From Kutzneria buriramensis (lineage in GTDB: Bacteria; Actinomycetota; Actinomycetes; Mycobacteriales; Pseudonocardiaceae): DNA of 64,000 nucleotides. Under the pieces are notes generated by a model. That model was not told the DNA's origin. It saw only the letters and a program-made list of their open reading frames with translations, and did no database searches. Positions 1 to 64,000 of the stretch are shown here, one piece after another; position 1 is the first letter of the stretch, and the number at the start of each line of letters is the position of its first letter. The stretch covers positions 682,001 to 746,000 of the forward strand of contig NZ_QUNO01000002.1 of assembly GCF_003387475.1 (NCBI RefSeq). Direction: 5' to 3'. The position numbers were made by a program, and so were the translations under genes.

Positions 1-170
1 GCCTGAAACCGTATTTCAGTGTGTCTGTGCTTGTGCCGCGCGTTCCGCGCGGGGCGAGGTCGCCTCTAAGCCGGCCTCTTCCCTTGTCTCGGATCGATCG
101 ATGAACAGACTCGATCGATCTGAGCCCGCGGTCCAGAGGCCGGCGCGACCTCGCGCGCGACTCGCGGGGG
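1..170 (+). repeat. Dispersed 46-bp repeat, copy 1, split by a 125-bp palindromic insert
   Basis: Bases 1-29 match the 5' part of the 46-bp repeat found intact at 11310 and 50987, and bases 155-170 (GCGCGACTCGCGGGGG) match its 3' end. In between lie about 125 extra bases (30-154) that fold on themselves: GAGGTCGC (56-63) pairs with GCGACCTC (145-152), GCCGGCCTCT (70-79) with AGAGGCCGGC (135-144), and GATCGATCGA (92-101) with TCGATCGATC (111-120). The 3' end touches the TGA stop of the AfsR-like gene on the minus strand. TGA at 4-6 could be the stop of a plus-strand gene outside the window, as it is in copy 2. Confidence 0.75.
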
Positions 171-3005
171 TCAGGGGTGGTCGGCGTCGAGGGCGGCCAG
201 GGCCTCCTCGACGGCGGGGATGTCCTGGGACTCCAGGGCCGTCAGGATGGGGAGTGCGCGGCGGTAGGAATCGCGGGCGTCCGCGGGGCGACCGGCCCGC
301 AGCTCCGCCAACGCCTTGCCCTGCAACGCATTGGCGATGCCGAAGCGGTCGTTGATGCCCTGCCGGGCCTGCACGGCCTGGTCGTAGTAGTCGATCGCGG
401 CGACGTAGTCCCCGGCGGCGAAATGGATCTCCCCCAACAGGTGCAGCCCGGAACCGACACCGTGCTGGTAGCCGACGTCGTGCCACGCCGCCAACGTGAG
501 CTGCCCGTACTCCAGCGCCTTCTCGTGGTCCCCCATGGCGTTGTACGCCGACGCGGTGCCCTGCAACGCCCACGCCCGGCCCCACGTGTTGCCGATCTCC
601 TCGTACGCCTCGGCGGCGGTCCGCAGCGCCGCCATCGCCTCCGGCAGCTTGCCCATGCTGACGTAGGTGAGCCCGAGCGAGTTGTACGTGATGCCGACGA
701 GCCACTTCTCCTCCGTCTGCGGGAAGAGCTCGATGGCCTGGTGGTAGTACGCCACCGCCTCGTCGTAGCGGCGCAGGTCGTTGGCCACGATGCCCAGCGA
801 CGAGTACGCGGACGCCTGCCCGTTCACGTCGCCGTCCAGAACGGCGTGCTCCAGGGAGATCCGGAGCATCTCGTTCCACAGCTCCCATCGCTTGTTGTAC
901 ACGTACCAGAAACTCGACATGGTCTGCGGCAGCCGCCACGCCACGGCGTGCTCGGAGATCTCCACCGCCCGCCGGATGGCCTCGACGAGATTGGTCTCCT
1001 CGGCCATGAACCACGCCCGCGCGTGCTCCGGATCGGGCTGCTCGGGGAAGGTCCAGTGCGCCGGCGGGTCGATGATGTTGTGCACGGGCTTGAACGCCAG
1101 CATCTGTCGGTCGGCCTTGTTGGCCGCGTGCATGTACCACCGCACGCCCCGTCGCGCGGCGGCATCCCGCTCGGCGGGAGTCTCGTCGCTGGTGGCCCGC
1201 TCCAGCGCGTACACCCGCAGCAGGTCGTGGAACTGGTACCGGCCGTCGGTGCGCAGCTCCAGCAGGTGCGCCCGCACGAGTTCGTCGAGCTGCGCCCGGG
1301 TGTCCTCCTCGGTCGCGTCGGCGAGCGCGCCGGCGGCGTGCCGGCTGACGTCGGGCCCGGCGTGCAGGCCGAGCAGCCGGAACAGGCGCTTGGCGGCCGG
1401 GCTCAGGGCGTCGTACGACCACGAGAACACCGCCCGCACGCTGGAGGCGGAGTCGTCGCCGGTGTCGAGGGCGTCCAGCCGGAAGTGGGCGTCCCTCAGC
1501 TCGTCCACGAACTGCGCCAGCGGCAGGTTCGGGCTGCACCACGCCCGCGCGCCGACGATGCTCAGCGCCAGCGGCAGCCCGGCGCACAGCCCCAGCAGCT
1601 CGTCGAACGCCTCCCGCTCCTCCTCGATCCGCTCCGGGCTCAGGTAGCTGGCCAGCAGCGCGGACGAGTCGATCTCGTCGAACAGGCCGAGCGTGAGCTG
1701 CCGACCGTCGCCGGTGGCGACGAGGCCGTCCAGGCGGTTGCGGCTGGTCACCAGCACCACGCAGCTCTGGTTGGCCGGCAGCAGCGGCGTGACCTGGTCG
1801 GTGGACATGGCGTTGTCCAGCACCATCAGCATCCGCCGGCCGGCGACCACGTTGCGGAGCATGACGCTGCGCTCGGCGGTGGTCTGCGGAATCTTCTCCG
1901 ACGGCACGCGGAACGCCGACAACAGCGTGTAAAGCGCGTCGTGCGGCGGCAGGGGTTTGTCGGCGACGTCGAATCCGCGCAGATTCAAATAGAGCTGGCC
2001 GTCGGGAAACAGGTCCCGGACCAAATGCGACCAGTGCACGGCCAGCGAGGTCTTGCCGATTCCGGCGGTTCCCTCGATGGTGGTGATCACCACCGTGCCG
2101 CCGCCACGCAGCGCGCCGGCGGCGGGCAGCAGCGCGTCGAGCCGCCGCAGCTCGTCGCCGCGGCCGGTGAACCGCCGGGTGTCGTGCGGCAGCTGGGACG
2201 GCACCACCCGCGGCAGCGCCGGATCCTCGGCCGGCTCGGCGTTGACCAGCGCCTCGTACACGCCGCGCAGCGCCGGCCCGGGCTGCACGCCGAGCCGGTC
2301 GTCGAGCAGCCGCGCGCCGGTCTGGTACACGGACTTCGCCTCGCCCAGCCGGCCCTGCTGGTGCAGGGCCCGGATCAGCAGCGCCCGGCTCGACTCGCGC
2401 AGCGGGTGGTCGTCCAGCACGTTCTTGAGCTCGGTGACGACCTCGGCCGGCCGGCGCAGCACCAGCAGCAGCTCGGCGCGCTCCTCCACGACGTCCAGCC
2501 GCAGCTCGGCCAGCCGCTGCCGCTCCACGTCCGCGAACGGCCCGCCGAGGCCGCCCAGCGGCGTGCCGGACCACAGCGCCAGCGCCTCGTCCAGCTCGGC
2601 CAGTCCCGCCTCGTGGTCGCCCGCGACGACCAGCCGCCGCGCGGCCTGCCGGTGCCGGCCGAAGCGCTCCGCGTCCACGCCCTCGGGCCCGACCCGCAGG
2701 CTGTAGCCGGAACCGGCGCTGACCAGCACCTGGAACGTCTTGCGGGCGGGCTCGAGCGCTCGGCGCAGGCCGGCGACGTAGGTGTGCACGCTGCCGACCG
2801 CGCTGGCCGGCGGCTCGGCGCCCCAGATGGCGTCGATCAGCTCGGCCCGGGAGATCACCTGGTTGGGGTTGGTGGCCAGCACCGCGAGCAGCGCCTGCTG
2901 CCGGGGCGGGCCGACCGCCACCTCGTGGTCGTCCAGCCACGCGCGGACGGGCCCGAGCAGGCCGATGCGGAGCCGGCCGAGGGCGGTCTCCTCGATGGTG
3001 GTCAA
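171..3005 (-). CDS. AfsR/SARP-family STAND transcriptional regulator
   Basis: The 944-residue protein has the AfsR layout. An OmpR-type winged helix (about residues 10-100, with RAELIDAIWG and VHTYVAGLRRAL) is followed by a bacterial transcriptional activation (BTAD) domain to about 250. An NB-ARC ATPase has its P-loop near residue 315 (GTAGIGKTSLA) and an LMVLDNA Walker B. TPR helices run from about 650 to the end. Proteins of this family bind direct repeats near -35 and activate secondary metabolism or development genes. No biosynthetic cluster is visible nearby, so its targets are unknown. The ATG start is supported by the conserved N-terminal LLGPVRAW motif. It is divergent from the secreted protein gene at 3335, and the spacer carries repeated TGAAC motifs that could be its own sites (inference). 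Confidence 0.9.
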   Translation of the reverse strand: MTTIEETALGRLRIGLLGPVRAWLDDHEVAVGPPRQQALLAVLATNPNQVISRAELIDAIWGAEPPASAVGSVHTYVAGLRRALEPARKTFQVLVSAGSGYSLRVGPEGVDAERFGRHRQAARRLVVAGDHEAGLAELDEALALWSGTPLGGLGGPFADVERQRLAELRLDVVEERAELLLVLRRPAEVVTELKNVLDDHPLRESSRALLIRALHQQGRLGEAKSVYQTGARLLDDRLGVQPGPALRGVYEALVNAEPAEDPALPRVVPSQLPHDTRRFTGRGDELRRLDALLPAAGALRGGGTVVITTIEGTAGIGKTSLAVHWSHLVRDLFPDGQLYLNLRGFDVADKPLPPHDALYTLLSAFRVPSEKIPQTTAERSVMLRNVVAGRRMLMVLDNAMSTDQVTPLLPANQSCVVLVTSRNRLDGLVATGDGRQLTLGLFDEIDSSALLASYLSPERIEEEREAFDELLGLCAGLPLALSIVGARAWCSPNLPLAQFVDELRDAHFRLDALDTGDDSASSVRAVFSWSYDALSPAAKRLFRLLGLHAGPDVSRHAAGALADATEEDTRAQLDELVRAHLLELRTDGRYQFHDLLRVYALERATSDETPAERDAAARRGVRWYMHAANKADRQMLAFKPVHNIIDPPAHWTFPEQPDPEHARAWFMAEETNLVEAIRRAVEISEHAVAWRLPQTMSSFWYVYNKRWELWNEMLRISLEHAVLDGDVNGQASAYSSLGIVANDLRRYDEAVAYYHQAIELFPQTEEKWLVGITYNSLGLTYVSMGKLPEAMAALRTAAEAYEEIGNTWGRAWALQGTASAYNAMGDHEKALEYGQLTLAAWHDVGYQHGVGSGLHLLGEIHFAAGDYVAAIDYYDQAVQARQGINDRFGIANALQGKALAELRAGRPADARDSYRRALPILTALESQDIPAVEEALAALDADHP

Positions 3006-3334
3006 CGCGAGGACTCCGTGCGTGGTGAGAGCGGTACCGGTGACGTCACGCTATACCCGGTCGGGTGAGTGAACGGTATTCACTCTGCGCGCGGCGTCAC
3101 CGCCGCGTCACCGTCGGTCGGCGGACACCGGCCGTTCATTCGCGCGATTTCTTAGCCCGAATTCCGGACAATGCAATTCACGTATACGAACTTCAGTCGA
3201 CACTGACGTCATCGTGAACCAAGAAGAAGGTCCCGTTCTGTTCACCGACGTGAACACGGAAAACGGTTCATTGACGCGCCCACCACCGCTCTCTAGTTTT
3301 CCTGGTCGGAATCAAGCTTCGAGGAGGCAGCTCG
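3006..3334. promoter_or_regulatory. 329-bp divergent intergenic region with inverted repeats
   Basis: No convincing gene is seen here. The stretch is less GC-rich than its surroundings and must hold the promoters of the divergent AfsR-like and secreted-protein genes. GAGTGAA (3067-3073) and TTCACTC (3079-3085) form a perfect 7-bp inverted repeat with a 5-bp spacer. GTTCAC (3240-3245) and GTGAAC (3250-3255) form a second one with a 4-bp spacer. Single TGAAC or GTTCA units recur at about 3070, 3210, 3251 and 3268. They look like binding sites for one regulator, possibly the adjacent SARP protein, but that link is inference. Confidence 0.5.
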
Positions 3335-4201
3335 ATGATTCGAGGCATTACGGCCGTGCTGTTCGCGGCCCTGATCACCGCCGTCGTCGCTCCCGCGGCG
3401 GTGGCGGGCGACAACCACCACGACGACTGGCACGTGGTGGACAAGACCACCGTGAGCGCCGCCGTCGGCGGCGAGGGCGTCGCCACGGTCAGACTGCCCG
3501 GCCAGCCGGCGCAGCTGCGCTACACCGCGGGCCAGACCATTCCCGCCAACCTGAAGGCCGAGGGCTGGGGGCACATCGGCGACCCCGACTCGCTGCACGG
3601 CTACATCTTCGACCCGTACCAGCAGACCACGGCCACCATCACGCAGAAGATGATGCTGGTGACCACGCCGGAGGGCCAGAGCTACGAGTACACGCACACG
3701 CTGGCCGGCGACGAGATCGTGCCGAACGCCAACGCCTACACGGCCGTGACGCCGGACGGGCAGTGGCTGGTGTCCAGCGAGCTGGCGCAGGTCGACCGGC
3801 TGCTGGTGTTCCCGGCGCCGATCCTGAACAAGTCGGTGCCGGCGGGCGGCGGCAACCTGCCGCTGACGGCGAAGGTGCTGCTGGACAAGCCGGTCCGCAA
3901 CCTCCAGGGCTGCGACTTCGTCGCGTCGACCCGGCTGATCTGCGCGTCCGACGACTCCAACAACGACATCTACCCCACCAGCAAGCCGATGCTGCAGATC
4001 GACCTCCAGCAGCCGTTGCGGGGCCACGATGTGCGGGCCCACGTCACCTCGCTCGGCCAGCTGCCGCTGTCCAGCACCTGCGTCGGCGCCTACACCGCCG
4101 AGGGAGTGGACTACGACGTCGTGACCGGTGACCTGCGGGTCGAGGTCGTGCCGCCGAGCCCGTGCAACACCGACGTGACGGTCTACCGCTTCCGTCGCTG
4201 A
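3335..4201 (+). CDS. Secreted protein of unknown function
   Basis: The protein has 288 residues with a classical signal peptide (about 1-25, hydrophobic LFAALITAVVAPAAVA, cleavage before GDNHH). The mature part is beta-rich and polar, with four cysteines (in QGCDF, LICAS, STCVG, SPCNT), enough for two disulphides. I recognise no family motif. A good Shine-Dalgarno (GAGGAGGCAG) sits 5-12 bases before the ATG. The gene stands alone, divergent from the AfsR-like regulator and convergent with the kynurenine operon three bases downstream. It is clearly coding; its function is unknown. Confidence 0.8.
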   Translation: MIRGITAVLFAALITAVVAPAAVAGDNHHDDWHVVDKTTVSAAVGGEGVATVRLPGQPAQLRYTAGQTIPANLKAEGWGHIGDPDSLHGYIFDPYQQTTATITQKMMLVTTPEGQSYEYTHTLAGDEIVPNANAYTAVTPDGQWLVSSELAQVDRLLVFPAPILNKSVPAGGGNLPLTAKVLLDKPVRNLQGCDFVASTRLICASDDSNNDIYPTSKPMLQIDLQQPLRGHDVRAHVTSLGQLPLSSTCVGAYTAEGVDYDVVTGDLRVEVVPPSPCNTDVTVYRFRR

Positions 4202-4204
4202 CCG

Positions 4205-4861
4205 CTAGTCACGTCGGATCGCTTCCACCGTGACCGCTGCCCCGGGTTCGACCGGTTCGAAATGGCCGATCCCGGGCAGCACCACCAGCTCCGCGCCGCT
4301 CTTGTCGCTGTACCGCCGGGAAAGCTCCAGCGGGACGTGCGTGTCGGCGTCGCCGTGGAGCAGGGTCACGGGCACGGGCGGCGGCACGCGGTTCATCGGG
4401 TCCGCCTCCGCCAGCAGACCGAGGTCGCCGCCCAGCAGGAGCGTCACGGCGTTGTCGCTCAACCCGAGCTCGTGCGCCCGCGCGAGGTCGCACAGGCCGC
4501 CGACGGACACCACCTTCGCCACGCCCGGACGGTCGGCGGCGAGCAGCGCGAGGTGCCCGCCGGCCGAGTGGCCGACGAGCACGATCCGCTTGCCCGGGAA
4601 CAGGTCCACCGCCTTGTCCACGCCGGCGTTGACGTCCTGGCTGATCACCGGCCACTCGCCGCCGTTGCCGATGCGCCGGAACTCCACCGAGGCCACCGAC
4701 AAGCCCTGCGCCAGCAGGTATTCGGCGAACGGCGCCAGGTACGACCGGTCGTAGCGGACGCGCCAGTAGCCGCCGTGCACGAGCACCACAACAGTGTCGG
4801 TGTCGTTGTCCCGGACCTCGACGACCTGGTCCGGGTGATCGCCGTAGCTGACCGTTCTCAT
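4205..4861 (-). CDS. Alpha/beta hydrolase, probable kynurenine formamidase
   Basis: The 218-residue alpha/beta hydrolase carries the arylformamidase signature HGGYW (29-33, oxyanion loop), a GHSAGGH elbow with nucleophile Ser98, and likely acid/base Asp172 (HGDADTHVP) and His199 (GIGHFEP). It would hydrolyse N-formylkynurenine to kynurenine. The function rests mainly on context: it is the last gene of a kynA-kynU-hydrolase operon and overlaps kynU by 4 bp (ATGA). It is not related to the metal-dependent KynB of proteobacteria, so it would be an alternative formamidase filling the same step. A generic esterase remains possible. Confidence 0.8.
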   Translation of the reverse strand: MRTVSYGDHPDQVVEVRDNDTDTVVVLVHGGYWRVRYDRSYLAPFAEYLLAQGLSVASVEFRRIGNGGEWPVISQDVNAGVDKAVDLFPGKRIVLVGHSAGGHLALLAADRPGVAKVVSVGGLCDLARAHELGLSDNAVTLLLGGDLGLLAEADPMNRVPPPVPVTLLHGDADTHVPLELSRRYSDKSGAELVVLPGIGHFEPVEPGAAVTVEAIRRD

Positions 4862-6033
4862 GCGATGATCTCACCCAGGATCTCGGCCGCGCGCAAGGCG
4901 TCCACGAACCTGGTGTAGAGCGGCGTGAAGCCGAAGCGCAGCAGGTCCGGCGGGCGGTGGTCGCCGACCACGCCCCGGCTGATCAGCTGGGCCATAACAT
5001 CCGAGGCGTCCACACAGGACAGTGACACCTGGCTGCCACGCTCGTCGCCCTGCGGCGTCACGCTCGTCGCCGCCGGCGCGAGCTCCTGCACGCACTCGAC
5101 GAAGAACTCGGTGAGTTGCAGGCTCTTCGCCCGCAGCTGGTGCAGGTCGACGCCGTCCCAGACGTCCAGCGCCGCGTCCAGGGTCAGCAGCGACACGATC
5201 TCCGGCGTGCCGGCGCGGGCCTTGGCGATGCCTTCCGCCGCAACGTATTCCGCGTCCATCGCGAACGGGTCGCGGTGCGAGCACCAGCCGCCGAGGGGCT
5301 GGTCCAGCAGCGGCAGCAGATCCGGCCGGATCGCGAAGTACGCCGGCGCGCCCGGGCCGCCGTTGAGGTACTTGTACGTGCAGCCGACCGCGAAATCCAC
5401 GTTGTGCAACGAGATGTCCACCGGCAGCGCGCCGGCGCTGTGCGACAGGTCCCAGATCACGCGCGCGCCGGCGTCGTGCGCGGCGGCGGTCAACACCCCC
5501 ATGTCGTGCAGGCGGCCCGAGCGGTAGTCCACATGGTTGAGCAGCACCACGGATGTGTGGCTGTCCAGCGTGTCCGGCACGTGCTGGGGGTTCACCGGCC
5601 GGATCGAGCACCCGGTCAGGCGTGCCGCCGACTCGGCGATGTAGCCGTCGGTGGGAAATGTCGTGGCGTCGACGAGGATCTCGCTGCGGCCCGGGTTCAT
5701 CCGGACGGCCGACACCACCGCCCGGAAGACGTTGACGCTGGTCGAGTCGCCGACCACGACATGGCCCGGGGCCGCGCCGATCAGCGGCGCGATGCGGTCG
5801 CCGATCCGTTCCGGCGCGTCCCACCAGCCGCCCTCGGTCCACGAGCGGATGCACAGCCGGCCCCACTGCCGGGTCAGGACGTCCGCCACCCTGGCCGGCA
5901 CGTGCCGGGGCAGCGCGCCCAGCGAGTTGCCGTCCAGGTAGATCACGCCGTCGTCCAGGTCGAACAGGTCGCGGCGGCCGGCCAACGGGTCGCCGGCGTC
6001 GAGTTTCGCGGCGCGCTCGGCGAGATCAGACAT
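4858..6033 (-). CDS. kynU: Kynureninase
   Basis: The 391-residue PLP enzyme cleaves kynurenine to anthranilate and alanine. The family's YLDGNSLG motif is at 32-39, and the PLP lysine lies in TYKYLNGGPG (Lys221), preceded by the WDLSHSAG cofactor-binding segment. Its length is normal for the bacterial enzyme (about 400). It overlaps kynA by 8 bp upstream and the formamidase by 4 bp downstream, so the three are almost certainly translated from one mRNA. The product anthranilate could feed catabolism or an antibiotic or siderophore pathway; no anthranilate-consuming gene is present in this window. Confidence 0.95.
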   Translation of the reverse strand: MSDLAERAAKLDAGDPLAGRRDLFDLDDGVIYLDGNSLGALPRHVPARVADVLTRQWGRLCIRSWTEGGWWDAPERIGDRIAPLIGAAPGHVVVGDSTSVNVFRAVVSAVRMNPGRSEILVDATTFPTDGYIAESAARLTGCSIRPVNPQHVPDTLDSHTSVVLLNHVDYRSGRLHDMGVLTAAAHDAGARVIWDLSHSAGALPVDISLHNVDFAVGCTYKYLNGGPGAPAYFAIRPDLLPLLDQPLGGWCSHRDPFAMDAEYVAAEGIAKARAGTPEIVSLLTLDAALDVWDGVDLHQLRAKSLQLTEFFVECVQELAPAATSVTPQGDERGSQVSLSCVDASDVMAQLISRGVVGDHRPPDLLRFGFTPLYTRFVDALRAAEILGEIIA

Positions 6034-6838
6034 GGCTGCGTGCCGTCCAGATCTCGGGGAACACGACCTTGCCGGCCCGCTTCTCCAGCCACGCCACGCC
6101 GGCCGAGCCGCCGGTGCCGGGCTTGGCCCCCATCGCGCGGCGGGTGGCGAGCAGGTGGTCCGTGCGCCAGCGGCCGACCAGCTCCGCCACGTCCGTCAAC
6201 GCTTCTCCCAGTGTCACCAGCTCATCATGGCGTGGATCCTGGTAGATCTCAGCCCAGACGGCCTCGACGGCGGCATTCTCCTGGTAGCGCTGGGAGACGT
6301 CCCGGTGCAGCACGTCGTCCGGGATGGCGAAGCCGCGGCGGTGCAGGTAGGCGAGCACCTCGTCGTACAGGCTGGGCTCGTGCAGGGCCTTCTCCAGCTC
6401 CGCGTGCACGGCGGGGACCGCCTTGTGCGGCTGGAGCAGGCTGGCGCTCTTGTCGCCGAGCACGAACTCCAGCTGGCGGAACATCGCCGACTGGAAGCCC
6501 GAGCCCTCGCCGAGCGCCGAGCGGTAGGAGTTGAACTGGCCGGGCGTCAGCGACGCGATCGGCTGCCAGGAGGCGTTGAGCGCCCGCAGCGTCGGGTGGC
6601 TGCGCCTGAGCGCCGCCAGCGCGTCGCCGAGGCGGTCCTGGCGCAGCGCGTCGCGGGCGGTGCGCCACTCGTGGACGAGCAGTGTGAACCACAGTTCCAT
6701 CACCTGGGTGGTGATCAGGAACGCCATCTCGGCCGGGTCGTCCGACCAGGGTTGCTGCAGGGACGTCAGCACCGAGGCGTGCACGTACTGGTCGTACGGG
6801 CTCGCCTCCGCGAACTCCAGCTTCGGCTCGGTCATCAC
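6026..6838 (-). CDS. kynA: Tryptophan 2,3-dioxygenase
   Basis: The 270-residue haem dioxygenase opens the indole ring of L-tryptophan to N-formylkynurenine, the first step of the operon. Family features are the N-terminal YDQYVHASVL segment, the central FNSYRSALGEGSGFQSAMFR stretch that lines the active site, and the C-terminal RWRTDHLLATRRAMG and GTGGSAG motifs that close over the substrate. Its length is close to bacterial homologues (about 280). It is the first gene of the minus-strand operon. The 111-bp spacer to the divergent Lrp/AsnC gene holds a palindromic operator, so tryptophan or kynurenine induction is likely. Confidence 0.95.
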   Translation of the reverse strand: MMTEPKLEFAEASPYDQYVHASVLTSLQQPWSDDPAEMAFLITTQVMELWFTLLVHEWRTARDALRQDRLGDALAALRRSHPTLRALNASWQPIASLTPGQFNSYRSALGEGSGFQSAMFRQLEFVLGDKSASLLQPHKAVPAVHAELEKALHEPSLYDEVLAYLHRRGFAIPDDVLHRDVSQRYQENAAVEAVWAEIYQDPRHDELVTLGEALTDVAELVGRWRTDHLLATRRAMGAKPGTGGSAGVAWLEKRAGKVVFPEIWTARSHV

Positions 6839-6913
6839 CCGTTCATCGTCGCTCGATCGGGTGAGGTTCGGAATGGGCGTCGCGGCAGGTCAACCGCCAT
6901 TTCCATGCTGATC

Positions 6914-6940
6914 GTAAAGTCGGGAACGGTTCCGACTTAC
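6914..6940. promoter_or_regulatory. Palindromic operator between kynA operon and Lrp-type regulator
   Basis: The core AAGTCGGGAAC-G-GTTCCGACTT (6917-6938) is a near-perfect palindrome, one extra G on the left arm. It extends to GTAA..TTAC at the edges (6914-6940). It lies only 9 bases before the regulator ATG and 75 or more bases upstream of kynA. The position suits autorepression of the regulator and control of the catabolic operon from one site. Binding by the adjacent Lrp/AsnC protein is inference. Confidence 0.7.
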
Positions 6941-6949
6941 ACTCGTGAG

Positions 6950-7405
6950 ATGGAGCTGGACAACCTCGACTGGGGCCTGCTCACCGAGCTCCAGTCCGAC
7001 GCCCGGACCTCGTTCAACGAGCTCGCCCGCCGCCTCGGCGTGTCCGCCCCGACGGTCGCGCAGCGGGTGCGCCGGCTGGAGGAGGCGGGCGTGATCACCG
7101 GCTACCGCGCCACCGTCGACGTCTCGGCGGTGGGTCTCGGCGTGCAGGCGCTGGTGTCCATGCGGTGCTACGGGCCGCGCTGCATCACCCTGCAACCCGA
7201 GCGGGTCGCCGACTTCGCCGAGATCCTGTCCATCGTGCGGCTCACCGGCGACGTGTGCTCCGTCGTGCACATCGCCGCCAAGGACGTGCAGCAGCTCACC
7301 GCCGTGCTGGAACGCCTGTGGGGCTACGGCGAGACCTCCAGCGCCATGATCCTTTCCTGGCCCGTGCCGCCGCGTGCCGTCACGAGGGCGGCCCTGGGGG
7401 CGTGA
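6950..7405 (+). CDS. Lrp/AsnC-family transcriptional regulator of the kynurenine operon
   Basis: The 151-residue protein has an N-terminal AsnC-type helix-turn-helix (DWGLLTELQSDARTSFNELA, then SAPTVAQRVRRLEEAGVITG) and a C-terminal ligand-binding RAM domain. The start is the ATG at 6950, where similarity to the family begins; an upstream extension of the frame would run through the operator. There is no good Shine-Dalgarno, so the transcript may be nearly leaderless. It is divergent from kynA. Lrp-type KynR proteins that respond to kynurenine control kyn operons in Pseudomonas, which supports the same role here, but this assignment is by context. Confidence 0.9.
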   Translation: MELDNLDWGLLTELQSDARTSFNELARRLGVSAPTVAQRVRRLEEAGVITGYRATVDVSAVGLGVQALVSMRCYGPRCITLQPERVADFAEILSIVRLTGDVCSVVHIAAKDVQQLTAVLERLWGYGETSSAMILSWPVPPRAVTRAALGA

Positions 7406-7409
7406 CGGC

Positions 7410-8825
7410 TCAGTCCAGGTGCCGGAGCTCCGGCCACATCCGGGCCCACGTGCCGCGCGGCTGCTGGCAGCGGTAGATGGTGGCGTGGTTGACGATCTCC
7501 TCGTTCTGGATGCCGTCCGGCAGCGAGATCTGCTTGATCACCCCGACGTATCCCCAGGCCCGCTTGAGATCGTCGGCGGTGAACTCGCCGACGCAGAGCA
7601 CGGTCGGCGACGTTCCCGGCGGCGGGCCCCAGTCGCCGTACGCGTTGTGTCCACTGTAGACGTTCTGGAAGCCGCCGAGCATCGTGAGGGCGCCGGCCTC
7701 GCCGTAGTTGCTGGTGAAGATCGGGGTGTCCGGCGGCATGGCCTTCTCCGCCTGCGCCACCTGATCGACGAACTCGGGCCAGCCGTAGGTCTCGACCGGC
7801 TCGGGATCGACGGCGCGCAGGTGGGTCTGCACGGACGGCGGCAGGATCGGCAGCGTGAGAAAGATGGCGACGACGCCGGAGACGACGATCGCCCGCGGCC
7901 AGCCCTTCGACGGCTTCTCGTACGAGCCGATCCTGGTTGCCCCGGCGGCGAACAGTGGCGCGAGAACCGGTGCGGTGTAGTAGGACTTGCCGCCGGCCAG
8001 GGTGAACACGACCGCCGTGACGATCGCGGCGACCAGCAGCCAGCGGTACTCCCCCTTGGCCAGCCACCGCGCGCCGAGCACCCAGATCCCGACGATCGGC
8101 GGCCCCGCGATGAGCAGCGCCAGCACCACCAGCTGAACCACCGACCCGAGCGTGCCGCCCGTCCGGTGCGACAGCACGGCCGCCATCTCGAATTCGGGCC
8201 ACCCGTTGGCGAAGTCCCACACGATGTTCGGCAGCGCGACCAGCAACGCCAGGCTCGCCGCCAGCCACGGCCCACGTGTGCGGAGCACGTCCCGCCGGTA
8301 CAGCAGGAGGCCGATGCCGATGCCGGCCAGCAGCACGGCCACCGTGTCCTTGTTCTCCATGCCGACACCGGCGATCAGCCCCGGCACCAGCCAGGCCTTG
8401 ACGGTGCCGATCCGCAGCGCACGGGCCGTGGTCAGGAAAACCGCGATCCAGACCACCTGGTCCAACACGGTCGTACCGAACAACAGCGACGCCCCCACGA
8501 ACACCGGGCACGCCGCGATGCACCCCGCCGCCAACACCTGCGCGCGTCGGTTTCCGCCCAGTTCGGCCGCCAGCATCGCCGTCAGCAGCACGCATCCCAC
8601 CTGCGCGGCGATCGCCAGAATCCGTAACACGAACAGATTGCCGGCCAGCGCCGCCAGCAGCGGCGTCAGCGGCGGTTGGTCGATATAGCCGAACGCCGGG
8701 TGTTGGCCCGAGGTCACGTAGTAGAGCTCGTCACGGTGCCAGCCGTAGCGCAGCGCCACGGCGAGATGCACCACCGCCGCGATGGCCGCGACGATCAGGA
8801 CCGGACGCCACCCCACGTTCCGCAT
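7410..8825 (-). CDS. GT39/ArnT-like membrane glycosyltransferase
   Basis: The polytopic 471-residue protein has about ten hydrophobic helices. The first extracytoplasmic loop carries HRDELYY (30-36), the acidic motif typical of the GT-C fold ArnT/protein-mannosyltransferase group, followed by HPAFGYIDQPPLTP. It probably transfers a sugar from a polyprenyl phosphate to a cell-surface acceptor; donor and acceptor cannot be told from sequence. It ends 4 bases from the convergent regulator gene and has no operon partner. Confidence 0.85.
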   Translation of the reverse strand: MRNVGWRPVLIVAAIAAVVHLAVALRYGWHRDELYYVTSGQHPAFGYIDQPPLTPLLAALAGNLFVLRILAIAAQVGCVLLTAMLAAELGGNRRAQVLAAGCIAACPVFVGASLLFGTTVLDQVVWIAVFLTTARALRIGTVKAWLVPGLIAGVGMENKDTVAVLLAGIGIGLLLYRRDVLRTRGPWLAASLALLVALPNIVWDFANGWPEFEMAAVLSHRTGGTLGSVVQLVVLALLIAGPPIVGIWVLGARWLAKGEYRWLLVAAIVTAVVFTLAGGKSYYTAPVLAPLFAAGATRIGSYEKPSKGWPRAIVVSGVVAIFLTLPILPPSVQTHLRAVDPEPVETYGWPEFVDQVAQAEKAMPPDTPIFTSNYGEAGALTMLGGFQNVYSGHNAYGDWGPPPGTSPTVLCVGEFTADDLKRAWGYVGVIKQISLPDGIQNEEIVNHATIYRCQQPRGTWARMWPELRHLD

Positions 8826-8934
8826 GGCCGCCGATCATGCCCCGCGAGCGGCCGCTTGACCATGCCCCTGCGGAAGGAGTCCCCGACCCGGTAGAACTGT
8901 CGAGACGATCTCCAGAAGGAAGGTGCGGGGGGGT

Positions 8935-9759
8935 ATGGACAAGGTTTGGCTGATCACGGGCGCATCGTCCGGATTCGGGCGGTCCATCGCGGAGGCGGCG
9001 CTCGCCGCCGGCGACCACGTCGTGGCCAGCGCGCGGCGGCCGGCGGCGCTGGCGGACCTGGTGGCCGAATACCCGGACCGGGTATTGGCGCTGGAACTCG
9101 ACGTCACCGACGCCGAGCGGATCCCCGCCGCGGTGGCGGAGGCCGCGCAGTGGCGTGGCCGGCTCGACGTGTTGGTCAACAACGCCGGATACGCGCTGGT
9201 CGGCGCGGTCGAGGAGAACACCGACGCCGAGCTGCGCGGCATGCTGGAGGTGATGTTCTTCGGCGCGGCCGCGGTGACGCGCGCGGTGCTGCCGCACATG
9301 CGCGGCCAGGGCGCCGGGGCCATCGTGCAGATCAGCAGCCTGGGCGGGCAGCTGTCGTTCGCCGGCTACTCCGCCTACTCCGCCGCCAAGTTCGCGCTCG
9401 AGGGGCTGTCCGAGGCGCTGGCCGACGAGGTGAACCCGCTCGGCATCAAGGTCATGATCGTGGAGCCGGGCGCGTTCCGGACCGGCCTCCAGAACGGCTT
9501 CGCCCGGTCCACGCCGATGCCGGCGTACGAGGACACCGTCGGGGCGACCGCCACCGCGGCGGCCGCGTCCGACGGCGCGCAGCCCGGCGACCCGGCCAAG
9601 GCCGCCGCCGCGATCATCGCCGCGCTGGACGCCGACAACACCCCGCTCCGGCTGCCGCTCGGCAACGACGCCGTGGACATGCTCGCCGCCCACTCCGACC
9701 GGTTCCGGCGTGAGCTCGCGGCGTGGGAGAAGGTCAGCCGCGGCACCGATTTCGACTGA
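8935..9759 (+). CDS. Short-chain dehydrogenase/reductase (SDR)
   Basis: A classical SDR of 274 residues: the Rossmann motif TGASSGFG (8-15), NNAG in strand 4, catalytic Ser in IVQISSLGG, and YSAYSAAK as the YxxxK pair. It oxidises or reduces an unidentified alcohol/ketone with NAD(P). The ATG at 8935 is preferred over the GTG four codons upstream because the AGAAGGAAGG ribosome site (about 8913-8922) is correctly spaced only for the ATG. It is followed by a strong terminator hairpin shared with the convergent gene. Confidence 0.9.
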   Translation: MDKVWLITGASSGFGRSIAEAALAAGDHVVASARRPAALADLVAEYPDRVLALELDVTDAERIPAAVAEAAQWRGRLDVLVNNAGYALVGAVEENTDAELRGMLEVMFFGAAAVTRAVLPHMRGQGAGAIVQISSLGGQLSFAGYSAYSAAKFALEGLSEALADEVNPLGIKVMIVEPGAFRTGLQNGFARSTPMPAYEDTVGATATAAAASDGAQPGDPAKAAAAIIAALDADNTPLRLPLGNDAVDMLAAHSDRFRRELAAWEKVSRGTDFD

Positions 9760-9765
9760 TGGGCC

Positions 9766-9819
9766 GACCGGGCCGCACGCGTCTCCCCCTTGGCGTTGCT
9801 CGACGCGTGCGGCCCGGTC
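9766..9819. terminator. Bidirectional terminator hairpin
   Basis: GACCGGGCCGCACGCGTC (9766-9783) and its exact complement (9802-9819) form an 18-bp stem with an 18-base loop. It lies between the convergent SDR gene (stop at 9759) and the small secreted protein gene (stop at 9827). No U-tract is evident, as is usual in actinobacteria. Confidence 0.8.
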
Positions 9820-9826
9820 AGCCGGC

Positions 9827-10228
9827 TCACGGCCGGTGCTGTCGCCCGGTGGAGCAGGAGTCGTGGCCGACGTAGCCGGCGGCCGACGCGTAGTTGTAGC
9901 CGGCGACGTCCGGGGTGTTCGCGGAGGTCTGGCCGGCCTTGATGGACGCCTGGGTGCTGCCGAGCCAGCCGCCGAGCAGGTCGTCGCGCCACCAGATCTT
10001 GACCACGTCCCCCGGCGAGCCGTTGGTGATCTGGGCGTGCCACAGCCCGGCGCTGATGTTCCACCACAGGTTCACGTGCCGTGGCGGCTGGTTCTGGTGC
10101 GGCACGTCGCACTGGGCGACCAGCTTGTACACGGCCTGCGGCGCGGCGGCCGCCTGGGGCGCCAGCGCGACCGCAGCCAGCGCGACCGCCGGCACCACGA
10201 ATCGTGCCTTCCTCGAAAGACCGAACAT
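9827..10228 (-). CDS. Small secreted protein of unknown function
   Basis: The 133-residue protein has a clear signal peptide (about 1-28, VVPAVALAAVALAPQAAAA). The mature part of about 105 residues contains two cysteines (QCDVP and DSCST) likely joined in one disulphide, and several Trp residues (LWWNIS, IWWRDD, GGWLG). Small secreted Trp-rich single-domain proteins are common in actinomycetes; I recognise no family. A ribosome site (GAGGGAAGC) precedes the ATG. It is a single gene. Confidence 0.7.
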   Translation of the reverse strand: MFGLSRKARFVVPAVALAAVALAPQAAAAPQAVYKLVAQCDVPHQNQPPRHVNLWWNISAGLWHAQITNGSPGDVVKIWWRDDLLGGWLGSTQASIKAGQTSANTPDVAGYNYASAAGYVGHDSCSTGRQHRP

Positions 10229-10300
10229 CGACTGCTTCCCTCGTTAGGCTGACGGGTACGTCCGGCAGCACATCAGCGCCGGCCGCCGGGCGGCCACTGA

Positions 10301-10316
10301 TTCGAACCACGTCGAA
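10301..10316. promoter_or_regulatory. Short inverted repeat upstream of ArsR-like gene
   Basis: TTCGA (10301-10305) and TCGAA (10312-10316) form an inverted repeat with a 6-bp spacer, 22 bases before the GTG start of the ArsR-like regulator. It could be an autoregulatory operator. With arms of only 5 bp, this is weak evidence. Confidence 0.3.
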
Positions 10317-10337
10317 GACGATCACGGGGGAAGCGGT

Positions 10338-11315
10338 GTGATCCAGGTCCGGCTGTCGGCGACGGGGCTCGCCGCCGCGAGATTCGCGGTCTCTCCCCTG
10401 TACGAGACGATGGGCCTGCTGATGGCGCTGCGCGCCCGCCGGGGCGGTTTCGACGCCGAGCGCCGGCGTCCGCGCGTCGGCCGGGCGATCGACGGCGGCG
10501 GGCTGGACCTGCTCGCGTCGATCACCCTCGTGCACCACGCGAGCCGCCACTACGTGCCGGACTTCCTCACCCCGGATCCGGTCGCGCCCGGCGGCAGCGT
10601 CGAGGCCGAGCTGCACGCGGTCGCCACCACCGACACCTCGCGGGTGCGGGCCGAGCTGGACATTCTCACCGCCGGCCGGCGGCTCCGCGGCGACAGCGGA
10701 ATCGTCGGGCGGGAGCTGCCGCGGCTGGTGTCCGACGCCGTCCAGACCGGTGAGCGGGACTTCGCCGAGCGCGTCGCCGGCGAGCTCGACGTCGTCTGGC
10801 GGACCGTGCTCGCGCCGGAGTGGCCGCGCATGCGGGCCCGCCTGGAGCAGGACATCGCACTGCGCGGGCATTCCCTGGCGCGTGAGGGCCTCGCGGGCAC
10901 GGTCGGTTCGCTCGCCCCGTCACTCGACCTGACCGACGGCGTCCTGACGGCCGCGAGTCGCTACGAGGTGGACGTCACCGCGGACAGCGTCGTGTTCGTA
11001 CCCACCGCGTTCCACCGGCCGACCGTCGTCGTCGACCCCTGCCCGGTGCCGGTGCGCCGGTCGCCGGTGGTGCTCTACCCCGCCGTGCCGGCGACCCCGA
11101 GCCGGGGCGAGGATCTGGCCGGGGCGGTCGGCCGCACCCGGGCTCGGTTGCTCGACGAACTCGCCACGCCGCGGTCCACCGGCGAGCTCGCCGAGCGGTT
11201 GGGACTCAGCGCGAGCACGGTGTCGTACCACCTACAGGGCCTGCTGCGCGCCGGACTCGTCACCCGCGTCCGGCGCTCCCGAACCGTGTACTACCACCGT
11301 GAGCAATCTGCCTGA
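10338..11315 (+). CDS. ArsR-like winged-helix regulator with large N-terminal domain
   Basis: The 325-residue protein has about 240 residues of unknown fold at its N-terminus (starts IQVRLSATGLAAARFAVSPL; DUF5937-like as I remember that family) and a C-terminal ArsR-type winged helix (LDELATPRSTGELAERLGLS, ASTVSYHLQGLLRAGLV). Such proteins are annotated as ArsR-family regulators but lack the usual metal-binding CxC. The GTG start has a GGGGGAAG ribosome site upstream. Its own TGA stop (11313-11315) lies inside the 5' end of a 46-bp dispersed repeat that fills the gap to the convergent proline dehydrogenase gene. Confidence 0.85.
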   Translation: MIQVRLSATGLAAARFAVSPLYETMGLLMALRARRGGFDAERRRPRVGRAIDGGGLDLLASITLVHHASRHYVPDFLTPDPVAPGGSVEAELHAVATTDTSRVRAELDILTAGRRLRGDSGIVGRELPRLVSDAVQTGERDFAERVAGELDVVWRTVLAPEWPRMRARLEQDIALRGHSLAREGLAGTVGSLAPSLDLTDGVLTAASRYEVDVTADSVVFVPTAFHRPTVVVDPCPVPVRRSPVVLYPAVPATPSRGEDLAGAVGRTRARLLDELATPRSTGELAERLGLSASTVSYHLQGLLRAGLVTRVRRSRTVYYHREQSA

Positions 11316-11355
11316 AACCTACATTCGGTGTGTCTGAGAGCGCGACTCGCGGGGG
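11310..11355 (+). repeat. Dispersed 46-bp repeat, copy 2
   Basis: An intact copy running from GCCTGAAACC to GCGACTCGCGGGGG. Its 5' end contains the TGA stop of the plus-strand ArsR-like gene, and its 3' end stops 4 bases short of the stop codon of the minus-strand proline dehydrogenase gene. The element therefore makes up almost the whole intergenic space between two convergent genes. It contains the palindrome CGCGACTCGCG. Confidence 0.85.
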
Positions 11356-11359
11356 TTCT

Positions 11360-12283
11360 TCAGGAACGGGTCGCCAGCGAGCGGAGGAAGAAGGCGACGT
11401 TGGCGGGGCGCTCGGCGAGGCGGCGCATGAAGTAGCCGTACCACTGGTCGCCGTAGGGGACGTAGACCCGCAGCGTCTTGCCCTCGGCGGCGATCGCGCG
11501 CTGGGCGTCGGGGCGGACGCCGTAGAGCATCTGGTGCTCGTAGGTGTCGGTGCGGCGGCCGGCGGCGAGGTCGGCGGCGATGGCGACCAGACGCGGGTCG
11601 TGCGAGGCGACCATCGGGTAGCCGGCGCCGTCCATCAGGATCCGCAGGCACCGCACGTACGACCGGTCGACCTCCGACTTGTCCTGGTACGCAACGGATT
11701 CCGGCTCCTTGTACGCGCCCTTGCACAGCCGCACCCGCGACCCGGCGCCGGACAGGTCCCGGCAGTCCTGCTCGGTCCGCCGCAGGTACGCCTGGAGCAC
11801 CGCGCCGGTGGACGGGAAGTCGACCCGCAGGTCGGAGAGGATGCCGAGGGTGGAGTCCGTGGTGGTGTGGTCCTCCATGTCCAGCGTCACGGTGGTGCCG
11901 ACGGCCGCGGCCGCCTCGCAGATCAGCCGCGCGTTGTCCAGGGCGATCTTCTCGCCGTCCTTCGGCAGCGACTGGCCGACCGCGGACAGCTTCACCGAGA
12001 CCTCGGCGCTGCCGGCCAGATCCGCCGCGCCGAGCGCGTCGAGCAGGCCCTCGTAGGCGTGCACGGTGGCGGCGGCCTGCGCGGCGTCGGTGGTGTCCTC
12101 GCCGAGGTGGTCGAGCGTGACCTTGCGCCCGTCGGCGACGAGCGTCGAGGTCACCTCGACCGCCTCACGCAGCGAGGAACCGGCCACGAACCTGCGCACC
12201 ACCGGCTTGGCCAGCGGGGTGCGCTCGACGAGCTGCCGGGCCTGCGGCGAGCGGGCGGCGGCCAGCAAGGCGGTGCGCAGCAT
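11360..12283 (-). CDS. Proline dehydrogenase
   Basis: The 307-residue FAD-dependent monofunctional proline dehydrogenase (PutB/PruB type) oxidises L-proline to pyrroline-5-carboxylate and passes electrons to the quinone pool. Family motifs are RLCKGAYKEP (FAD/substrate region), VASHDPRLV, YEHQMLYGVR and the C-terminal YVPYGDQWYGYFMRRLAERP helix that binds proline. Length is normal. It is transcribed after the P5C dehydrogenase gene with a 25-bp gap, so the two enzymes are made together. The divergent PucR-type gene at 14061 is the likely regulator. Confidence 0.95.
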   Translation of the reverse strand: MLRTALLAAARSPQARQLVERTPLAKPVVRRFVAGSSLREAVEVTSTLVADGRKVTLDHLGEDTTDAAQAAATVHAYEGLLDALGAADLAGSAEVSVKLSAVGQSLPKDGEKIALDNARLICEAAAAVGTTVTLDMEDHTTTDSTLGILSDLRVDFPSTGAVLQAYLRRTEQDCRDLSGAGSRVRLCKGAYKEPESVAYQDKSEVDRSYVRCLRILMDGAGYPMVASHDPRLVAIAADLAAGRRTDTYEHQMLYGVRPDAQRAIAAEGKTLRVYVPYGDQWYGYFMRRLAERPANVAFFLRSLATRS

Positions 12284-12308
12284 GGCGTTCCTCCTGTTCC
12301 CTGAGATC

Positions 12309-13934
<1,626 letters not shown>

Positions 13935-14032
13935 TGGCGCGCTCCTTCGGCAACCTCGTCGTAGTTGCGATGAGGCTATGCAGCGGGCCCCTCCGCCAGG
14001 TTGTCCGGACGGCTAAGCTTGGCCGTGGGGGA

Positions 14033-14048
14033 TTGTCGGAACGGACAA
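14033..14048. promoter_or_regulatory. Inverted repeat upstream of PucR/CdaR-type regulator
   Basis: TTGTCGGA-ACGGACAA is an imperfect 16-bp palindrome directly in front of the AAAAGGAG ribosome site. A related TTGTCCGGAC unit lies at 14001-14010, 32 bases upstream. The pair sits in the 126-bp space between the divergent P5CDH operon and the regulator, where control of both would be expected. Binding by the adjacent regulator is inference. Confidence 0.5.
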
Positions 14049-14060
14049 AAGGAGTCGGCC

Positions 14061-15614
14061 ATCAGCGGCTCGAGCATCCAGCAGTTGCTGCTCGCGCTCG
14101 GCGAGCCGTTCGTCGAGGTGCTCACCGCGCCCGACGGCCTGGACGCCGAGGTGCGCGACGTGGTCATCCTCGACCCCGACGACGCCCCCGACTCCCGCGC
14201 CGGCGATCTCGTGCTGGTGATCGGCGCCCGCGGCAAGGCCGCCGCCGGCCACGTGCGCGCCGCCGGCAAGCGCGGCGCGACCGCCGTCGCCGTCAAGGAT
14301 GCCGAACCGCTGCGGCAGACCGCCGCCGACGCCGGCATCGCGCTGCTGGACGTCCGGTCCGAGGTCCGCTGGGAACAGCTGGAATCGTTGGCGCGCAACG
14401 TGGTAAGCGCTGCCCGGGGCACCGCCGACGCCGATGCCGGCGAGGTCCTCGGCGACCTGTTCTCGTTGGCGCAGACCATCGCGGCGCTGACCGGTGGCAG
14501 CGTCAGCATCGAGGACACCGCCAACCGCGTGCTGGCGTACTCGCGGTCGTCCGACGAGGTCGACGAGCTGCGCCGGCTGTCCATCCTGGGCCGGCAGGGG
14601 CCCGAGCCGTACCTCAAGATGCTCCGTGAATGGGGCGTCTACCAGCGGCTTCGCTCCGGCGAGGACGTCGTGCACATCGACGCCCGCCCCGAGCTCGGCA
14701 TCAAGCGGCGGATCGCGGTCGGCATCCACGCCGGGACGCAGCCGCTGGGCACCGTGTGGGTGCAGGAGGGCAGCCACCCGCTGGCCGAGCACGCCGACCG
14801 GGCGCTGCTCGGCGCGGCCCGGATCACCGCGCTGTACCTCGTGCAGCACCGCAACACCACCAGCGCCGGCCTGCGGCTGCGGGAGAACCTGCTGGCCGGG
14901 GTGTTGGACGGGCGGATCACCGGCGAGTCCGTCGCCCGTCAGATCGGCGCGGATCCCCTGCGGCCCGCCGCCGTCGTCGCGTTCCTGTTGCGCAGCACCG
15001 ATCGCACCCGTACCGAGGTCGAGCTGCACCGGGCCGAGATGATCAGCATCATCTCCGTGCACGCCGCCTCGTACCGGCGGTCCGCCTTGGTCACTCCCAT
15101 CGGCGGCCGGGTGTACGTGCTGCTGCCCGAGGTCACCGACGCCGCCACCGTCACCGCCATGACCCGCGACGCCGTCGCCGCCACCCGTAGCCACCTCGGG
15201 GTTTCCGCCCAGGCCGGCATCGGCTCCGTCGTCGCCGGGCTGGCCGACGTGCCCGTGTCACGCCAGGAGGCCGACCGGGTCCTCGACGCCATCGCCGGCC
15301 GCCCCGAGGTCGACGTCGCCGCGCTGGCCGACGTCCGGACCCAGGTGCTGCTCAGCGAGACCCTCACCCTGCTCGCCGACAATCCCCGGATCCGCGACCC
15401 GCGGCTGGATCCCTTGGCCGGCACCGACATCGGCCGTTCCCTGCTCGCCTACCTCGACGCCTTCGGCGACGTCCGCAGCGCCGCCGCCGGGCTCCACGTG
15501 CACCCCAACACCCTGCGCTACCGGGTGCGCCGGGCCTGTGAGCTCAGCGGCCTCGACCTGTCCGACCCCGACCAGCGCCTCGTCGCCCAGCTCCAGCTTA
15601 GGCTCACCAAGTAG
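14061..15614 (+). CDS. PucR/CdaR-family regulator of proline catabolism (probable ATC start)
   Basis: The protein has 517 residues if it starts at 14061. It has an N-terminal PucR-like domain (FVEVLTAPDGLDAEVRDVVI), a middle GGDEF-like region, and a C-terminal PucR-type helix-turn-helix (FGDVRSAAAGLHVHPNTLRY). Divergence from the prodh/P5CDH operon matches known PucR-type proline-responsive activators in actinobacteria. Start choice: a textbook Shine-Dalgarno (AAAAGGAG, 14047-14054) stands exactly 6 bases before ATC, giving MSGSSIQQLL. The nearest standard start is GTG at 14025, upstream of the ribosome site and inside the presumed operator; TTG at 14001 is further still. I favour the ATC. 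Confidence 0.85.
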   Translation: MSGSSIQQLLLALGEPFVEVLTAPDGLDAEVRDVVILDPDDAPDSRAGDLVLVIGARGKAAAGHVRAAGKRGATAVAVKDAEPLRQTAADAGIALLDVRSEVRWEQLESLARNVVSAARGTADADAGEVLGDLFSLAQTIAALTGGSVSIEDTANRVLAYSRSSDEVDELRRLSILGRQGPEPYLKMLREWGVYQRLRSGEDVVHIDARPELGIKRRIAVGIHAGTQPLGTVWVQEGSHPLAEHADRALLGAARITALYLVQHRNTTSAGLRLRENLLAGVLDGRITGESVARQIGADPLRPAAVVAFLLRSTDRTRTEVELHRAEMISIISVHAASYRRSALVTPIGGRVYVLLPEVTDAATVTAMTRDAVAATRSHLGVSAQAGIGSVVAGLADVPVSRQEADRVLDAIAGRPEVDVAALADVRTQVLLSETLTLLADNPRIRDPRLDPLAGTDIGRSLLAYLDAFGDVRSAAAGLHVHPNTLRYRVRRACELSGLDLSDPDQRLVAQLQLRLTK

Positions 15615-15620
15615 CCCAGC

Positions 15621-15695
15621 CGCCATTTTTGCCACATGCGCTTCCCATGTGTCACCCAGTGCCAAGTAGGAAGCGCATGTGGCAAAAAAGTGGCG
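15621..15695. terminator. Long bidirectional terminator hairpin
   Basis: The arms 15621-15645 (CGCCATTTTTGCCACATGCG, then CTTCC) and 15669-15695 are complementary over about 25 bp with one bulge and one mismatch; the loop is 23 bases. Each arm carries a T5-6 or A6 run, so the hairpin has a U-tract in both directions. It fills the space between the stops of the convergent regulator (15614) and macrodomain gene (15696). Confidence 0.85.
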
Positions 15696-16211
15696 TCAGG
15701 GAAGCTGGGAGCGGAAGGTGTCGTAGGCGAGCTGGTCGTAGAGCACGAAGCGGACCAGCTGCACCGACGTGTCCCCGGCCAGCTCCTCCTCCACCGCCGC
15801 CAACGCGATCCGAGCCGCGGATTCCAGCGGCCAGCGGTAGATCCCCGTCGAAATGGCCGGGAACGCGACGCTGACGGCCCCCAACGACGCAGCCACCCGC
15901 AGCGAGTTCCGGTGGCAGTCGGCCAACAGCGCCGACCGGTCCTCTGTGTCCGACCACACGGGACCGACGGTGTGCACGACCCAGCGCGCGGGCAGCCGGC
16001 CGGCGGTGGTGGCGACGGCCTGCCCGACCTTCAACCCCCGCCCGTAGTGCCCGGCCCGCAACTTCCGGCACTCGGCCAGGATCTCGGGGCCGCCCCGACG
16101 GTGGATGGCCCCGTCCACACCACCCCCGCCCAGCAGGGACGTGTTGGCCGCGTTGACGATGACGTCCACCTGCTGCGCGGTGATGTCGCCCTCGACGAAC
16201 TCGATGGTCAC
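15696..16211 (-). CDS. Macrodomain protein (O-acetyl-ADP-ribose/ADP-ribosyl hydrolase type)
   Basis: The 171-residue stand-alone macrodomain has VNAANTSLLGGGGVDGAIHR (ADP-ribose pocket, catalytic-type Asn/Asp/Gly loop), VVHTVGPVW and FPAISTGIYRWP (diphosphate loop). This is the MacroD-type set, so it probably hydrolyses O-acetyl-ADP-ribose or removes mono-ADP-ribose from protein or nucleic acid. The start is GTG at 16211, overlapping the stop of the phosphoribosyltransferase gene by 4 bp (GTGA), which indicates coupled translation. A longer reading frame upstream belongs to that partner gene. Confidence 0.9.
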   Translation of the reverse strand: MTIEFVEGDITAQQVDVIVNAANTSLLGGGGVDGAIHRRGGPEILAECRKLRAGHYGRGLKVGQAVATTAGRLPARWVVHTVGPVWSDTEDRSALLADCHRNSLRVAASLGAVSVAFPAISTGIYRWPLESAARIALAAVEEELAGDTSVQLVRFVLYDQLAYDTFRSQLP

Positions 16212-16705
16212 GCCTCGAGCACCTGCCCACGGCGCTGCACCACCGGCGGCAGCGTGGACCACGGGAAGTTGATCCAGCGGTCGGTGTGCCGCCACACGTA
16301 CTCGCACTTCACGGTGGAGTGCGGCTTCTCGTACACGACGGCGCAGCGCACGTCGGCGACCTTGTCGGCGCAGAAGTCCCGCACCAGCTTCAGGGTCGCC
16401 CCGGTGTCGGCGACGTCGTCGCACACGAGCACCTTGGCGCCCTGGAGGTCGACGGCGTTGGGCACGGGCGGCAGCATGACCGGCAGGTCGAGCCGCTGGT
16501 CGACGCCGGTGTAGAACTCGACGTTCATGACGTGCAGGTTCTTCACGTCCAGCGCGTAGCCCAGCGCCCCGGCCACGAACAGGCCGCCGCGGGCGATGGA
16601 CAGCAGCAGGTCGGGCTCGAAGCCGTCGGCGGCGACCATCTCGGCCAGTTCACGGCTCGCGGAGCCGAACAGCTCCCAGGTCAGCTCCTCGCGCGGGTCG
16701 CTCAT
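16208..16705 (-). CDS. Phosphoribosyltransferase (xanthine/hypoxanthine type)
   Basis: The 165-residue type I phosphoribosyltransferase has its PRPP-binding loop in VLVCDDVADTGATLKLV, with the LLSIARGGLFVAG loop before it. It lacks a long N-terminal extension and resembles Gpt/HPT-like enzymes, so a purine base plus PRPP is the likely reaction; the exact base is unknown. It is translationally coupled to the macrodomain gene. The pairing suggests a nucleotide or NAD/ADP-ribose salvage function (inference). It is divergent from the iron-regulated gene at 16777. Confidence 0.85.
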   Translation of the reverse strand: MSDPREELTWELFGSASRELAEMVAADGFEPDLLLSIARGGLFVAGALGYALDVKNLHVMNVEFYTGVDQRLDLPVMLPPVPNAVDLQGAKVLVCDDVADTGATLKLVRDFCADKVADVRCAVVYEKPHSTVKCEYVWRHTDRWINFPWSTLPPVVQRRGQVLEA

Positions 16706-16753
16706 GACGGGTAGCCTAACGACCGGAGACAGTTATAGGTTTACAATCAGTTC

Positions 16754-16772
16754 TAAGGTTAGGCTAAGCTGA
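16754..16772 (+). promoter_or_regulatory. IdeR/DmdR-type iron box
   Basis: TAAGGTTAGGCTAAGCTGA closely follows the 19-bp DtxR/IdeR consensus TTAGGTTAGGCTAACCTAA, including the intact GGTTAGGCTAA core. It ends 4 bases before the ATG of the siderophore-interacting protein. Iron-loaded IdeR/DmdR would block this promoter, so the gene should be expressed under iron limitation. The closeness of box and ATG implies a leaderless or very short leader. Confidence 0.85.
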
Positions 16773-16776
16773 GCCA

Positions 16777-17472
16777 ATGCCACCGACTCGCACACCGCAC
16801 CGCCTCCGGGTCCGCGCCACCGAGCGCATCACGCCGCACATGATCAGGGTGACCTTCGGCGGCGCCCCGGACACCGTCGACAACGGCTTCACCGACCGCT
16901 ACGTCAAGCTGCTGTTCCCCGGCGACCCGCAGCCGGTCCGCCGCACGTACACGATCCGCGCCCACGACGCCGGCGAGCTGACCATCGACTTCGTGCACCA
17001 CGGCGACACCGGCCTGGCCGGCCCGTGGGCGGCCAGCGCCAAGCCCGGCGACGAGCTGGAGTTCGTCGGCCCGGGCGGCGCCTACGCCCCGGACCCGACC
17101 GCCGACTGGCACCTGCTGATCGGCGACGAGAGTGCCCTGCCGGCCATCGGCGCCGCCCTGGAAGCCCTCCCGGCCGACGCGAAGGTGATCACCGTCGTCG
17201 GCAGCGAGGAGCCGCAGCCGCTCCCCCACGACGTCACCTGGGTGTCGCCGGCCAAGGTCGTGTCGACGGTACAGGGCCTGACCTTCCCGGCCGGGCGCGT
17301 GCACGCCTTCGTGCACGGCGAGGCGGGCATGGTCAAGGAGCTGCGCGCGCACCTGACCGCCGACCGCGGCCTGACCCGCGAGCAGTTGTCGATCTCCGGC
17401 TACTGGCGACGCGGCCTGGAGGAGGGCGCGTTCCAGGAGTGGAAGCGCGCTACAGCCGACGCAGCCCGCTGA
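16777..17472 (+). CDS. Siderophore-interacting protein (ViuB-like ferric-siderophore reductase)
   Basis: The 231-residue FAD-binding oxidoreductase of the SIP/ViuB family has RITPHMIRVTFGG (FAD domain start), RRTYTIR (FAD-binding RxYT), GDTGLAGPWA and LLIGDESALPAIGAAL (NAD(P)H pocket), and ends with SGYWRRGLEEGAF, typical of the family. It reduces ferric siderophores in the cytosol to release iron. An iron box covers its promoter. Its last 23 bases overlap, tail to tail, the end of the DUF742 gene. Confidence 0.95.
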   Translation: MPPTRTPHRLRVRATERITPHMIRVTFGGAPDTVDNGFTDRYVKLLFPGDPQPVRRTYTIRAHDAGELTIDFVHHGDTGLAGPWAASAKPGDELEFVGPGGAYAPDPTADWHLLIGDESALPAIGAALEALPADAKVITVVGSEEPQPLPHDVTWVSPAKVVSTVQGLTFPAGRVHAFVHGEAGMVKELRAHLTADRGLTREQLSISGYWRRGLEEGAFQEWKRATADAAR

Positions 17473-17974
17473 GCACCCGCTCCATCAGCCCCAGGTTCGG
17501 CACGCCGTCGCCCGCCTGGTCGGCGGCGTGCACGAAGACCAGCCCGAGGCCGGCCATGTCGCCCACGAGCACCTTGGACACGCCGAGCGGGATCGCCAGC
17601 AGCGCGGCGATCTCGGCCACCGACCGGGTCTGCACGCACAGGTCGGCGATGGCCCGGTACTCGGCCTGCAACGGCTCGGTCGTGGTGCTGCCGTGCTCGC
17701 TCGTCGAGACGAGTGTCTCGATCTGCAAGGGCACCTCGGACCGTGTTCGGCCACCGGTCCAGGCGTAGGCGCGCACGATCGCGGCCTGCTCGTCCTGCTC
17801 GCCGGCCGCCTGCGGCGCGGCCGCCGGCGTGGGCGCCGACGGCTCGTGCTCGGCGTGCCGACCCTCGGGCTCGGCCCGGCCGCGACGACCGCGGCCGCCG
17901 TTGAGCGTGAAGCCGTTGAGCACGTCCGCGAACGTGCTCTCCGCGGGGTCTTCGCCCCAGTCCTCGGTGTTCAT
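17450..17974 (-). CDS. cvnC: DUF742 protein, conservon component C
   Basis: A 174-residue protein with an acidic and Arg/Pro-rich N-terminus (about 1-70) and a C-terminal DUF742 winged-helix-like domain (VRAYAWTGGRT, ETLVST, IADLCVQTRSVAEIAALL, GVSKVLVGDMAGLGLV). It matches CvnC of Streptomyces conservons, four-gene modules (kinase-like A, roadblock B, DUF742 C, Ras-like GTPase D) that assemble a membrane-linked switch. It is the last gene of this set. No GTPase gene follows: the stop codon already overlaps the convergent siderophore-interacting gene. Confidence 0.9.
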   Translation of the reverse strand: MNTEDWGEDPAESTFADVLNGFTLNGGRGRRGRAEPEGRHAEHEPSAPTPAAAPQAAGEQDEQAAIVRAYAWTGGRTRSEVPLQIETLVSTSEHGSTTTEPLQAEYRAIADLCVQTRSVAEIAALLAIPLGVSKVLVGDMAGLGLVFVHAADQAGDGVPNLGLMERVLSGLRRL

Positions 17975-17982
17975 CTCCACCC

Positions 17983-18426
17983 TCAGACGGGCTGGCTGTC
18001 CATTGCCTGCTTGGCGACCTTCAGTTCGGCGCGCAGCTCCGGCGTGAGCAGCGGCCCGACCTGGTCGACGAGCACGGTCATCTCGTAGGCCACCTGGCCG
18101 ACGTCGCAGTTGGGCGCCGCCAGCACCGCGAGGCACGAGCCGTCCATGATCGTCATCAGCAGCAGGATGCCGCCCTGCATCTCCACGACGGTCCGGCGCA
18201 CCGGTCCCCCGTCGAAGCAGCGGGAGGCGCCCTGCGTCAGGCTGACCGCGCCGGCCGCGATGGCCGCGACCTGCTCGGCCCGGTCCGCGGGCAGTCGCGC
18301 GGACGAGGTGAGCAGCACCCCGTCCACGGAGACGACGACCGCGTGCGCTACGCCCGGCACGTGCTCGGCGAAGTTGTTGACCAACCACCCGAACTGGTTC
18401 ACCTGCCGCGACTGGGGTGCGGTCAT
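17983..18426 (-). CDS. cvnB: Roadblock/LC7 protein, conservon component B
   Basis: The 147-residue roadblock/LC7 domain protein (NNFAEHVPGVAHAVVVSVDG, LLTSSARLP, AAGAVSLTQGASRCF, LLLMTIMDGSCLAVLA) is the CvnB type that normally acts as partner of the CvnD GTPase. It starts in a 4-bp overlap with the end of cvnA and lies 8 bp before cvnC, so the three genes form one transcript. The usual G-protein partner is not encoded next to it. Confidence 0.95.
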   Translation of the reverse strand: MTAPQSRQVNQFGWLVNNFAEHVPGVAHAVVVSVDGVLLTSSARLPADRAEQVAAIAAGAVSLTQGASRCFDGGPVRRTVVEMQGGILLLMTIMDGSCLAVLAAPNCDVGQVAYEMTVLVDQVGPLLTPELRAELKVAKQAMDSQPV

Positions 18427-21368
18427 GGGCTCTCCTGCCCCCGTTCGTTCTCACTCGACGCTGCTGCACCAGTGTGGTCCTGACGGATACCAGACTGGTA
18501 ACTGGCAAGGAACCCGCGTGTCCGGTTCGGGTCGCGGTTGGCGGCGGCCGTGGCCGGACCGCCGTCCGGGGCCCCGGCGGCCTTGAACAGCCCCGCCTTC
18601 GGCACCCGTTTGGGCAGGCCAGCCCCGTTCTGCTCGCCCTGCGGCCGGGCGGTCGGCGCGGGTCGCGCCGCCGGCGGCTCGGCCGGCCAGACCGGCTCCG
18701 ACGGCGCTGCCGGGGTCGGTTCGGGCACGTTCGTGCCCGACGGGTTCACCTGAACGGGGGAACCCTTGGGTGGCTCTCCATTCAGGTGCTCGAACCAAGC
18801 GTAGCTGGTCGGTTCCAGCGAGACCTCCGGTCGTCGGACGGGTGCAGGACCCTGACGCGGCGGCGGACTCGCGTTGGCGGGCGTGTTGGCGGCGAACCAG
18901 GTCGACCCCTCGGCGGGGACCGGCGGCTGGACGGCGGGCGGCGGCTGGAACGCGGGGCGGGGCATGCTCCCGGTCGACTCGACGACCGGCGGCCCCGCGT
19001 TCGGCGGCACGGCGTTCGGCGGCGCACCGTTCGGAGATGCCGGGCGGGACTGCGTGGGCGGCTGCACCGGCCGCGACGGCGGCCGGCGGGTGGGCAGCGG
19101 CGTAGGCGACGGGTCGATGGCCTTGACCACGTTCGGCGGCGGCGTGTCGGGCACCACCGGCGCGTTGCGCTGCGGCGGGTCCCACGGCTCGTCCTCGACG
19201 CTGTCGCTCGGCCAGACGACGTCCTCCACCAGCGGGTCGAGGCGGCGGGTGTCGTCGGGGGCGATGCGCGGGGCGGGCGCCCCGTTCCCGTTGAGGCCGG
19301 CCTCGGCCGGCCCGCCCAGCGGGCGCTCGCGGCCGCCACCGCTGCCGCGGACGACCAGCTCGGCCGGCACCGTGACGACCGCGGACAGACCGTCGCCGCC
19401 GTGGCGCGGCTCGAAGCGGACCAGGAACGAGTGCCGGCTGGCCAGCCGGCCGACCACGAACAGACCCATCTGCCGGGACACCGGCACCTCGACGGCGGCG
19501 CCGGCCGAGACGCGGTTGTTGGCCTCGCCGAGTTCCGTCTCCCCCATGCCGATGCCCTGGTCGACGACCTGGATCACGATGTCGCCGTTGACGTCTCGGT
19601 GGCTGTCCACGGTGACCTGCGTGTCCGGGCGGGAGAACGCGGTGGCGTTGTCCAGCAGCTCGGCGATCAGGCGGACGAGGTCGCCGGCGGCGTAGCCGAC
19701 GATGGTCGCGGTCGGCGCGGAGCGGACCACCGCGCGCTGGTAGTGCTCGATCTCGGAGACGGCGGCGCGCAGCACGTCGCCCAGCGGCAGCGGCTTGGTG
19801 AACCGGCGCGACAGGTCCAGGCCCGACAGCACCATCAGGTTCTCGTTGTTGCGCCGCATGCGGGTGGCGAGGTGGTCGAGCTTGAACAGGTTGGCCAGCT
19901 GCTCGGGGTTCTCCTCGTGCCGCTCCAGCTGCTCCATGAGGCGCAGCTGCCGTTCCACCAGACCCTGGCTGCGCCGGGACAGGTTGACGAAGATGTTGCC
20001 GAGGTTGCTGCGCAGACTGGCCTGCTCGGCCGCGGACTTGACGGCCTGGCCGTGCACCTCGTCGAAGGCCCGGGCCACCTGCCCGAACTCCTCAGTCGTG
20101 TACACCGGCACGGGGTCGATGGTGACGTCGTCGCCGCGCCCCTCGCGGATCTTGGCCACGGCCTCGGGCAGTCGCCGCGAGGCGACGTCGAGGGCGGTGC
20201 GGCGGAGCACGCCCAGCGATCCGAGCAGGTAGCGGCCGACGACCAGGCCGATGCCGCCGGCGAGCAGCACGGTCACGACCAGCACGACCGACTCCAGGCC
20301 GGCCCGGTCGCTGCTGCCCTCCTGGAGGTCGGTGGCGGTGTTGCGGACCTGCGCCGCGATGTTGTTCGCGACCTTGTCCACCAGCGCCACGGTGGCGTCG
20401 GAGGTCCGATTCCACTCGTCCTGCGGGATGGTCAGGCCGGCGGGCGGCGGGGCCTGGTGCACCCCGGTGGTCTTCTTGGCGCCCACGTTGTTCTGCACCG
20501 GCGCCGCCTGCCCGACGGGCTGGGTCGACGCGAAGTCGAGCAGCTGCCGCCGCGTGCCGACGTCCACACCGGCGACCGTTTGCTGGTACGCCTGCTGCCA
20601 TTCGGGCGAGGCGACGGCCTGGAAGTTCGAGACGTTGTCGTCGAACCGGGTCTCGGAGGCGGCCAGCATCTTGGACTCGGCGTCCACCAGGTGGCCGCGG
20701 GCGATGCCGACCAGCACGACCGCCTGCTGGAGCCGGATCTGCTCCTGCGCGCCCTCCAGGTCCAGCAGCGCCGTCGCCGGACTGGACAGCTGCGGGTCGC
20801 CGAGCTGCACCACCAGCGCCTGGTCGAAGTTCAGGGCGGTGGTGATGATCTGCGTGTAGGCGGAGACGGCGTCGGTGTCGTTGTCCTGGGACTGCTCCAC
20901 CGGGCGGCGGATGGCCGGCAACTGGCCCAGTGACAATTCGAGGTCGTTGAACCACGCCGACGCCGCCGGCGTCAGTCCGGTGGTGCGGTGGGCGGCGTCG
21001 GCGAGCTTGCCGGCCGCGGCGTCCACGGACTTGCCCTGCTGGTGGAAGGCGGTCACGCCCTGGGCCGGCACCTGCGCGGCGAGGGTGCGCTCGCGCTGCA
21101 ACTGGGTGGTGAGCGGGCCGATCGTGTCCCGCAGCGCGATCACGCGCTGGATGGTGGTGTACGAGTCGGCCTGCGCGATCTCGCTGCGCACCTGGAGGAA
21201 GCCGAGAGTCACGGCCACCACGACCGGAACCACCAGCACCGCGGCGAGCTTCACCAGCACCGGCCAGTTGCGCCACCGGGCGACCGTGTGCCACCACGGA
21301 CCCGGGCTGGGCTGAACCACTGTGCGTCCTTCCTCGGTTATCACTGGCAGCGGGCGCGGCAGTCGCAC
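18423..21368 (-). CDS. cvnA: Nitrate/sulfonate-sensing-domain histidine-kinase-like protein, conservon component A
   Basis: The protein has 981 residues. After a first membrane helix (about 37-60, LVKLAAVLVVPVVVAVTLGF) comes an extracellular NIT-type sensor domain (to about 350), a second helix (VVLVVTVLLAGGIGLVVG), a HAMP segment, a DHLATRMRRNNENL helix in the place of an H-box, and a HATPase domain with ELLDNATAFSRPDT (N box) and DQGIGMG (G1). A proline-rich, probably disordered tail of about 270 residues follows. This is the CvnA architecture. The start is a GTG at 21368 with AAAGGGGAAG upstream; a later GTG is possible. Confidence 0.9.
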   Translation of the reverse strand: MRLPRPLPVITEEGRTVVQPSPGPWWHTVARWRNWPVLVKLAAVLVVPVVVAVTLGFLQVRSEIAQADSYTTIQRVIALRDTIGPLTTQLQRERTLAAQVPAQGVTAFHQQGKSVDAAAGKLADAAHRTTGLTPAASAWFNDLELSLGQLPAIRRPVEQSQDNDTDAVSAYTQIITTALNFDQALVVQLGDPQLSSPATALLDLEGAQEQIRLQQAVVLVGIARGHLVDAESKMLAASETRFDDNVSNFQAVASPEWQQAYQQTVAGVDVGTRRQLLDFASTQPVGQAAPVQNNVGAKKTTGVHQAPPPAGLTIPQDEWNRTSDATVALVDKVANNIAAQVRNTATDLQEGSSDRAGLESVVLVVTVLLAGGIGLVVGRYLLGSLGVLRRTALDVASRRLPEAVAKIREGRGDDVTIDPVPVYTTEEFGQVARAFDEVHGQAVKSAAEQASLRSNLGNIFVNLSRRSQGLVERQLRLMEQLERHEENPEQLANLFKLDHLATRMRRNNENLMVLSGLDLSRRFTKPLPLGDVLRAAVSEIEHYQRAVVRSAPTATIVGYAAGDLVRLIAELLDNATAFSRPDTQVTVDSHRDVNGDIVIQVVDQGIGMGETELGEANNRVSAGAAVEVPVSRQMGLFVVGRLASRHSFLVRFEPRHGGDGLSAVVTVPAELVVRGSGGGRERPLGGPAEAGLNGNGAPAPRIAPDDTRRLDPLVEDVVWPSDSVEDEPWDPPQRNAPVVPDTPPPNVVKAIDPSPTPLPTRRPPSRPVQPPTQSRPASPNGAPPNAVPPNAGPPVVESTGSMPRPAFQPPPAVQPPVPAEGSTWFAANTPANASPPPRQGPAPVRRPEVSLEPTSYAWFEHLNGEPPKGSPVQVNPSGTNVPEPTPAAPSEPVWPAEPPAARPAPTARPQGEQNGAGLPKRVPKAGLFKAAGAPDGGPATAAANRDPNRTRGFLASYQSGIRQDHTGAAASSENERGQESP

Positions 21369-21667
21369 CGGGTTCGTCCGGCTTCCCCTTTAGACGGTTA
21401 TCCGCCGATACGGGAAACGCGTTACGGACTTCTGGCCGCTGGTGGGGTGTACTCCAGCACGAATTGCACTGTCAAGGCCGACACGTCAGACGGAGCCATT
21501 ACCTCGCAGCGGAATGGGCCGACTACGCATCGCGAGTGATCCACGCGGACGCGCCCGGCCTGCGCGCGAGTGATCCACGTGGACGCGCCCGGCCTGCGGT
21601 TGACTCCCCTGTGACCCCGGCTAGAGTTGGCCGACTTCAACCGTGTCGGCTCGTCCGGGAGGACAGG
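21369..21667. promoter_or_regulatory. 299-bp divergent intergenic region
   Basis: This holds the promoters of cvnA (minus) and the DUF485-symporter pair (plus). I see no gene. The notable content is a tandem 34-bp repeat (separate entry), about 70 bases upstream of the GTG start of the DUF485 gene. Confidence 0.5.
21533..21600 (+). repeat. Tandem 34-bp direct repeat upstream of DUF485-actP
   Basis: Units 21533-21566 and 21567-21600 agree over 32 of 34 positions counted from CGAGTGATCCACG, with one internal C/T change and differing only at the last two bases otherwise. The second unit contains the palindrome TCCACGTGGA; in the first it is broken by the C/T change. Head-to-tail spacing of about three helical turns is suitable for a pair of activator or repressor sites. 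Confidence 0.7.
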
Positions 21668-22066
21668 GTGACCACAGCTGCGTCGACGTCGGGTCGACAC
21701 GCGGCCGCCGAACCGGACCGGCGGGTGTTCGGCGGTCAGCCGTCCACCGCGCCGCAGAAACCGGACTTCGAGGCCATCCAGGACAGCGCCGAGTTCGCCG
21801 AACTGCGCCGGCGGCTGCGCCGATTCGTGTTCCCGATGACCGCGCTCTTCCTGGTGTGGTACCTCACCTATGTGCTGTTGTCGGCATACGCCCACGCGTT
21901 CATGGCGACCCAGGTGTTCGGTCTGGTCAACGTGGGCCTGCTGCTCGGTTTGGCGCAATTCGTCTCGACCGTGCTGATCACATTGGCCTACAACCGATTC
22001 GCCCGCCGCCGGATCGACCCGCAGGTGGCCCTGATCCGCGCGCACGCCGGAGTGGAGAGCAAGTGA
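21668..22066 (+). CDS. DUF485 membrane protein
   Basis: The 132-residue small membrane protein has a charged N-terminus (about 1-55) and two membrane helices (FPMTALFLVWYLTYVLLSAY and GLLLGLAQFVSTVLITLAY) joined by a short loop, which is the DUF485 (YjcH-like) pattern. Such proteins are nearly always coded just before an ActP-type symporter and presumably help it. The GTG start at 21668 has GGGAGGACA upstream. The stop overlaps the symporter GTG start by 3 bases within GTGA. Confidence 0.9.
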   Translation: MTTAASTSGRHAAAEPDRRVFGGQPSTAPQKPDFEAIQDSAEFAELRRRLRRFVFPMTALFLVWYLTYVLLSAYAHAFMATQVFGLVNVGLLLGLAQFVSTVLITLAYNRFARRRIDPQVALIRAHAGVESK

Positions 22067-23652
22067 GGGTTCTCGCCGACGGGATGGCCACCGGCAACCC
22101 GCTGATCAACCTGAGCGTCTTCGTGCTGTTCGCGGCCGTGACGCTCTACATCGTCTACCGCGTCAGCAGCGGCAACGTGACGGCCTCGAACTACTACGCG
22201 GCCGACGGCGGGTTCACCGGGGCGCAGAACGGCATCGCGCTGTCCGGCGACTTCCTGTCGGCCGCGTCGTTCCTGGGCATCGCCGGCGGCATCGCGGTGC
22301 ACGGCTACGACGGCTTCCTGTACTCGGTCGGCTGGGTCGTCGCCTGGCTCGTCGGGCTGCTGCTGATCGGCGAGATGCTGCGCAACACGGGCCGGTTCAC
22401 CATCGGCGACGTGATGGCCTACCGGATGCGGCAGCGCCCGGTGCGCGCCGCCGCCGCGATCTCCACGCTGGTGATCTCGTTCTTCTACATGCTCGCGCAG
22501 ATGGCCGGCGCGGGTGGTCTGGTCGCGCTGCTGCTGGGCATCCACGACCGCCTCGGCCAGTCGCTGCTGATCGTGGTCGTCGGCGTGATCATGATCTTCT
22601 ACGTGCTCGTCGGCGGCATGAAGGGCACCACCTGGGTGCAGATCATCAAGGCCGTGTTCCTGCTGTTGTGCTGCACCCTGATCAGCGTCTTCCTGCTGGG
22701 CAAGTTCGGCTTCGACTTCTCCGCGATCCTGGACCGGGCCACCCAGAACAACAAGCTGGGCACCTCGATCCTCGGGCCGGGCGCGCAGTACGGCAAGAAC
22801 GAGTTGGACTTCGTGTCCCTGGCGCTGACACTGGTGCTGGGCATCTGCAGCCTGCCGCACGTGCTGATGCGCTTCTACACCGTGCCGGACGCCAAGCAGG
22901 CGCGACGCTCGCTGGTGTGGGCGATCTGGACGGTGTTCATCTTCTACCTGTGCACGCTGGTGATCGGCTACGGCGCCAGCGCGCTGGTCGGCACGGACGC
23001 GATCCTGCACGCTCCCGGTGGCGAGAACTCGGCCGCGCCGCTGCTGGCGTTCCGGATCGGCGGCACGGTGCTGCTCGGCGTCGTGTCCGCGGCCGCGTTC
23101 GCGACCATCCTCGCCGTGGTCGCCGGCCTGACGCTGGCTTCGTCGGCGTCGTTCGCGCACGACGTGTACGCCAACATCATCAAGCGGGGCAAGGCCGATC
23201 CGCGGCGCGAGGTCCGCGTGGCCCGGATGACCGCGCTGGTGGTCGGGTTCTGCGCCATCATCGGCGGCATCGCGGCCAACGGCCAGAACGTGGCGTTCCT
23301 GGTGTCGCTGGCGCTCGCGCTGGCCGCCTCGGCGAACCTGTCGACGCTGCTGTACTCGCTGTTCTGGAAGCGCTTCAACACCACCGGCACCCTGTTCAGC
23401 ATCTACGGCGGCCTCGGCTGCTGCCTGGTGCTGATCATCTTCTCGCCGGTGCTGTCCGGCGCGCCGACCTCACTGATCCCGTCGGCGGACTTCCACTGGT
23501 TCCCGCTGAGCAACCCGGGCCTCGTGTCGATCCCGTTCTCGTTCCTGTGTGGCATCGTCGGCACGTTCGTCGGCGGGCGCAAGGCGGACAACGCCGCCAA
23601 GCAGGCCGAGATGGAGGTCCGGGCACTGACCGGCATCGGCTACAAGCTCTGA
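22063..23652 (+). CDS. actP: Sodium:solute symporter, acetate/monocarboxylate permease (ActP-like)
   Basis: The 529-residue SSS-family transporter has about 13 helices. Typical segments are ASNYYAADGGFTGAQNGIAL, GDFLSAASFLGIAGGIA (Na-binding region of helix 1), GLVALLLGI and PHVLMRFYTVPDAKQAR, as in ActP/MctC permeases for acetate, pyruvate or propionate. The start GTG (22063) overlaps the DUF485 stop (GTGA); an ATG 21 bases later is the alternative. A terminator hairpin follows the gene. Confidence 0.9.
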   Translation: MRVLADGMATGNPLINLSVFVLFAAVTLYIVYRVSSGNVTASNYYAADGGFTGAQNGIALSGDFLSAASFLGIAGGIAVHGYDGFLYSVGWVVAWLVGLLLIGEMLRNTGRFTIGDVMAYRMRQRPVRAAAAISTLVISFFYMLAQMAGAGGLVALLLGIHDRLGQSLLIVVVGVIMIFYVLVGGMKGTTWVQIIKAVFLLLCCTLISVFLLGKFGFDFSAILDRATQNNKLGTSILGPGAQYGKNELDFVSLALTLVLGICSLPHVLMRFYTVPDAKQARRSLVWAIWTVFIFYLCTLVIGYGASALVGTDAILHAPGGENSAAPLLAFRIGGTVLLGVVSAAAFATILAVVAGLTLASSASFAHDVYANIIKRGKADPRREVRVARMTALVVGFCAIIGGIAANGQNVAFLVSLALALAASANLSTLLYSLFWKRFNTTGTLFSIYGGLGCCLVLIIFSPVLSGAPTSLIPSADFHWFPLSNPGLVSIPFSFLCGIVGTFVGGRKADNAAKQAEMEVRALTGIGYKL

Positions 23653-23672
23653 CCAGTTCGCAGAATTTCGTC

Positions 23673-23703
23673 TGAGGGCGCGGCCGTCGAGGCCGCGCCC
23701 TCA
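23673..23703 (+). terminator. Terminator hairpin after actP
   Basis: TGAGGGCGCGGCC (23673-23685) and GGCCGCGCCCTCA (23691-23703) form a perfect 13-bp stem with a 5-base loop, 20 bases after the symporter stop codon. Confidence 0.85.
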
Positions 23704-23725
23704 CTCGTTCAGTCGCTCGTGACTC

Positions 23726-23745
23726 AACCAAGCGTTTGCTAGGTT
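23726..23745. promoter_or_regulatory. Palindromic operator upstream of the DapB-like reductase
   Basis: AACCAAGC (23726-23733) and GCTAGGTT (23738-23745) are inverted with one mismatch around GTTT. The site ends 7 bases before the ATG. The layout resembles TetR-type operators in front of lipid or steroid degradation genes in actinobacteria; no regulator gene is adjacent, so the cognate protein is unknown. Confidence 0.5.
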
Positions 23746-23752
23746 TTGCCCC

Positions 23753-24838
23753 ATGACAGCCACGGTGGTGTGGGGCACGGGCAACATCGGGCGCGCGGCC
23801 ATCCGGGCCGTCGACGCGCACCCGGACCTGACACTGGCGGCCGTGCTGGTGCACGACCCGGCCAAGGTCGGCCGCGACGCCGGCGAGCTCGCGGGGCTCG
23901 ACCGCGCCCTGGGCGTGCCGGCGACCGACGACGTCGACGCGGTGCTGGCCGTCGGGCACCGGGCCGTCGTGTACGCGGCCTCCGGCGACATCCGCCCCAT
24001 GGAGGCGCTGGACGACCTCGCCCGCGCCGTCCGCACCGGCGCCGTGGTCGTCACGCCGGCCCTGTACCCGCTCTACGACCACCGCAACGCGCTGCCGGAG
24101 TTCCGGGACCCGATCCTGGCGGCGATCGCCGACGGCGGCGGCTCGCTGTTCGTCTCGGGCGTGGATCCGGGCTGGGGCAACGACGTGCTGCCGCTGCTGA
24201 TCAGCGGCCTGGGCAGCGTGGTGGACGTGATCCGCTGCCAGGAGATCTTCGACTACTCCACGTACGAGCAGCCGGACTCGGTGCGCAACCTGGTCGGCAT
24301 GGGCCATCCGATGGACTACCAGCCGCCGATGCTGTACCCCACCGTGCCGACGATGGTGTGGGGCGGCCAGATCCGGCTGATGGCCCGCGCGCTCGGCGTG
24401 GAACTGGACGAGATCCGCGAGACGCTGGAGCGCCGGCCGCTGGAGACGACCGTGACCACCCGCACCATGGGCGACTTCGAGGCCGGCACCCAGGGCGCGG
24501 TGCGCTTCGAGGTGCAGGGCGTCGTCGACGGCGAGACGCGGATCGTCATCGAGCACGTCACCCGGATCCATCCCTCCTGCGCCCCGGACTGGCCGATGCC
24601 GCCCAGTGGCGACGGCGCGCACCGGGTGATCATCGAGGGCCGGCCGCGCATCGAGGTCACCGTGGAGGCGACCGACGAGAGCGAGAACCGGTCCGCCGGC
24701 GGCAACGCGACCGCGGTGGGCCGCCTGGTCAACGCCATCGACTGGCTCGTGGCGGCCGAACCCGGCCTGTACGACGCGCTGGACGTGCCGCTGCGGCCGG
24801 CGGCCGGCAAGCTGGGCAAGGCGATCGCCGTCGACTGA
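23753..24838 (+). CDS. NAD(P)-binding dihydrodipicolinate-reductase-like protein
   Basis: A 361-residue protein with an N-terminal Rossmann domain (VVWGTGNIGRAAIRAV, Gly motif at about 8-13) and a C-terminal domain typical of actinobacterial proteins annotated as dihydrodipicolinate reductase or 2,4-diaminopentanoate dehydrogenase-like. It is unlikely to be the housekeeping DapB, which is much shorter. A mycobacterial family of this type accompanies lipid catabolic genes, so an oxidoreductase step on an unknown substrate is likely. It is 22 bp upstream of the AhpD-like gene and probably co-transcribed with it. Confidence 0.75.
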   Translation: MTATVVWGTGNIGRAAIRAVDAHPDLTLAAVLVHDPAKVGRDAGELAGLDRALGVPATDDVDAVLAVGHRAVVYAASGDIRPMEALDDLARAVRTGAVVVTPALYPLYDHRNALPEFRDPILAAIADGGGSLFVSGVDPGWGNDVLPLLISGLGSVVDVIRCQEIFDYSTYEQPDSVRNLVGMGHPMDYQPPMLYPTVPTMVWGGQIRLMARALGVELDEIRETLERRPLETTVTTRTMGDFEAGTQGAVRFEVQGVVDGETRIVIEHVTRIHPSCAPDWPMPPSGDGAHRVIIEGRPRIEVTVEATDESENRSAGGNATAVGRLVNAIDWLVAAEPGLYDALDVPLRPAAGKLGKAIAVD

Positions 24839-24860
24839 CACGTCCCGAGAGGACACTGCG

Positions 24861-25340
24861 ATGAACATCGACATCCCGGCGGGCAAGGACGCGATCGGCT
24901 ACGTGTGGGGCGAGATGGTGCCCGGCATCGGCACCTCCGCCGCGGCCTTCTCGCTGTCGGTGTACCAGCACACCACGTTGGGGCTGCGGGAGTTCGAGGC
25001 CGCGCGGCTGCGGATCGCCCAGATCAACGGGTGCCTGTTCTGCCTGGACTGGCGGACCGACCGGGACGGCGTCAAGGTGGAGGACGACTTCCCCGACGCG
25101 GTCACGAACTGGCGCACCACCGAGGCGTTCGACGAGCGCACCCGGCTGGCCGCCGAGTACGCCGAGCGGTACGCGCTGGACCACCACAACCTGGACGAGG
25201 AGTTCTGGACACGGATGTCCGAGCACTACAGTCAGAGGGAGATCGTCGAGCTGACCATGAGCCTGGGCGCGTGGCTCGCGTTCGGGCGGCTCAACCACGT
25301 GCTGGGCATCGACGCGGTGTGCGTGCTGCCGAACCACTGA
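24861..25340 (+). CDS. AhpD/carboxymuconolactone decarboxylase-family protein
   Basis: The 159-residue protein has the CxxC of the AhpD-like family in NGCLFCLDW (Cys58, Cys61), followed by conserved ERYALDHHN and a LTMSLGAWLAFGRLNH helix near the end. Members are small thiol-disulphide proteins with peroxidase or adaptor roles. It is coded directly after the DapB-like reductase with a GAGAGGAC ribosome site, suggesting a two-gene redox operon. The convergent cholesterol oxidase gene ends 37 bp away. Confidence 0.8.
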   Translation: MNIDIPAGKDAIGYVWGEMVPGIGTSAAAFSLSVYQHTTLGLREFEAARLRIAQINGCLFCLDWRTDRDGVKVEDDFPDAVTNWRTTEAFDERTRLAAEYAERYALDHHNLDEEFWTRMSEHYSQREIVELTMSLGAWLAFGRLNHVLGIDAVCVLPNH

Positions 25341-25377
25341 CGGTGCCGGGGTCGTCGGCGACGGCCCCGGCTCGCGC

Positions 25378-27048
<1,671 letters not shown>

Positions 27049-27049
27049 T

Positions 27050-27063
27050 TAGAACAAGTTATA
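27050..27063. promoter_or_regulatory. KstR operator in front of cholesterol oxidase
   Basis: TAGAACAAGTTATA fits the KstR consensus TnnAACnnGTTnnA at every fixed position. It lies 26-39 bases upstream of the cholesterol oxidase ATG, overlapping a TATAAC sequence on the minus strand that could be the -10 element. KstR is the TetR-type repressor of cholesterol catabolism in Rhodococcus and Mycobacterium; its gene is not in this window. Confidence 0.85.
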
Positions 27064-27199
27064 CTTCTTGACGCGCCGTTAGTCACTCCGTACCGGCGAG
27101 TAACTTCCGGTCGGGCGAATGGTCGTCCATTTCGGACTGATCAAATGCGACGGTGTATTTCGGTTGCCGCGGCCGCCTTCGGCGGCTACACGTGACGGC

Positions 27200-27712
27200 A
27201 TGTTCATCCGACGCGAGACCCCTGATGACATCGCGGCCGTCCACGCCGTCACCGCCGCCGCGTTTCCCGACACCGGCGCCCGGATCGAGGCGCCATTGGT
27301 GGACGAGTTGCGTGTCGACCCGGGCTGGCTGCCGACGTTGTCATTGGTCGCCACGGACAATGGCGGCGCGATTGTCGGCCACGTGGTGGCCACCCGCGCC
27401 CGGGTCGGCGAATTCGCCGCGCTGGGATTGGGTCCGTTGAGCGTTCATCCATCACACCAGCGCCGCGGCGTCGGCAGCGCCCTCGTGCACGCCGTGATCG
27501 GCGCCGCCGACGCGTTGGACGAACCGTTGGTGGCACTACTGGGTAATCCCGCCTACTACCACCGGTTCGGCTTCCGCCTCAGCGACGAGTTCGGCATCCG
27601 GCCGCCGGTCGCCGAGTGGCAGCCACACTTCCAGGTGCGGCCCCTGACCGCCTACTCCCCCACGATCCGAGGCACCTTCACCTACGCCACCCCCTTCGAC
27701 CGCACCTTCTGA
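27200..27712 (+). CDS. GNAT-family N-acetyltransferase
   Basis: The 170-residue GNAT enzyme (YhbS-like) has IRRETPDDIAAVHAVTAAAF at the N-terminus and the acetyl-CoA loop LSVHPSHQRRGVGSALVHAV. The C-terminal YYHRFGFRLSDEFGI segment is typical of this subgroup. Substrate unknown. The start is the ATG at 27200; a frame extension upstream has no family similarity. Its TGA stop directly abuts copy 5 of the 46-bp repeat. Confidence 0.85.
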   Translation: MFIRRETPDDIAAVHAVTAAAFPDTGARIEAPLVDELRVDPGWLPTLSLVATDNGGAIVGHVVATRARVGEFAALGLGPLSVHPSHQRRGVGSALVHAVIGAADALDEPLVALLGNPAYYHRFGFRLSDEFGIRPPVAEWQPHFQVRPLTAYSPTIRGTFTYATPFDRTF

Positions 27713-27758
27713 CCCCCGCGAGTCGCGCTCTCAGGCACACCGAATGTGCGTTTGGGGC
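27713..27758 (-). repeat. Dispersed 46-bp repeat, copy 5
   Basis: On the minus strand it reads as the family sequence, with a more divergent start (GCCCCAAACG) and a conserved ACATTCGGTGTG core and GCGCGACTCGCGGGGG end. It begins at the base after the GNAT stop codon. Together with copy 4 (27803-27848, opposite orientation) it makes a large inverted repeat between two convergent genes. Confidence 0.85.
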
Positions 27759-27802
27759 AGACCACTGACGTGGAGTTCGGGGCGGTGAAGTGGTCGCCGT
27801 GT

Positions 27803-27848
27803 GCCGGAAACCGGATTTCGGTGTGTCCCAGAGCGCGACTCGCGGGGG
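27803..27848 (+). repeat. Dispersed 46-bp repeat, copy 4
   Basis: It runs from GCCGGAAACC to GCGACTCGCGGGGG, again exactly 46 bases. It ends at the base next to the stop codon of the minus-strand TetR gene (27849). The 44 bases between copies 4 and 5 hold no gene. Confidence 0.85.
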
Positions 27849-28439
27849 TCAGGTCAGGGCGGCGCGGGTGAGGGTGGTGGCGGTGTGCACGATGCTGGCG
27901 ATAGCGGCTTCGGCGGGCATGCCGTGCAGGTCGGTGAGGGAGAACAGGGCCTCGGCGGCGACGACCACGGCGAGGTCGTTCTTGAGCTGGCGCAGCGCCT
28001 CGGGGTCGCGGCCGCCGAGGGTGCCGGCGAGCGGGGCGAGGGCGTAGTCGATGAGGCCGAAGCGCATGCCGGGGCGGGCCTGGGCCTGCTCGGGCCGGGT
28101 GATGGTGGCGGCGATCATGGCCCGGACCACGCCCTGGCGGGCGAGGACGTGTCGGAGCAGGAACTCGGTGGCGGCGGCCACGCGGACCACCGGGTCGTCG
28201 GAGTGGGCGACGGGGGCCAGCGCCTCCTCGGGGCTGGGCAGCTGCCCGGCGATGGCCTCGCGCAGCAGGCTGGCCAGGTCCGGGAAGTAGCGGTACGCCG
28301 TCGCCTCCGACACCAGCGCGGCCCGGGCGACCTCGGGCATGCTCACCTCGCGGCCGGTGCGGCTGAGCTCCGCGGCGGCCTGCACGATCGCGGTGCGGGT
28401 CCGCAGCTTCTGGTTGACCCGGCCGGTCTCCGACGTCAT
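27849..28439 (-). CDS. TetR-family transcriptional regulator
   Basis: The 196-residue TetR protein has its N-terminal HTH in VSMPEVARAALVSEATAYRYFPDL and a variable ligand-binding C-terminal part. It is divergent from the cupin gene, and a TGAGAGTCAAnTCTnA-type palindrome occurs both in that divergent region and upstream of the hydrolase gene at 29755. The three genes therefore look like one regulon with this protein as repressor (inference). Its stop codon abuts copy 4 of the 46-bp repeat. Confidence 0.85.
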   Translation of the reverse strand: MTSETGRVNQKLRTRTAIVQAAAELSRTGREVSMPEVARAALVSEATAYRYFPDLASLLREAIAGQLPSPEEALAPVAHSDDPVVRVAAATEFLLRHVLARQGVVRAMIAATITRPEQAQARPGMRFGLIDYALAPLAGTLGGRDPEALRQLKNDLAVVVAAEALFSLTDLHGMPAEAAIASIVHTATTLTRAALT

Positions 28440-28503
28440 GAGCGAAGCCTACCCCGATGATGAGAGCCCACTTGTACGAGCTGACGACACTGCTCTAGCG
28501 TTG

Positions 28504-28519
28504 TGAGAGTCAATTCTCA
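28504..28519. promoter_or_regulatory. TetR-type operator upstream of cupin gene
   Basis: TGAGAGTCAATTCTCA is a palindrome with TGAGA/TCTCA arms. It is followed by CGAAGGAGC (ribosome site) and the cupin ATG. The same operator-plus-leader arrangement recurs at 29773-29788 on the other strand. Confidence 0.75.
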
Positions 28520-28532
28520 CGAAGGAGCGGAC

Positions 28533-28991
28533 ATGACCGACGTGGCGATCACCGGCCCGGACGGCGGCGAGGTCATCGAGCTGGGCCCGGCCCGGATGCG
28601 CATCCTGGAGGACGGCAGCGTCACCGCGCACCGGCTCGGCATCGGCGAGATCACCCTCGCCCCGCACAGCGACGGCCCGCCGCAGCACCGGCACGCCGAG
28701 CACGACGAGGGCTTCTACGTGGTCTCCGGCCAGGTCCGCTTCACCGTCGGCGACCAGGTCCACGACGCCCCGAAGGGCACGCTCGTGATGGTGCCGCCGG
28801 GCGCCCCGCACACCTTCGCCAACCCGGGCGACGAACCGGCCGTCATGCTCAACACCTTCACGCCGGACCTCTACGTCCAGTACTTCCGCGACTTACGCGA
28901 AACCCTCGCCCGCAACGGCGTGCTGACGCCGGCGGCCACGGCCGAGGTGATGAGCCGCTACGCCACCACCCCGGCCACCGACTTCGCCTAG
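28533..28991 (+). CDS. Cupin-domain protein
   Basis: The 152-residue single-domain cupin has motif 1 PPQHRHAEHDEGFYVVSG (metal-ligand His, His and Glu) and motif 2 PPGAPHTFANPGDEPA with the second-site His. The C-terminal helix (YFRDLRETLARNG) is like that of quercetinase-type cupins. It may act as a dioxygenase or small-molecule binder; the substrate is unknown. A strong GAAGGAG precedes the ATG at 28533. The last 4 bases overlap the convergent hydrolase gene. Confidence 0.85.
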   Translation: MTDVAITGPDGGEVIELGPARMRILEDGSVTAHRLGIGEITLAPHSDGPPQHRHAEHDEGFYVVSGQVRFTVGDQVHDAPKGTLVMVPPGAPHTFANPGDEPAVMLNTFTPDLYVQYFRDLRETLARNGVLTPAATAEVMSRYATTPATDFA

Positions 28992-29755
28992 AGCCCCCGC
29001 TGGAACTCGTCGATGGCGGCCGCGGTCAGCGCGGCCGCCTCGATGTGCGGGAAGTGCCCGGCGCCGGGCGCGAGCACGAACCGCCCCTGAGGGAAGGCCT
29101 CCGCATAGGAACGGCCGTAGTCGACGGAGGCGATCCCGTCCTGCTCGCCCCACACGACCAGCGCCGGCGCCTGCGCCCGGCGCAGGCGGTGCCGCAGCTT
29201 CGGGTCGTACATGAACGGCTCGCCGGCGTACACGGCGAGCGTCTGCTGGTTGGCCAGCCCCACCGCCCGCTGCTCCTCGGTCAGCGTGGACGGGTCGAGG
29301 CGCAGCGCCGGGTTCACGAAGGCGAGCTCGCCGAGCTGGGCGGGGTTGAGCTTGCGGGTGTCGGTCAGCTCGCCGCGCGCCGGGTCGACCCCGACGGCGT
29401 TGAGCAGCACTAATCCGCCGATGCGGCCGCGGGTGTCGCGGTGGGCCATCTCGGCGGCGATCCAGCCGCCGATGGAGCTGCCGACGACCAGCACCTCGTC
29501 GAGGTCCAGCACGTCGAGCAGGTCGAGGTAGGCGACGGCCAGGTCGCCGATGGTGTCGAACCACGCCGGCCGGGGCTGCCCGTCGAAGCCGGGGTGGGTC
29601 GGCGTCAGCACGGTCGGGTCGCCGGGCAGCGTGAGGCCGGCGACCGAGCGCGGCCCGGCGCCGCCGTGCAGCACGAGCGCGGGCCGGCCAGCGCCCTCGC
29701 GCTGGTCGACGGCCACTGTGAGGTCGTCGCCGAGGTCGAACAGCCGTGAAGTCAT
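28988..29755 (-). CDS. Alpha/beta hydrolase
   Basis: The 255-residue alpha/beta hydrolase has LVLHGGAGPRS (oxyanion), nucleophile elbow VVGSSIGGW, acid in VVWGEQDGIAS and His in PGAGHFPHIEA. It is annotated-style MhpC/esterase-like, with no certain substrate. Its leader is nearly identical to that of the convergent cupin gene (operator then ACGAAGGAGC), so the two are probably induced together by the TetR ligand and may act on related compounds. Confidence 0.85.
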   Translation of the reverse strand: MTSRLFDLGDDLTVAVDQREGAGRPALVLHGGAGPRSVAGLTLPGDPTVLTPTHPGFDGQPRPAWFDTIGDLAVAYLDLLDVLDLDEVLVVGSSIGGWIAAEMAHRDTRGRIGGLVLLNAVGVDPARGELTDTRKLNPAQLGELAFVNPALRLDPSTLTEEQRAVGLANQQTLAVYAGEPFMYDPKLRHRLRRAQAPALVVWGEQDGIASVDYGRSYAEAFPQGRFVLAPGAGHFPHIEAAALTAAAIDEFQRGL

Positions 29756-29772
29756 GCGCTGGAGCTCCTTCG

Positions 29773-29788
29773 TAAGAGTTGACTCTCA
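29773..29788. promoter_or_regulatory. TetR-type operator upstream of hydrolase gene
   Basis: TAAGAGTTGACTCTCA, read on the minus strand, is TGAGAGTCAACTCTTA: the same palindrome as 28504-28519 with one arm change. A third overlapping inverted repeat, ACTCTC-AC-GAGAGT, spans 29782-29795. The site lies in the 82-bp space between the hydrolase and the divergent antiporter gene and might affect both. Confidence 0.7.
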
Positions 29789-29837
29789 CGAGAGTAGCAA
29801 CGTCATGCAAGTCCCCTCTCACGATGGCATCCGTGTG

Positions 29838-31730
29838 ATGATTTCCGCCGTGGACATCGCGGCGGAGATTGTGGGCCTGGTGGTGGCGGTGCTGGCCGTC
29901 ACGGCGGTCGCCCGGAGGTTGGACTGGTCGGCCCCGCTGTGCCTGATCGTGGTCGGCGTCGTCGCCTCGTTCGTGCCGGGCGTCCCCGACTACCAGTTGG
30001 ATCCCGAGGTGGTGCTGGTCGGCCTGCTGCCGCCGCTGCTGTACTCGACGGCGATCCAGACGTCCCTGGTGGACTTCCGCCGCCTGCGCGGCCCGATCGC
30101 CGTGCTGTCGGTCGGTCTCGTCCTGTTCACCGCGGCCGGCGTCGGCGTCGTCGCCTGGCTGGTGATCCCCGGCCTGCCGCTGGCGGCGGGCTTCGCGCTG
30201 GGCGCCATCGTCGCTCCCCCGGACGCCGTCGCCGCGACCGCCGTCGCCCGCCGGGTCGCTATGCCCCGCAAGATGGTGCGGCTGCTGGAGGGCGAGAGCC
30301 TGTTCAACGACGCCGCCGCGCTGGTGGCGCTGAGCACCAGCGTCGCGGCCATCACCGGCGCGATCTCGCTGTGGAACGTCGGCCTGGACTTCGTGCTCGC
30401 CGCGGTGGGCGGCGCCGTCGCCGGCGCGGTCGTCGGCTACGTCGCCTCGTTCGTCCGCCTCAAGCTGACCGAGCCGGTCGCCGACACCGCGCTGTCGTTC
30501 GCGGTGCCGTTCGCCGCCTACCTGCTCGGCGAGTCCGTGCACGGCTCGGGCGTGCTGGCGGTCGTGATCGCCGGCCTGATGCTCGGCCACCGGTCGCCCC
30601 GCGTGCTGTCGGGATCGGCCCGCACGGCCAGCCGGCACAACTGGCAGACCGTGCAATACCTGTTGGAGAACAGCGTCTTCCTGCTGATCGGCCTCCAGCT
30701 CCGCCGCATCCTCACCGAGGTCGGCCGCAGCGGCCTGTCGGTCGGCATGCTCACGTTGATCTGCGCGGCCGTGCTGGCGGCGACCATCGTGACGCGGCTG
30801 GTGTGGCTGATGGGCGTAGCCGCCGAGAAGCGGATCCTCACCCGGCTGGGCCTCCGTAAGAAGCGGAAAGCCTGGCCCTGGCGGTATTCCGTGGTCATCG
30901 GCTGGGCCGGCATGCGCGGCGTCGTGACGCTGGCCGCCGCGTTCGTGCTGCAGCCCGGCACACCGCAGCGGGTCGTGCTGGTGCTCTGTGCCTTCGTCGT
31001 GGTGGCCGGCACCCTGATCCTTCAGGGCACGACGCTGCCGATGCTGGTGCGCCGCATGGGCCTGCCCGGCCCCGACCCGGCGCAGGATGCCTTGCAGGAA
31101 GCCGCACTCCTGCACGACATGGTCCGCGTCGCCCTGGTCAAGTTGGACGAGATCAGCACCGACGACGACCCGCCGGAGGTTGTGCAGCGGCTGCGCGACC
31201 GGCTCCAGGGCCGTACCGACGCCGCGTGGGAGCAGCTGGGCCGGCAGAGCGCGCTCGTCGAGACGCCCAGCGACGCCTACCGCCGGCTGCGGCTGGAACT
31301 CCTTGCTGTGGAACGGGAACACTGCCTCAAGGCCCGCGACAACGGCATGGCCGACGACGTCGTGCTGCGCCGCGTGCTGGAGCGCCTCGACATCGAGGAG
31401 TCCATGCTGGACCGGGACGACGACGAGCCGGCCGAGACCGACCGCGAGCTGCGCGCCCCCGCCTCGCTGGCCGGTGCGTGCAAACACCTTGCCCACGAAT
31501 GGAAGGACGTCGAGCCGAGCAGCGGCGACAGCTGCGCCGCCTGCGTCGAGGAGGGCCTCACCTGGGTGCACCTGCGCATGTGCCTGAAGTGCGGCAACGT
31601 CGCGTGCTGCGACTCGTCGGTGGGCAAGCACTCCGACAAGCACTTCCGCGACACCCGGCACCCGGTGATGCGCAGCTACGAGCCCGGCGAGAGCTGGCGC
31701 TGGTGCTTCGTGGACAAGCAGCTCGGTTAG
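29838..31730 (+). CDS. CPA1 Na+/H+ antiporter with C-terminal UBP-type zinc finger
   Basis: The protein has 630 residues. Residues about 1-400 are a NhaP/CPA1 exchanger with some 12 helices; the ion site is in IVAPPDAVAATAV and the LEGESLFNDAAALV motif is intact. A cytosolic helical region (about 410-545) leads to a C-terminal UBP zinc finger: CKHLAHEW, CAAC, CLKCGNVACC, GKHSDKHF and a late His, giving the full set of Cys/His ligands. In eukaryotes this finger binds free ubiquitin C-termini; what it recognises in an actinomycete is unknown. The start is uncertain (ATG 29838 or 29805); neither has a strong ribosome site. Confidence 0.9.
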   Translation: MISAVDIAAEIVGLVVAVLAVTAVARRLDWSAPLCLIVVGVVASFVPGVPDYQLDPEVVLVGLLPPLLYSTAIQTSLVDFRRLRGPIAVLSVGLVLFTAAGVGVVAWLVIPGLPLAAGFALGAIVAPPDAVAATAVARRVAMPRKMVRLLEGESLFNDAAALVALSTSVAAITGAISLWNVGLDFVLAAVGGAVAGAVVGYVASFVRLKLTEPVADTALSFAVPFAAYLLGESVHGSGVLAVVIAGLMLGHRSPRVLSGSARTASRHNWQTVQYLLENSVFLLIGLQLRRILTEVGRSGLSVGMLTLICAAVLAATIVTRLVWLMGVAAEKRILTRLGLRKKRKAWPWRYSVVIGWAGMRGVVTLAAAFVLQPGTPQRVVLVLCAFVVVAGTLILQGTTLPMLVRRMGLPGPDPAQDALQEAALLHDMVRVALVKLDEISTDDDPPEVVQRLRDRLQGRTDAAWEQLGRQSALVETPSDAYRRLRLELLAVEREHCLKARDNGMADDVVLRRVLERLDIEESMLDRDDDEPAETDRELRAPASLAGACKHLAHEWKDVEPSSGDSCAACVEEGLTWVHLRMCLKCGNVACCDSSVGKHSDKHFRDTRHPVMRSYEPGESWRWCFVDKQLG

Positions 31731-31748
31731 TACCGTCCGCAGTGGATC

Positions 31749-32462
31749 TCACACGGCCTCGCCGGCCGGCCGGAACGGGCTGATCCCGCGCCGCGACGGA
31801 CCGGCGAGGAACTCGACCACCTGCGCGACCGGCCCCTCGGACCACGAGTCCAGCTCATGCCCGTCGCGTAACAGCTCGAACACGCGCCGCAGCGCGCGGT
31901 AGTCCTCCGGCGGCATGGCGGAACGCCGCAGCCCCACCACGTTCAGCGCGCGGTGCGACGCGGGATTGCCCTCCACACCGCAGAACGGCAGCACGTCCCG
32001 CGTCACCTTGGACATCGCGCCGACCACGGCCTGCCGGCCGATGCGCACGTGCTGGTGCACGGCGGTCATGCTGCCGACGACCACGCCGTCGTCCACGGTC
32101 ACGTGCCCGCCCAGCGACACCGCCTGCGACACGATCACGCCGTCGCCGATCTGGCAGTCGTGCGCGACATGCACCTGCCCCATGATCAAGCAGCCGGCCC
32201 CGATCCGGGTCGGCGTCGAACTGGTTGAGCGGTGCACGATCGCGGCCTCGCGGATCACCGTGTCCGCCCCGACCTCCAGCGTCGTGGGGCCGCCGGTGAA
32301 GGTCAGGTCCTGGGGATCCCCGCCCAGCACGGCATGCGCGTCCACGCGCACGCCCGCGGCCAGGCGCACGCAGCCGTGCACCACCGCGTAGGGACCGATG
32401 ACAACGTCGTCGGCCAGCTCGGCCTCGGGCGCGACGACGGCCGACGGATGGACATGCACCAA
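31749..32462 (-). CDS. LpxA-like acyl-ACP:UDP-GlcNAc O-acyltransferase homologue
   Basis: The 237-residue left-handed beta-helix protein follows E. coli LpxA closely: VHRST, VHVAHDC (His98 and His101, corresponding to LpxA His122 and catalytic His125), LGGHVTVDD (His120, His144), and GSMTAVHQH (His136, His160). It ends with the C-terminal helical part (NVVGLRRSAMPPEDYRALRR). The lysine of LpxA's DLKY is a threonine here (DLTF, Thr54), and the protein is about 25 residues shorter. Lipid A is not made by actinomycetes and no lpxC/D/B is nearby, so the acceptor sugar must differ. It is probably co-transcribed with the TetR gene 50 bp upstream. Confidence 0.85.
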   Translation of the reverse strand: MVHVHPSAVVAPEAELADDVVIGPYAVVHGCVRLAAGVRVDAHAVLGGDPQDLTFTGGPTTLEVGADTVIREAAIVHRSTSSTPTRIGAGCLIMGQVHVAHDCQIGDGVIVSQAVSLGGHVTVDDGVVVGSMTAVHQHVRIGRQAVVGAMSKVTRDVLPFCGVEGNPASHRALNVVGLRRSAMPPEDYRALRRVFELLRDGHELDSWSEGPVAQVVEFLAGPSRRGISPFRPAGEAV

Positions 32463-32512
32463 CTGACCTCACCCCCGGCCGAGCATCACCCCGGCGGCCA
32501 TCATCGCACGGG

Positions 32513-33145
32513 TCAGTCGCGCAGCAGACCGGACATCACCATGGTGGCCAAGGAGTCCGCGGTCGCGGTGAGTTCCCGCTCGGTCACCGGTTCGGCACGG
32601 AACCGGCGGCCCAGCGGCCCCTGGGTGAGGATCGCGATCGGGCCGGCGACCAGGGCGTACAGCTCGAACAGCGGCACGCGGCGCATCCGGCCGGCGGCAA
32701 CGAGTTCGTCCACCGAGGGCTCGCAGATCAGCAGGATCGGGTGCAGGAACCGGTCGTACAGATAGTCCAACCGGGCTGAATCCCTTGTCCCTTCGTACGC
32801 CGTCAATCGGCTCAACTGCGGGTTGCGGATCGCGATCTGGTAGAAGCGCCGGACGATCGCCGCGAGCCGCTCCGCCGGATCGCCGACCTCCTGCACCAGC
32901 ACGGGATCCAGCCGCCGCCGGGACTCCGACAGCGCGAAGTCCACCACCGCCTGCCAGAAGGCGGCCTTGGAGCCGTAGCGGTCGTTGACGAAGTTGTGGC
33001 TGACACCGAGCCGATTGCCCAGTTCCCGCACGGAAGTCGCCTCGTAGCCCAGCTCGGCGAACGCGTCCAGGCCGCGGCGCAGGATCTCCGCCTCGGCCGG
33101 CAGCAGCATCGTGCGCCGGACCGGGCGCCGCTGCTCGATGGACAT
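32513..33145 (-). CDS. TetR-family transcriptional regulator
   Basis: A 210-residue TetR protein with the HTH in TSVRELGNRLGVSHNFVNDRYG, followed by a long all-helical ligand domain. The ATG at 33145 is preferred (GGAAGGGAAACGGGG just upstream); an ATG 12 codons earlier lacks this. It precedes the lpxA-like gene on the same strand and may regulate it. It is divergent from the truncated haemoglobin gene. Confidence 0.85.
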   Translation of the reverse strand: MSIEQRRPVRRTMLLPAEAEILRRGLDAFAELGYEATSVRELGNRLGVSHNFVNDRYGSKAAFWQAVVDFALSESRRRLDPVLVQEVGDPAERLAAIVRRFYQIAIRNPQLSRLTAYEGTRDSARLDYLYDRFLHPILLICEPSVDELVAAGRMRRVPLFELYALVAGPIAILTQGPLGRRFRAEPVTERELTATADSLATMVMSGLLRD

Positions 33146-33307
33146 CCCCGTTTCCCTTCCGGTGGTGAGGCACAGATGCAATCACATGAATCGCCCTCGG
33201 GGGACCGGCCGGGCAGACGAAACCGTCGAAAGTGACCCGGTGTACCGATCCACACTGGCCGAGTGAACTCCATTACGGACTCCGGCCGACCGTGCGAGGC
33301 TGGACGG

Positions 33308-33763
33308 ATGCGTCCCAGCCTCTACGAGTTCGCCGGCGGCGAGGCGGCCTTCCTCGCGCTGGCCGATGCGCATCATCGGCGCTGCCTAACGGATCCCGAG
33401 CTCAACCATCCCTTCTCCCACCCCGACCAGCACCCGCAGCACGTAGCGCGACTGGCCGCCTACTGGGCGGAGGTGCTGGGCGGGCCGCCGACCTACTCGA
33501 CCACCGCCGGCGATCATCTAGGTGTGCTGCGCATGCACGCCCACAACGGTCCGATGGACGACTTGGGTCGGCGGTTCGTGGCGTGTTTCGTCGCGGCGAT
33601 GGACGACGTCGGAATGCCCGATGATCCGGCGTTCCGCGCGGCGATGAAGGCGTACATGGAATGGGCCGTCGCCGACGTGTTGGTGTACGCGCCCATGGAC
33701 AGCGTGCTGCCGGCCGACGCCCCGATGCCGCACTGGACGTGGGACGGACTTTCGGCGGGTTGA
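33308..33763 (+). CDS. Truncated haemoglobin (group II-like)
   Basis: A 151-residue 2-on-2 globin: YEFAGGEAAFLALADAHHRR (helices A-B), the E-helix region around HPQHVARLAAYWAEVLGG, the proximal His region in LRMHAHNG and a late Trp (MEWAVADVL) as in group II. It binds O2 or NO with haem and is usually protective or an oxygen-delivery partner. The ATG at 33308 is where similarity begins. Confidence 0.85.
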   Translation: MRPSLYEFAGGEAAFLALADAHHRRCLTDPELNHPFSHPDQHPQHVARLAAYWAEVLGGPPTYSTTAGDHLGVLRMHAHNGPMDDLGRRFVACFVAAMDDVGMPDDPAFRAAMKAYMEWAVADVLVYAPMDSVLPADAPMPHWTWDGLSAG

Positions 33764-33925
33764 CGCGCCGGCGCGTCAACCGGTAGTCGGAGACGTCCGA
33801 AATTCCCGACTTTCGGCTCTGCCCGCCGACGGTGATCCACTTCTACCTTGGGTCGCACCATCCGCTTGTGGCGCACGGGATCCCTGACACCCGCCCGGCG
33901 CCACCGGTCCCTGGAGGCGTGCCCC

Positions 33926-34666
33926 TTGAAGATCAGCAGGCTTTCCGCCACCGTCGCCGGCCTGGCGCTGGCGCTGCTCGGCCTCACGGCCCCCGCGCAG
34001 GCCGCCAGCACGCCGAACATCGTCGGCGGCGGCACCGTCAGCTCGGCCCCGTCGTGGGCGGCCGCGGTCGGCGACAGCTCCGGCATGTGGTGCAGCGGCG
34101 AACTCGTGGCCAAGCAGTGGGTCCTCACCGCCGGGCACTGCGACGGCGCGACGCAGATCCGCATCGGCTCGAAGAACCTCAACAGCGGCGGCACCCTCGC
34201 CAAGGTCTCGAAGTGGGTCAAGAACCCCAAGTACAACGGCGACGGCTACGACTTCTCGCTGTACAAGCTGACCGCGCCGGTGACCCAGACGCCGATCCAG
34301 ATCGCCAGCAGCTCGCCGGCCGTCGGCAGCAAGGTCACGCTGTACGGCTTCGGCCAGACCTGCGGCACCCAGGGCTGCGGCCCGATGAGCTCCACGCTGC
34401 GGTCGCTGACCACCACCACCGCGAGCGACAGCAGCTGCGGCGGCATCGTCGGCAGCGTCGAACTGTGCTTCTCCACCACCGTGTCGGCCAGTGACTGCTA
34501 CGGCGACTCCGGCGGCCCCGCCGTGGTCAACGGCATGCTCGTCGGCTCGGACAGCCGCGGCGCGGACGGCCCCGGCGCCGACACCTGCGGCAAGACCAAG
34601 TCCATCTACGGCGACGCGACCGCCCCGGCGATCTCGTCCTGGATCAAGTCGACCATCTCGGGCTGA
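33926..34666 (+). CDS. Secreted trypsin-like serine protease (S1), TTG start
   Basis: The 246-residue S1 protease has a signal peptide (1-27, VAGLALALLGLTAPAQA) and a very short propeptide before IVGGG (mature N-terminus near residue 32). The triad is His71 (LTAGHC), Asp109 (YDFSLYKL) and Ser195 (CYGDSGGP). Three disulphides are possible from the cysteine pattern. The S1-pocket base reads SASDC before the active Ser: Ser at the trypsin-Asp189 position with Asp next to it, so specificity may not be tryptic. TTG at 33926 has GGAGG 8 bases upstream; no ATG gives a proper signal peptide. Confidence 0.9.
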   Translation: MKISRLSATVAGLALALLGLTAPAQAASTPNIVGGGTVSSAPSWAAAVGDSSGMWCSGELVAKQWVLTAGHCDGATQIRIGSKNLNSGGTLAKVSKWVKNPKYNGDGYDFSLYKLTAPVTQTPIQIASSSPAVGSKVTLYGFGQTCGTQGCGPMSSTLRSLTTTTASDSSCGGIVGSVELCFSTTVSASDCYGDSGGPAVVNGMLVGSDSRGADGPGADTCGKTKSIYGDATAPAISSWIKSTISG

Positions 34667-34680
34667 CTTTCCACAGGGAA

Positions 34681-34716
34681 GGGGGCTTTCCTGCATTCAA
34701 CGCAGGGAAAGCCCCC
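34681..34716. terminator. Terminator hairpin with ATTCAAC/GTTGAAT loop
   Basis: GGGGGCTTTCCTGC (34681-34694) pairs with GCAGGGAAAGCCCCC (34702-34716), one C bulged. The loop is ATTCAAC, that is GTTGAAT on the other strand. It lies between the convergent protease and DinB genes. Stem ends and loop resemble the hairpin at 50924. Confidence 0.85.
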
Positions 34717-34725
34717 TCCACCGCA

Positions 34726-35286
34726 TCAGGCCTTGTCCGCCACCGTCTCCAGCCGCGTGATGTACTCCCGCCACCACCGCTGGTCCCACGGCGGCATGAA
34801 ATCGTTGCCGGGCTTGAGTCCCACGGTCCCGTCCACCAACTCCCGCACGATGTCCGCGTGCCCGAGGTGGCGTTGCGTCTCGGCGAGAACGTGCGTCAGC
34901 ACCCGGTGCAGCGTCGCCCGCTGCTCCGGCCACCACACCACCGTGCCGAGATCTTCCGCGTCCAGCGCGTGGATGGTGGCATCGGCGTGCCGCCAGGCCG
35001 CGCGATACGCCTCGACGATGTAGTCCCGGGACTCGTCGGCCGTCGCCCACATGTCGGTGTTCGGCTCCAACCCCTGTCGCAGCCACGGAACCGGGTCCGC
35101 GGGGTGCCGGTCGAACACGATGCCGAGGTAGAGCAGCTCGACCGTGGTGAGGTGCTTGACAAGCCCCAGCAGGTTCGTTCCGGTGGGCGTGAGCGGTCGG
35201 CGGACATCCCGCTCGACCAGGCCGTCCAGCTTCCACAGCAGCGCCTCGCGGGCGTCCCTCAGATAGCGGTGAAGATCGTCTTTCAC
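34726..35286 (-). CDS. DinB-family protein
   Basis: The 186-residue four-helix DinB/DUF664 protein has the metal-binding histidines in LLGLVKHLTTVELLYLG (first His) and HRVLTHVLAETQRHLGHAD (others). The related mycothiol-dependent maleylpyruvate isomerases and thiol transferases use such sites with bacillithiol or mycothiol; here the substrate is unknown. GTG at 35286 is preceded by GGAGAGGAAAC. It is divergent from the ECF sigma gene with a 66-bp spacer. Confidence 0.85.
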   Translation of the reverse strand: MKDDLHRYLRDAREALLWKLDGLVERDVRRPLTPTGTNLLGLVKHLTTVELLYLGIVFDRHPADPVPWLRQGLEPNTDMWATADESRDYIVEAYRAAWRHADATIHALDAEDLGTVVWWPEQRATLHRVLTHVLAETQRHLGHADIVRELVDGTVGLKPGNDFMPPWDQRWWREYITRLETVADKA

Positions 35287-35352
35287 GCCGGTTTCCTCTC
35301 CTTGAAACGCGTTCGACAAGAGAGACCGCCGCGCTCCGGCACAATCATCGGC

Positions 35353-36330
35353 GTGAGCGAGATTTCTCCACCGGACCCCGACCTGGCCGCCGCCAGGGCC
35401 GGCGACGACGCCGCGTTCACACGACTCGTGCGGCCGCTGCGCGGGGAGTTGCACGCGCACTGCTACCGCATGCTGGGCTCGGCCCACGACGCCGACGACG
35501 CCCTCCAGGACGCGTTGTTACGGGCGTGGAAGGGACTGTCCGGCTTCGAGGGCCGCAGCTCGCTGCGGTCGTGGCTGTACAAGGTCGCCACCCGCACGTG
35601 CCTGGACCTGGTGGAGGCCCGCGCCCGCCGCGCGCTGCCGATGGACTTCGACGAGGAGGCGGCGTGGCTGGGGCCGTACCCGGACGCGCGGTACGAGCAG
35701 CGCGAGGCCGTGGAGCTGGCGTTCGTCGCGGCGCTGCAACACCTGCCCGGCAACCAGCGGGCGGCGCTGCTGCTGTTCGAGGTGCTGGGCTTCTCCGCCG
35801 CGGAGATCGCCGAGGTGATGGCCACCTCCACCGCGTCGGTGAACAGCGCCCTGCAACGGGCCCGGGCCGCCGACATCCCGGAGCCCAGCCAGCAGCAGGC
35901 GTTGCGGAAGATCGGGGACGCGCGGGTCCGCGAGATCGTCGCCGAGTACGCGGGCGCGCTGGAACGCGGCGACGCCGACGCGCTGCTGGCGCTGCTCACC
36001 GAGGACGTGACCTGGGCGATGCCGCCGCTGAGAGAGTGGTACGCGGGCGTCGACGCGGTGATGGACTTCGCGACGCGGGTGCCGCTGGCCTCGTGCGGCA
36101 GCTGGCGGCACCTGGCCGTGACGGCCAACGGGCAGCCGGCCGTGGCCTTCTACCTGCGGCGCGACGGCGACGGACCCCATCTGGCCTGGTCCGTCACGGT
36201 GCTGACGCTGCGCGACGACCGGATCGCCGCGCTGACCTCGTTCCTCGGCGCCGAGCACTTCGCGCTGTTCAGCCTGCCGAACGCGCTGGCCGGGGAACCA
36301 CCGCCTGACGGCCGTCTCACACCCAACTGA
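35353..36330 (+). CDS. ECF sigma factor with C-terminal SnoaL/NTF2-like domain
   Basis: The 325-residue sigma-70 family protein has sigma-2 in LHAHCYRMLGSAHDADDALQ (with the DALLRAW -10 recognition helix after it) and sigma-4 in FSAAEIAEVMATSTASVNSA. The C-terminal 130 residues are an NTF2-like domain (VREIVAEYAGALERGDADAL, LREWYAGVDAV). This is the SigJ/TIGR02960 type of extended ECF factor, which often has no anti-sigma factor and is controlled by its own tail. GTG start at 35353. The PBP-like gene follows 39 bp later and may be co-transcribed. Confidence 0.9.
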   Translation: MSEISPPDPDLAAARAGDDAAFTRLVRPLRGELHAHCYRMLGSAHDADDALQDALLRAWKGLSGFEGRSSLRSWLYKVATRTCLDLVEARARRALPMDFDEEAAWLGPYPDARYEQREAVELAFVAALQHLPGNQRAALLLFEVLGFSAAEIAEVMATSTASVNSALQRARAADIPEPSQQQALRKIGDARVREIVAEYAGALERGDADALLALLTEDVTWAMPPLREWYAGVDAVMDFATRVPLASCGSWRHLAVTANGQPAVAFYLRRDGDGPHLAWSVTVLTLRDDRIAALTSFLGAEHFALFSLPNALAGEPPPDGRLTPN

Positions 36331-36369
36331 TAGACATGTCGCTGTTTGAACGTGAGGGGGTACTCCGGC

Positions 36370-38175
36370 GTGAACGAGGAAGCCGCGCATTCCGACATCA
36401 ACTGGCGTCGGGTGCGCCGGTTCGGGTACGTGGTGGCCGCGGTTGTCGTCGCCATCCCGCTCATCGCGTTCGGCATCACCTACGCGGTGGTGAGCGCGCC
36501 GGACCCCAAGTCCGTCAGCGACATGCAGCAGACCGTGACCCTCTTCTACACCGACGGCTCGGTGATGACCACCATCGGCCCGAGCGGCGGCGGCAACCGC
36601 ACCGTCGTGCAGATCGCCCAGGTCCCGCCGGTCGTCCGGCACGCCGTGGAGGCGGCCGAGGACGAGGGCTTCGAGACCAACATCGGCCTGGGCGGCATCA
36701 CCACCCAGTTCGTGCGGCTGGCCACCGGCGACGACGCGCGGTCGCTGCCCGACCAGTGGACGCAGCTGGTGCGGTCGATCAAGCTGGGCCGGCAGCAGTC
36801 CAAGGACGACATCCTCGCCGCCTACCTGAGCCTGGTCTACATGGGTCGCGGCGCGTACGGCATCCAGGCCGCCGCGCAGCAGTACTTCGGCAAGAAGCTC
36901 GACCAGCTCGACGCGTCCGAGGCGGCCTTCCTGGCCGGCTGCATCGACCAGCCGGCCAAGGACGAGGACGCGACCTGGACCAAGCAGCAGTGGACGCACG
37001 TGCTGGACCGGATGGTCGCCAACGACTGGCTCGGCCAGGACGAGCGGGCCAAGTACCCGACGCCGCCGAAGACGATCGCGCCGGTCACCGGGTCGCTGCC
37101 GCCGGCGCAGTCGTTCATCGTTCGGCAGGTGCTGGCCGAGGCCAAGCAGCAGGGCCTGGACGAGGACGCGCTGCGGCACGAGGGCGCCCAGATCTACACC
37201 ACCATCGACCGCAAGGCCCAGACGCTGGCCGAGCAGGCCGCCGGGTCACTGCGGTCGGCGGACCCGGACGTCGGCGACGCGCTGGTGGCGATCAACCCGG
37301 CCACCGGCGCGATCATCTCCTGGTTCGGCGGCGACAACCCCGAGCAGGCCATGCCGGACACCGCCGACACCGCCGCCCAGCCCGGCCCCACGTTCCAGCC
37401 GCTGGTGCTGGCCGCCGCGATCCGCACCTCCAACCCGCAGGTCACGCTGGCCACCCCGTACAACGGCACCAGCCCGCAGACCATCGGCGGCGTGGTGATC
37501 AAGAACTTCGGCGGCACGGACTGCGGGCCGCAGTGCACGGTCGCCGACGCCATGAAGAACTCGAACAACCCCGTCTTCTACAAGATGACCGACGACATCG
37601 GGCCGGCCAACGTCGTCAAGGCCGCGTTCGACGCGGGGGTCGCCACCACCCAGACCATCGGCGGGAAGACCGGCCCCGCGCTGGTCTCGCCCGGCCCGAA
37701 TTCGAGCCCGACCGACGCCGTCGGCTCGGGCGCCTACCCGGTGCGGCCGCGGGACGTCGCGCAGGCCTACGCCACGTTCGCCGCGAACGGCAAGTACACG
37801 CCGGCGCACTTCATCAACAACATCGCCTCCGCCGGCGGCCGCACGGTCTTCGACTCCCGCGCCGCCGACTCGTTCAAGCCCAAGCAGGCCTTCGACCCGG
37901 CGCAGGCCCAGCTGATCACCCAGTCGCTGCTCACCGGCCCCGGCCTGGACGGCGGCCGCCCGGTGGCGTCCAAGGCGGGCGTCACCGAGTTCCTCGACAC
38001 GCCGAACAACTCCGACGCGTGGACCGTCGGCTACACGCCCCAGGTGGTCACGGCCGTGTGGGTGGGTCATCGCAAGGACCTCGCCTCCATGCAGGAGAGC
38101 GTGGCCGTGCCCACCGGCATCTGGCAGCAGTACATGAACTCCTACCTGCGGGACAAGCCGGCGACCCAGTTCTAG
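36370..38175 (+). CDS. Class A penicillin-binding-protein homologue with degraded active sites
   Basis: The 601-residue protein has one membrane helix (about 19-43), a GT51-like domain and a transpeptidase-like domain in the usual order. Key residues are lost. GT51: the first Glu remains (ED at 97-98) but EDxxFxxHxG has Asn104 for His, GGSTIxQQ is reduced to GGITTQFV, and the motif-3 Glu is Gln132 with LE changed to LG (140). Transpeptidase: SxxK reads PTFQ (Pro340, Gln343), SxN is kept (SNN 398-400), KTG reads KAG (535-537). The gene is otherwise intact, so a non-catalytic scaffold or sensor role is likely. GTG 36370 has GAGGGGG upstream. Confidence 0.85.
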   Translation: MNEEAAHSDINWRRVRRFGYVVAAVVVAIPLIAFGITYAVVSAPDPKSVSDMQQTVTLFYTDGSVMTTIGPSGGGNRTVVQIAQVPPVVRHAVEAAEDEGFETNIGLGGITTQFVRLATGDDARSLPDQWTQLVRSIKLGRQQSKDDILAAYLSLVYMGRGAYGIQAAAQQYFGKKLDQLDASEAAFLAGCIDQPAKDEDATWTKQQWTHVLDRMVANDWLGQDERAKYPTPPKTIAPVTGSLPPAQSFIVRQVLAEAKQQGLDEDALRHEGAQIYTTIDRKAQTLAEQAAGSLRSADPDVGDALVAINPATGAIISWFGGDNPEQAMPDTADTAAQPGPTFQPLVLAAAIRTSNPQVTLATPYNGTSPQTIGGVVIKNFGGTDCGPQCTVADAMKNSNNPVFYKMTDDIGPANVVKAAFDAGVATTQTIGGKTGPALVSPGPNSSPTDAVGSGAYPVRPRDVAQAYATFAANGKYTPAHFINNIASAGGRTVFDSRAADSFKPKQAFDPAQAQLITQSLLTGPGLDGGRPVASKAGVTEFLDTPNNSDAWTVGYTPQVVTAVWVGHRKDLASMQESVAVPTGIWQQYMNSYLRDKPATQF

Positions 38176-38178
38176 CGG

Positions 38179-40320
38179 TCAGCGCCACCAGGGCTGGTGG
38201 CGCTGCGCCGCCACCACGCCGGCCGGTTCCACCAGCTCGGTCAGCCGCGGCGTCACGTGCTCCAGGTGCTCGCGCACCCACAGCGCGGTGGACAGGTCCG
38301 AGACGGTCGTGCCGTTGGGCAGCACCGGCTCGCGCAGCTGCGGCGGCGCGAGCATCGGCACGTCGCCGTGGTCCGTGCGGTCCAGGCGGGACGCGAGGTG
38401 GTCGAACCAGGCCGCGACCTGCCCCGCGTGGTCGCCCAGCGTCACCCTGAGCGGGTCGGGGTCGCCCGCCGCCGCGGGCAGCCCGGCCAGCGAGTGCGCC
38501 GTCAGCCGGACCCGCAGCGCCCCGGCGACCAGCCGCCACAGGTACTCCTTGGGCACCCGCTTGGCCCCCTGCTCGGCGAGGAATCCGCGCAGCGCCTCGT
38601 CCAGGCGGATGCCGGCGGCGATCGCCGCCGAGGCCGGCGGCGACTCCGGGCGCAGGCCCAGCGCCCAGTGGGCCGCGTCGGACAGGTACAGGCCGCCGGT
38701 GCGGAAGGCGTCCGCGAGGTCGTCGGCGACCAGCGAGCCCGCGCCGCGCGGCCAGAACAGCACGCCGACCAGGAAGCTCACCGCGCAGCCGATCGCCACG
38801 TCCTCGATCCGCACCACGCCGATCTGCCAGCCCGCCGGCACCAGCAGGTTGAACAGCACCGACACGACCACCGTGAAGGCGGCCTGACCGGCGGCAAACG
38901 GCAGCACGCCCGGAGCGTAGGCCGCGACCAGCACCGCCAGCGGCAGCGCCGTCCACAGCGCGGCGGTGCTGGACCCGATGGCCAGCAGCAGCACCGCGCC
39001 GATGACGAAGCCGGCGACCGTGCCGAGCAGGGCCCGCAGCGCCGTGGACCCGGTCGACGCGGCGTTCGTGCGCAGCACCGAGAGGGTGCCGAGCACCACC
39101 CAGAAGCCGTGCTCCACGCCCGTCAGGTCCGCCACCGCGACCGCGACCGCCAGCGCGATCGCGCCTCGTGCGCTGTTCAGGAACCACACCGACCGCAGGT
39201 TGGCGTGCCGTGACACCAGGTTGGTGACCGTCGTCAGGCCCGCGAGACGGCTCTCGCTCTGGGCCGGGGCCGTGCCGAACCAGCGCCGCCGCCCGCGGGA
39301 CACGATCGACGGGTCGGCCTGGTGCGAGGCGATCAGGGCGTCCGCGAGCGCGGTGTGCGCGGCGACCGCCGCCGTACGCGCGTGGAACGACAGGTGCACC
39401 GCCGCCCCGAAGCCGGCGCTGTCGCTGCGCAGCCGGCGCAGGTGCTCCACGCTGTCCGCGAGGCTGCGCTCCAGGCAGTCCAGCTCCGGCTTGGTCGGCT
39501 CGCCGTCCAGCACCGCCGCGACGTCCCGCAGCACCGTCGCCGTGTCCGTGAGCAGACGGCGCTCCACCTCGTCGATGTGCGTCAGGTCGTCGTACTCGCG
39601 GAGGCTGTCGCAGATCACCGACGTGCACCACTCCAGCAGCCCGACCAGGCTGTCCAGCGCCTGGTCGGCCGCCGCGAGGCCGGTCGGCCGGTACGGCGTC
39701 GCGGTGAACGTGCTGAGCAGGTTGTGCTTGCACTCGATCGAGTGCTCCCGCCACTTCGGGTCGCGGTCGCCCTTGAGCGCCGCGCCGAGCTGGTCGGCCA
39801 GCGCTCGGGCGCTCGTCGCCACCGCTCGCCGCAGCGCCGCGCCCGGCGGCTTCGGCGACAGCGCCAGCACCGCGAGCGTGCCGACGATCGAGGCCAGCCA
39901 CCAGCCGGCCAGCCGGGCCGGGACCATGTCCATCGTGCCCGGCGAGGCCGCCGGCAGCACGTAGGCCAGCAGCGCCGCCGTGCTGCCCGAGGCCGCGTTC
40001 GGGCCGCCGACGCCCGCGAACAGCACCAGGAACACCACCGGCAGCGTCACCAGGGTCGCCAGCAGCACCGAGGTGTTCACCGCCGTGCCGATGACGATCA
40101 AGGCGCTGCCGGCCAGCGCCAGGCCCAGGTGCGCGACGATCTTGTCACGGGCCCGGCCGCCGAAGGCCGCCAGCACCAGCGTGGCGAAGCCGCCGAAGGC
40201 CGCGAAGGTGGCCACCTGGAGGTCGCCCAGCACCTCGTAGCTGAAGGCGAACAGGCCCGGCACCACCAGGGTCGCGCGGAGAGCCCGCAGCGCGGCCGGA
40301 GTCGACCACAAGCTGTTCAT
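38179..40320 (-). CDS. FUSC-family inner membrane transporter
   Basis: The 713-residue protein has two blocks of six or so membrane helices, an N-terminal one (LVVPGLFAFSYEVLGDL to VGTLAVLALSP) and one at about 375-520 (RGAIALAVAVAVADLTG, GVEHGFWVVLGTLSVLRTN), separated and followed by cytosolic helical regions. This is the FUSC/aromatic-acid exporter (YccS/AaeB-like) fold. The second block has the conserved FWVVLGTLSVLRTN segment. It probably exports aromatic or amphipathic acids. The ATG at 40320 is where the membrane domain begins. It is divergent from the P450 gene. Confidence 0.85.
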   Translation of the reverse strand: MNSLWSTPAALRALRATLVVPGLFAFSYEVLGDLQVATFAAFGGFATLVLAAFGGRARDKIVAHLGLALAGSALIVIGTAVNTSVLLATLVTLPVVFLVLFAGVGGPNAASGSTAALLAYVLPAASPGTMDMVPARLAGWWLASIVGTLAVLALSPKPPGAALRRAVATSARALADQLGAALKGDRDPKWREHSIECKHNLLSTFTATPYRPTGLAAADQALDSLVGLLEWCTSVICDSLREYDDLTHIDEVERRLLTDTATVLRDVAAVLDGEPTKPELDCLERSLADSVEHLRRLRSDSAGFGAAVHLSFHARTAAVAAHTALADALIASHQADPSIVSRGRRRWFGTAPAQSESRLAGLTTVTNLVSRHANLRSVWFLNSARGAIALAVAVAVADLTGVEHGFWVVLGTLSVLRTNAASTGSTALRALLGTVAGFVIGAVLLLAIGSSTAALWTALPLAVLVAAYAPGVLPFAAGQAAFTVVVSVLFNLLVPAGWQIGVVRIEDVAIGCAVSFLVGVLFWPRGAGSLVADDLADAFRTGGLYLSDAAHWALGLRPESPPASAAIAAGIRLDEALRGFLAEQGAKRVPKEYLWRLVAGALRVRLTAHSLAGLPAAAGDPDPLRVTLGDHAGQVAAWFDHLASRLDRTDHGDVPMLAPPQLREPVLPNGTTVSDLSTALWVREHLEHVTPRLTELVEPAGVVAAQRHQPWWR

Positions 40321-40423
40321 CGGGCGAGCATATTTGCCGTTCCACGTCAGCGATATGCCAAGCGGCCGGTCAGCGAGAATGATCGATGAGCCGACCGTCC
40401 TGCGCGCACCTGGGGGCCGCCCG

Positions 40424-41581
40424 ATGACCACTCCCGTCGAGATGAGCCGCGACCGCTTCGACCCGTCGCCCGCGCTGCGCGAGCTGGCCGGCCAACCCGG
40501 CTTACCCCGGTTCACCTCGGTGTTCGGGCCCGCCCGGCTCGCCGTGCGGCACGAGGACGTGCGGGCCGTGTACGGCAACTCGGTCGAGTTCAGCAACGGC
40601 GCCCAGACGCGGCTGCAGGGCACCGAGTCCGCCGACGTCGGCTTCATCCTCGGCTACGACCCGCCCGAGCACACCCGGCTGCGGCGCATGATCGCGCCCG
40701 AGTTCACCCTGCGGCGGATGCGCGCCATCCAGCCCCGGATCGTCACGATCGTCGATTCCGCACTCGACGCCCTGGCCGCCGCCGGGCCCGGCGCGGACCT
40801 CGTGTCCACCTTCGCCCTGCCCGTGCCGTCGCTGGTGATCTGCGAGCTGCTCGGCGTGCCGTACGAGGACCGGGACCGGTTCCAGCTGCTGACCACCCGT
40901 CAGCTCGACTTCGCCGTGCCGCTGGAGGAGCGCAACCAGGTCGGCCAGGAGGTGGCCGAGTACCTCCGCGAGCTCGTCTCCCGGCACCAGGCGTCCCCCG
41001 GCGACGACCTCATCGGCGAACTCATCCGCCTGTACGGCGCGGATCTCTCGTTCGCCGAGCTCGTCGGCGTCTCCCACATGCTGCTGATCGCCGGGCATGA
41101 GACCACGTCCAACATGCTCGGGCTGGGTTCCCTGCTGCTGCTGGAGAATCCGGCGCAGCTGGCCGTGATGCGCGACTCCCCCGACGCCGTCGAGGGCGCC
41201 GTCGAGGAGCTGCTCCGCTACCTGTCCGTCGTCCACTTCGGTCTGCCCCGGGAGGTCGTCGCCGAGGTCACCGTCGGCGGCGACACCCTCTCCGTCGGCG
41301 AACTGGTCGTGTGCTCCATCGTCCTGGCCAACCGCGACGCCGCCGTCGTGGACGACCCCGACCGCCTCGACCTCACCCGGCGCGCCACCCCCCACCTCGC
41401 GTTCGGCCACGGCATCCACCACTGCGTCGGCGCACCCCTGGCCCGGCTGGAGATGGCCATCGCCTTCCCCGCCCTGCTCCGGCGGTTCCCCACTCTGCGG
41501 CTGGCCGTGCCCGCCGCGGAGATCCCCTTCCACACCACCGGCCCCGTCTACGGCGTCCAGTCCCTGCCCGTGGCCTGGTGA
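40424..41581 (+). CDS. Cytochrome P450
   Basis: The 385-residue bacterial class I P450 has the I-helix oxygen-binding motif LIAGHETTSN, ExxR-helix EELLRYLSVV, and haem loop FGHGIHHCVGAPLAR with the Cys ligand near residue 334. The sequence resembles CYP105/107-type enzymes. No ferredoxin gene is adjacent. The ATG at 40424 is favoured; an ATG 15 codons upstream is possible. Tail-to-tail with the phosphotransferase gene, 3 bases apart. Substrate unknown; the divergent FUSC exporter could act on its product (inference). Confidence 0.9.
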   Translation: MTTPVEMSRDRFDPSPALRELAGQPGLPRFTSVFGPARLAVRHEDVRAVYGNSVEFSNGAQTRLQGTESADVGFILGYDPPEHTRLRRMIAPEFTLRRMRAIQPRIVTIVDSALDALAAAGPGADLVSTFALPVPSLVICELLGVPYEDRDRFQLLTTRQLDFAVPLEERNQVGQEVAEYLRELVSRHQASPGDDLIGELIRLYGADLSFAELVGVSHMLLIAGHETTSNMLGLGSLLLLENPAQLAVMRDSPDAVEGAVEELLRYLSVVHFGLPREVVAEVTVGGDTLSVGELVVCSIVLANRDAAVVDDPDRLDLTRRATPHLAFGHGIHHCVGAPLARLEMAIAFPALLRRFPTLRLAVPAAEIPFHTTGPVYGVQSLPVAW

Positions 41582-41584
41582 CAT

Positions 41585-42364
41585 TCAGCAGGCGTGGCCG
41601 ACCAGCTGCCGCCGGTTCCCGTCCAGCCAGGTCCGGGACCGCCGGTTCTGGTTCTCGTACCCGTCGGCCCACATCTTCGCGAAGCCGGGGTGGCCCGCCG
41701 GCGGGTGTTGTCCAGCGCCTGGTCCAGGAACTCGGCCAGCAACCCGATCACCTGCTCGCGCTGCGCGGCGGCGAGGTCGTGGGCGTCGGCGAACGCACGG
41801 AACCGGCCGGCGAGGTCGGTGTCGGCGCGGGCGTCGGCGATGTCCACGGGGTCGCGCAGCGGAATCCAGTGACGGGCGGCGACGGCGATGTCGAACAGCG
41901 GGCTGGCCGGGGTCGCGAGGTCGAAGTCGATGAACGCGGCGGCACGACCGGCCCGGACGACGACGTTCTCCAGGCACAGGTCGGCGTGGCAGACGAGGTT
42001 TCCCCGCGCGCCGGCCGGAAGCCGGCGCGTCGGCCACCGCATTCCCGGCGGCAGTTCGAACCCCGCCGACGCGTGGTGCAGTTCTCGTTGCAGGGCAGCG
42101 ATGCTGAGCAACAGATCCGCGTCGGCCACCCAGTCCGGATACGGCTCGACGGCCACGTCCCCGTCGAGGAAGTCGAGCACCTCGCGGCCCTGCGCGTCCA
42201 GGCGGTGGAAGCGCGGCGAGCCATGGAAACCGACCTCGGCCAGGTGCGTCAGGAACAGTCGGACCTGGCTCGCCGCCGGTCCACCGGGCCGACGCACCGT
42301 GTCCCCCCACCCTGACGACCCGTCCGGCGTTGTCGACCCCGCCGACCAGCTGCTCCTCCGCCAC
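41585..42364 (-). pseudogene. Aminoglycoside phosphotransferase-family protein, two frameshifts
   Basis: The family sequence is spread over two frames. The N-terminus (VAEEQLVGGVDNAGRVVRVG) is in one frame. The body (DTVRRPGGPAASQVRLFL.., catalytic GNLVCHADLCLENVVV and AFIDFDLATP) is in a second. The C-terminus (GHPGFAKMWADGYENQNRR) is back in the first. The first shift is one extra G in a six-G run (C6 on the plus strand at 42303-42308). The second is one missing G in GGCGGGCC (about 41694-41698). Either the gene is decaying or the two homopolymer lengths are sequencing errors; all catalytic motifs are intact, which favours error or very recent decay. Start probably GTG at 42364. Confidence 0.75.
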
Positions 42365-42451
42365 GCGATCCCCCGAACATCTCATACCGGCAACGGCCGA
42401 TGATATTCGGTACCCGCGGCGACCGGCCCGACAGAACCGCGTTCCTTGAGA

Positions 42452-43102
42452 TCAGACGTAGTACGAGTTGACCGCCGACTGGCCGGTGTAGTTCGGCCCC
42501 GCCCGATCGTCCGCACCGCGGTAGCGAAACGGCAGTCTTACCGCGCGCCGACCTCGGCACGTGATCCGCCGCCGGCGTCCGTCGTACTCGAACCCGTTGG
42601 CACGCAGAGCGGTGGGCAGCCGGCGCCCGAGCCCCGTCCGTACGCCGGCCACGTCCAGGTTCGCCACTAGCAGGCCGTCGGTGGCGAGCCACGACGCCGC
42701 GCCGGCCAGCACCCCGAGCTTGTCGCCCACGTAGTGCAAACCGTGCACACAGGTCACCAGGTCGTACTGGCCAGCCGGCGTCCAGGTGGTCGCCGACGCC
42801 ACTTCCAGCCGTACGCCGGGATGTCCCGGCCCGGCGAAGAAGTCCACGAGGTCGACGCCGGTGATGAGCAGCCGCTCGTCGTCGATCATCCGCGCGCATT
42901 CGAGCAGCGCCGACCCGGTGCCGCAGCACAGATCCAGCCACCTGACGGTCTCGATACCGCGGTCGAGCCGGTCCTGGATCAGCCCGGCGATGTCGATGCC
43001 CAGTTCGCGCTCGTACGCGGCGAGCCGCCGTTCGCGGTTCATGTCGCAGTTGGCCACCACGGCCGATCGTTCCAGCGCGGCGTCGTCGAGCAGCCGGTTC
43101 AC
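42452..43102 (-). CDS. Class I SAM-dependent methyltransferase
   Basis: A 216-residue Rossmann-fold methyltransferase: motif I VRWLDLCCGTGSALLE, acidic end of strand 2 in GVDLVDFF, motif post I/II YDLVTCVHGLHYVGD. It starts within a 4-bp ATGA overlap with the WD40 gene upstream, so translation is coupled. The acceptor is unknown. The last ~30 residues (ITCRGRRAVRLPFRYRGADD) are basic and resemble a substrate-binding tail. Confidence 0.8.
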   Translation of the reverse strand: MNRLLDDAALERSAVVANCDMNRERRLAAYERELGIDIAGLIQDRLDRGIETVRWLDLCCGTGSALLECARMIDDERLLITGVDLVDFFAGPGHPGVRLEVASATTWTPAGQYDLVTCVHGLHYVGDKLGVLAGAASWLATDGLLVANLDVAGVRTGLGRRLPTALRANGFEYDGRRRRITCRGRRAVRLPFRYRGADDRAGPNYTGQSAVNSYYV

Positions 43103-45180
43103 TGGTCGATTTTATCCCACTGCGCCTGGAAGAAGTGCATGCCGCCGTCCGAATCGCCGACCACCACAACGTCCCCGTCGCCGGCGACCGCGAGGCACCG
43201 GCCGTCCGCCGGCAGCCGAACCGCAGTGATCTCACGGCCGGAGCTCAACCGGTGCGCGAACACCTCCCGGTCACCCAGCCGGATCAACAGGTTCCGGTCC
43301 GGGACGAGGCGAATCGCCCGCGAGCGCGGAAGTTGGAGCCGGAGCAGGAGGACGTCCTCATCGGGGTCGATGCCCCAGACGCCGCTCACCAGCTCGTCGT
43401 GGTGGACGAACAACAGGGTGCCGTCCAGGGTCTCGACGCACGGGAGGTCGCTGCCCTTCGGCAGTGGCAACTCCTGGTGGGTCTCGCCGGTCGCGGCGTC
43501 CAGCACGGCGAGGGAGGTGACGTCGCCGACCTCGCGGGTAGTCACGATGGCACCGTCGGCCAGCTGGACGACCCAGCCGTACACGCCCCACGTGAGCTCG
43601 GCGGTGATCCGGCCGTGCAGGGTCCACACGAGCTCGCCACTGACAAGATCCCAGCACTGCAAGGCACGTACGCCCAGGACGCTGACGGGGGCGCCGCCGA
43701 CGAGGGAATGCTCCTTCCGTAACAGACAAGGCACCAGGGCGTAGCGGCCGGCGATCAACGGGTGGAAGTTGCCGCCACCGCCGAACTCGCCGACGAGCGG
43801 CCGCCGGGAACCGTCCAGGGACCAGACCTCGGGCGCGCTGTCGTAGAGCACGACGAGCAGCGACTGGTCGTCGATCACGGCCAGCGAGACGATGCCGTCG
43901 ACGGGAGCCAGAATGCGCTGATCCCCGTTTCGGGACACCAGATGCAGCCTTCTACGCTCGGCGACGACCAACAGCCCCGACGGCATGAACACGGGCTCAC
44001 AAGGCACGTCATGACTCTCGACGGTGGCCAGCAGGGTGCCGGATCCGACGTCCCACAGCAGAACCTCGCCGGTGAGGCCGACGCTCGCGGCCAGCGTGCC
44101 GTCGCCGGACACGACGAGGTCCGTGACGGAACCCCTGTGCCGCCCCGAATCCCGTTCGTCGCCGCCAAGGGCCGGCCACAGCTTCAGCGAACCGGGCTCG
44201 TGGGCGGTGACCAACTGCCCATCGGGCAGATACGCCATGTCGACGACGCTGCCGTCGACGACGGCGAAGGTGGCCAGGGACTCCCCATCGGGACGGCTGA
44301 CCCGAGCGCCGTGCATCGACCCGGCGGCAACGAAGTCGCGGAAGGTGGCAAGTGTGCGGATGTATCCCTGCCGGGGGAAACGCGCCACCTCGGAGCCGGA
44401 GGAAAGATCCCACCGGATGATCTCGTGGGCCGCGGTGTACAGCGACGAGTCGTCGAAGTGCAGCGCGGTCGGGGCCTCCTGGTGTCCTCGACCGGTTTCG
44501 TTGGCACCACAAAGGATCCACGTGTCGCCCAGCCACTCGAGGTCCGGCATCTCGCGAATGAACTGGTCGGTCCCGTACAGCTCGCGGGACAGGCGCAGAC
44601 CGTCGAGATCCCACAGCAGCACCTGATTGTCCCGGCCGGCGGAGGCGGCGGTCATCCCGTCCGGGCTGACCGCCACGTGGTCCACACTGGACACATGCGA
44701 GTCGAAGACCGCAAGGCACGTGCCGTCCGAAAGGTCCCACACCCGCACGGTCCGGTCCTCGCCACCGGAAACCGCCCGCAGCCCCTGGCCGGCGACCTCA
44801 CGAACGTAGCCACTGTGCCCGGCCAGCACGAAGACGGTCCGCCAACTCCTCGTGTCCCACACGCGAATCGTCTCGTCGTCGGACGCCGACAGCAGCAGCC
44901 GACCGGCGTCGGCGAGCGCCAGACTGTTGACGGGACCGGAATGTCCGACCAGCCGGTCGATGGCGCGCCCCTCCCCCAGCGACACCAGGTACAGCGTGCC
45001 GTCGTTCTCGGCGCTCACAACGCACGTGTCGCCGTCGGGCAGCACGACGATGCTGTGCAGGCCGCCGTCGGGCAGCGGCAGGGTGAAGGTCTCCGTCAGT
45101 CGCGGCGTTGGAGCCGTACCGATCCTGTGCAACGCCACGCGGGCATTGTCCCGGCGACGCAGCGGCCGGGACATACGCAC
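43099..45180 (-). CDS. WD40-repeat protein, probable double beta-propeller
   Basis: The protein is 693 residues (or 691 from a second ATG) with no signal peptide and no catalytic domain. The N-terminal half has clear WD repeats (RLVGHSGPVNSLAL..SASDDETIRVWD, VLAGHSGYVREV..GGEDRTVRVWD, FDSHVSSVDHVAV..LLWD), and later blades are weaker up to the end, enough for about 12-14 blades. Bacterial WD40 proteins of this kind are scaffolds or sensors; many have a kinase or NACHT domain attached, which is absent here. It is coupled to the methyltransferase gene. The partner relationship is the only clue to function. Confidence 0.8.
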   Translation of the reverse strand: MRMSRPLRRRDNARVALHRIGTAPTPRLTETFTLPLPDGGLHSIVVLPDGDTCVVSAENDGTLYLVSLGEGRAIDRLVGHSGPVNSLALADAGRLLLSASDDETIRVWDTRSWRTVFVLAGHSGYVREVAGQGLRAVSGGEDRTVRVWDLSDGTCLAVFDSHVSSVDHVAVSPDGMTAASAGRDNQVLLWDLDGLRLSRELYGTDQFIREMPDLEWLGDTWILCGANETGRGHQEAPTALHFDDSSLYTAAHEIIRWDLSSGSEVARFPRQGYIRTLATFRDFVAAGSMHGARVSRPDGESLATFAVVDGSVVDMAYLPDGQLVTAHEPGSLKLWPALGGDERDSGRHRGSVTDLVVSGDGTLAASVGLTGEVLLWDVGSGTLLATVESHDVPCEPVFMPSGLLVVAERRRLHLVSRNGDQRILAPVDGIVSLAVIDDQSLLVVLYDSAPEVWSLDGSRRPLVGEFGGGGNFHPLIAGRYALVPCLLRKEHSLVGGAPVSVLGVRALQCWDLVSGELVWTLHGRITAELTWGVYGWVVQLADGAIVTTREVGDVTSLAVLDAATGETHQELPLPKGSDLPCVETLDGTLLFVHHDELVSGVWGIDPDEDVLLLRLQLPRSRAIRLVPDRNLLIRLGDREVFAHRLSSGREITAVRLPADGRCLAVAGDGDVVVVGDSDGGMHFFQAQWDKIDQ

Positions 45181-45196
45181 AACTGCGTAGTTGACG

Positions 45197-45994
45197 TCAG
45201 TTGGCGGTGAGCGCGTTGACGGTCAGCCGCCCGCCGTCGGTGGGCGAGTTGTCGGCCGGCGTCTGCTGGTAGTCACCGACCTGGAACCGCACGTCCTTGC
45301 CCTTGAACGACGCGTTCAGCGGCACGGTCTGCCTGCCGGTCTGGCCGCCGGAGGTGGCGGTCACGGTGAAGCCGGCGGCGTTCTCGGTGATCGTGTACGA
45401 GAAAGCCGCGTTCATCGGCACGTTCGTCAGCACGGTCGAGGTGTCGCTGCCGGGCACGGTCGGATTCTTGCGTACGGTCAGCGTGACGCGGCCGGAATTG
45501 GCGGCGTCGGCGGAGGTGTGCCGGTAGTGCAGCATCAGCAGCGGCACGGACGAGATCGGGCCGCCGCCGTGGATCTGGCCGATGATGATGTCCTGCGCGC
45601 TGGGCAGCTGCTGCATGACCATGGTGGCGGTCATGGTGTGCGCGCCGGAGCCGGCGCTGAAGTCGTTGGTGCTGACCAGTTCCGTGCGCGGGTGCGGCGA
45701 GTGCGGCGTGTGCGCGCCCTTGGTCGGCGCGAAGAAGGTCAGGCTGCCGTCGGCGTTCCGCGTCAGCCACGGCGCGGTGATCTTCGCCGGGCTGACGGTC
45801 GACGCCGCGCCGCTCTGCTGGCCGGCGGAGTCGACCGGCAGCGTCAGCGTGAAACCCGACAGCGACACCCCGGCCGCCGCCGAAGCCGGGCCCTGCGCCG
45901 CCGAGATCCCCCACGCGCCGGCCCCGACCACCGCCGTCGCGGCCACGGCCGCGATCAGCGCCCGTCGACGACCGACCGGCATTCGTCCAAGCAT
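45197..45994 (-). CDS. Secreted PL7 alginate lyase-like polysaccharide lyase
   Basis: A 265-residue beta-jelly-roll protein with a signal sequence (ALIAAVAATAVVGAGAWGI, after a basic GRRR). PL7 motifs are present: HPRTELVS (R-x-E-L), IIIGQIHG (Q-I-H, catalytic His) and a C-terminal VRFQVGDYQQ in place of YFKxGxYxQ (the catalytic Tyr is kept). It cleaves polyuronate such as alginate, or a related plant or fungal polymer, outside the cell. It is divergent from the GH28 gene, with LacI-type sites between them. Confidence 0.85.
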   Translation of the reverse strand: MLGRMPVGRRRALIAAVAATAVVGAGAWGISAAQGPASAAAGVSLSGFTLTLPVDSAGQQSGAASTVSPAKITAPWLTRNADGSLTFFAPTKGAHTPHSPHPRTELVSTNDFSAGSGAHTMTATMVMQQLPSAQDIIIGQIHGGGPISSVPLLMLHYRHTSADAANSGRVTLTVRKNPTVPGSDTSTVLTNVPMNAAFSYTITENAAGFTVTATSGGQTGRQTVPLNASFKGKDVRFQVGDYQQTPADNSPTDGGRLTVNALTAN

Positions 45995-46106
45995 GTGAAC
46001 CGCCTTTCACCCTGGTACGAGCAGGTGCGACGCGCTGTGGCCGCAACCGGTTCAGGCCCTGTCACGGATATGAACAACCGCTTGCAAACGGCCTATTGAA
46101 ACACGA

Positions 46107-46120
46107 TGTAAACGTTTGTA
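46107..46120. promoter_or_regulatory. LacI-family operator between PL7 and GH28 genes
   Basis: TGTAAACGTTTGTA is a near-perfect palindrome of the LacI/GalR operator type (TGnAARCGnTTnCA with central CG). It lies 12 bases upstream of the GH28 ATG. Further LacI-like half-sites are TTGCAAACGG (46082-46091) and the palindrome AACCGGTT (46045-46052). A local or distant LacI repressor could thus control both secreted enzymes. Confidence 0.65.
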
Positions 46121-46131
46121 GCCTGCGTCAC

Positions 46132-47685
46132 ATGGACCGGGTGAGTCGTCGTCGCATCGTCACGCTGGGGGCCGCCGGCGCGGCCGGGATGGCCCTGCCG
46201 CTGGCCGGCACCGCATCCGCGGAACCGGCCAGGCCGTCGGGAAAGCTGTTCGACGTCAAGGAGTTCGGCGCCCGCGGCGACGGGGTCACGATCGACACCG
46301 CGGCGATCAACCGCGCCGTCGACGCGGCATCGGCGCACGGCGGCACGGTGTTCTTCCCGGCCGGCACGTACGCCAGCTACTCCGTCCACCTCAAGAGCAA
46401 CGTGGCCCTCTACCTGGGATTCAACGCCACACTGCTGGCCGCGGCGCCGGCGAACGGCCAGGGGTACGACCCGGCCGAACAGCCCGGCGCCGGCAACAAC
46501 TACCAGGACTTCGGGCACAGCCACTGGCACAACAGCCTGATCTGGGGCGAGAACCTGGTCAACGTGACCATCGGCGGCCCCGGCACGATCGACGGCAAGG
46601 GCCTGGTCAGCGGCGGCAGTCAGGAGTCGGCGCCGTTGCAGGGCAACAAGGCCATCGCGCTCAAGCTGTGCCGCAACGTGGTGATCCGGGACGTCACCAT
46701 GGTCAACGGCGGGCACTTCTGCGTGCTGCCGACCGGCGTGGACAACTTCCGCATCGACAACGTGGTGATCGACACCAACCGCGACGGCATCGACATCGAC
46801 TGCTGCAAGAACGTCCGGATCTCCAACACCACGGTCAACTCGCCCAACGACGACGCCATCGTGCTCAAGAGCTCCTACGCGCTGGGCACGGTCCGCGACA
46901 CCGAGAACGTCACCATCGACAACTGCCTGGTCAGCGGCTACGACCTGGGCACGCTGGTGGACGGCACGTTCAAGACGGCCGCCTTCGGCCGCACCGGGCG
47001 CATCAAGTGCGGCACCGAGTCCAACGGCGGCTTCAAGAACATCGCCATCTCCAACGTCGTCTTCGAGTACTGCCGGGGCCTGGCGTTCGAGACGGTGGAC
47101 GGCGGCGGCCTCGAGGACATCACCGTCAGCAACATCACCATGCGCAACGTGCAGATGCCGATCTTCTTCCGGCTCGGCTCCCGCATGCGCGGCCCGGCCG
47201 GGCTGCCCATCGGCACGCTGCGCCGGGTCAGCATCGCCAACGTCATCGCGCACAACGCCGACCCGCGCTACCCGTCGGCGATCGCCGGCATTCCCGGCCA
47301 CCGGATCGAGGACGTGCGGATCAGCAACGTGCGCCACCACATGGTCGGCGGGCTGTCCATGACCGGCGTCCCGGAGAACCCGCCGGAGAACGAGAACGCC
47401 TACCCGGAGCCGAGCATGTTCGGCACGCTGCCGGCGTACGGCTTCTTCATCCGGCACGTCGACGGCCTCACGCTGGACAACGTCGAGGTGCGGTACGAGC
47501 AGGTCGACACCCGGCCGGCGTTCGCGCTGCGCGACGTCGTCGACGCCGACTTCCACCACGTCAAGGCGGACAAGGCGCCGACCGCGCCGACGTTCGTGCT
47601 CGACGACGTGACCGACTTCCGGGTCACCACCAGTCGACCGGTGGCGGACACGGTGATCGACCAGACCGGTCACTCTGAGCTCTGA
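46132..47685 (+). CDS. Secreted GH28-family glycoside hydrolase (polygalacturonase-like)
   Basis: The 517-residue right-handed beta-helix enzyme has a Tat-like signal (SRRRIVTLGAAGAAG, cut near ASAEP) and DVKEFGARGDGVTIDTAAIN (typical pectinase start). Catalytic carboxylates lie in NRDGIDID and PNDDAIVLKS, and RIKCGTESNGG stands near the active site. It should hydrolyse galacturonan or a substituted derivative. The ATG at 46132 is the first start consistent with the signal; an ATG 12 codons upstream overlaps the operator. No leader ribosome site is strong. Confidence 0.85.
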   Translation: MDRVSRRRIVTLGAAGAAGMALPLAGTASAEPARPSGKLFDVKEFGARGDGVTIDTAAINRAVDAASAHGGTVFFPAGTYASYSVHLKSNVALYLGFNATLLAAAPANGQGYDPAEQPGAGNNYQDFGHSHWHNSLIWGENLVNVTIGGPGTIDGKGLVSGGSQESAPLQGNKAIALKLCRNVVIRDVTMVNGGHFCVLPTGVDNFRIDNVVIDTNRDGIDIDCCKNVRISNTTVNSPNDDAIVLKSSYALGTVRDTENVTIDNCLVSGYDLGTLVDGTFKTAAFGRTGRIKCGTESNGGFKNIAISNVVFEYCRGLAFETVDGGGLEDITVSNITMRNVQMPIFFRLGSRMRGPAGLPIGTLRRVSIANVIAHNADPRYPSAIAGIPGHRIEDVRISNVRHHMVGGLSMTGVPENPPENENAYPEPSMFGTLPAYGFFIRHVDGLTLDNVEVRYEQVDTRPAFALRDVVDADFHHVKADKAPTAPTFVLDDVTDFRVTTSRPVADTVIDQTGHSEL

Positions 47686-47735
47686 CAGCGCTGTCACCAG
47701 GCGATACAGCCGGTCACGGCCTATCGTGACCGGCT

Positions 47736-48803
47736 GTGGACCTTCCAGTGATGCCGCCGGTGCGCCCGATGCTCGCCAAGGCCGTGCACGAGGTGCCGGT
47801 CGCCGACGGACTGCTGTACGAGCCGAAGTGGGACGGGTTCCGGTGCATCGTCTTCCGCGACGGTGACGAGGTGGAGCTCGGCTCCCGCAACGACCGGCCG
47901 CTGACCCGGTACTTTCCCGAGCTGGTCGACCTCCTGCTGGAGGTGCTGCCGCCGCGGTGCGTGGTGGACGGCGAGATCATCGTGGTCACCGGCGACGGGC
48001 TGGACTTCGACACGCTCCAGAACCGGCTGCACCCGGCGGCGTCGCGCGTGCGCAAGCTGGCGGTGGAGACGCCCGCCAGCTTTGTCGCCTTCGACCTGCT
48101 CGCGCTCGGTGACGACAACCTGATGGACGAGCCGTTCACGCGGCGACGGGAGCTGCTGGAGAGCGTGATCGGCGGCGACCTCGCCCGGATCCACATCACG
48201 CCGCTGACGCGGGACGCGGCCGTGGCGGCCGACTGGTTCACCCGGTTCGAGGGCGCCGGCTTCGACGGCGTCATGGCCAAGCCCGGCGACCTGCCGTACG
48301 AGCAGGACAAGCGGGTGATGTGGAAGGTCAAGCACGAGCGGACGGCCGACTGCGTGGTGGCCGGTTTCCGCTGGCACAAGGACGGCAACGGCGTCGGGTC
48401 GCTGCTGCTCGGCCTGTACGACGACGAGGGCACCCTGCACCACGTCGGCGTGGCCAGCAGCATGACCGCCGCCCGACGCAAGGAGCTGGTGGACGAGCTC
48501 GCGCCGTTGCGGGAGAACGCCTTGGAGACGCATCCGTGGCGGCGGTGGGCGGAGGCGCAGGCCGATGCCGGCGGACGGATGCCCGGCGGGCAGAGCCGGT
48601 GGAGCGCGGGCAAGGACCTGAGCTGGGAGCCGCTGCGGCCGGAGCTGGTGGCCGAGGTGCGGTACGAGCACGTGATGGCCGGGCGGCTGCGGCACGGCGG
48701 GCGGCTCGTGCGGTTCCGGCCGGACCGCACGCCCGAGTCGTGCACGTACGGGCAGTTGGACCAGGTGGCGCCGGCGGAGCTGAAGGCGATCTTCGGGTCA
48801 TGA
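47736..48803 (+). CDS. ligC: ATP-dependent DNA ligase LigC
   Basis: The 355-residue small ATP ligase has the adenylation motif I EPKWDGFR (Lys31), motif III FVAFDLLAL, motif IV GFDGVMAKP and motif V VMWKVKHER, followed by an OB-fold domain. It joins DNA nicks and acts in short-patch repair, like Rv3731 of Mycobacterium tuberculosis. GTG start at 47736. It overlaps the polymerase-domain gene by 4 bp (ATGA), forming a repair operon. Confidence 0.95.
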   Translation: MDLPVMPPVRPMLAKAVHEVPVADGLLYEPKWDGFRCIVFRDGDEVELGSRNDRPLTRYFPELVDLLLEVLPPRCVVDGEIIVVTGDGLDFDTLQNRLHPAASRVRKLAVETPASFVAFDLLALGDDNLMDEPFTRRRELLESVIGGDLARIHITPLTRDAAVAADWFTRFEGAGFDGVMAKPGDLPYEQDKRVMWKVKHERTADCVVAGFRWHKDGNGVGSLLLGLYDDEGTLHHVGVASSMTAARRKELVDELAPLRENALETHPWRRWAEAQADAGGRMPGGQSRWSAGKDLSWEPLRPELVAEVRYEHVMAGRLRHGGRLVRFRPDRTPESCTYGQLDQVAPAELKAIFGS

Positions 48804-49786
48804 TCGTCGAGGGGGTGGAGATCACCCATCCGGAGAAGGTGTTCTTCGGCAAGATCGGGGCGACCAAGCTGGACCTGGTGCGGTACTACCAGGCCGTCGC
48901 CGAGCCGTTCCTGGCGACCGTGCGCGGGCGGCCGCTGCTGATGGAGCGCTATCCGGAGGGCGCCGGCGGGAAGTCGTTCTTCCAGAAGCGGGTGCCCAAG
49001 TCCGCGCCGTCGTGGCTCCAGACGACGGTCGTGTCGACGCCGAACGGCACCACCAGCGACGCCCTGGTGGCCGCCGACCTGGCGCACGTGCTGTGGGCCG
49101 TGAACATGGGCTGCCTGGGCTTTCACGTGTGGCCCATCCATGCCGCCAATCCGTCGGTGACCGATGAGCTGCGCATCGACCTCGATCCGTCGCCGGGGAT
49201 CGCCTTCCCGCAGATCGTCGAGGCGGCGCTACTGGTGCGGGATTTCCTTGCAGAGGACGGCATCAAGGCGTACGTGAAGACCACCGGTTCGCGTGGCCTG
49301 CACATCTACGTGCGGCTCGCGGAGCGCTGGGACGGCTACCAGGTGCGGGCCGGCGCCGTGGCGCTGGCCCGGGAACTCGAGCGCCGGCACCCCGCGCTGA
49401 TCACCGCCAAGTGGTGGAAGGAGGAGCGCGGGCAGCGGGTGTTCGTCGACTTCAACCAGAACGCCCCGCACAAGACCGTCTTCGGCGCCTGGTGCGCGCG
49501 GCCGCGGGTCGGCGGGCAGGTGTCGATGCCGATCGGGTGGGACCGGCTGGAGACCGTCGATCCGGATGCCCTGACCATCCAGACGGTGCCATCACTGGTG
49601 GCGGAGCAGGGCGACGCCTGGGCGGGGATGAACTCCGAGCCGCAGTCCCTGGAGCCGCTGCTGGCGCGGTCGGAACGGGACATGGCCGCCGGGCTGATGG
49701 ATGCCCCGTGGCCGCCGGTGTACCCGAAGATGCCGAACGAGCCGCCGAGGGTTGCGCCGAGCCGGGCCCGTCCGATCGAGAGCTGA
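48800..49786 (+). CDS. LigD-type primase-polymerase (PolDom)
   Basis: The 328-residue stand-alone archaeo-eukaryotic primase-polymerase has the metal-binding Asp pair in RIDLDPSPG (Asp127, Asp129), the TGSRGLHIYV motif (nucleotide binding) and FVDFNQN with the third carboxylate. Such PolDom proteins fill short gaps, add ribonucleotides and pair with LigC (as Rv3730c with Rv3731). It is translationally coupled to ligC. Start ATG 48800 overlaps the ligC stop. Confidence 0.95.
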   Translation: MIVEGVEITHPEKVFFGKIGATKLDLVRYYQAVAEPFLATVRGRPLLMERYPEGAGGKSFFQKRVPKSAPSWLQTTVVSTPNGTTSDALVAADLAHVLWAVNMGCLGFHVWPIHAANPSVTDELRIDLDPSPGIAFPQIVEAALLVRDFLAEDGIKAYVKTTGSRGLHIYVRLAERWDGYQVRAGAVALARELERRHPALITAKWWKEERGQRVFVDFNQNAPHKTVFGAWCARPRVGGQVSMPIGWDRLETVDPDALTIQTVPSLVAEQGDAWAGMNSEPQSLEPLLARSERDMAAGLMDAPWPPVYPKMPNEPPRVAPSRARPIES

Positions 49787-49874
49787 GAACCTCCTGCCTG
49801 CCAACGGGTTCTCGCTCGATGGGGCAGACCCTGGCGGCGGCCGTGGACGCAACTCCCTGTGACGCTTGAACATT

Positions 49875-49912
49875 GTGATCAGGCCGCGCACTCAGCGCGG
49901 CGATCTGATCAC
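49875..49912 (+). promoter_or_regulatory. Strong stem-loop directly upstream of the Shine-Dalgarno of the propeller gene
   Basis: GTGATCAG (49875-49882) pairs with CTGATCAC (49905-49912) and GCCGCGC (49883-49889) with GCGCGGC (49895-49901), leaving an ACTCA loop and a GAT bulge. The hairpin has 15 bp and ends two bases before GGGGAG (49914-49919), which serves the GTG at 49929. It may be an RNA element controlling stability or translation, or an operator palindrome. Confidence 0.6.
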
Positions 49913-49928
49913 TGGGGAGAAGCGACAC

Positions 49929-50900
49929 GTGTTGAGCAAGAAGACAATCCTCGGAGCCGTGCCCATCGCGGCCGTCGCCGTCGCCGCGTTGATCGGCCCC
50001 GCGACGGCCTCGGCGGCGGTTCAGCCGGCCGCCGCGGCGGTCGTCGCCCCGCACTGGACCACGCAGGCGACCTTCGGTGGCGGCAGCAGTTCCGGGCCCA
50101 GCCTGGCGTCGCTCAACGGTCGGTTGTATGCAGCGTGGAAGGGCGCGGACGGCGATCAGCGCCTGTTCTACTCGTCCACCGGCGACGGCGTGAACTGGAC
50201 CACGCAGGCGACTTTCGGTGGCGGCAGCAGCACCAGCCCGACGCTTGCGGTGTTCGGCAACCGGCTGTTCGCAGCGTGGAAGGGCGCGGGCTCTGACCAG
50301 CGGCTGTTCTACTCGTCGACCAGCGACGGCGTGAACTGGACCACCCAGGCGGGCTTCGGCGGCGGCAGCAGCGACAGCCCGGCACTGGCGTCCTCCAACG
50401 GGATTCTTTACGCCGCTTGGAAAGGCGCCGGCAGCGACTCGCGACTGTTCACGGCCTCGACCGCTGACGGCGTGAACTGGTCCGGGCAGGCGCAGTTCGG
50501 CGGCGGCACCAGCGCGGCGCCGAGTCTGACCGCCCTCGGCGGTCGGGTTTACGCCGCGTGGAAGGGCGCGGGCACCGATGAGCAGCTGTACACGGCGTCC
50601 TCGTCCGACGGCGCCAACTGGACCGGTCAATCGATCATCCCTGGCGCATCCAGCACGTCGCCGGGGCTGGCCTCGTTGAACGGCCGGGTCTACGCGGTGT
50701 GGAAGGGCGCGGACAGCGACGAGCACCTGTACACGGCCTCGTCGTTCGACGGCGTGAACTGGACCGCTCAGGCACAGTTCGGCGGTGGCAGCAGCGACAG
50801 CCCGTCGGCCACCGCGTTCGCCGGCCAGCTCTACGCGGCATGGAAGGGCGGGGACACCGACCAGCGCCTCTTCTACGCGTCGTCACCGAACGGCAGCTGA
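49929..50900 (+). CDS. Secreted six-repeat beta-propeller (lectin-like)
   Basis: A 323-residue protein with a signal peptide (about 1-31, VPIAAVAVAALIGPATASA) and six tandem repeats of about 47 residues from residue ~42 to the end. Each follows NWTTQA.FGGGSS.SP.LA, with RLYAAWKGA.SDQ.LFYSS, then DGV. Repeats of this length and design form a six-bladed propeller of the fungal/bacterial fucose-lectin or PLL type; ligand binding would be extracellular. The repeats are so alike that recent duplication or strong selection is likely. GTG start with GGGGAG upstream. Confidence 0.8.
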   Translation: MLSKKTILGAVPIAAVAVAALIGPATASAAVQPAAAAVVAPHWTTQATFGGGSSSGPSLASLNGRLYAAWKGADGDQRLFYSSTGDGVNWTTQATFGGGSSTSPTLAVFGNRLFAAWKGAGSDQRLFYSSTSDGVNWTTQAGFGGGSSDSPALASSNGILYAAWKGAGSDSRLFTASTADGVNWSGQAQFGGGTSAAPSLTALGGRVYAAWKGAGTDEQLYTASSSDGANWTGQSIIPGASSTSPGLASLNGRVYAVWKGADSDEHLYTASSFDGVNWTAQAQFGGGSSDSPSATAFAGQLYAAWKGGDTDQRLFYASSPNGS

Positions 50901-50923
50901 TCACTTCGAGCTGGGCCCCTCAT

Positions 50924-50976
50924 GCAGGGAAGGACGCCTTACCCGCGTTGAACGAGGGTAAGGCGTCCTTCCCTGC
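50924..50976 (+). terminator. Terminator with 21-bp perfect stem and GTTGAA loop
   Basis: GCAGGGAAGGACGCCTTACC+C (50924-50944) and its exact complement (50956-50976) enclose the loop GCGTTGAACGA. It follows the propeller gene by 23 bases. The GCAGGG stem start and GTTGAA loop recur in the hairpin at 34681, so both belong to one dispersed terminator family. Confidence 0.9.
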
Positions 50977-50986
50977 GTCAGAACCT

Positions 50987-51032
50987 GCCTGAAACCTACA
51001 TTCGGTGTGTCTGTGAGCGCGACTCGCGGGGG
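50987..51032 (+). repeat. Dispersed 46-bp repeat, copy 3
   Basis: An intact copy, 44 of 46 positions as in copy 2 by eye. It ends 1 base before the stop codon of the minus-strand PI-PLC gene (51034). On its 5' side a terminator hairpin separates it from the propeller gene. Confidence 0.85.
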
Positions 51033-51033
51033 T

Positions 51034-52407
51034 TCACTGGACGGCGGCGGATACCAGGGACTGGTACCAGGGGGTCCAGGGGGTGTTGGTGGCGGGGTAG
51101 TTGGCCAAGGGGGTGGTGGCGTCGCCGGCGGAGTCGAAGTCCCAGCCGCGGACGAGGTGCCCGGACTGGCGGCCGGCCACGATGAACGACGAGTCGGTGG
51201 CGGGAGCGGCGTAGAACAGCGCCCCCTGTTGGAGAACGGCGTTGTCGCCGTCCTGGAACTCGTCGAAAGCGGTTTGCTGGTAACGGATCCGACCGCCGGT
51301 CACACCGGAATCCGTGTACCGCAGGGTCGATGCCTCGGTCGGGCCGTCAGCACCCGTGTAGACGGTGACACCCCGAGCCGACGACTTCGGCAGCAGGGCG
51401 CTGGATGTCTTGGCGTTGCCGCTCCACGAAACCGTTGCCCCGGAAAGAACCCCGTTCCACGTCCAGTTCTGGCTGCTGCTCTGGCTCTTGTGCACCTCCA
51501 GCAGGGAACCGGAACCCGTGAACGCCACGGTCGGCGTCACGCCGTTGTCGTACTGATGGCTGTCCTGCCAGGTGATCTCGCCGTCGGCGCCGAGCTGGCC
51601 TACGTGGTACCAGAGCGTGGTGGCCGTCTGCGACTGGTGCACCTCCACCAGCTGCCCCGCGTCGTTCAGCGCGACGGCCGGCGTGACACCGCTGTCGTAC
51701 TTGCCGTGCCGCAGCCAGGTCACGGTGCCGTCGGCGCCCAGAGTCCCGGTCCAGTACCACAAAGCGCCGCCCCCGGAGTCGTGCACCTCGACGATCCGGC
51801 CACGGCCGTTGACGGCGACGGCCGGGTGGTAGCCGACGTCCCGCTTGTACTCGGTACGGGTGCCGCTGTCACCGGACAGCAGCGTCAGAACGCGGCCGCG
51901 CAGCGAGTCGACCGACGGCGAGCCGACGTAGTCGGCGGGGTGCAGCAGGCTCGACCCGAACGCCGACTGGAGCTCGGCGTTCAGCGCGGTCAGGTTGCCG
52001 GTGGCGAAGTTCGGGTTGTCGGTGAGGTCGTCCTTCAGGTCGAGCATCACCACCAGCGGCGCGTGCGTCGGGTGCGCGTTCGACCAGCCGGCGATCATGT
52101 TCAGCCAGTCGCGCAGCAGGTTGGACGCCGGATTGCCGTTGTGGTCGACCAGATCGCCGGGGCTGCTGTGGCCGATCGAGTAGTCGTGGTTGGCGGCGTA
52201 GCCGTTGTCGTGCACGTCGAGTTCGACGAACCGCACGCCGTGGTCGAGCTGGTACGGGATCGAGTTCTTGGCGCCGTCCACGTTGCCGGAGTAGCTGTTG
52301 TGCGTCGCCAGGAACAGCGAGTCCACGAACGGCTGGCCGGTCTGCGGGCCGGCGACCAGGGCGGAGGCGGCGGTCAGGGCGGTCAGGTACGCGCCGAGGC
52401 GGTTCAT
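51034..52407 (-). CDS. Secreted PI-PLC-like phosphodiesterase with tandem C-terminal repeats
   Basis: The 457-residue protein has a signal peptide (about 1-20) and a PI-PLC X-type TIM barrel: ATHNSYSG (His36), RFVELDVHDNG (acid and His66), ANHDYSIGH (second His region), VVMLDLKDD. From about 225 to 345 come three repeats of about 40 residues (YDSGVTPAVALNDAGQLVEV, hQSQTATTLWYHVGQLG), probably a beta-propeller-type binding segment, and then a closing domain. It would cleave phosphatidylinositol or another glycerophosphodiester outside the cell. Confidence 0.8.
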   Translation of the reverse strand: MNRLGAYLTALTAASALVAGPQTGQPFVDSLFLATHNSYSGNVDGAKNSIPYQLDHGVRFVELDVHDNGYAANHDYSIGHSSPGDLVDHNGNPASNLLRDWLNMIAGWSNAHPTHAPLVVMLDLKDDLTDNPNFATGNLTALNAELQSAFGSSLLHPADYVGSPSVDSLRGRVLTLLSGDSGTRTEYKRDVGYHPAVAVNGRGRIVEVHDSGGGALWYWTGTLGADGTVTWLRHGKYDSGVTPAVALNDAGQLVEVHQSQTATTLWYHVGQLGADGEITWQDSHQYDNGVTPTVAFTGSGSLLEVHKSQSSSQNWTWNGVLSGATVSWSGNAKTSSALLPKSSARGVTVYTGADGPTEASTLRYTDSGVTGGRIRYQQTAFDEFQDGDNAVLQQGALFYAAPATDSSFIVAGRQSGHLVRGWDFDSAGDATTPLANYPATNTPWTPWYQSLVSAAVQ

Positions 52408-52527
52408 CCAGCGTCCTCACGGGGCCGAAACGGTCGGGGCGCAGCCCATCCTGTCCCGTGACCGGCCGACGAGGCCATGAACATTTCGTGACGGGCGGGG
52501 CACCGCAGTGCCCCGCCGCCGCCCCGG

Positions 52528-53334
52528 TCACGAGAGGAACTTGAGCACCTCCGGATAGAACACGTCCGGCCGCTCCACGTGCGCGATGTGCCCGCAGTGC
52601 TCGATCACCCGCAGCCGCGAGGACGGCAGCGCCCGGTGCAGCTCCTGGGCCCAGCGCGGACCGCAGATGAAGTCGTCCTCGCCGACGACGACCAGCGCCG
52701 GCACGTCGAGCGCCGACAACTGCTCACGGACGTCGAACGGCACGTCCTGGCCGCGAGAGGGCCCGCTCCAGATGCGCATCGCCGCCCGCAGCGGCTCGAA
52801 CTCCACGCGCCAGTCGGCGAAGTAGGCCGGCATGATCGTCCGCAGCACGTCGGTGAGCTCGTCGTTGGTCATCTCGGCGTGCTGGGACGTGAACGCGGCG
52901 AGGATCTTCTGGCCGTGGCGCTGGATGTTGGCCACCGCATCGCCGAAGAACTCGGCGCCGGTGCGGGCCGAGGTGTCGTAGAGCACCAGCGCGTCGACAG
53001 GGTGCGCCAGGGCGTACTTCTGCACGACGAAGCCGCCGTGGGAGTGGCCCAGCAGCGCGACCGGGCCGGCGGCCAGGTCTTCGACGACGACGTGCAGGTA
53101 GCGGACGTAGTTGTCGAGCGTGTAGTCGGTGTCGGCGGCCAGCCGCCCTGACTCGCCGGTGCCAATCGGCTCGACGTACACCATGGTCAGGTGCTCTTCG
53201 AGCGGTCGCATGCGCAGGTAGTCCCAGGCGATGCCGGGGCCGCCGGAGTGGGCGAGGCAGACCGGGCCGTTGCCGGCGACGTGGTAGCGCTGCTCGACGC
53301 CGTCGAGCGTGACGGAATGGGTGGTGATGGTCAT
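52528..53334 (-). CDS. Alpha/beta hydrolase, proline iminopeptidase-like
   Basis: The 268-residue hydrolase has an HSGGPG oxyanion motif (29-34), as in proline iminopeptidases, the nucleophile elbow LLGHSHGG (Ser98), acid in VVGEDDFICGP and His in EHCGHIAHVERP. The GGPG motif and cap region suggest a peptidase or ester hydrolase on small substrates. It is a single gene. Confidence 0.85.
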   Translation of the reverse strand: MTITTHSVTLDGVEQRYHVAGNGPVCLAHSGGPGIAWDYLRMRPLEEHLTMVYVEPIGTGESGRLAADTDYTLDNYVRYLHVVVEDLAAGPVALLGHSHGGFVVQKYALAHPVDALVLYDTSARTGAEFFGDAVANIQRHGQKILAAFTSQHAEMTNDELTDVLRTIMPAYFADWRVEFEPLRAAMRIWSGPSRGQDVPFDVREQLSALDVPALVVVGEDDFICGPRWAQELHRALPSSRLRVIEHCGHIAHVERPDVFYPEVLKFLS

Positions 53335-53388
53335 GCCGGCAAGATGCGAACTCGATCGGAAAGTTCGACCGGTTGCCAGTGATCCCCG

Positions 53389-54291
53389 TCATAGCGGATG
53401 GTACAGGCGGAGCTTGCCGTACCGGCCCTCCCGGCGGGTCATCACCCAGATCACGCCGGGCGGGCAGTGCTCGGGGTCGTCCGGCGGGCTGATCAGGTCC
53501 ATCTCCCACACCGTCACGTCGCAGCTGGTGACGGCGTACCGCAGCCGCTGGTGAACGCCGTCGGTCAGGTCCTTGTCCATGCCGTGGACGAGCAGGTCGC
53601 GGCCGCCGCGCAGGCCGTTGCCGGCGATCATCTCCGTCTCGGGCAGCCACCGGTCGTGCACGAGCGCCGGGAACTCGCCGCGCTCGGCGACCTCCAACGT
53701 CTCGACGGCCTCGCGGGTGCTGGCCGTGTTGGCCGCGCCGGCATCGGCGTGCGCGACGTCGGCGGTGGCCCGCAGCGACTCCACCAACTTGCCGCGCGCC
53801 TGGTTGAGGCGGCTGCGCACGGTGCCGACCGGCACCTCGAGGACCTCGGCGATCTCGTCGTACGTGGTGACGGTGGTGAAGTAGCGCAGCAGCAGCGTCT
53901 GACGCAGCGAAGGCGTGAGTTCGCCCATCGCGTGCCAGATCCAGTCCCGCGAGGCATGATCGTCGACGATCCGCTCCGGCGACATCGGATCGGCCGGCGC
54001 CAGCGGCTCGGCCACCGGCACCACCGACCGAGCCGCGCGCAGCCGCATCCGGCACTCGTTGCGGACGATCATCCGCAGCCAGGGGCCGACCGATTCCGGT
54101 TCGCGCAGGTCGCCGATGCGGCGCAGGGCGGTCAGCGAGGCGTCCTGCACCGCGTCCTCGGCGTCCGGGCCGTAGCCGAGGACCGCCAGCGCGACCGCCC
54201 GCATGCCGGCCTCGTGCCGGGTCAGCAGCAGCCCGAGGGCGCCCACGTCGCCGTCGCGGGCGGCCCGGACCAGTTCCACGTCAGAGAGCAC
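53389..54291 (-). CDS. ECF sigma factor with C-terminal NTF2-like extension
   Basis: The 300-residue sigma-70 protein has sigma-2 in LALLGYG-type region AVLGYGPDAEDAVQDASLTA and sigma-4 in TTYDEIAEVLEVPVGTVRSR. The last ~120 residues (LPETEMIAGNGLRGGRDLLV, DDPEHCPPGVIWVM) form a SnoaL-like domain. It starts inside the end of the MalY gene (11-bp overlap), so the two are co-translated. No anti-sigma gene is nearby. Confidence 0.85.
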   Translation of the reverse strand: MLSDVELVRAARDGDVGALGLLLTRHEAGMRAVALAVLGYGPDAEDAVQDASLTALRRIGDLREPESVGPWLRMIVRNECRMRLRAARSVVPVAEPLAPADPMSPERIVDDHASRDWIWHAMGELTPSLRQTLLLRYFTTVTTYDEIAEVLEVPVGTVRSRLNQARGKLVESLRATADVAHADAGAANTASTREAVETLEVAERGEFPALVHDRWLPETEMIAGNGLRGGRDLLVHGMDKDLTDGVHQRLRYAVTSCDVTVWEMDLISPPDDPEHCPPGVIWVMTRREGRYGKLRLYHPL

Positions 54292-55423
54292 TCGCCATCC
54301 TGTCGACGGCCAGCTCCAGGACCTCGGCGCTGGTGCCGAAGTTCAGCCGGACGTAGCCGCTGTGCTCACCGAACCTCGTACCCGGCTCCAGCGCCACTCC
54401 GGCGGCCAGAAAGCGGTCACGCGGCACCGTCCCGCTGCCCAAACCGCGACAGTCCAGCCAGCCCAGGTACGTCGCCTGCGGAGGCCGCCAGCTCACCTCG
54501 GGCAGCCGGTCCCGCACCAGTTTGGTCAGCAGCGTGCGGCGGTCGTCGAGGGTGGCGAGGAGGCGCTCCAGCCAAGCGTCGCCGTGCGTGTAGGCCGCGA
54601 TGGTGGCGAGGACGCCGAAGTGGCCGGTGCGCCAACGCGTGTCTGGTGGCATCTGTGCAACCAAGTCCCGCATTCGTGGCGAGCCCGTGACGACGGTGGC
54701 GCACTTCAGCGCGGCGAGGTTGAACGCCTTGCTCGCGGACACCACGGAGACGCCGATCTCGGCGGCGCCGGGCACGGTGAGCAACGGCGTGAAGGTCGCG
54801 CCGGGCAGCGCCAGCGGGGCGTGGATCTCGTCGCTGATCACCGGGACCTGGTGCCTGGTCGCCAGCTCGACGACCGTGGCCAGGTCCTCCGGCGAGTGCA
54901 CCCGGCCGACCGGATTGTGCGGGTTGCACAGCACGAACGCCGCCGGCCCGGTGGCGAACGCCCGGTCAAGGGCCGGCAGGTCGAGCCGCCAGCCGTCCTC
55001 CTCGGTGTGAGTGAGCGGCACGTCGTGCAGCTCGGTGCGGGCCTCGTCGAGCCAGTCGAAGAACGGCGGGTAGACCGGTGTGTTGATCACCACCCGGTCG
55101 CCGGGCTTGGTGACCAGCCGAAGCACCTCGACGACGCCGGTGCTGACGTCGGTCGCGGCCGTGACCGCCTCCGGGTCGATCTGCCAGCCCCAGCGCCGGT
55201 CGGCGAACCCCGCGAGCGCCTCGCCGAGGCCGTCGGTCGGCATCGCGTAGCCGGTGTCGGAGCGCCCGACCGCGTCGGCAAGCGCTTCCCGGACGGCGTC
55301 GGCCAGGGCGAAGTCCGTCTCGGCGATGGTCAGCGGCAGCACCTCCGGGCCGTACGCGCGCCACTTCGCGCTTCGACGCTCGCGCAGCCGGTGCAGGGGT
55401 TCGACGGGGAGCAGGTCGGTCAT
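54281..55423 (-). CDS. MalY/PatB-type PLP aminotransferase / cystathionine beta-lyase
   Basis: The 380-residue fold-type I PLP enzyme has ETDFALADAVREAL, the NPHNPVGRVHS motif, SDEIHAPLAL (Asp for PLP pyridine), the SASKAFNLA Schiff-base lysine and the VRLNFGTS C-terminal Arg. These are hallmarks of PatB/MalY C-S lyases. It probably cleaves cystathionine or cysteine conjugates. ATG at 55423 is chosen because similarity starts there. It is divergent from a TetR gene with a palindrome between them. Confidence 0.9.
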   Translation of the reverse strand: MTDLLPVEPLHRLRERRSAKWRAYGPEVLPLTIAETDFALADAVREALADAVGRSDTGYAMPTDGLGEALAGFADRRWGWQIDPEAVTAATDVSTGVVEVLRLVTKPGDRVVINTPVYPPFFDWLDEARTELHDVPLTHTEEDGWRLDLPALDRAFATGPAAFVLCNPHNPVGRVHSPEDLATVVELATRHQVPVISDEIHAPLALPGATFTPLLTVPGAAEIGVSVVSASKAFNLAALKCATVVTGSPRMRDLVAQMPPDTRWRTGHFGVLATIAAYTHGDAWLERLLATLDDRRTLLTKLVRDRLPEVSWRPPQATYLGWLDCRGLGSGTVPRDRFLAAGVALEPGTRFGEHSGYVRLNFGTSAEVLELAVDRMASAL

Positions 55424-55458
55424 GCCGCCATTCTCACCCGGCGCGGGGTTTGACTTGA

Positions 55459-55480
55459 CCAAGACGACTAGTCATATTGG
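55459..55480. promoter_or_regulatory. 22-bp palindromic operator between malY-like and TetR genes
   Basis: CCAAGACGACT-AGTCATATTGG is symmetric in 9 of 11 positions per arm and ends within the GGAGG ribosome site of the TetR gene. A TTGACT -35-like hexamer (about 55450) lies just upstream. Autorepression by the TetR protein and control of the MalY gene are expected. Confidence 0.7.
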
Positions 55481-55484
55481 AGGC

Positions 55485-56057
55485 ATGCCCCGTCACAGCG
55501 TCCGCGACGTCATCGTCGAGACCGCGCTCGGCGAGTTCCATCGCATCGGCTACGCCGCCTGCTCGGTCGACACCATCACGCGCGCCGCCGGCGTGCCCAA
55601 GGGGTCGTTCTACAACCATTTCAAGAGCAAGGAAGAGCTCGCGGTCGAGGTCGTGGCCAAGTACACCGCCGAGGCCGGATGGCACGGCGTCGTCGATCCG
55701 GCGCTGACGCCGCTGGCGAAGCTGCGCGCCCAGTTCCGGGTGATGGGCGACGTGCTCGTGGGCAACGGCTACACCCGCGGCTGCATGATCGGCAACATGG
55801 GCGAGGAGCTCTCCGACCACAGCGAGCTCATGCGCGCCCAGGTCCGAGCCAGCCTCGGCGGTTGGGCCGAGGGCATCGCCGACACCCTTCGCGCCGCGAG
55901 GGAGGCCGGCGAGCTCACCGTCGACGCCGACACCGACATGCTCGCCCGGTTCGTGCTGGACGCCTGGGAGGGCGCGCTGCTGCGGGCCAAGACCGTCAAG
56001 ACCGACGAGCCCCTCGACGACTTCTTCACCACGGTGTTCACGCGCCTGCTCGTCTGA
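55485..56057 (+). CDS. TetR-family regulator (AcuR/AcrR type)
   Basis: A 190-residue TetR protein: HTH CSVDTITRAAGVPKGSFYNHFKSKEEL, a textbook TetR motif, then a C-terminal helical domain with GCMIGNMGEEL, which is typical of the TetR_C_13 subfamily that often senses electrophiles or small acids. The ATG at 55485 follows TTGGAGG. The divergent MalY-like gene is the likely target. Confidence 0.9.
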   Translation: MPRHSVRDVIVETALGEFHRIGYAACSVDTITRAAGVPKGSFYNHFKSKEELAVEVVAKYTAEAGWHGVVDPALTPLAKLRAQFRVMGDVLVGNGYTRGCMIGNMGEELSDHSELMRAQVRASLGGWAEGIADTLRAAREAGELTVDADTDMLARFVLDAWEGALLRAKTVKTDEPLDDFFTTVFTRLLV

Positions 56058-56221
56058 TGCCCCTCCGGGCGGCCGGGAGTGCCGACGCCGGTTCCCGCTG
56101 CTCGACCGCCCGGCCGACAAAGGTGCCGACAGTGGCGCGGATAGGGATTTCCCCGATGCTGCGCCGGTCCGACGTGGTCAGGCTCGCGGCTCAGCGTTCC
56201 CCCGAGCCATGGAGTCATCCC

Positions 56222-56773
56222 GTGACGACCCGCCTCCGCGCCCTGTTGGCGCTTCCCCTCCTGCTGACCGGCTGCGCCACCGCGGCGGGCGGGTCCTCCA
56301 CACCAGCGCCGGACACCGGCGACCAGCACCAGCGGTCCTACAGCGGGCACCTGCACCTGACCGGCGCCGCCAGCGCCGACGTCGACTGGCGCGACTCCGA
56401 CATGCCTGTGTTCGGCGGGAGCTGCCAGGAGGTCGGCGCCAAGGGCAACGGCGGCAAGGGCCTCGGCGTCGCCGGCCAGTACCAGCTGCCGCCGGTCGCG
56501 ACCATCACCAGCGGCGGGTCCACGATCGACGTGAGCATCAGCATCAAGCAGTACCACGGCCCCGGCGCCTATGACCCGTCCGAGTTCTCCGGCGACGTCG
56601 TCGTGCACACCGGCGGCAACTCCAAGGGCTACCAGGTCGGCGCGATCTCCCAACCCGTGCTCAAGACCGCGGCCGACGGATCCGGCGAACTGACATTCAC
56701 CCACGCCCAGGCGATCTACGACGCGGACGCCCCCACCCTCGACGGCGACCTGAAATGGAGCTGCACGGACTGA
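56222..56773 (+). CDS. Lipoprotein of unknown function
   Basis: The 183-residue protein has a lipobox (LLALPLLLTGCATA, Cys about residue 17), after which a Ser/Thr/Pro spacer leads to a beta-rich domain (RSYSGHLHLTGAASADVDW, DVSISIKQYHGPGAYDPSEF, LKWSCTD at the end). Two further cysteines may form a disulphide. I recognise no family. The GTG start places the lipobox correctly. The 118-bp TIR element begins 17 bases after the stop. Confidence 0.65.
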   Translation: MTTRLRALLALPLLLTGCATAAGGSSTPAPDTGDQHQRSYSGHLHLTGAASADVDWRDSDMPVFGGSCQEVGAKGNGGKGLGVAGQYQLPPVATITSGGSTIDVSISIKQYHGPGAYDPSEFSGDVVVHTGGNSKGYQVGAISQPVLKTAADGSGELTFTHAQAIYDADAPTLDGDLKWSCTD

Positions 56774-56789
56774 GTGCCGGGCGATCCGA

Positions 56790-56907
56790 GCAGCCCCCGA
56801 ATCCATCCAACCATGGGCCACCGACAGTTCCGGGTGACGGACGCCCTGGTCGAGGCCGAATCCGAGGAACTGTCAGCGCCTCGTGCTTGGATTGATTCGG
56901 GGGCTGC
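56790..56907. repeat. 118-bp element with 21-bp terminal inverted repeats, copy A
   Basis: The left end GCAGCCCCCGAATCCATCC.. (56790-56810) and right end ..GGATTGATTCGGGGGCTGC (56887-56907) are inverted repeats with one mismatch. Inside, GACAGTTCC (56823-56831) pairs with GGAACTGTC (56866-56874). It has the same length and end sequences as copy B at 63423. No ORF. It is MITE-like or a structured RNA; there is no clear target-site duplication. Confidence 0.8.
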
Positions 56908-56943
56908 GAAATTCGCTTTCCCAGGACGTCCGCCGCCGACTAT

Positions 56944-56970
56944 CCTCGTCCGCCGCGAATTCGGACGAGG
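56944..56970 (+). promoter_or_regulatory. Stem-loop at the Shine-Dalgarno of the HelD-like gene
   Basis: CCTCGTCCG (56944-56952) and CGGACGAGG (56962-56970) form a perfect 9-bp stem with a 9-base loop. The right arm includes the first bases of the GAGGGGGA ribosome site (56967-56974) that serves the GTG at 56979. The hairpin could mask the site or be a protein operator. Confidence 0.55.
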
Positions 56971-56978
56971 GGGAAGCC

Positions 56979-58958
56979 GTGACCGCCGAACAAGAGCTGC
57001 TGTCCGAACGGGACTACCTGGACCACGCCCACGTCTGCCTGAAACACAGCCGCGAGCAGCTGCGGGAGCTGGCGGCGCGGGCGCGCAGGCGTCCGGGCGA
57101 CGAGTTGATGGTGGAATGGCTGGAGTGGCGGGCCGATCAGCTCCGCGACGCCAACGAGTCGCCGCTGTTCTTCGGCCGCATCGACGGCCCGGAGCCGAAA
57201 CCGTGCTACATCGGCCGCCGCTACGTCAGCGACGAGCGCGACGAGCCGGTGGTGATCGACTGGCGCACGGACATGGCGGCCCGGTTCTACCGGGCGACGC
57301 CGTCCCGACGGATGGAGGTGACCCGCCGCCGGCGCTTCGGCTTCGACGGCGTCACGCTGACCAGCTTCGACGACGAATCGCTCACCGAGGACACCGGCGA
57401 CACCGGCCTGAGCCGGCTGGTGATCGCCGAGATCGAGCGCTCGCACTACGGCCCGATGCGCGACATCGTCGCCACCATCCAGCCCGACCAGGACGAGATC
57501 GTCCGCACCGAGCTGGCCAGCACGCTGATCGTGCAGGGCGGCCCCGGCACCGGCAAGACCGCGGTCGGCCTGCACCGAGCCGCCTACCTGCTCTACGAAC
57601 ACAGCCGCCTGCGCCGCGAGGGCGTACTGGTCGTAGGCCCGAACGACCTCTTCGTCCGCTACATCAGCCGCGTGCTGCCGACGCTCGGCGAGAGCCAGGT
57701 CGTGCACAGCTCGGTCGACGGCCTGGTCACGGACCGCAAGAAACCAGTCGCCGAAGAGCCGCAGGTCGCGGCCTTGAAGGGCGACGCACGGATGGCCGAG
57801 GTGCTGCGCCGGGCGGTCTGGTCCGGCCTCCGGCCGCCGACCGAGGATGTGGTGGTCCGCGAGACCAGCCCGTACGTGCGGATCACGCCGGACGTCGTAA
57901 CCGAGCTCTGCTCGGACCTGGTCGACCGACAGGTGCCGCTGACCAGGGCCCGCGAGCACCTGATCGAACGCGCGGTCAGCCACGTCCGCCGCAACCTGGA
58001 GGAACGCGGCCACGCCCTCACCGACGGCGAGGCCCGGCGGCTGATCCGCGCGAAGTCGTTGCGGGACTTGGCAAGCGGCATCTTCCCCAACGCCACGCCG
58101 GCACAGGTGCTGTTCGCCCTGCTCACCGACGCCGATGTCCTGCGCCGCGCCGCCGACGGCATCCTGACCGCCGACGAGCAGGCGATCCTGTCGTGGCCGA
58201 CGGCGCCGGTGTCGGTCGGCCGGGCCAAGTGGTCGGTGGCCGACCGGTTCCTGATCGACGAGATCGCCGGCCTGATGGCCCCGCCCGACCGCTACGGCCA
58301 CGTGGTGATCGACGAGGCGCAGGACCTCTCCCCCATCCAGCTGCGGGCGATCATGCGCCGCTGCGCCGGCTCCGCCACCCTGCTCGGCGACATGGCCCAG
58401 CGGACCACGGCGTGGGCGGCCGGCAGCTGGGAGGCGGTGGCGGCGCATCTCGGCGTGACGACCGATCTGGTTCGGCTGACCACGAGCTTCCGGGTGCCGC
58501 GTGAGATCATCGCCGTGGCCAACGCCCTCCTGCCGACCATCTCCCCCGACCTGCCGCCGACCGTCTCCGGCCGGCACGTGCCGGGCGCCCTGACCACCGT
58601 CGCCTGCGACGACGTGCCCGCCGAACTCGTGCACGTCCTTCGCGCCACGGAACACCATCCCGACAGCGTCGGCATCGTGCTCGACGACGACCGCTTCGCC
58701 GCCGTCCGCAAGCACCTGGCCAAGGAGGGCATCGAGACCGGCCTACCGCACGAGGACGGCTCCGACCACAAGATCTCCCTCGTGCCCGTCAGCCTCGCCA
58801 AGGGCCTCGAGTTCGACCACGTCGTGCTGATCGAACCGGCCGAGATCACCGGCTCCGGCCCCGACGGCCGGCGCCTGCTCTACATCGCCCTGACCCGGGC
58901 GATCTCGCGGCTCACCCTGCTGCACGAGCGGCAGCTGCCGCCGGAACTGGGCGCATAG
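56979..58958 (+). CDS. UvrD/HelD-like ATPase, probable RNA polymerase recycling factor HelR
   Basis: The 659-residue SF1-type protein has Walker A QGGPGTGKTAVGLHR, Walker B HVVIDEAQDLSPIQ, LLGDMAQRT, SFRVPREI, KGLEFDHVVLIEP and LLYIALTRAISRLT. The N-terminal coiled-coil (AEQELLSERDYLDHAHVCLK) and lack of a UvrD-style 1B insertion place it with HelD/HelR, which displaces stalled RNA polymerase and in Streptomyces gives rifamycin resistance. I do not see the rifamycin-associated element; instead there is a stem-loop at the ribosome site. GTG at 56979 is well spaced from GAGGGGGA. Confidence 0.85.
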   Translation: MTAEQELLSERDYLDHAHVCLKHSREQLRELAARARRRPGDELMVEWLEWRADQLRDANESPLFFGRIDGPEPKPCYIGRRYVSDERDEPVVIDWRTDMAARFYRATPSRRMEVTRRRRFGFDGVTLTSFDDESLTEDTGDTGLSRLVIAEIERSHYGPMRDIVATIQPDQDEIVRTELASTLIVQGGPGTGKTAVGLHRAAYLLYEHSRLRREGVLVVGPNDLFVRYISRVLPTLGESQVVHSSVDGLVTDRKKPVAEEPQVAALKGDARMAEVLRRAVWSGLRPPTEDVVVRETSPYVRITPDVVTELCSDLVDRQVPLTRAREHLIERAVSHVRRNLEERGHALTDGEARRLIRAKSLRDLASGIFPNATPAQVLFALLTDADVLRRAADGILTADEQAILSWPTAPVSVGRAKWSVADRFLIDEIAGLMAPPDRYGHVVIDEAQDLSPIQLRAIMRRCAGSATLLGDMAQRTTAWAAGSWEAVAAHLGVTTDLVRLTTSFRVPREIIAVANALLPTISPDLPPTVSGRHVPGALTTVACDDVPAELVHVLRATEHHPDSVGIVLDDDRFAAVRKHLAKEGIETGLPHEDGSDHKISLVPVSLAKGLEFDHVVLIEPAEITGSGPDGRRLLYIALTRAISRLTLLHERQLPPELGA

Positions 58959-59085
58959 ACCCCTACCCCGAACAGCCTGGGCGCGCGAGTTCCCGGCCGG
59001 CCGGGACGGCAGGCCCATGACGCCCGGGTCGCCGGGCGCAGAAGGTTCAGCGGTCACCATCCGATCCGGAAGAAAGCGATCGAAC

Positions 59086-59661
59086 ATGGTCAACCGCAAG
59101 ATGTTCACCAGGGCGTTCGTCGGACTCGCGGCGGCGGCCGTGGCCGCGTTGACGGTGCTGGCGCCGTCGGCGACCGCGGACACCGCGCAGAACGCGCGGC
59201 AGGTGGCGGTTCAGCACGCGCTGGCCGTGTCGCCGAAGCTGGCGGACGCCGGGTGCACGGGCCGCACGTTGCCGCTGGACTGCTGGGTGCACGAGCCGAT
59301 CGTGACGGCGCCGAACACCACGTACCCGACGATCCAGTTCCTGCCCGGCGACCACGTGACGGTCGACGCGGGCGGCTGCGTGCAGACCGGCGGCCACGGC
59401 CTGACCTGGAAGCGGTACGTGAACCCGTCCTCGGACAACGGCCTGTACCACGGCACGATCACCATCCCGGGCGCGACCGGGAACGTGCAGCTCTGGACGG
59501 CGGTGGGTCGCACGTTCACGGTCGGCGGCTCGGGCGGCTCGCTGGTGCTGGGCTACCAGGACGACGGCTACTCGGACAACGGGTACTACTCGCACGACGA
59601 CGGCACCGGCGACCAGTGCAAGGGTGTCGGCAACGCCTGGGTGCACATCGTCATCAGCTGA
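59086..59661 (+). CDS. Small secreted beta-sandwich protein
   Basis: The 191-residue protein has a signal peptide (about 1-34, GLAAAAVAALTVLAPSATA) and a beta-rich domain with four cysteines (AGCTG, LDCWV, GGCVQ, DQCKG). The pattern GDHVTVDAGGCVQ.., YHGTITIPG and YQDDGYSDNGYYSHDDGTG, then WVHIVI, is faintly reminiscent of LecA-like galactophilic lectins with an acidic Ca loop, but I cannot support a firm assignment. ATG at 59086 with GGAAGAAAG upstream. Confidence 0.7.
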   Translation: MVNRKMFTRAFVGLAAAAVAALTVLAPSATADTAQNARQVAVQHALAVSPKLADAGCTGRTLPLDCWVHEPIVTAPNTTYPTIQFLPGDHVTVDAGGCVQTGGHGLTWKRYVNPSSDNGLYHGTITIPGATGNVQLWTAVGRTFTVGGSGGSLVLGYQDDGYSDNGYYSHDDGTGDQCKGVGNAWVHIVIS

Positions 59662-59670
59662 ACCCGCTGA

Positions 59671-60306
59671 TCAGCCGGTAACGGGCTCCGCGTGCGTCGG
59701 GAGGCGCACGCGGAGTTTTTCCCTTGCCAGCCAAGCGGCTTCGGTTCTGGTCCGCGCCGGCAGCTTGACCAGGATGTTCGACACGTGGTTGCGGACGGTC
59801 TTGACGGTGATGCCGAGGTGCCGAGCGATGGCGTTGGTGCCGGCGTCCCGCACCAGCATTTCCAGCACGTCCTGTTCACGCCGCGTCAACTGCGGGAAGA
59901 ACGAGTCGACCCGCGAACCGCCGATCTGCCGGCGCACCAGCGGCGCGAGATCGGCGGTGACGAAGAGCCCGCCCCGTGCCACCACGCGAATCGCGGTGAG
60001 AATGTCCTCCGGCCCGGACTGCCTGGTGATGTAGCCCGCGGCGCCGGCCGACATCGCGGCGGTGATGTCCTCGAAGTGTTGCGACGCACTGACAACCAGC
60101 ACGGCGGCGGACGCGGCGACGCGCTCGACGAGGTCCGGGCCGATACCGAGAACGACGACCTCGGCGCCGGCGGTGCGCACCGTGTCGACGAGCTCGTCGT
60201 GGGTGCCGGCGACGGCGACGACCTCCAGGTCGGGGGTGTGGGCGATGTGGGTGCACAGACCGTCGACGAACACCGGCTGACTGTCGGCCAGCAGAACTCT
60301 TGTCAT
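59671..60306 (-). CDS. NarL/LuxR-type response regulator lacking the phospho-acceptor Asp
   Basis: The 211-residue protein has a receiver-like domain and a C-terminal LuxR HTH (LTRREQDVLEMLVRDAGTNA, GITVKTVRNHVSNILVKL). In the receiver, the acidic pair is Asp8-Ser9 and the canonical phosphorylatable Asp is Gly54 (EVVVLGIGPD), so classic phosphorylation is not possible. It is probably an atypical, constitutively active or ligand-controlled regulator. The ATG at 60306 is preferred. It is divergent from a STAND ATPase gene, with interleaved palindromes in the spacer. Confidence 0.85.
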   Translation of the reverse strand: MTRVLLADSQPVFVDGLCTHIAHTPDLEVVAVAGTHDELVDTVRTAGAEVVVLGIGPDLVERVAASAAVLVVSASQHFEDITAAMSAGAAGYITRQSGPEDILTAIRVVARGGLFVTADLAPLVRRQIGGSRVDSFFPQLTRREQDVLEMLVRDAGTNAIARHLGITVKTVRNHVSNILVKLPARTRTEAAWLAREKLRVRLPTHAEPVTG

Positions 60307-60310
60307 ATCC

Positions 60311-60346
60311 CGATGGCGTGACACGGCATGTGCCATCGCGTGTCAC
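60311..60346. promoter_or_regulatory. Interleaved palindromes in the regulator/STAND ATPase spacer
   Basis: CGATGGC (60311-60317) pairs with GCCATCG (60332-60338) and GTGACACG (60318-60325) with CGTGTCAC (60339-60346), in the order A-B-A'-B'. The site fills the middle of the 75-bp gap between the two divergent genes. It is best explained as two overlapping dyad operators, possibly for the adjacent LuxR-type protein. Confidence 0.7.
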
Positions 60347-60381
60347 GTATCTTGTCGGGTTCGCCCGGCTCATCTGTATGT

Positions 60382-63375
60382 GTGGACCGATTCGTCGGCA
60401 GGACAGCGGAGTTGCGCCGTCTGGAGTACGCGTGGCGCGACACCGACCGGGGGCGTCTGGTGGCCGTGAGCGGCCCGGCCGGGGTGGGCAAGACGAGGCT
60501 GTGTGAGGAGGCGTCGGTCCGCGCGAAAGCGGCGGGACTGCGGGTGCTGTGGGGTCGTTGCTGGTCGGACGGCGGCGCGCCGGCGTTGTGGCCGTGGCAG
60601 CCGCTGCTGGCCGAGCTGTGCGGGCCCGAGACGGCCGCGCTGCTCAGTTCCGACGCGGAGAACGTTGATCCGGCAAGGTTTTCGCGGTTCCAGGCGGTGT
60701 GCGACCGGCTGGCCGACGCACTGGAGCACGCCCCGACGATGCTGGTGATCGACGACCTGCACGCGGCGGACCCGGGCGCGCTGCTGCTGACCAGGTTCAT
60801 CGCCAAGGCGCTGCACCGGTTGCCGCTGGTCCTGGTCGTCACGCACCGGCCCGGGCTGCCGATCACCGACCTCGGCGACGAGGCGCTGCCGATCGCGCTG
60901 CGGCCCTTCGACTTCGACGAGACCCACGACTACCTTGTCACGAACGGGATCGAGCGGCTCGACAGCCCGCTGACGGACACCATCCACCGGCTGACCGACG
61001 GCAGCCCGCTGTTCCTGCGCCGGCTGGTCGCGCTCGGCGCGGCCGACTTCGTCGGTGGGCTCCGGGAGGCCATCGAGCAGTCGTTCGCGCAGCTCACCGG
61101 GGAAACCGTGCGGCTGCTGGCCGTCGGAGCGATCCTCGGCGACTCCGTGTCGTCGGCGGAGGTCGCGGCGCTGCTGGACGTCCGGCCGGCGCAGGTGATC
61201 GACACCGTGGAATGCGCCGTACAGGCCGGCTTGGTGACGACCGGCGGCACGGACTCGTTCGAGTTCAGCCACGACCTCGTGCGGCAGGCGGCGTTGTCGC
61301 AGCTCACCGGGGCAGAGTTGCTGGACGCGCACGCCCGTGCGGTGGACATCGTCAAGCACAGTGCCCGCAAGGCACATCACGCGCTGAACGCAGCGCCGCG
61401 GTCGGCGGCGGATGCCCGGCGGGCGGTGGAGGTGTGTCGGTCGGCGGCGGCGACGATGGTGCGGCGTTTCTCGTACGAGCAGGCGGCATCGCTGCTGGCC
61501 CGGGCGGCGGAGTTCGGCGAGCCGTCGGCGGAACTGTTGCTGGAGTGGGCAAACGCGGTGCTGGCGTCCGGCCGCCTCGCGGAGGCGAGGGTGTTGTTCG
61601 ACCGGGCGGCGGACGCGGCGCAGGACGAGCGGGACCCGGTGCTGTACGCACAGACGGCGCTGGGACTGGGCGGCATCTGGCTCAACGAGCGCCGTGATCA
61701 GCTGGAACGGCACCGCATGCTCGGCGTGCAGCGGAAAGCACTCGCCGGACTGTCGGAGCAGGAGGTGACGTTGCGGTGCCGGCTCGAGCTGCGGCTGGCG
61801 GCCGAGCTCGTGTACAGCGGCGGTCCGGTGGCCGAGGTCATCAAGGCCGTCGACGAGATCCGGCTGCTGAACGACGATCGCGCGCTGGCGGAGGCGTTGT
61901 CGCTGTGCCATCACGCCTTGTTGACGCCCGAGCACGTGCGGGAACGGCTGGTCATCGCCCAGGAGCTGATGGCGGTCGCGGCGGCTGCCGGCATCGACAT
62001 CCTTGCCCTGCAAGGGCTGTGCTGGCAGACCGTCGACCTGTTCCACCTCGGGGATCCGCGCGCGGACCGGTCGCTGGCCGAGTTGCGCAACCGGGCCGAC
62101 ATGCTGGACTGCCACAGCGTGCGGTTCATCGTCGCCGCACTGGACGTGATGCTGCTGATCAGGGCCGGGCGCCTGGAGGAGGCCGAGGAGCAGGCCGGGC
62201 GGTGCCTGGCCCTGGGCAACGAGGTCGGCGACGCGGACGCGATCGCCTACTACGGCGCGCATCTGCTGGCCATCCGGTGGTTGCAGGGGCGTGGCGCCGA
62301 ACTCCTCGACCTCGCGGTGGAGATGGCCAACTCGCCGACGTTGATCGAGGCCGAGTTCACCTTCCGTGCCACGGTGGCCCATCTCGCCGCCGATGCCGGC
62401 CGGCACGACCAGGCGCGATCGGCGCTGGCCCGGCTCACGGTGGCCGGGATGGACGCGCTGCCGCGGTCGAGCACGTGGCTGTCGGGGATGCTGGCGATCG
62501 TCGAATCGGCGGCCTCGCTCGGCGACGCCGACGTGGCGCGGCAGGCGTACGACCTGCTGTTGCCGTTCGCCGAGCAGCCGACGATGCCGTCGCTGGGCGT
62601 GGTCTGTTTCGGCTCCACGGAACGGACCCTGGGCATCGCCGCCGCGACCTTCGGCGATCTCGACCGGGCCGTCGGGCACCTGCGGCGGGCCGTGGCGACG
62701 AACCAGCGGCTGGGCAACCGGCCCATGACCGCGTGCAGCAAGGCCGATCTGGCCACGGTGCTGCGCCGACAGGGCGAGCACCGTGCCGCCGAGGAGCTGC
62801 TGGACAGCGCCGTGAACGAGGCGACCGCGATGGGCATGCGGCAGCGGGCCACGGCCTGGGCAGCCGGTCGGACGTCTCGGCACGTCGCGATGCGGCGTCA
62901 GGACACCCGTTGGCTGGTCGGCTTTCCCGGCCGGGAGGTGCTCGTCGACGACCTGATCGGCATGCAGCACCTGGCTCGGCTGCTCGCGCACCCGGACGTG
63001 TCGATCCCGGCCGTCGAGCTGGCTCACGGCGGCGCGGAGGCTGCGTCCGACCAGTCCATTCTGGACGATCGCGCCCGGGCGGCGTATCTGGCCCGGGCCA
63101 ACGAGATCGCCGGACAGATCCCCGACGCCGAGCCGGCGCGGGCAGAGGAGTTGCGGCGGGAACTGGACGCCCTGGCCGCCGAACTGGACGCCACCACCGG
63201 GCTCGGCGGCCGCAGCCGCAGCTTCACCGGGCCCGCCGAGCGCGCGCGGACGTCGGTGCGCAAGGCGATCAAGCGCGCGGTTGATGTGATCCGCGCGGTT
63301 GCCCCGGAGGTGGCGGCGGTGTTGGACAGTACCATTTCGACCGGTTTCCAGTGCGTCTACACGCCGGACCGCTGA
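60382..63375 (+). CDS. STAND AAA-ATPase regulator with TPR-like repeats
   Basis: The 997-residue protein has an N-terminal FVGRTAELRRLE motif, P-loop GPAGVGKT (31-38) and Walker B MLVIDDLHAADPG (about 118-130), as in LuxR/MalT-like large ATPases. A long helical-repeat region follows (about 340-830). The C-terminus has no LuxR HTH but ends in a basic domain (ARTSVRKAIKRAVDVIRAVA, then TGFQCVYTPD) that occurs in many actinobacterial STAND proteins and looks like a DNA-binding winged helix. GTG start at 60382, 2 bp after an out-of-frame ATG. Probably a partner or target of the divergent response regulator. Confidence 0.85.
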   Translation: MDRFVGRTAELRRLEYAWRDTDRGRLVAVSGPAGVGKTRLCEEASVRAKAAGLRVLWGRCWSDGGAPALWPWQPLLAELCGPETAALLSSDAENVDPARFSRFQAVCDRLADALEHAPTMLVIDDLHAADPGALLLTRFIAKALHRLPLVLVVTHRPGLPITDLGDEALPIALRPFDFDETHDYLVTNGIERLDSPLTDTIHRLTDGSPLFLRRLVALGAADFVGGLREAIEQSFAQLTGETVRLLAVGAILGDSVSSAEVAALLDVRPAQVIDTVECAVQAGLVTTGGTDSFEFSHDLVRQAALSQLTGAELLDAHARAVDIVKHSARKAHHALNAAPRSAADARRAVEVCRSAAATMVRRFSYEQAASLLARAAEFGEPSAELLLEWANAVLASGRLAEARVLFDRAADAAQDERDPVLYAQTALGLGGIWLNERRDQLERHRMLGVQRKALAGLSEQEVTLRCRLELRLAAELVYSGGPVAEVIKAVDEIRLLNDDRALAEALSLCHHALLTPEHVRERLVIAQELMAVAAAAGIDILALQGLCWQTVDLFHLGDPRADRSLAELRNRADMLDCHSVRFIVAALDVMLLIRAGRLEEAEEQAGRCLALGNEVGDADAIAYYGAHLLAIRWLQGRGAELLDLAVEMANSPTLIEAEFTFRATVAHLAADAGRHDQARSALARLTVAGMDALPRSSTWLSGMLAIVESAASLGDADVARQAYDLLLPFAEQPTMPSLGVVCFGSTERTLGIAAATFGDLDRAVGHLRRAVATNQRLGNRPMTACSKADLATVLRRQGEHRAAEELLDSAVNEATAMGMRQRATAWAAGRTSRHVAMRRQDTRWLVGFPGREVLVDDLIGMQHLARLLAHPDVSIPAVELAHGGAEAASDQSILDDRARAAYLARANEIAGQIPDAEPARAEELRRELDALAAELDATTGLGGRSRSFTGPAERARTSVRKAIKRAVDVIRAVAPEVAAVLDSTISTGFQCVYTPDR

Positions 63376-63422
63376 CCCGATGGGGGTGGCCAGCGGTCCG
63401 GCGGTTCCCCCCGGCGTGCAGA

Positions 63423-63540
63423 GCAGCCCCCGAATCAATCCAACCACAGGGGGCTGACAATTCGGTTTGAGCGGGCGGGTGGCCGCTGTCGCTCGGACCG
63501 AAGTGTCAGCCCCTCCGACTAGTATTGATTCGGGGGCTGT
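63423..63540. repeat. 118-bp element with terminal inverted repeats, copy B
   Basis: The left end GCAGCCCCCGAATCAATCC.. (63423-63443) equals copy A but for one base; the right end reads ATTGATTCGGGGGCTG (63524-63539), then T. Inside, GGGGCTGACAATTCGGT (63450-63466) pairs with ACCGAAGTGTCAGCCCC (63497-63513), 16 of 17. Copy A has a different sequence at the same place but pairs just as well. It lies 47 bases after the STAND ATPase gene. Confidence 0.8.
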
Positions 63541-63624
63541 TCATTTCGGGGGCCCGGGCCAGCGGTCCGGGCCTCCTTCGTGGCTGGACCGCCGGCGAGC
63601 CGACGGGTTCAGCCACCTTTCGGG

Positions 63625-63644
63625 CCGGACCGCCGGCGGTCCGG
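63625..63644 (-). terminator. Palindromic terminator after the GH92-like gene
   Basis: CCGGACCGCCGGCGGTCCGG is a perfect 20-bp palindrome, 6 bases from the stop codon of the minus-strand gene. A second GC-rich hairpin (GGCCCGGGCC..) lies at about 63551. It probably ends transcription of the GH92-like gene. Confidence 0.6.
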
Positions 63645-63649
63645 GCGCA

Positions 63650-64000
63650 TCAACTGATGGCCGCGGCGAACAGGTGCAGCCGCGCGTTGCTGGGCAGGCT
63701 GATCGAGGCGACCTGCTTGCCCGCGGTCAGCGGCACCGAGGTGGCGTACAGGCTCACCGGATGGTTCGCCGGCAAGGTGCTGCCGGCGGGTCGGTTCCAG
63801 TACGGGGCGGTCACGACCAGCGTGCACCCCGGCACCGCGGCGTCGGAGTACCAGTCCGCCAAGGTGATCGTCCCGGTGGACGTGGTGCCATCCGCGTACG
63901 TGACGGTCACGGTGCCGGACTGGGTGCCGTTGGTGCCGGTGCCGAGGAAGGACAACGTGCCGCCGGGACCGCCGACCTGCACCAACTGCCCGGCGGTGGT
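63650..64000 (-). CDS. C-terminal part of a secreted glycosidase, GH92-like (partial)
   Basis: The frame is open to the window edge; only the last ~116 residues are present. They form a beta-sandwich (LSFLGTGTNGTQSGTVTVTY, GTITLADWYSD, SLYATSVPLTAGKQVASISL, LHLFAAAIS) of the kind found at the C-terminus of actinobacterial GH92 alpha-mannosidases and related secreted glycosidases. The catalytic part is beyond the edge, so the family call is tentative. A methionine-like TTG inside this stretch is not a start. Confidence 0.6.
   Translation of the reverse strand, partial: TTAGQLVQVGGPGGTLSFLGTGTNGTQSGTVTVTYADGTTSTGTITLADWYSDAAVPGCTLVVTAPYWNRPAGSTLPANHPVSLYATSVPLTAGKQVASISLPSNARLHLFAAAIS

Follow-up and report, generated by a model that had tools for sequence, protein, structure and literature searches.

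The 46-bp sequence that recurs beside stop codons in the 64,000-nucleotide stretch of Kutzneria buriramensis DNA analyzed here (the window) is a single arm of a palindromic repeat that is interspersed, mosaic, and specific to the genus, and the unusual part of this element is its precise contact with stop codons. The reading we favor, with a probability of roughly 55%, is that of a REP/BIME-like mosaic repeat that has settled at the 3′ ends of genes and been homogenized within species. Throughout, G000 denotes this genome (11.97 Mb) and G001 to G006 its genus mates, of which G003 is small (4.7 Mb).

Copies of the element in the window

The first-pass annotation described five copies in constant orientation at 0, 4, 0, 0, and 1 nt from neighboring stop codons, and all of these features were found again by direct reading together with our own gene calls (Table 1). 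Exact matches of the 14-base head core in the window numbered five and corresponded to the five copies; the degenerate core, searched with three mismatches, was not enriched there (38 matches vs 84 expected). The tail pattern, allowing up to three mismatches, gave three window matches compared to none in 100 shuffles. Pfam supported the names given to the neighboring genes (BTAD/NB-ARC/TPR for the AfsR-like gene, arsR-type HTH, proline dehydrogenase, GNAT, TetR, and PI-PLC).

Table 1. Positions of the element copies and of an adjoining repeat in the window
Feature	Position	Strand	Structure	Neighboring stop codons	Basis
Copy 1, composite	1-170	-	tail 1-27, nested repeat 28-152, head 153-170	head abuts TGA (171-173) of AfsR-like gene 171-3005 (gene call)	sequence read
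Copy 2, half copy (single arm)	11310-11355	-	head 11338-11355	head 4 nt from stop (11360-11362) of proline dehydrogenase gene; tail contains TGA (11313-11315) of ArsR-like gene 10338-11315	sequence read and gene call
Copies 3 and 4, one full copy with inverted arms	27713-27848	.	27713 minus, 27803 plus	GNAT stop (27710-27712) and TetR stop (27849-27851)	
Copy 5, half copy	50987-51032	-		head 1 nt from PI-PLC gene stop (51034-51036)	
AGGGAAGGACGCCTTACCC palindromic repeat (AGGGAAGGACGCC type), unlike the element	50920-50980		other side of copy 5		

In copy 1, the tail and head are parted by 125 bp that hold a second palindromic repeat, and this nested arrangement recurs at C5:80350 with the same internal point. 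The nested repeat itself reads GAGGTCGCGCCGGCCTCTGG...AGAGGCCGG...GCGACCTC; longer or related forms were seen at L300:1698-1851 and L302:12016-12139, and there are many copies in relatives. Copy 2 was said to bridge two convergent genes, and this is borne out because the ArsR-like gene ends inside its tail. The full copy formed by copies 3 and 4 occupies the entire gap between the two flanking stops and has a predicted hairpin of -87 kcal/mol (z -6.75).

Anatomy of the element

Read from the gene, the head of the aligned copies is A(A)CCCCCGCGAGTCGCGCTC and is conserved, whereas the body is more variable (e.g., TCAGACACACCGAATGTAGGTTTCAGGCAGA). A full copy comprises two inverted arms of ∼50 bp with outer ends A(A)CCCCCGCGAGTCnCGCTC, such that inverted heads lie at both termini as terminal inverted repeats, and a half copy is a single arm. 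An inverted partner was present for 48 of 89 noncoding heads, with a spacing of 76 bp in nine instances and 97 to 99 bp in 24. Tandem arms were found at L005 and L017 and at the G004 loci L209 and L214, composite copies also occur, and in relatives the same head is joined to other bodies. At one fixed body position, 29 of 36 full elements of G000 (e.g., L302:4711-4831) carry C in one arm and G in the other.

When the L302 4711-4831 copy was used as a BLAST query, the matches in relatives mostly ended within a few bases of common points; the copies are thus discrete units with repeatable ends. A 121-bp subfamily occupies 17 places in three relatives (81-94% identity), three of which are flush with a stop (L284, L286, and L294). 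Discrete ends and such a subfamily are what dispersal leaves, which suggests, from these traces rather than from observed movement, that the element has spread.

Copy number and distribution

A search of this genome and its relatives, as proposed in the first-pass annotation, located the 16-base head GAGCGCGACTCGCGGG with up to one mismatch at 253 places in G000 (125 + 128), compared to three (2 + 1) for a reversed-pattern control. Five of the six genus mates yielded 52 to 124 heads (G001, 124; G002, 78; G004, 57; G005, 52; G006, 122) and G003 yielded 0, while the remaining 73 genomes of the same search contained 0 to 6, similar to their controls. A stricter pattern was found 195 times in G000 and 0 or 1 time in 396 further genomes from the order. 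Counts of ACCCCCGCGAGTC in G000 to G006 were 209, 124, 75, 0, 13, 106, and 69, and none of the other 113 genomes exceeded 11. The density in G000 is approximately one head per 47 kb. Scanning of a named-genome collection gave matches only at two places in Pseudonocardia sp. MH-G8 and in one MAG. The MH-G8 loci (L060 and L062) contain tandem ∼20-bp units, ACCCCCGCGAGTCGGGCGCTC-like or ACCCCCGCGAGTC-like, that might be distantly related to the head.

Position relative to stop codons

We placed 97 distinct exact 16-mer heads against called genes, using gene boundaries from our own caller rather than a published one. The sample was drawn from the window, C5:1-400000, 26 loci, and 40 stretches from the first 100 genome places listed; it omits heads less than 300 bases from the ends of fetched loci (window excepted) and those at C12 275253/275351 and 379400. 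Eighty-nine heads lay outside called genes and eight inside. A gene 3′ end was on the head side of 76 noncoding heads, and the other 13 had a gene 5′ end there instead. Among the 76, the stop was 0 nt away in 23, 1 nt in 16, 2 to 6 nt in 15, 8 to 19 nt in eight, and farther in 14. Expressed cumulatively over the 89 noncoding heads, 39 (44%) were within 1 nt of a stop and 62 within 20 nt. Only 0.5% of intergenic positions lie no more than 1 nt from a 3′ end, and the peak is sharp, with 39 heads at 0 to 1 nt vs two to four at each distance from 2 to 6 nt. The claim that the element always starts at a stop codon was therefore too strong, as 50 of the 89 heads lie beyond 1 nt; its core idea stands, since random placement relative to stops, the result named in advance as refuting it, was not seen genome-wide. 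In the relatives, 12 of 33 heads from pattern-fetched loci were within 1 nt of a stop. Two other local palindromes were not flush: the AGGGAAGGACGCC type was within 1 nt in 0 of 14 cases (nearest, 2 nt) and the CCACATGCGC type in 0 of 6 (nearest, 9 nt). The AGGGAAGGACGCCTTACCC repeat, which belongs to the AGGGAAGGACGCC type, occurs at 14 places in 464 kb of G000, mostly 2 to 57 nt behind stops.

Stop codons at 0 to 1 nt comprised 23 TGA, 16 TAA, and no TAG (n = 39), compared to a background of 328 TGA, 19 TAA, and 58 TAG (n = 405 genes). In abutting copies the element ends in an A or AA that serves as the last base or bases of the stop codon, and the excess of TAA and the absence of TAG are expected if this end finishes the codon. 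The first-pass suggestion that the element inserts at or supplies the 3′ end of reading frames holds to this extent, and also for the tail of copy 2 with its stop codon. We rejected the idea that the element truncates genes and thereby creates their ends: among the comparable cases listed, orthologues without the element terminate at the same stop codon or within a few residues of it, so the element is not, as a rule, the maker of the gene end.

Two simple explanations for the contact were rejected as well. A stop triplet preceded only 2 of the 50 heads located away from stops (one among 23 near heads and one among 27 far heads), where CAA/GAA/AAA-like triplets were found instead, which argues against a simple TGA/TAA target. 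A pre-existing run of C behind stops was present at 3 of 240 element-free G000 stops vs 2.1 expected. The corresponding value in relatives was 13 of 450 vs 3.9 expected, a weak excess that perhaps reflects element remnants.

Occupied regions (n = 69) were convergent in 45 cases, tandem in 21, and divergent in three, compared to 68, 267, and 68 of 403 regions overall.

Comparison between species

For the window, C5:20-105 kb, and two additional 20-kb regions, the syntenic stretches of up to five relatives were compared with G000. At one convergent gene pair, G000 carries a 124-bp copy, G001 a 47-bp half copy, and G002 a spacer of 7 bp. At a second pair, the element type between the same two stops is different in each of G000, G005, G006, and G001. 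In relatives, the same stop-to-stop gap is also occupied by other palindromes unrelated to the element. One tandem-gene stop (CTGGTC...TGA) has an element behind it in five species, at a distance of 0 to roughly 16 nt.

Among 584 gene-by-species comparisons, in which a convergent pair is counted once for each of its genes and the related species are not independent, an element was present in both genomes in 25, in G000 only in 38, in the relative only in eight, and in neither in 513. The 25 shared addresses represent 20 element pairs derived from seven distinct G000 elements, mostly of block a (15/25), and it is on these that the support from shared addresses rests. By block, the shared fraction of G000-occupied comparisons was 15/18 (a), 3/5 (b), 7/28 (c), and, by the strict motif, 0/12 (window). 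The window value is low partly because the strict motif misses the diverged heads that lie behind the proline dehydrogenase stop of G001 and of G002.

A base within the head differed from that of G000 at 24 of the 25 shared addresses. In the sampled sequence this base was G in 122 of 135 G000 heads, C in 19 of 22 for G005, 10 of 10 for G006, and 4 of 4 for G004, and A in 14 of 20 for G001. G002 was mixed (nine C, six A, and two G), with mostly the A version in its whole-genome list. The species-specific head base is thus a tendency within species and not a fixed rule. With species pooled, the head bases at the two ends covaried in 29 of 39 elements vs 17.6 after shuffling. G005 gave 12 of 12 vs 7.5, a value reached by 9 of 2000 shuffles; covariation was not significant in G001 (8/10 vs 5.9) and there was none in G000. 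Since G005 alone supports covariation within a species, the pooled signal is mostly a species effect.

The dependence of the head base on species, along with the inverted pairs at gene ends, recalls the Neisseriaceae DNA uptake sequences, which contain UGA and for which one-base species variants and inverted pairs at gene ends are likewise reported in the relevant portions of PMC3630211. We consider it very unlikely, nevertheless, that the head is a dispersed species dialect word for a DNA-binding or DNA-uptake protein. By manual reading, 22 of the 23 places at which the word GCGAGTCGCGC occurs in 464 kb (all but C5:153237) carry an element, nested, or 121-bp type body, so the word is not dispersed independently of its flanks. 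Unlike an uptake sequence, it goes with a long body, and its density is far lower.

Searches for a mobilizing enzyme

No REP-type Y1 transposase (RAYT, PF01797) was detected in G000 or in five other genus genomes, and G002 contained a 58-amino acid fragment. Target-site duplications were not seen at the few junctions inspected. Between the widely spaced head pairs L006/L007 and L275-L277, the few such pairs inspected, there was no recognizable transposase; the notion of an autonomous transposon between such heads was therefore dropped. L006/L007 (G000:C1:774079-775142) enclose one gene, and the same gene lies at L277; in both G000 and G002 it is flanked by inverted heads separated by ∼1.05 kb. 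We take its product for a putative AbiEi/DUF559-like protein, and according to our own gene call the reading frame of the G002 version is apparently shortened.

A site-specific mobile element that recognizes stops or tight convergent junctions, and that returns to identical stops in every species, much as has been reported for mycobacterial MIRU at stop/start overlaps, would fit the 0 to 1 nt peak and the way that the element end completes the stop. Convergent junctions that overlap or are at most 9 nt apart (26 of 68) would offer it a natural landing place, and the same stops do hold different element types in different species. This explanation strikes us as unlikely: the 48 of 50 heads elsewhere that lack a preceding stop triplet demand some other target, the families searched revealed no transposase, and target duplication was not seen.

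The copies also share features with the attC sites behind integron cassette genes, being imperfect palindromes that lie directly behind stops and carry AAC and GTT at their opposite ends. Their identity as attC-like recombination sites is nonetheless extremely improbable, as the copies are dispersed rather than arrayed and none of the seven genus genomes has an integron integrase over the TIGR02249 cut-off (only sub-threshold matches, as in 14 of 14 controls).

Folding of full and half copies

All five full copies that were folded gave hairpins with z values of -6.75 to -14.23 relative to shuffles. None of three half copies had a stable fold (z +0.59, +0.88, and +1.45). The paired arms of G000 full copies agreed at 22.1 of 31 body positions compared to 22.4 for shuffled arms, which argues against selection for the hairpin; together with the unfolded halves, arms no more alike than random ones speak against a tuned terminator. 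Rfam returned no match at the gathering score for the window and L066.

The main alternative for the stop contact is selection for function at stops, with the element acting as a 3′-end signal, either a bidirectional terminator or an mRNA 3′-end stabilizer, that is kept beside stops whatever its route of spread. The folding of the full copies, the predominance of convergent genes in the occupied regions, the unrelated palindromes that fill the same stop-to-stop space in relatives, and the conservation of some addresses across species are consistent with such a role. Its likelihood is lowered by the half copies that do not fold, by arms that resemble their partner in the same element no more than they do the arms of other elements, and by the two other local palindromes, presumed to be ordinary terminators, that do not touch stops. 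Moreover, an Escherichia coli terminator placed a few bp behind a gene is described as almost completely repressed in the relevant part of PMC4824070. On balance we regard a 3′-end signal as rather unlikely. The role in termination, mRNA processing, or ribosome release that had been proposed for the element loses ground on the same observations, namely halves without a stable fold and full-copy arms without kept complementarity.

Relationship to known repeats

Mycobacterial MIRU, reportedly described by Supply et al. in 1997, are said to be elements of similar size located at stop codons, in stop/start overlaps within operons. By that description, the present element differs in being mostly between convergent genes rather than in operon stop/start overlaps.

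REP, BIME, and REPIN sequences of Enterobacteria and Pseudomonas resemble the element in being interspersed, intergenic, and palindromic, with inverted pairs at fixed spacings and mosaic and tandem forms (PMC3733652 and PMC3116915, in part). REP and BIME also lie for the most part behind genes and in convergent junctions, according to excerpts of PMC3733652. The element departs from REP/REPIN in the lack of a RAYT gene in G000, in the absence (by inspection) of a GTAG or CGTC tag at the palindrome end at the foot of the head, where the consensus begins AACCCCCGCGAGTC, and in its sharp stop peak; as neither the RAYT gene nor the tag was found when looked for, we do not file it as a REP/REPIN. 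Of the 4,072 predicted E. coli REPs, only 446 are within 15 nt of a stop, unlike the element, and REPs at this distance stall ribosomes (PMC12306157, from the portion of that study devoted to them). In E. coli, inverted repeats commonly occur close to stops, and Streptomyces uses bidirectional transcript ends, as stated in parts of PMC6060812 and PMC8269248, respectively.

MITEs such as YPAL of Yersinia are also short noncoding palindromes in high copy beside coding sequences, with filled and empty sites between relatives (PMC2229807, in part), and EFAR of Enterococcus, named in PMC3733652, is another. In contrast to MITEs, target duplication is not established for the element, no matching autonomous insertion sequence was found, and its ends complete a stop codon. 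Our literature search, with thin coverage of subscription papers, returned no description of this repeat family, and a term search of the text of the Saccharothrix espanaensis genome paper (PMC3469384) returned no mention of repeats or palindromes.

Discussion

The favored reading, a REP/BIME-like repeat that settled at gene 3′ ends and was homogenized within species, would involve the following steps. The element would be copied from place to place within the genome, by some enzyme or by gene conversion, and copies would survive where a gene or promoter stays unbroken. A copy landing in a stop codon would be harmless because its end restores the stop, and settled copies would be rewritten toward the species' own version. 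Random landing with purifying selection alone would not by itself yield the 0 to 1 nt peak. In our view the likeliest cause of the stop contact is that a copy with A(A)CCCC at its end would restore any stop that it enters, in junctions with no room for anything else, and an added bias of the copying process is also supposed. Full copies between convergent genes probably serve, secondarily, as putative two-way transcription barriers or mRNA 3′-end stabilizers, and half copies probably are without RNA function.

One bolder proposal, which we hold only tentatively and judge rather improbable, is a stop-addressed system in which some activity places or rewrites elements precisely at stops, has kept the same gene ends occupied since the species split, and imposes the species spelling on hundreds of copies, such that a 3′-end mark and its reader would co-evolve.

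REP-like repeats are mostly known from Proteobacteria with RAYT transposases, and here an actinobacterial high-copy family is found without one. It shows single-base accuracy relative to stops and a species-specific head, and it explains a substantial fraction of the spacers between convergent genes in these genomes. If its placement results from targeting, the family would be a mobile element capable of reading translation stops. If placement results from selection, hundreds of natural variants would test how a stop-flush structure affects termination, ribosome release, and convergent transcription.
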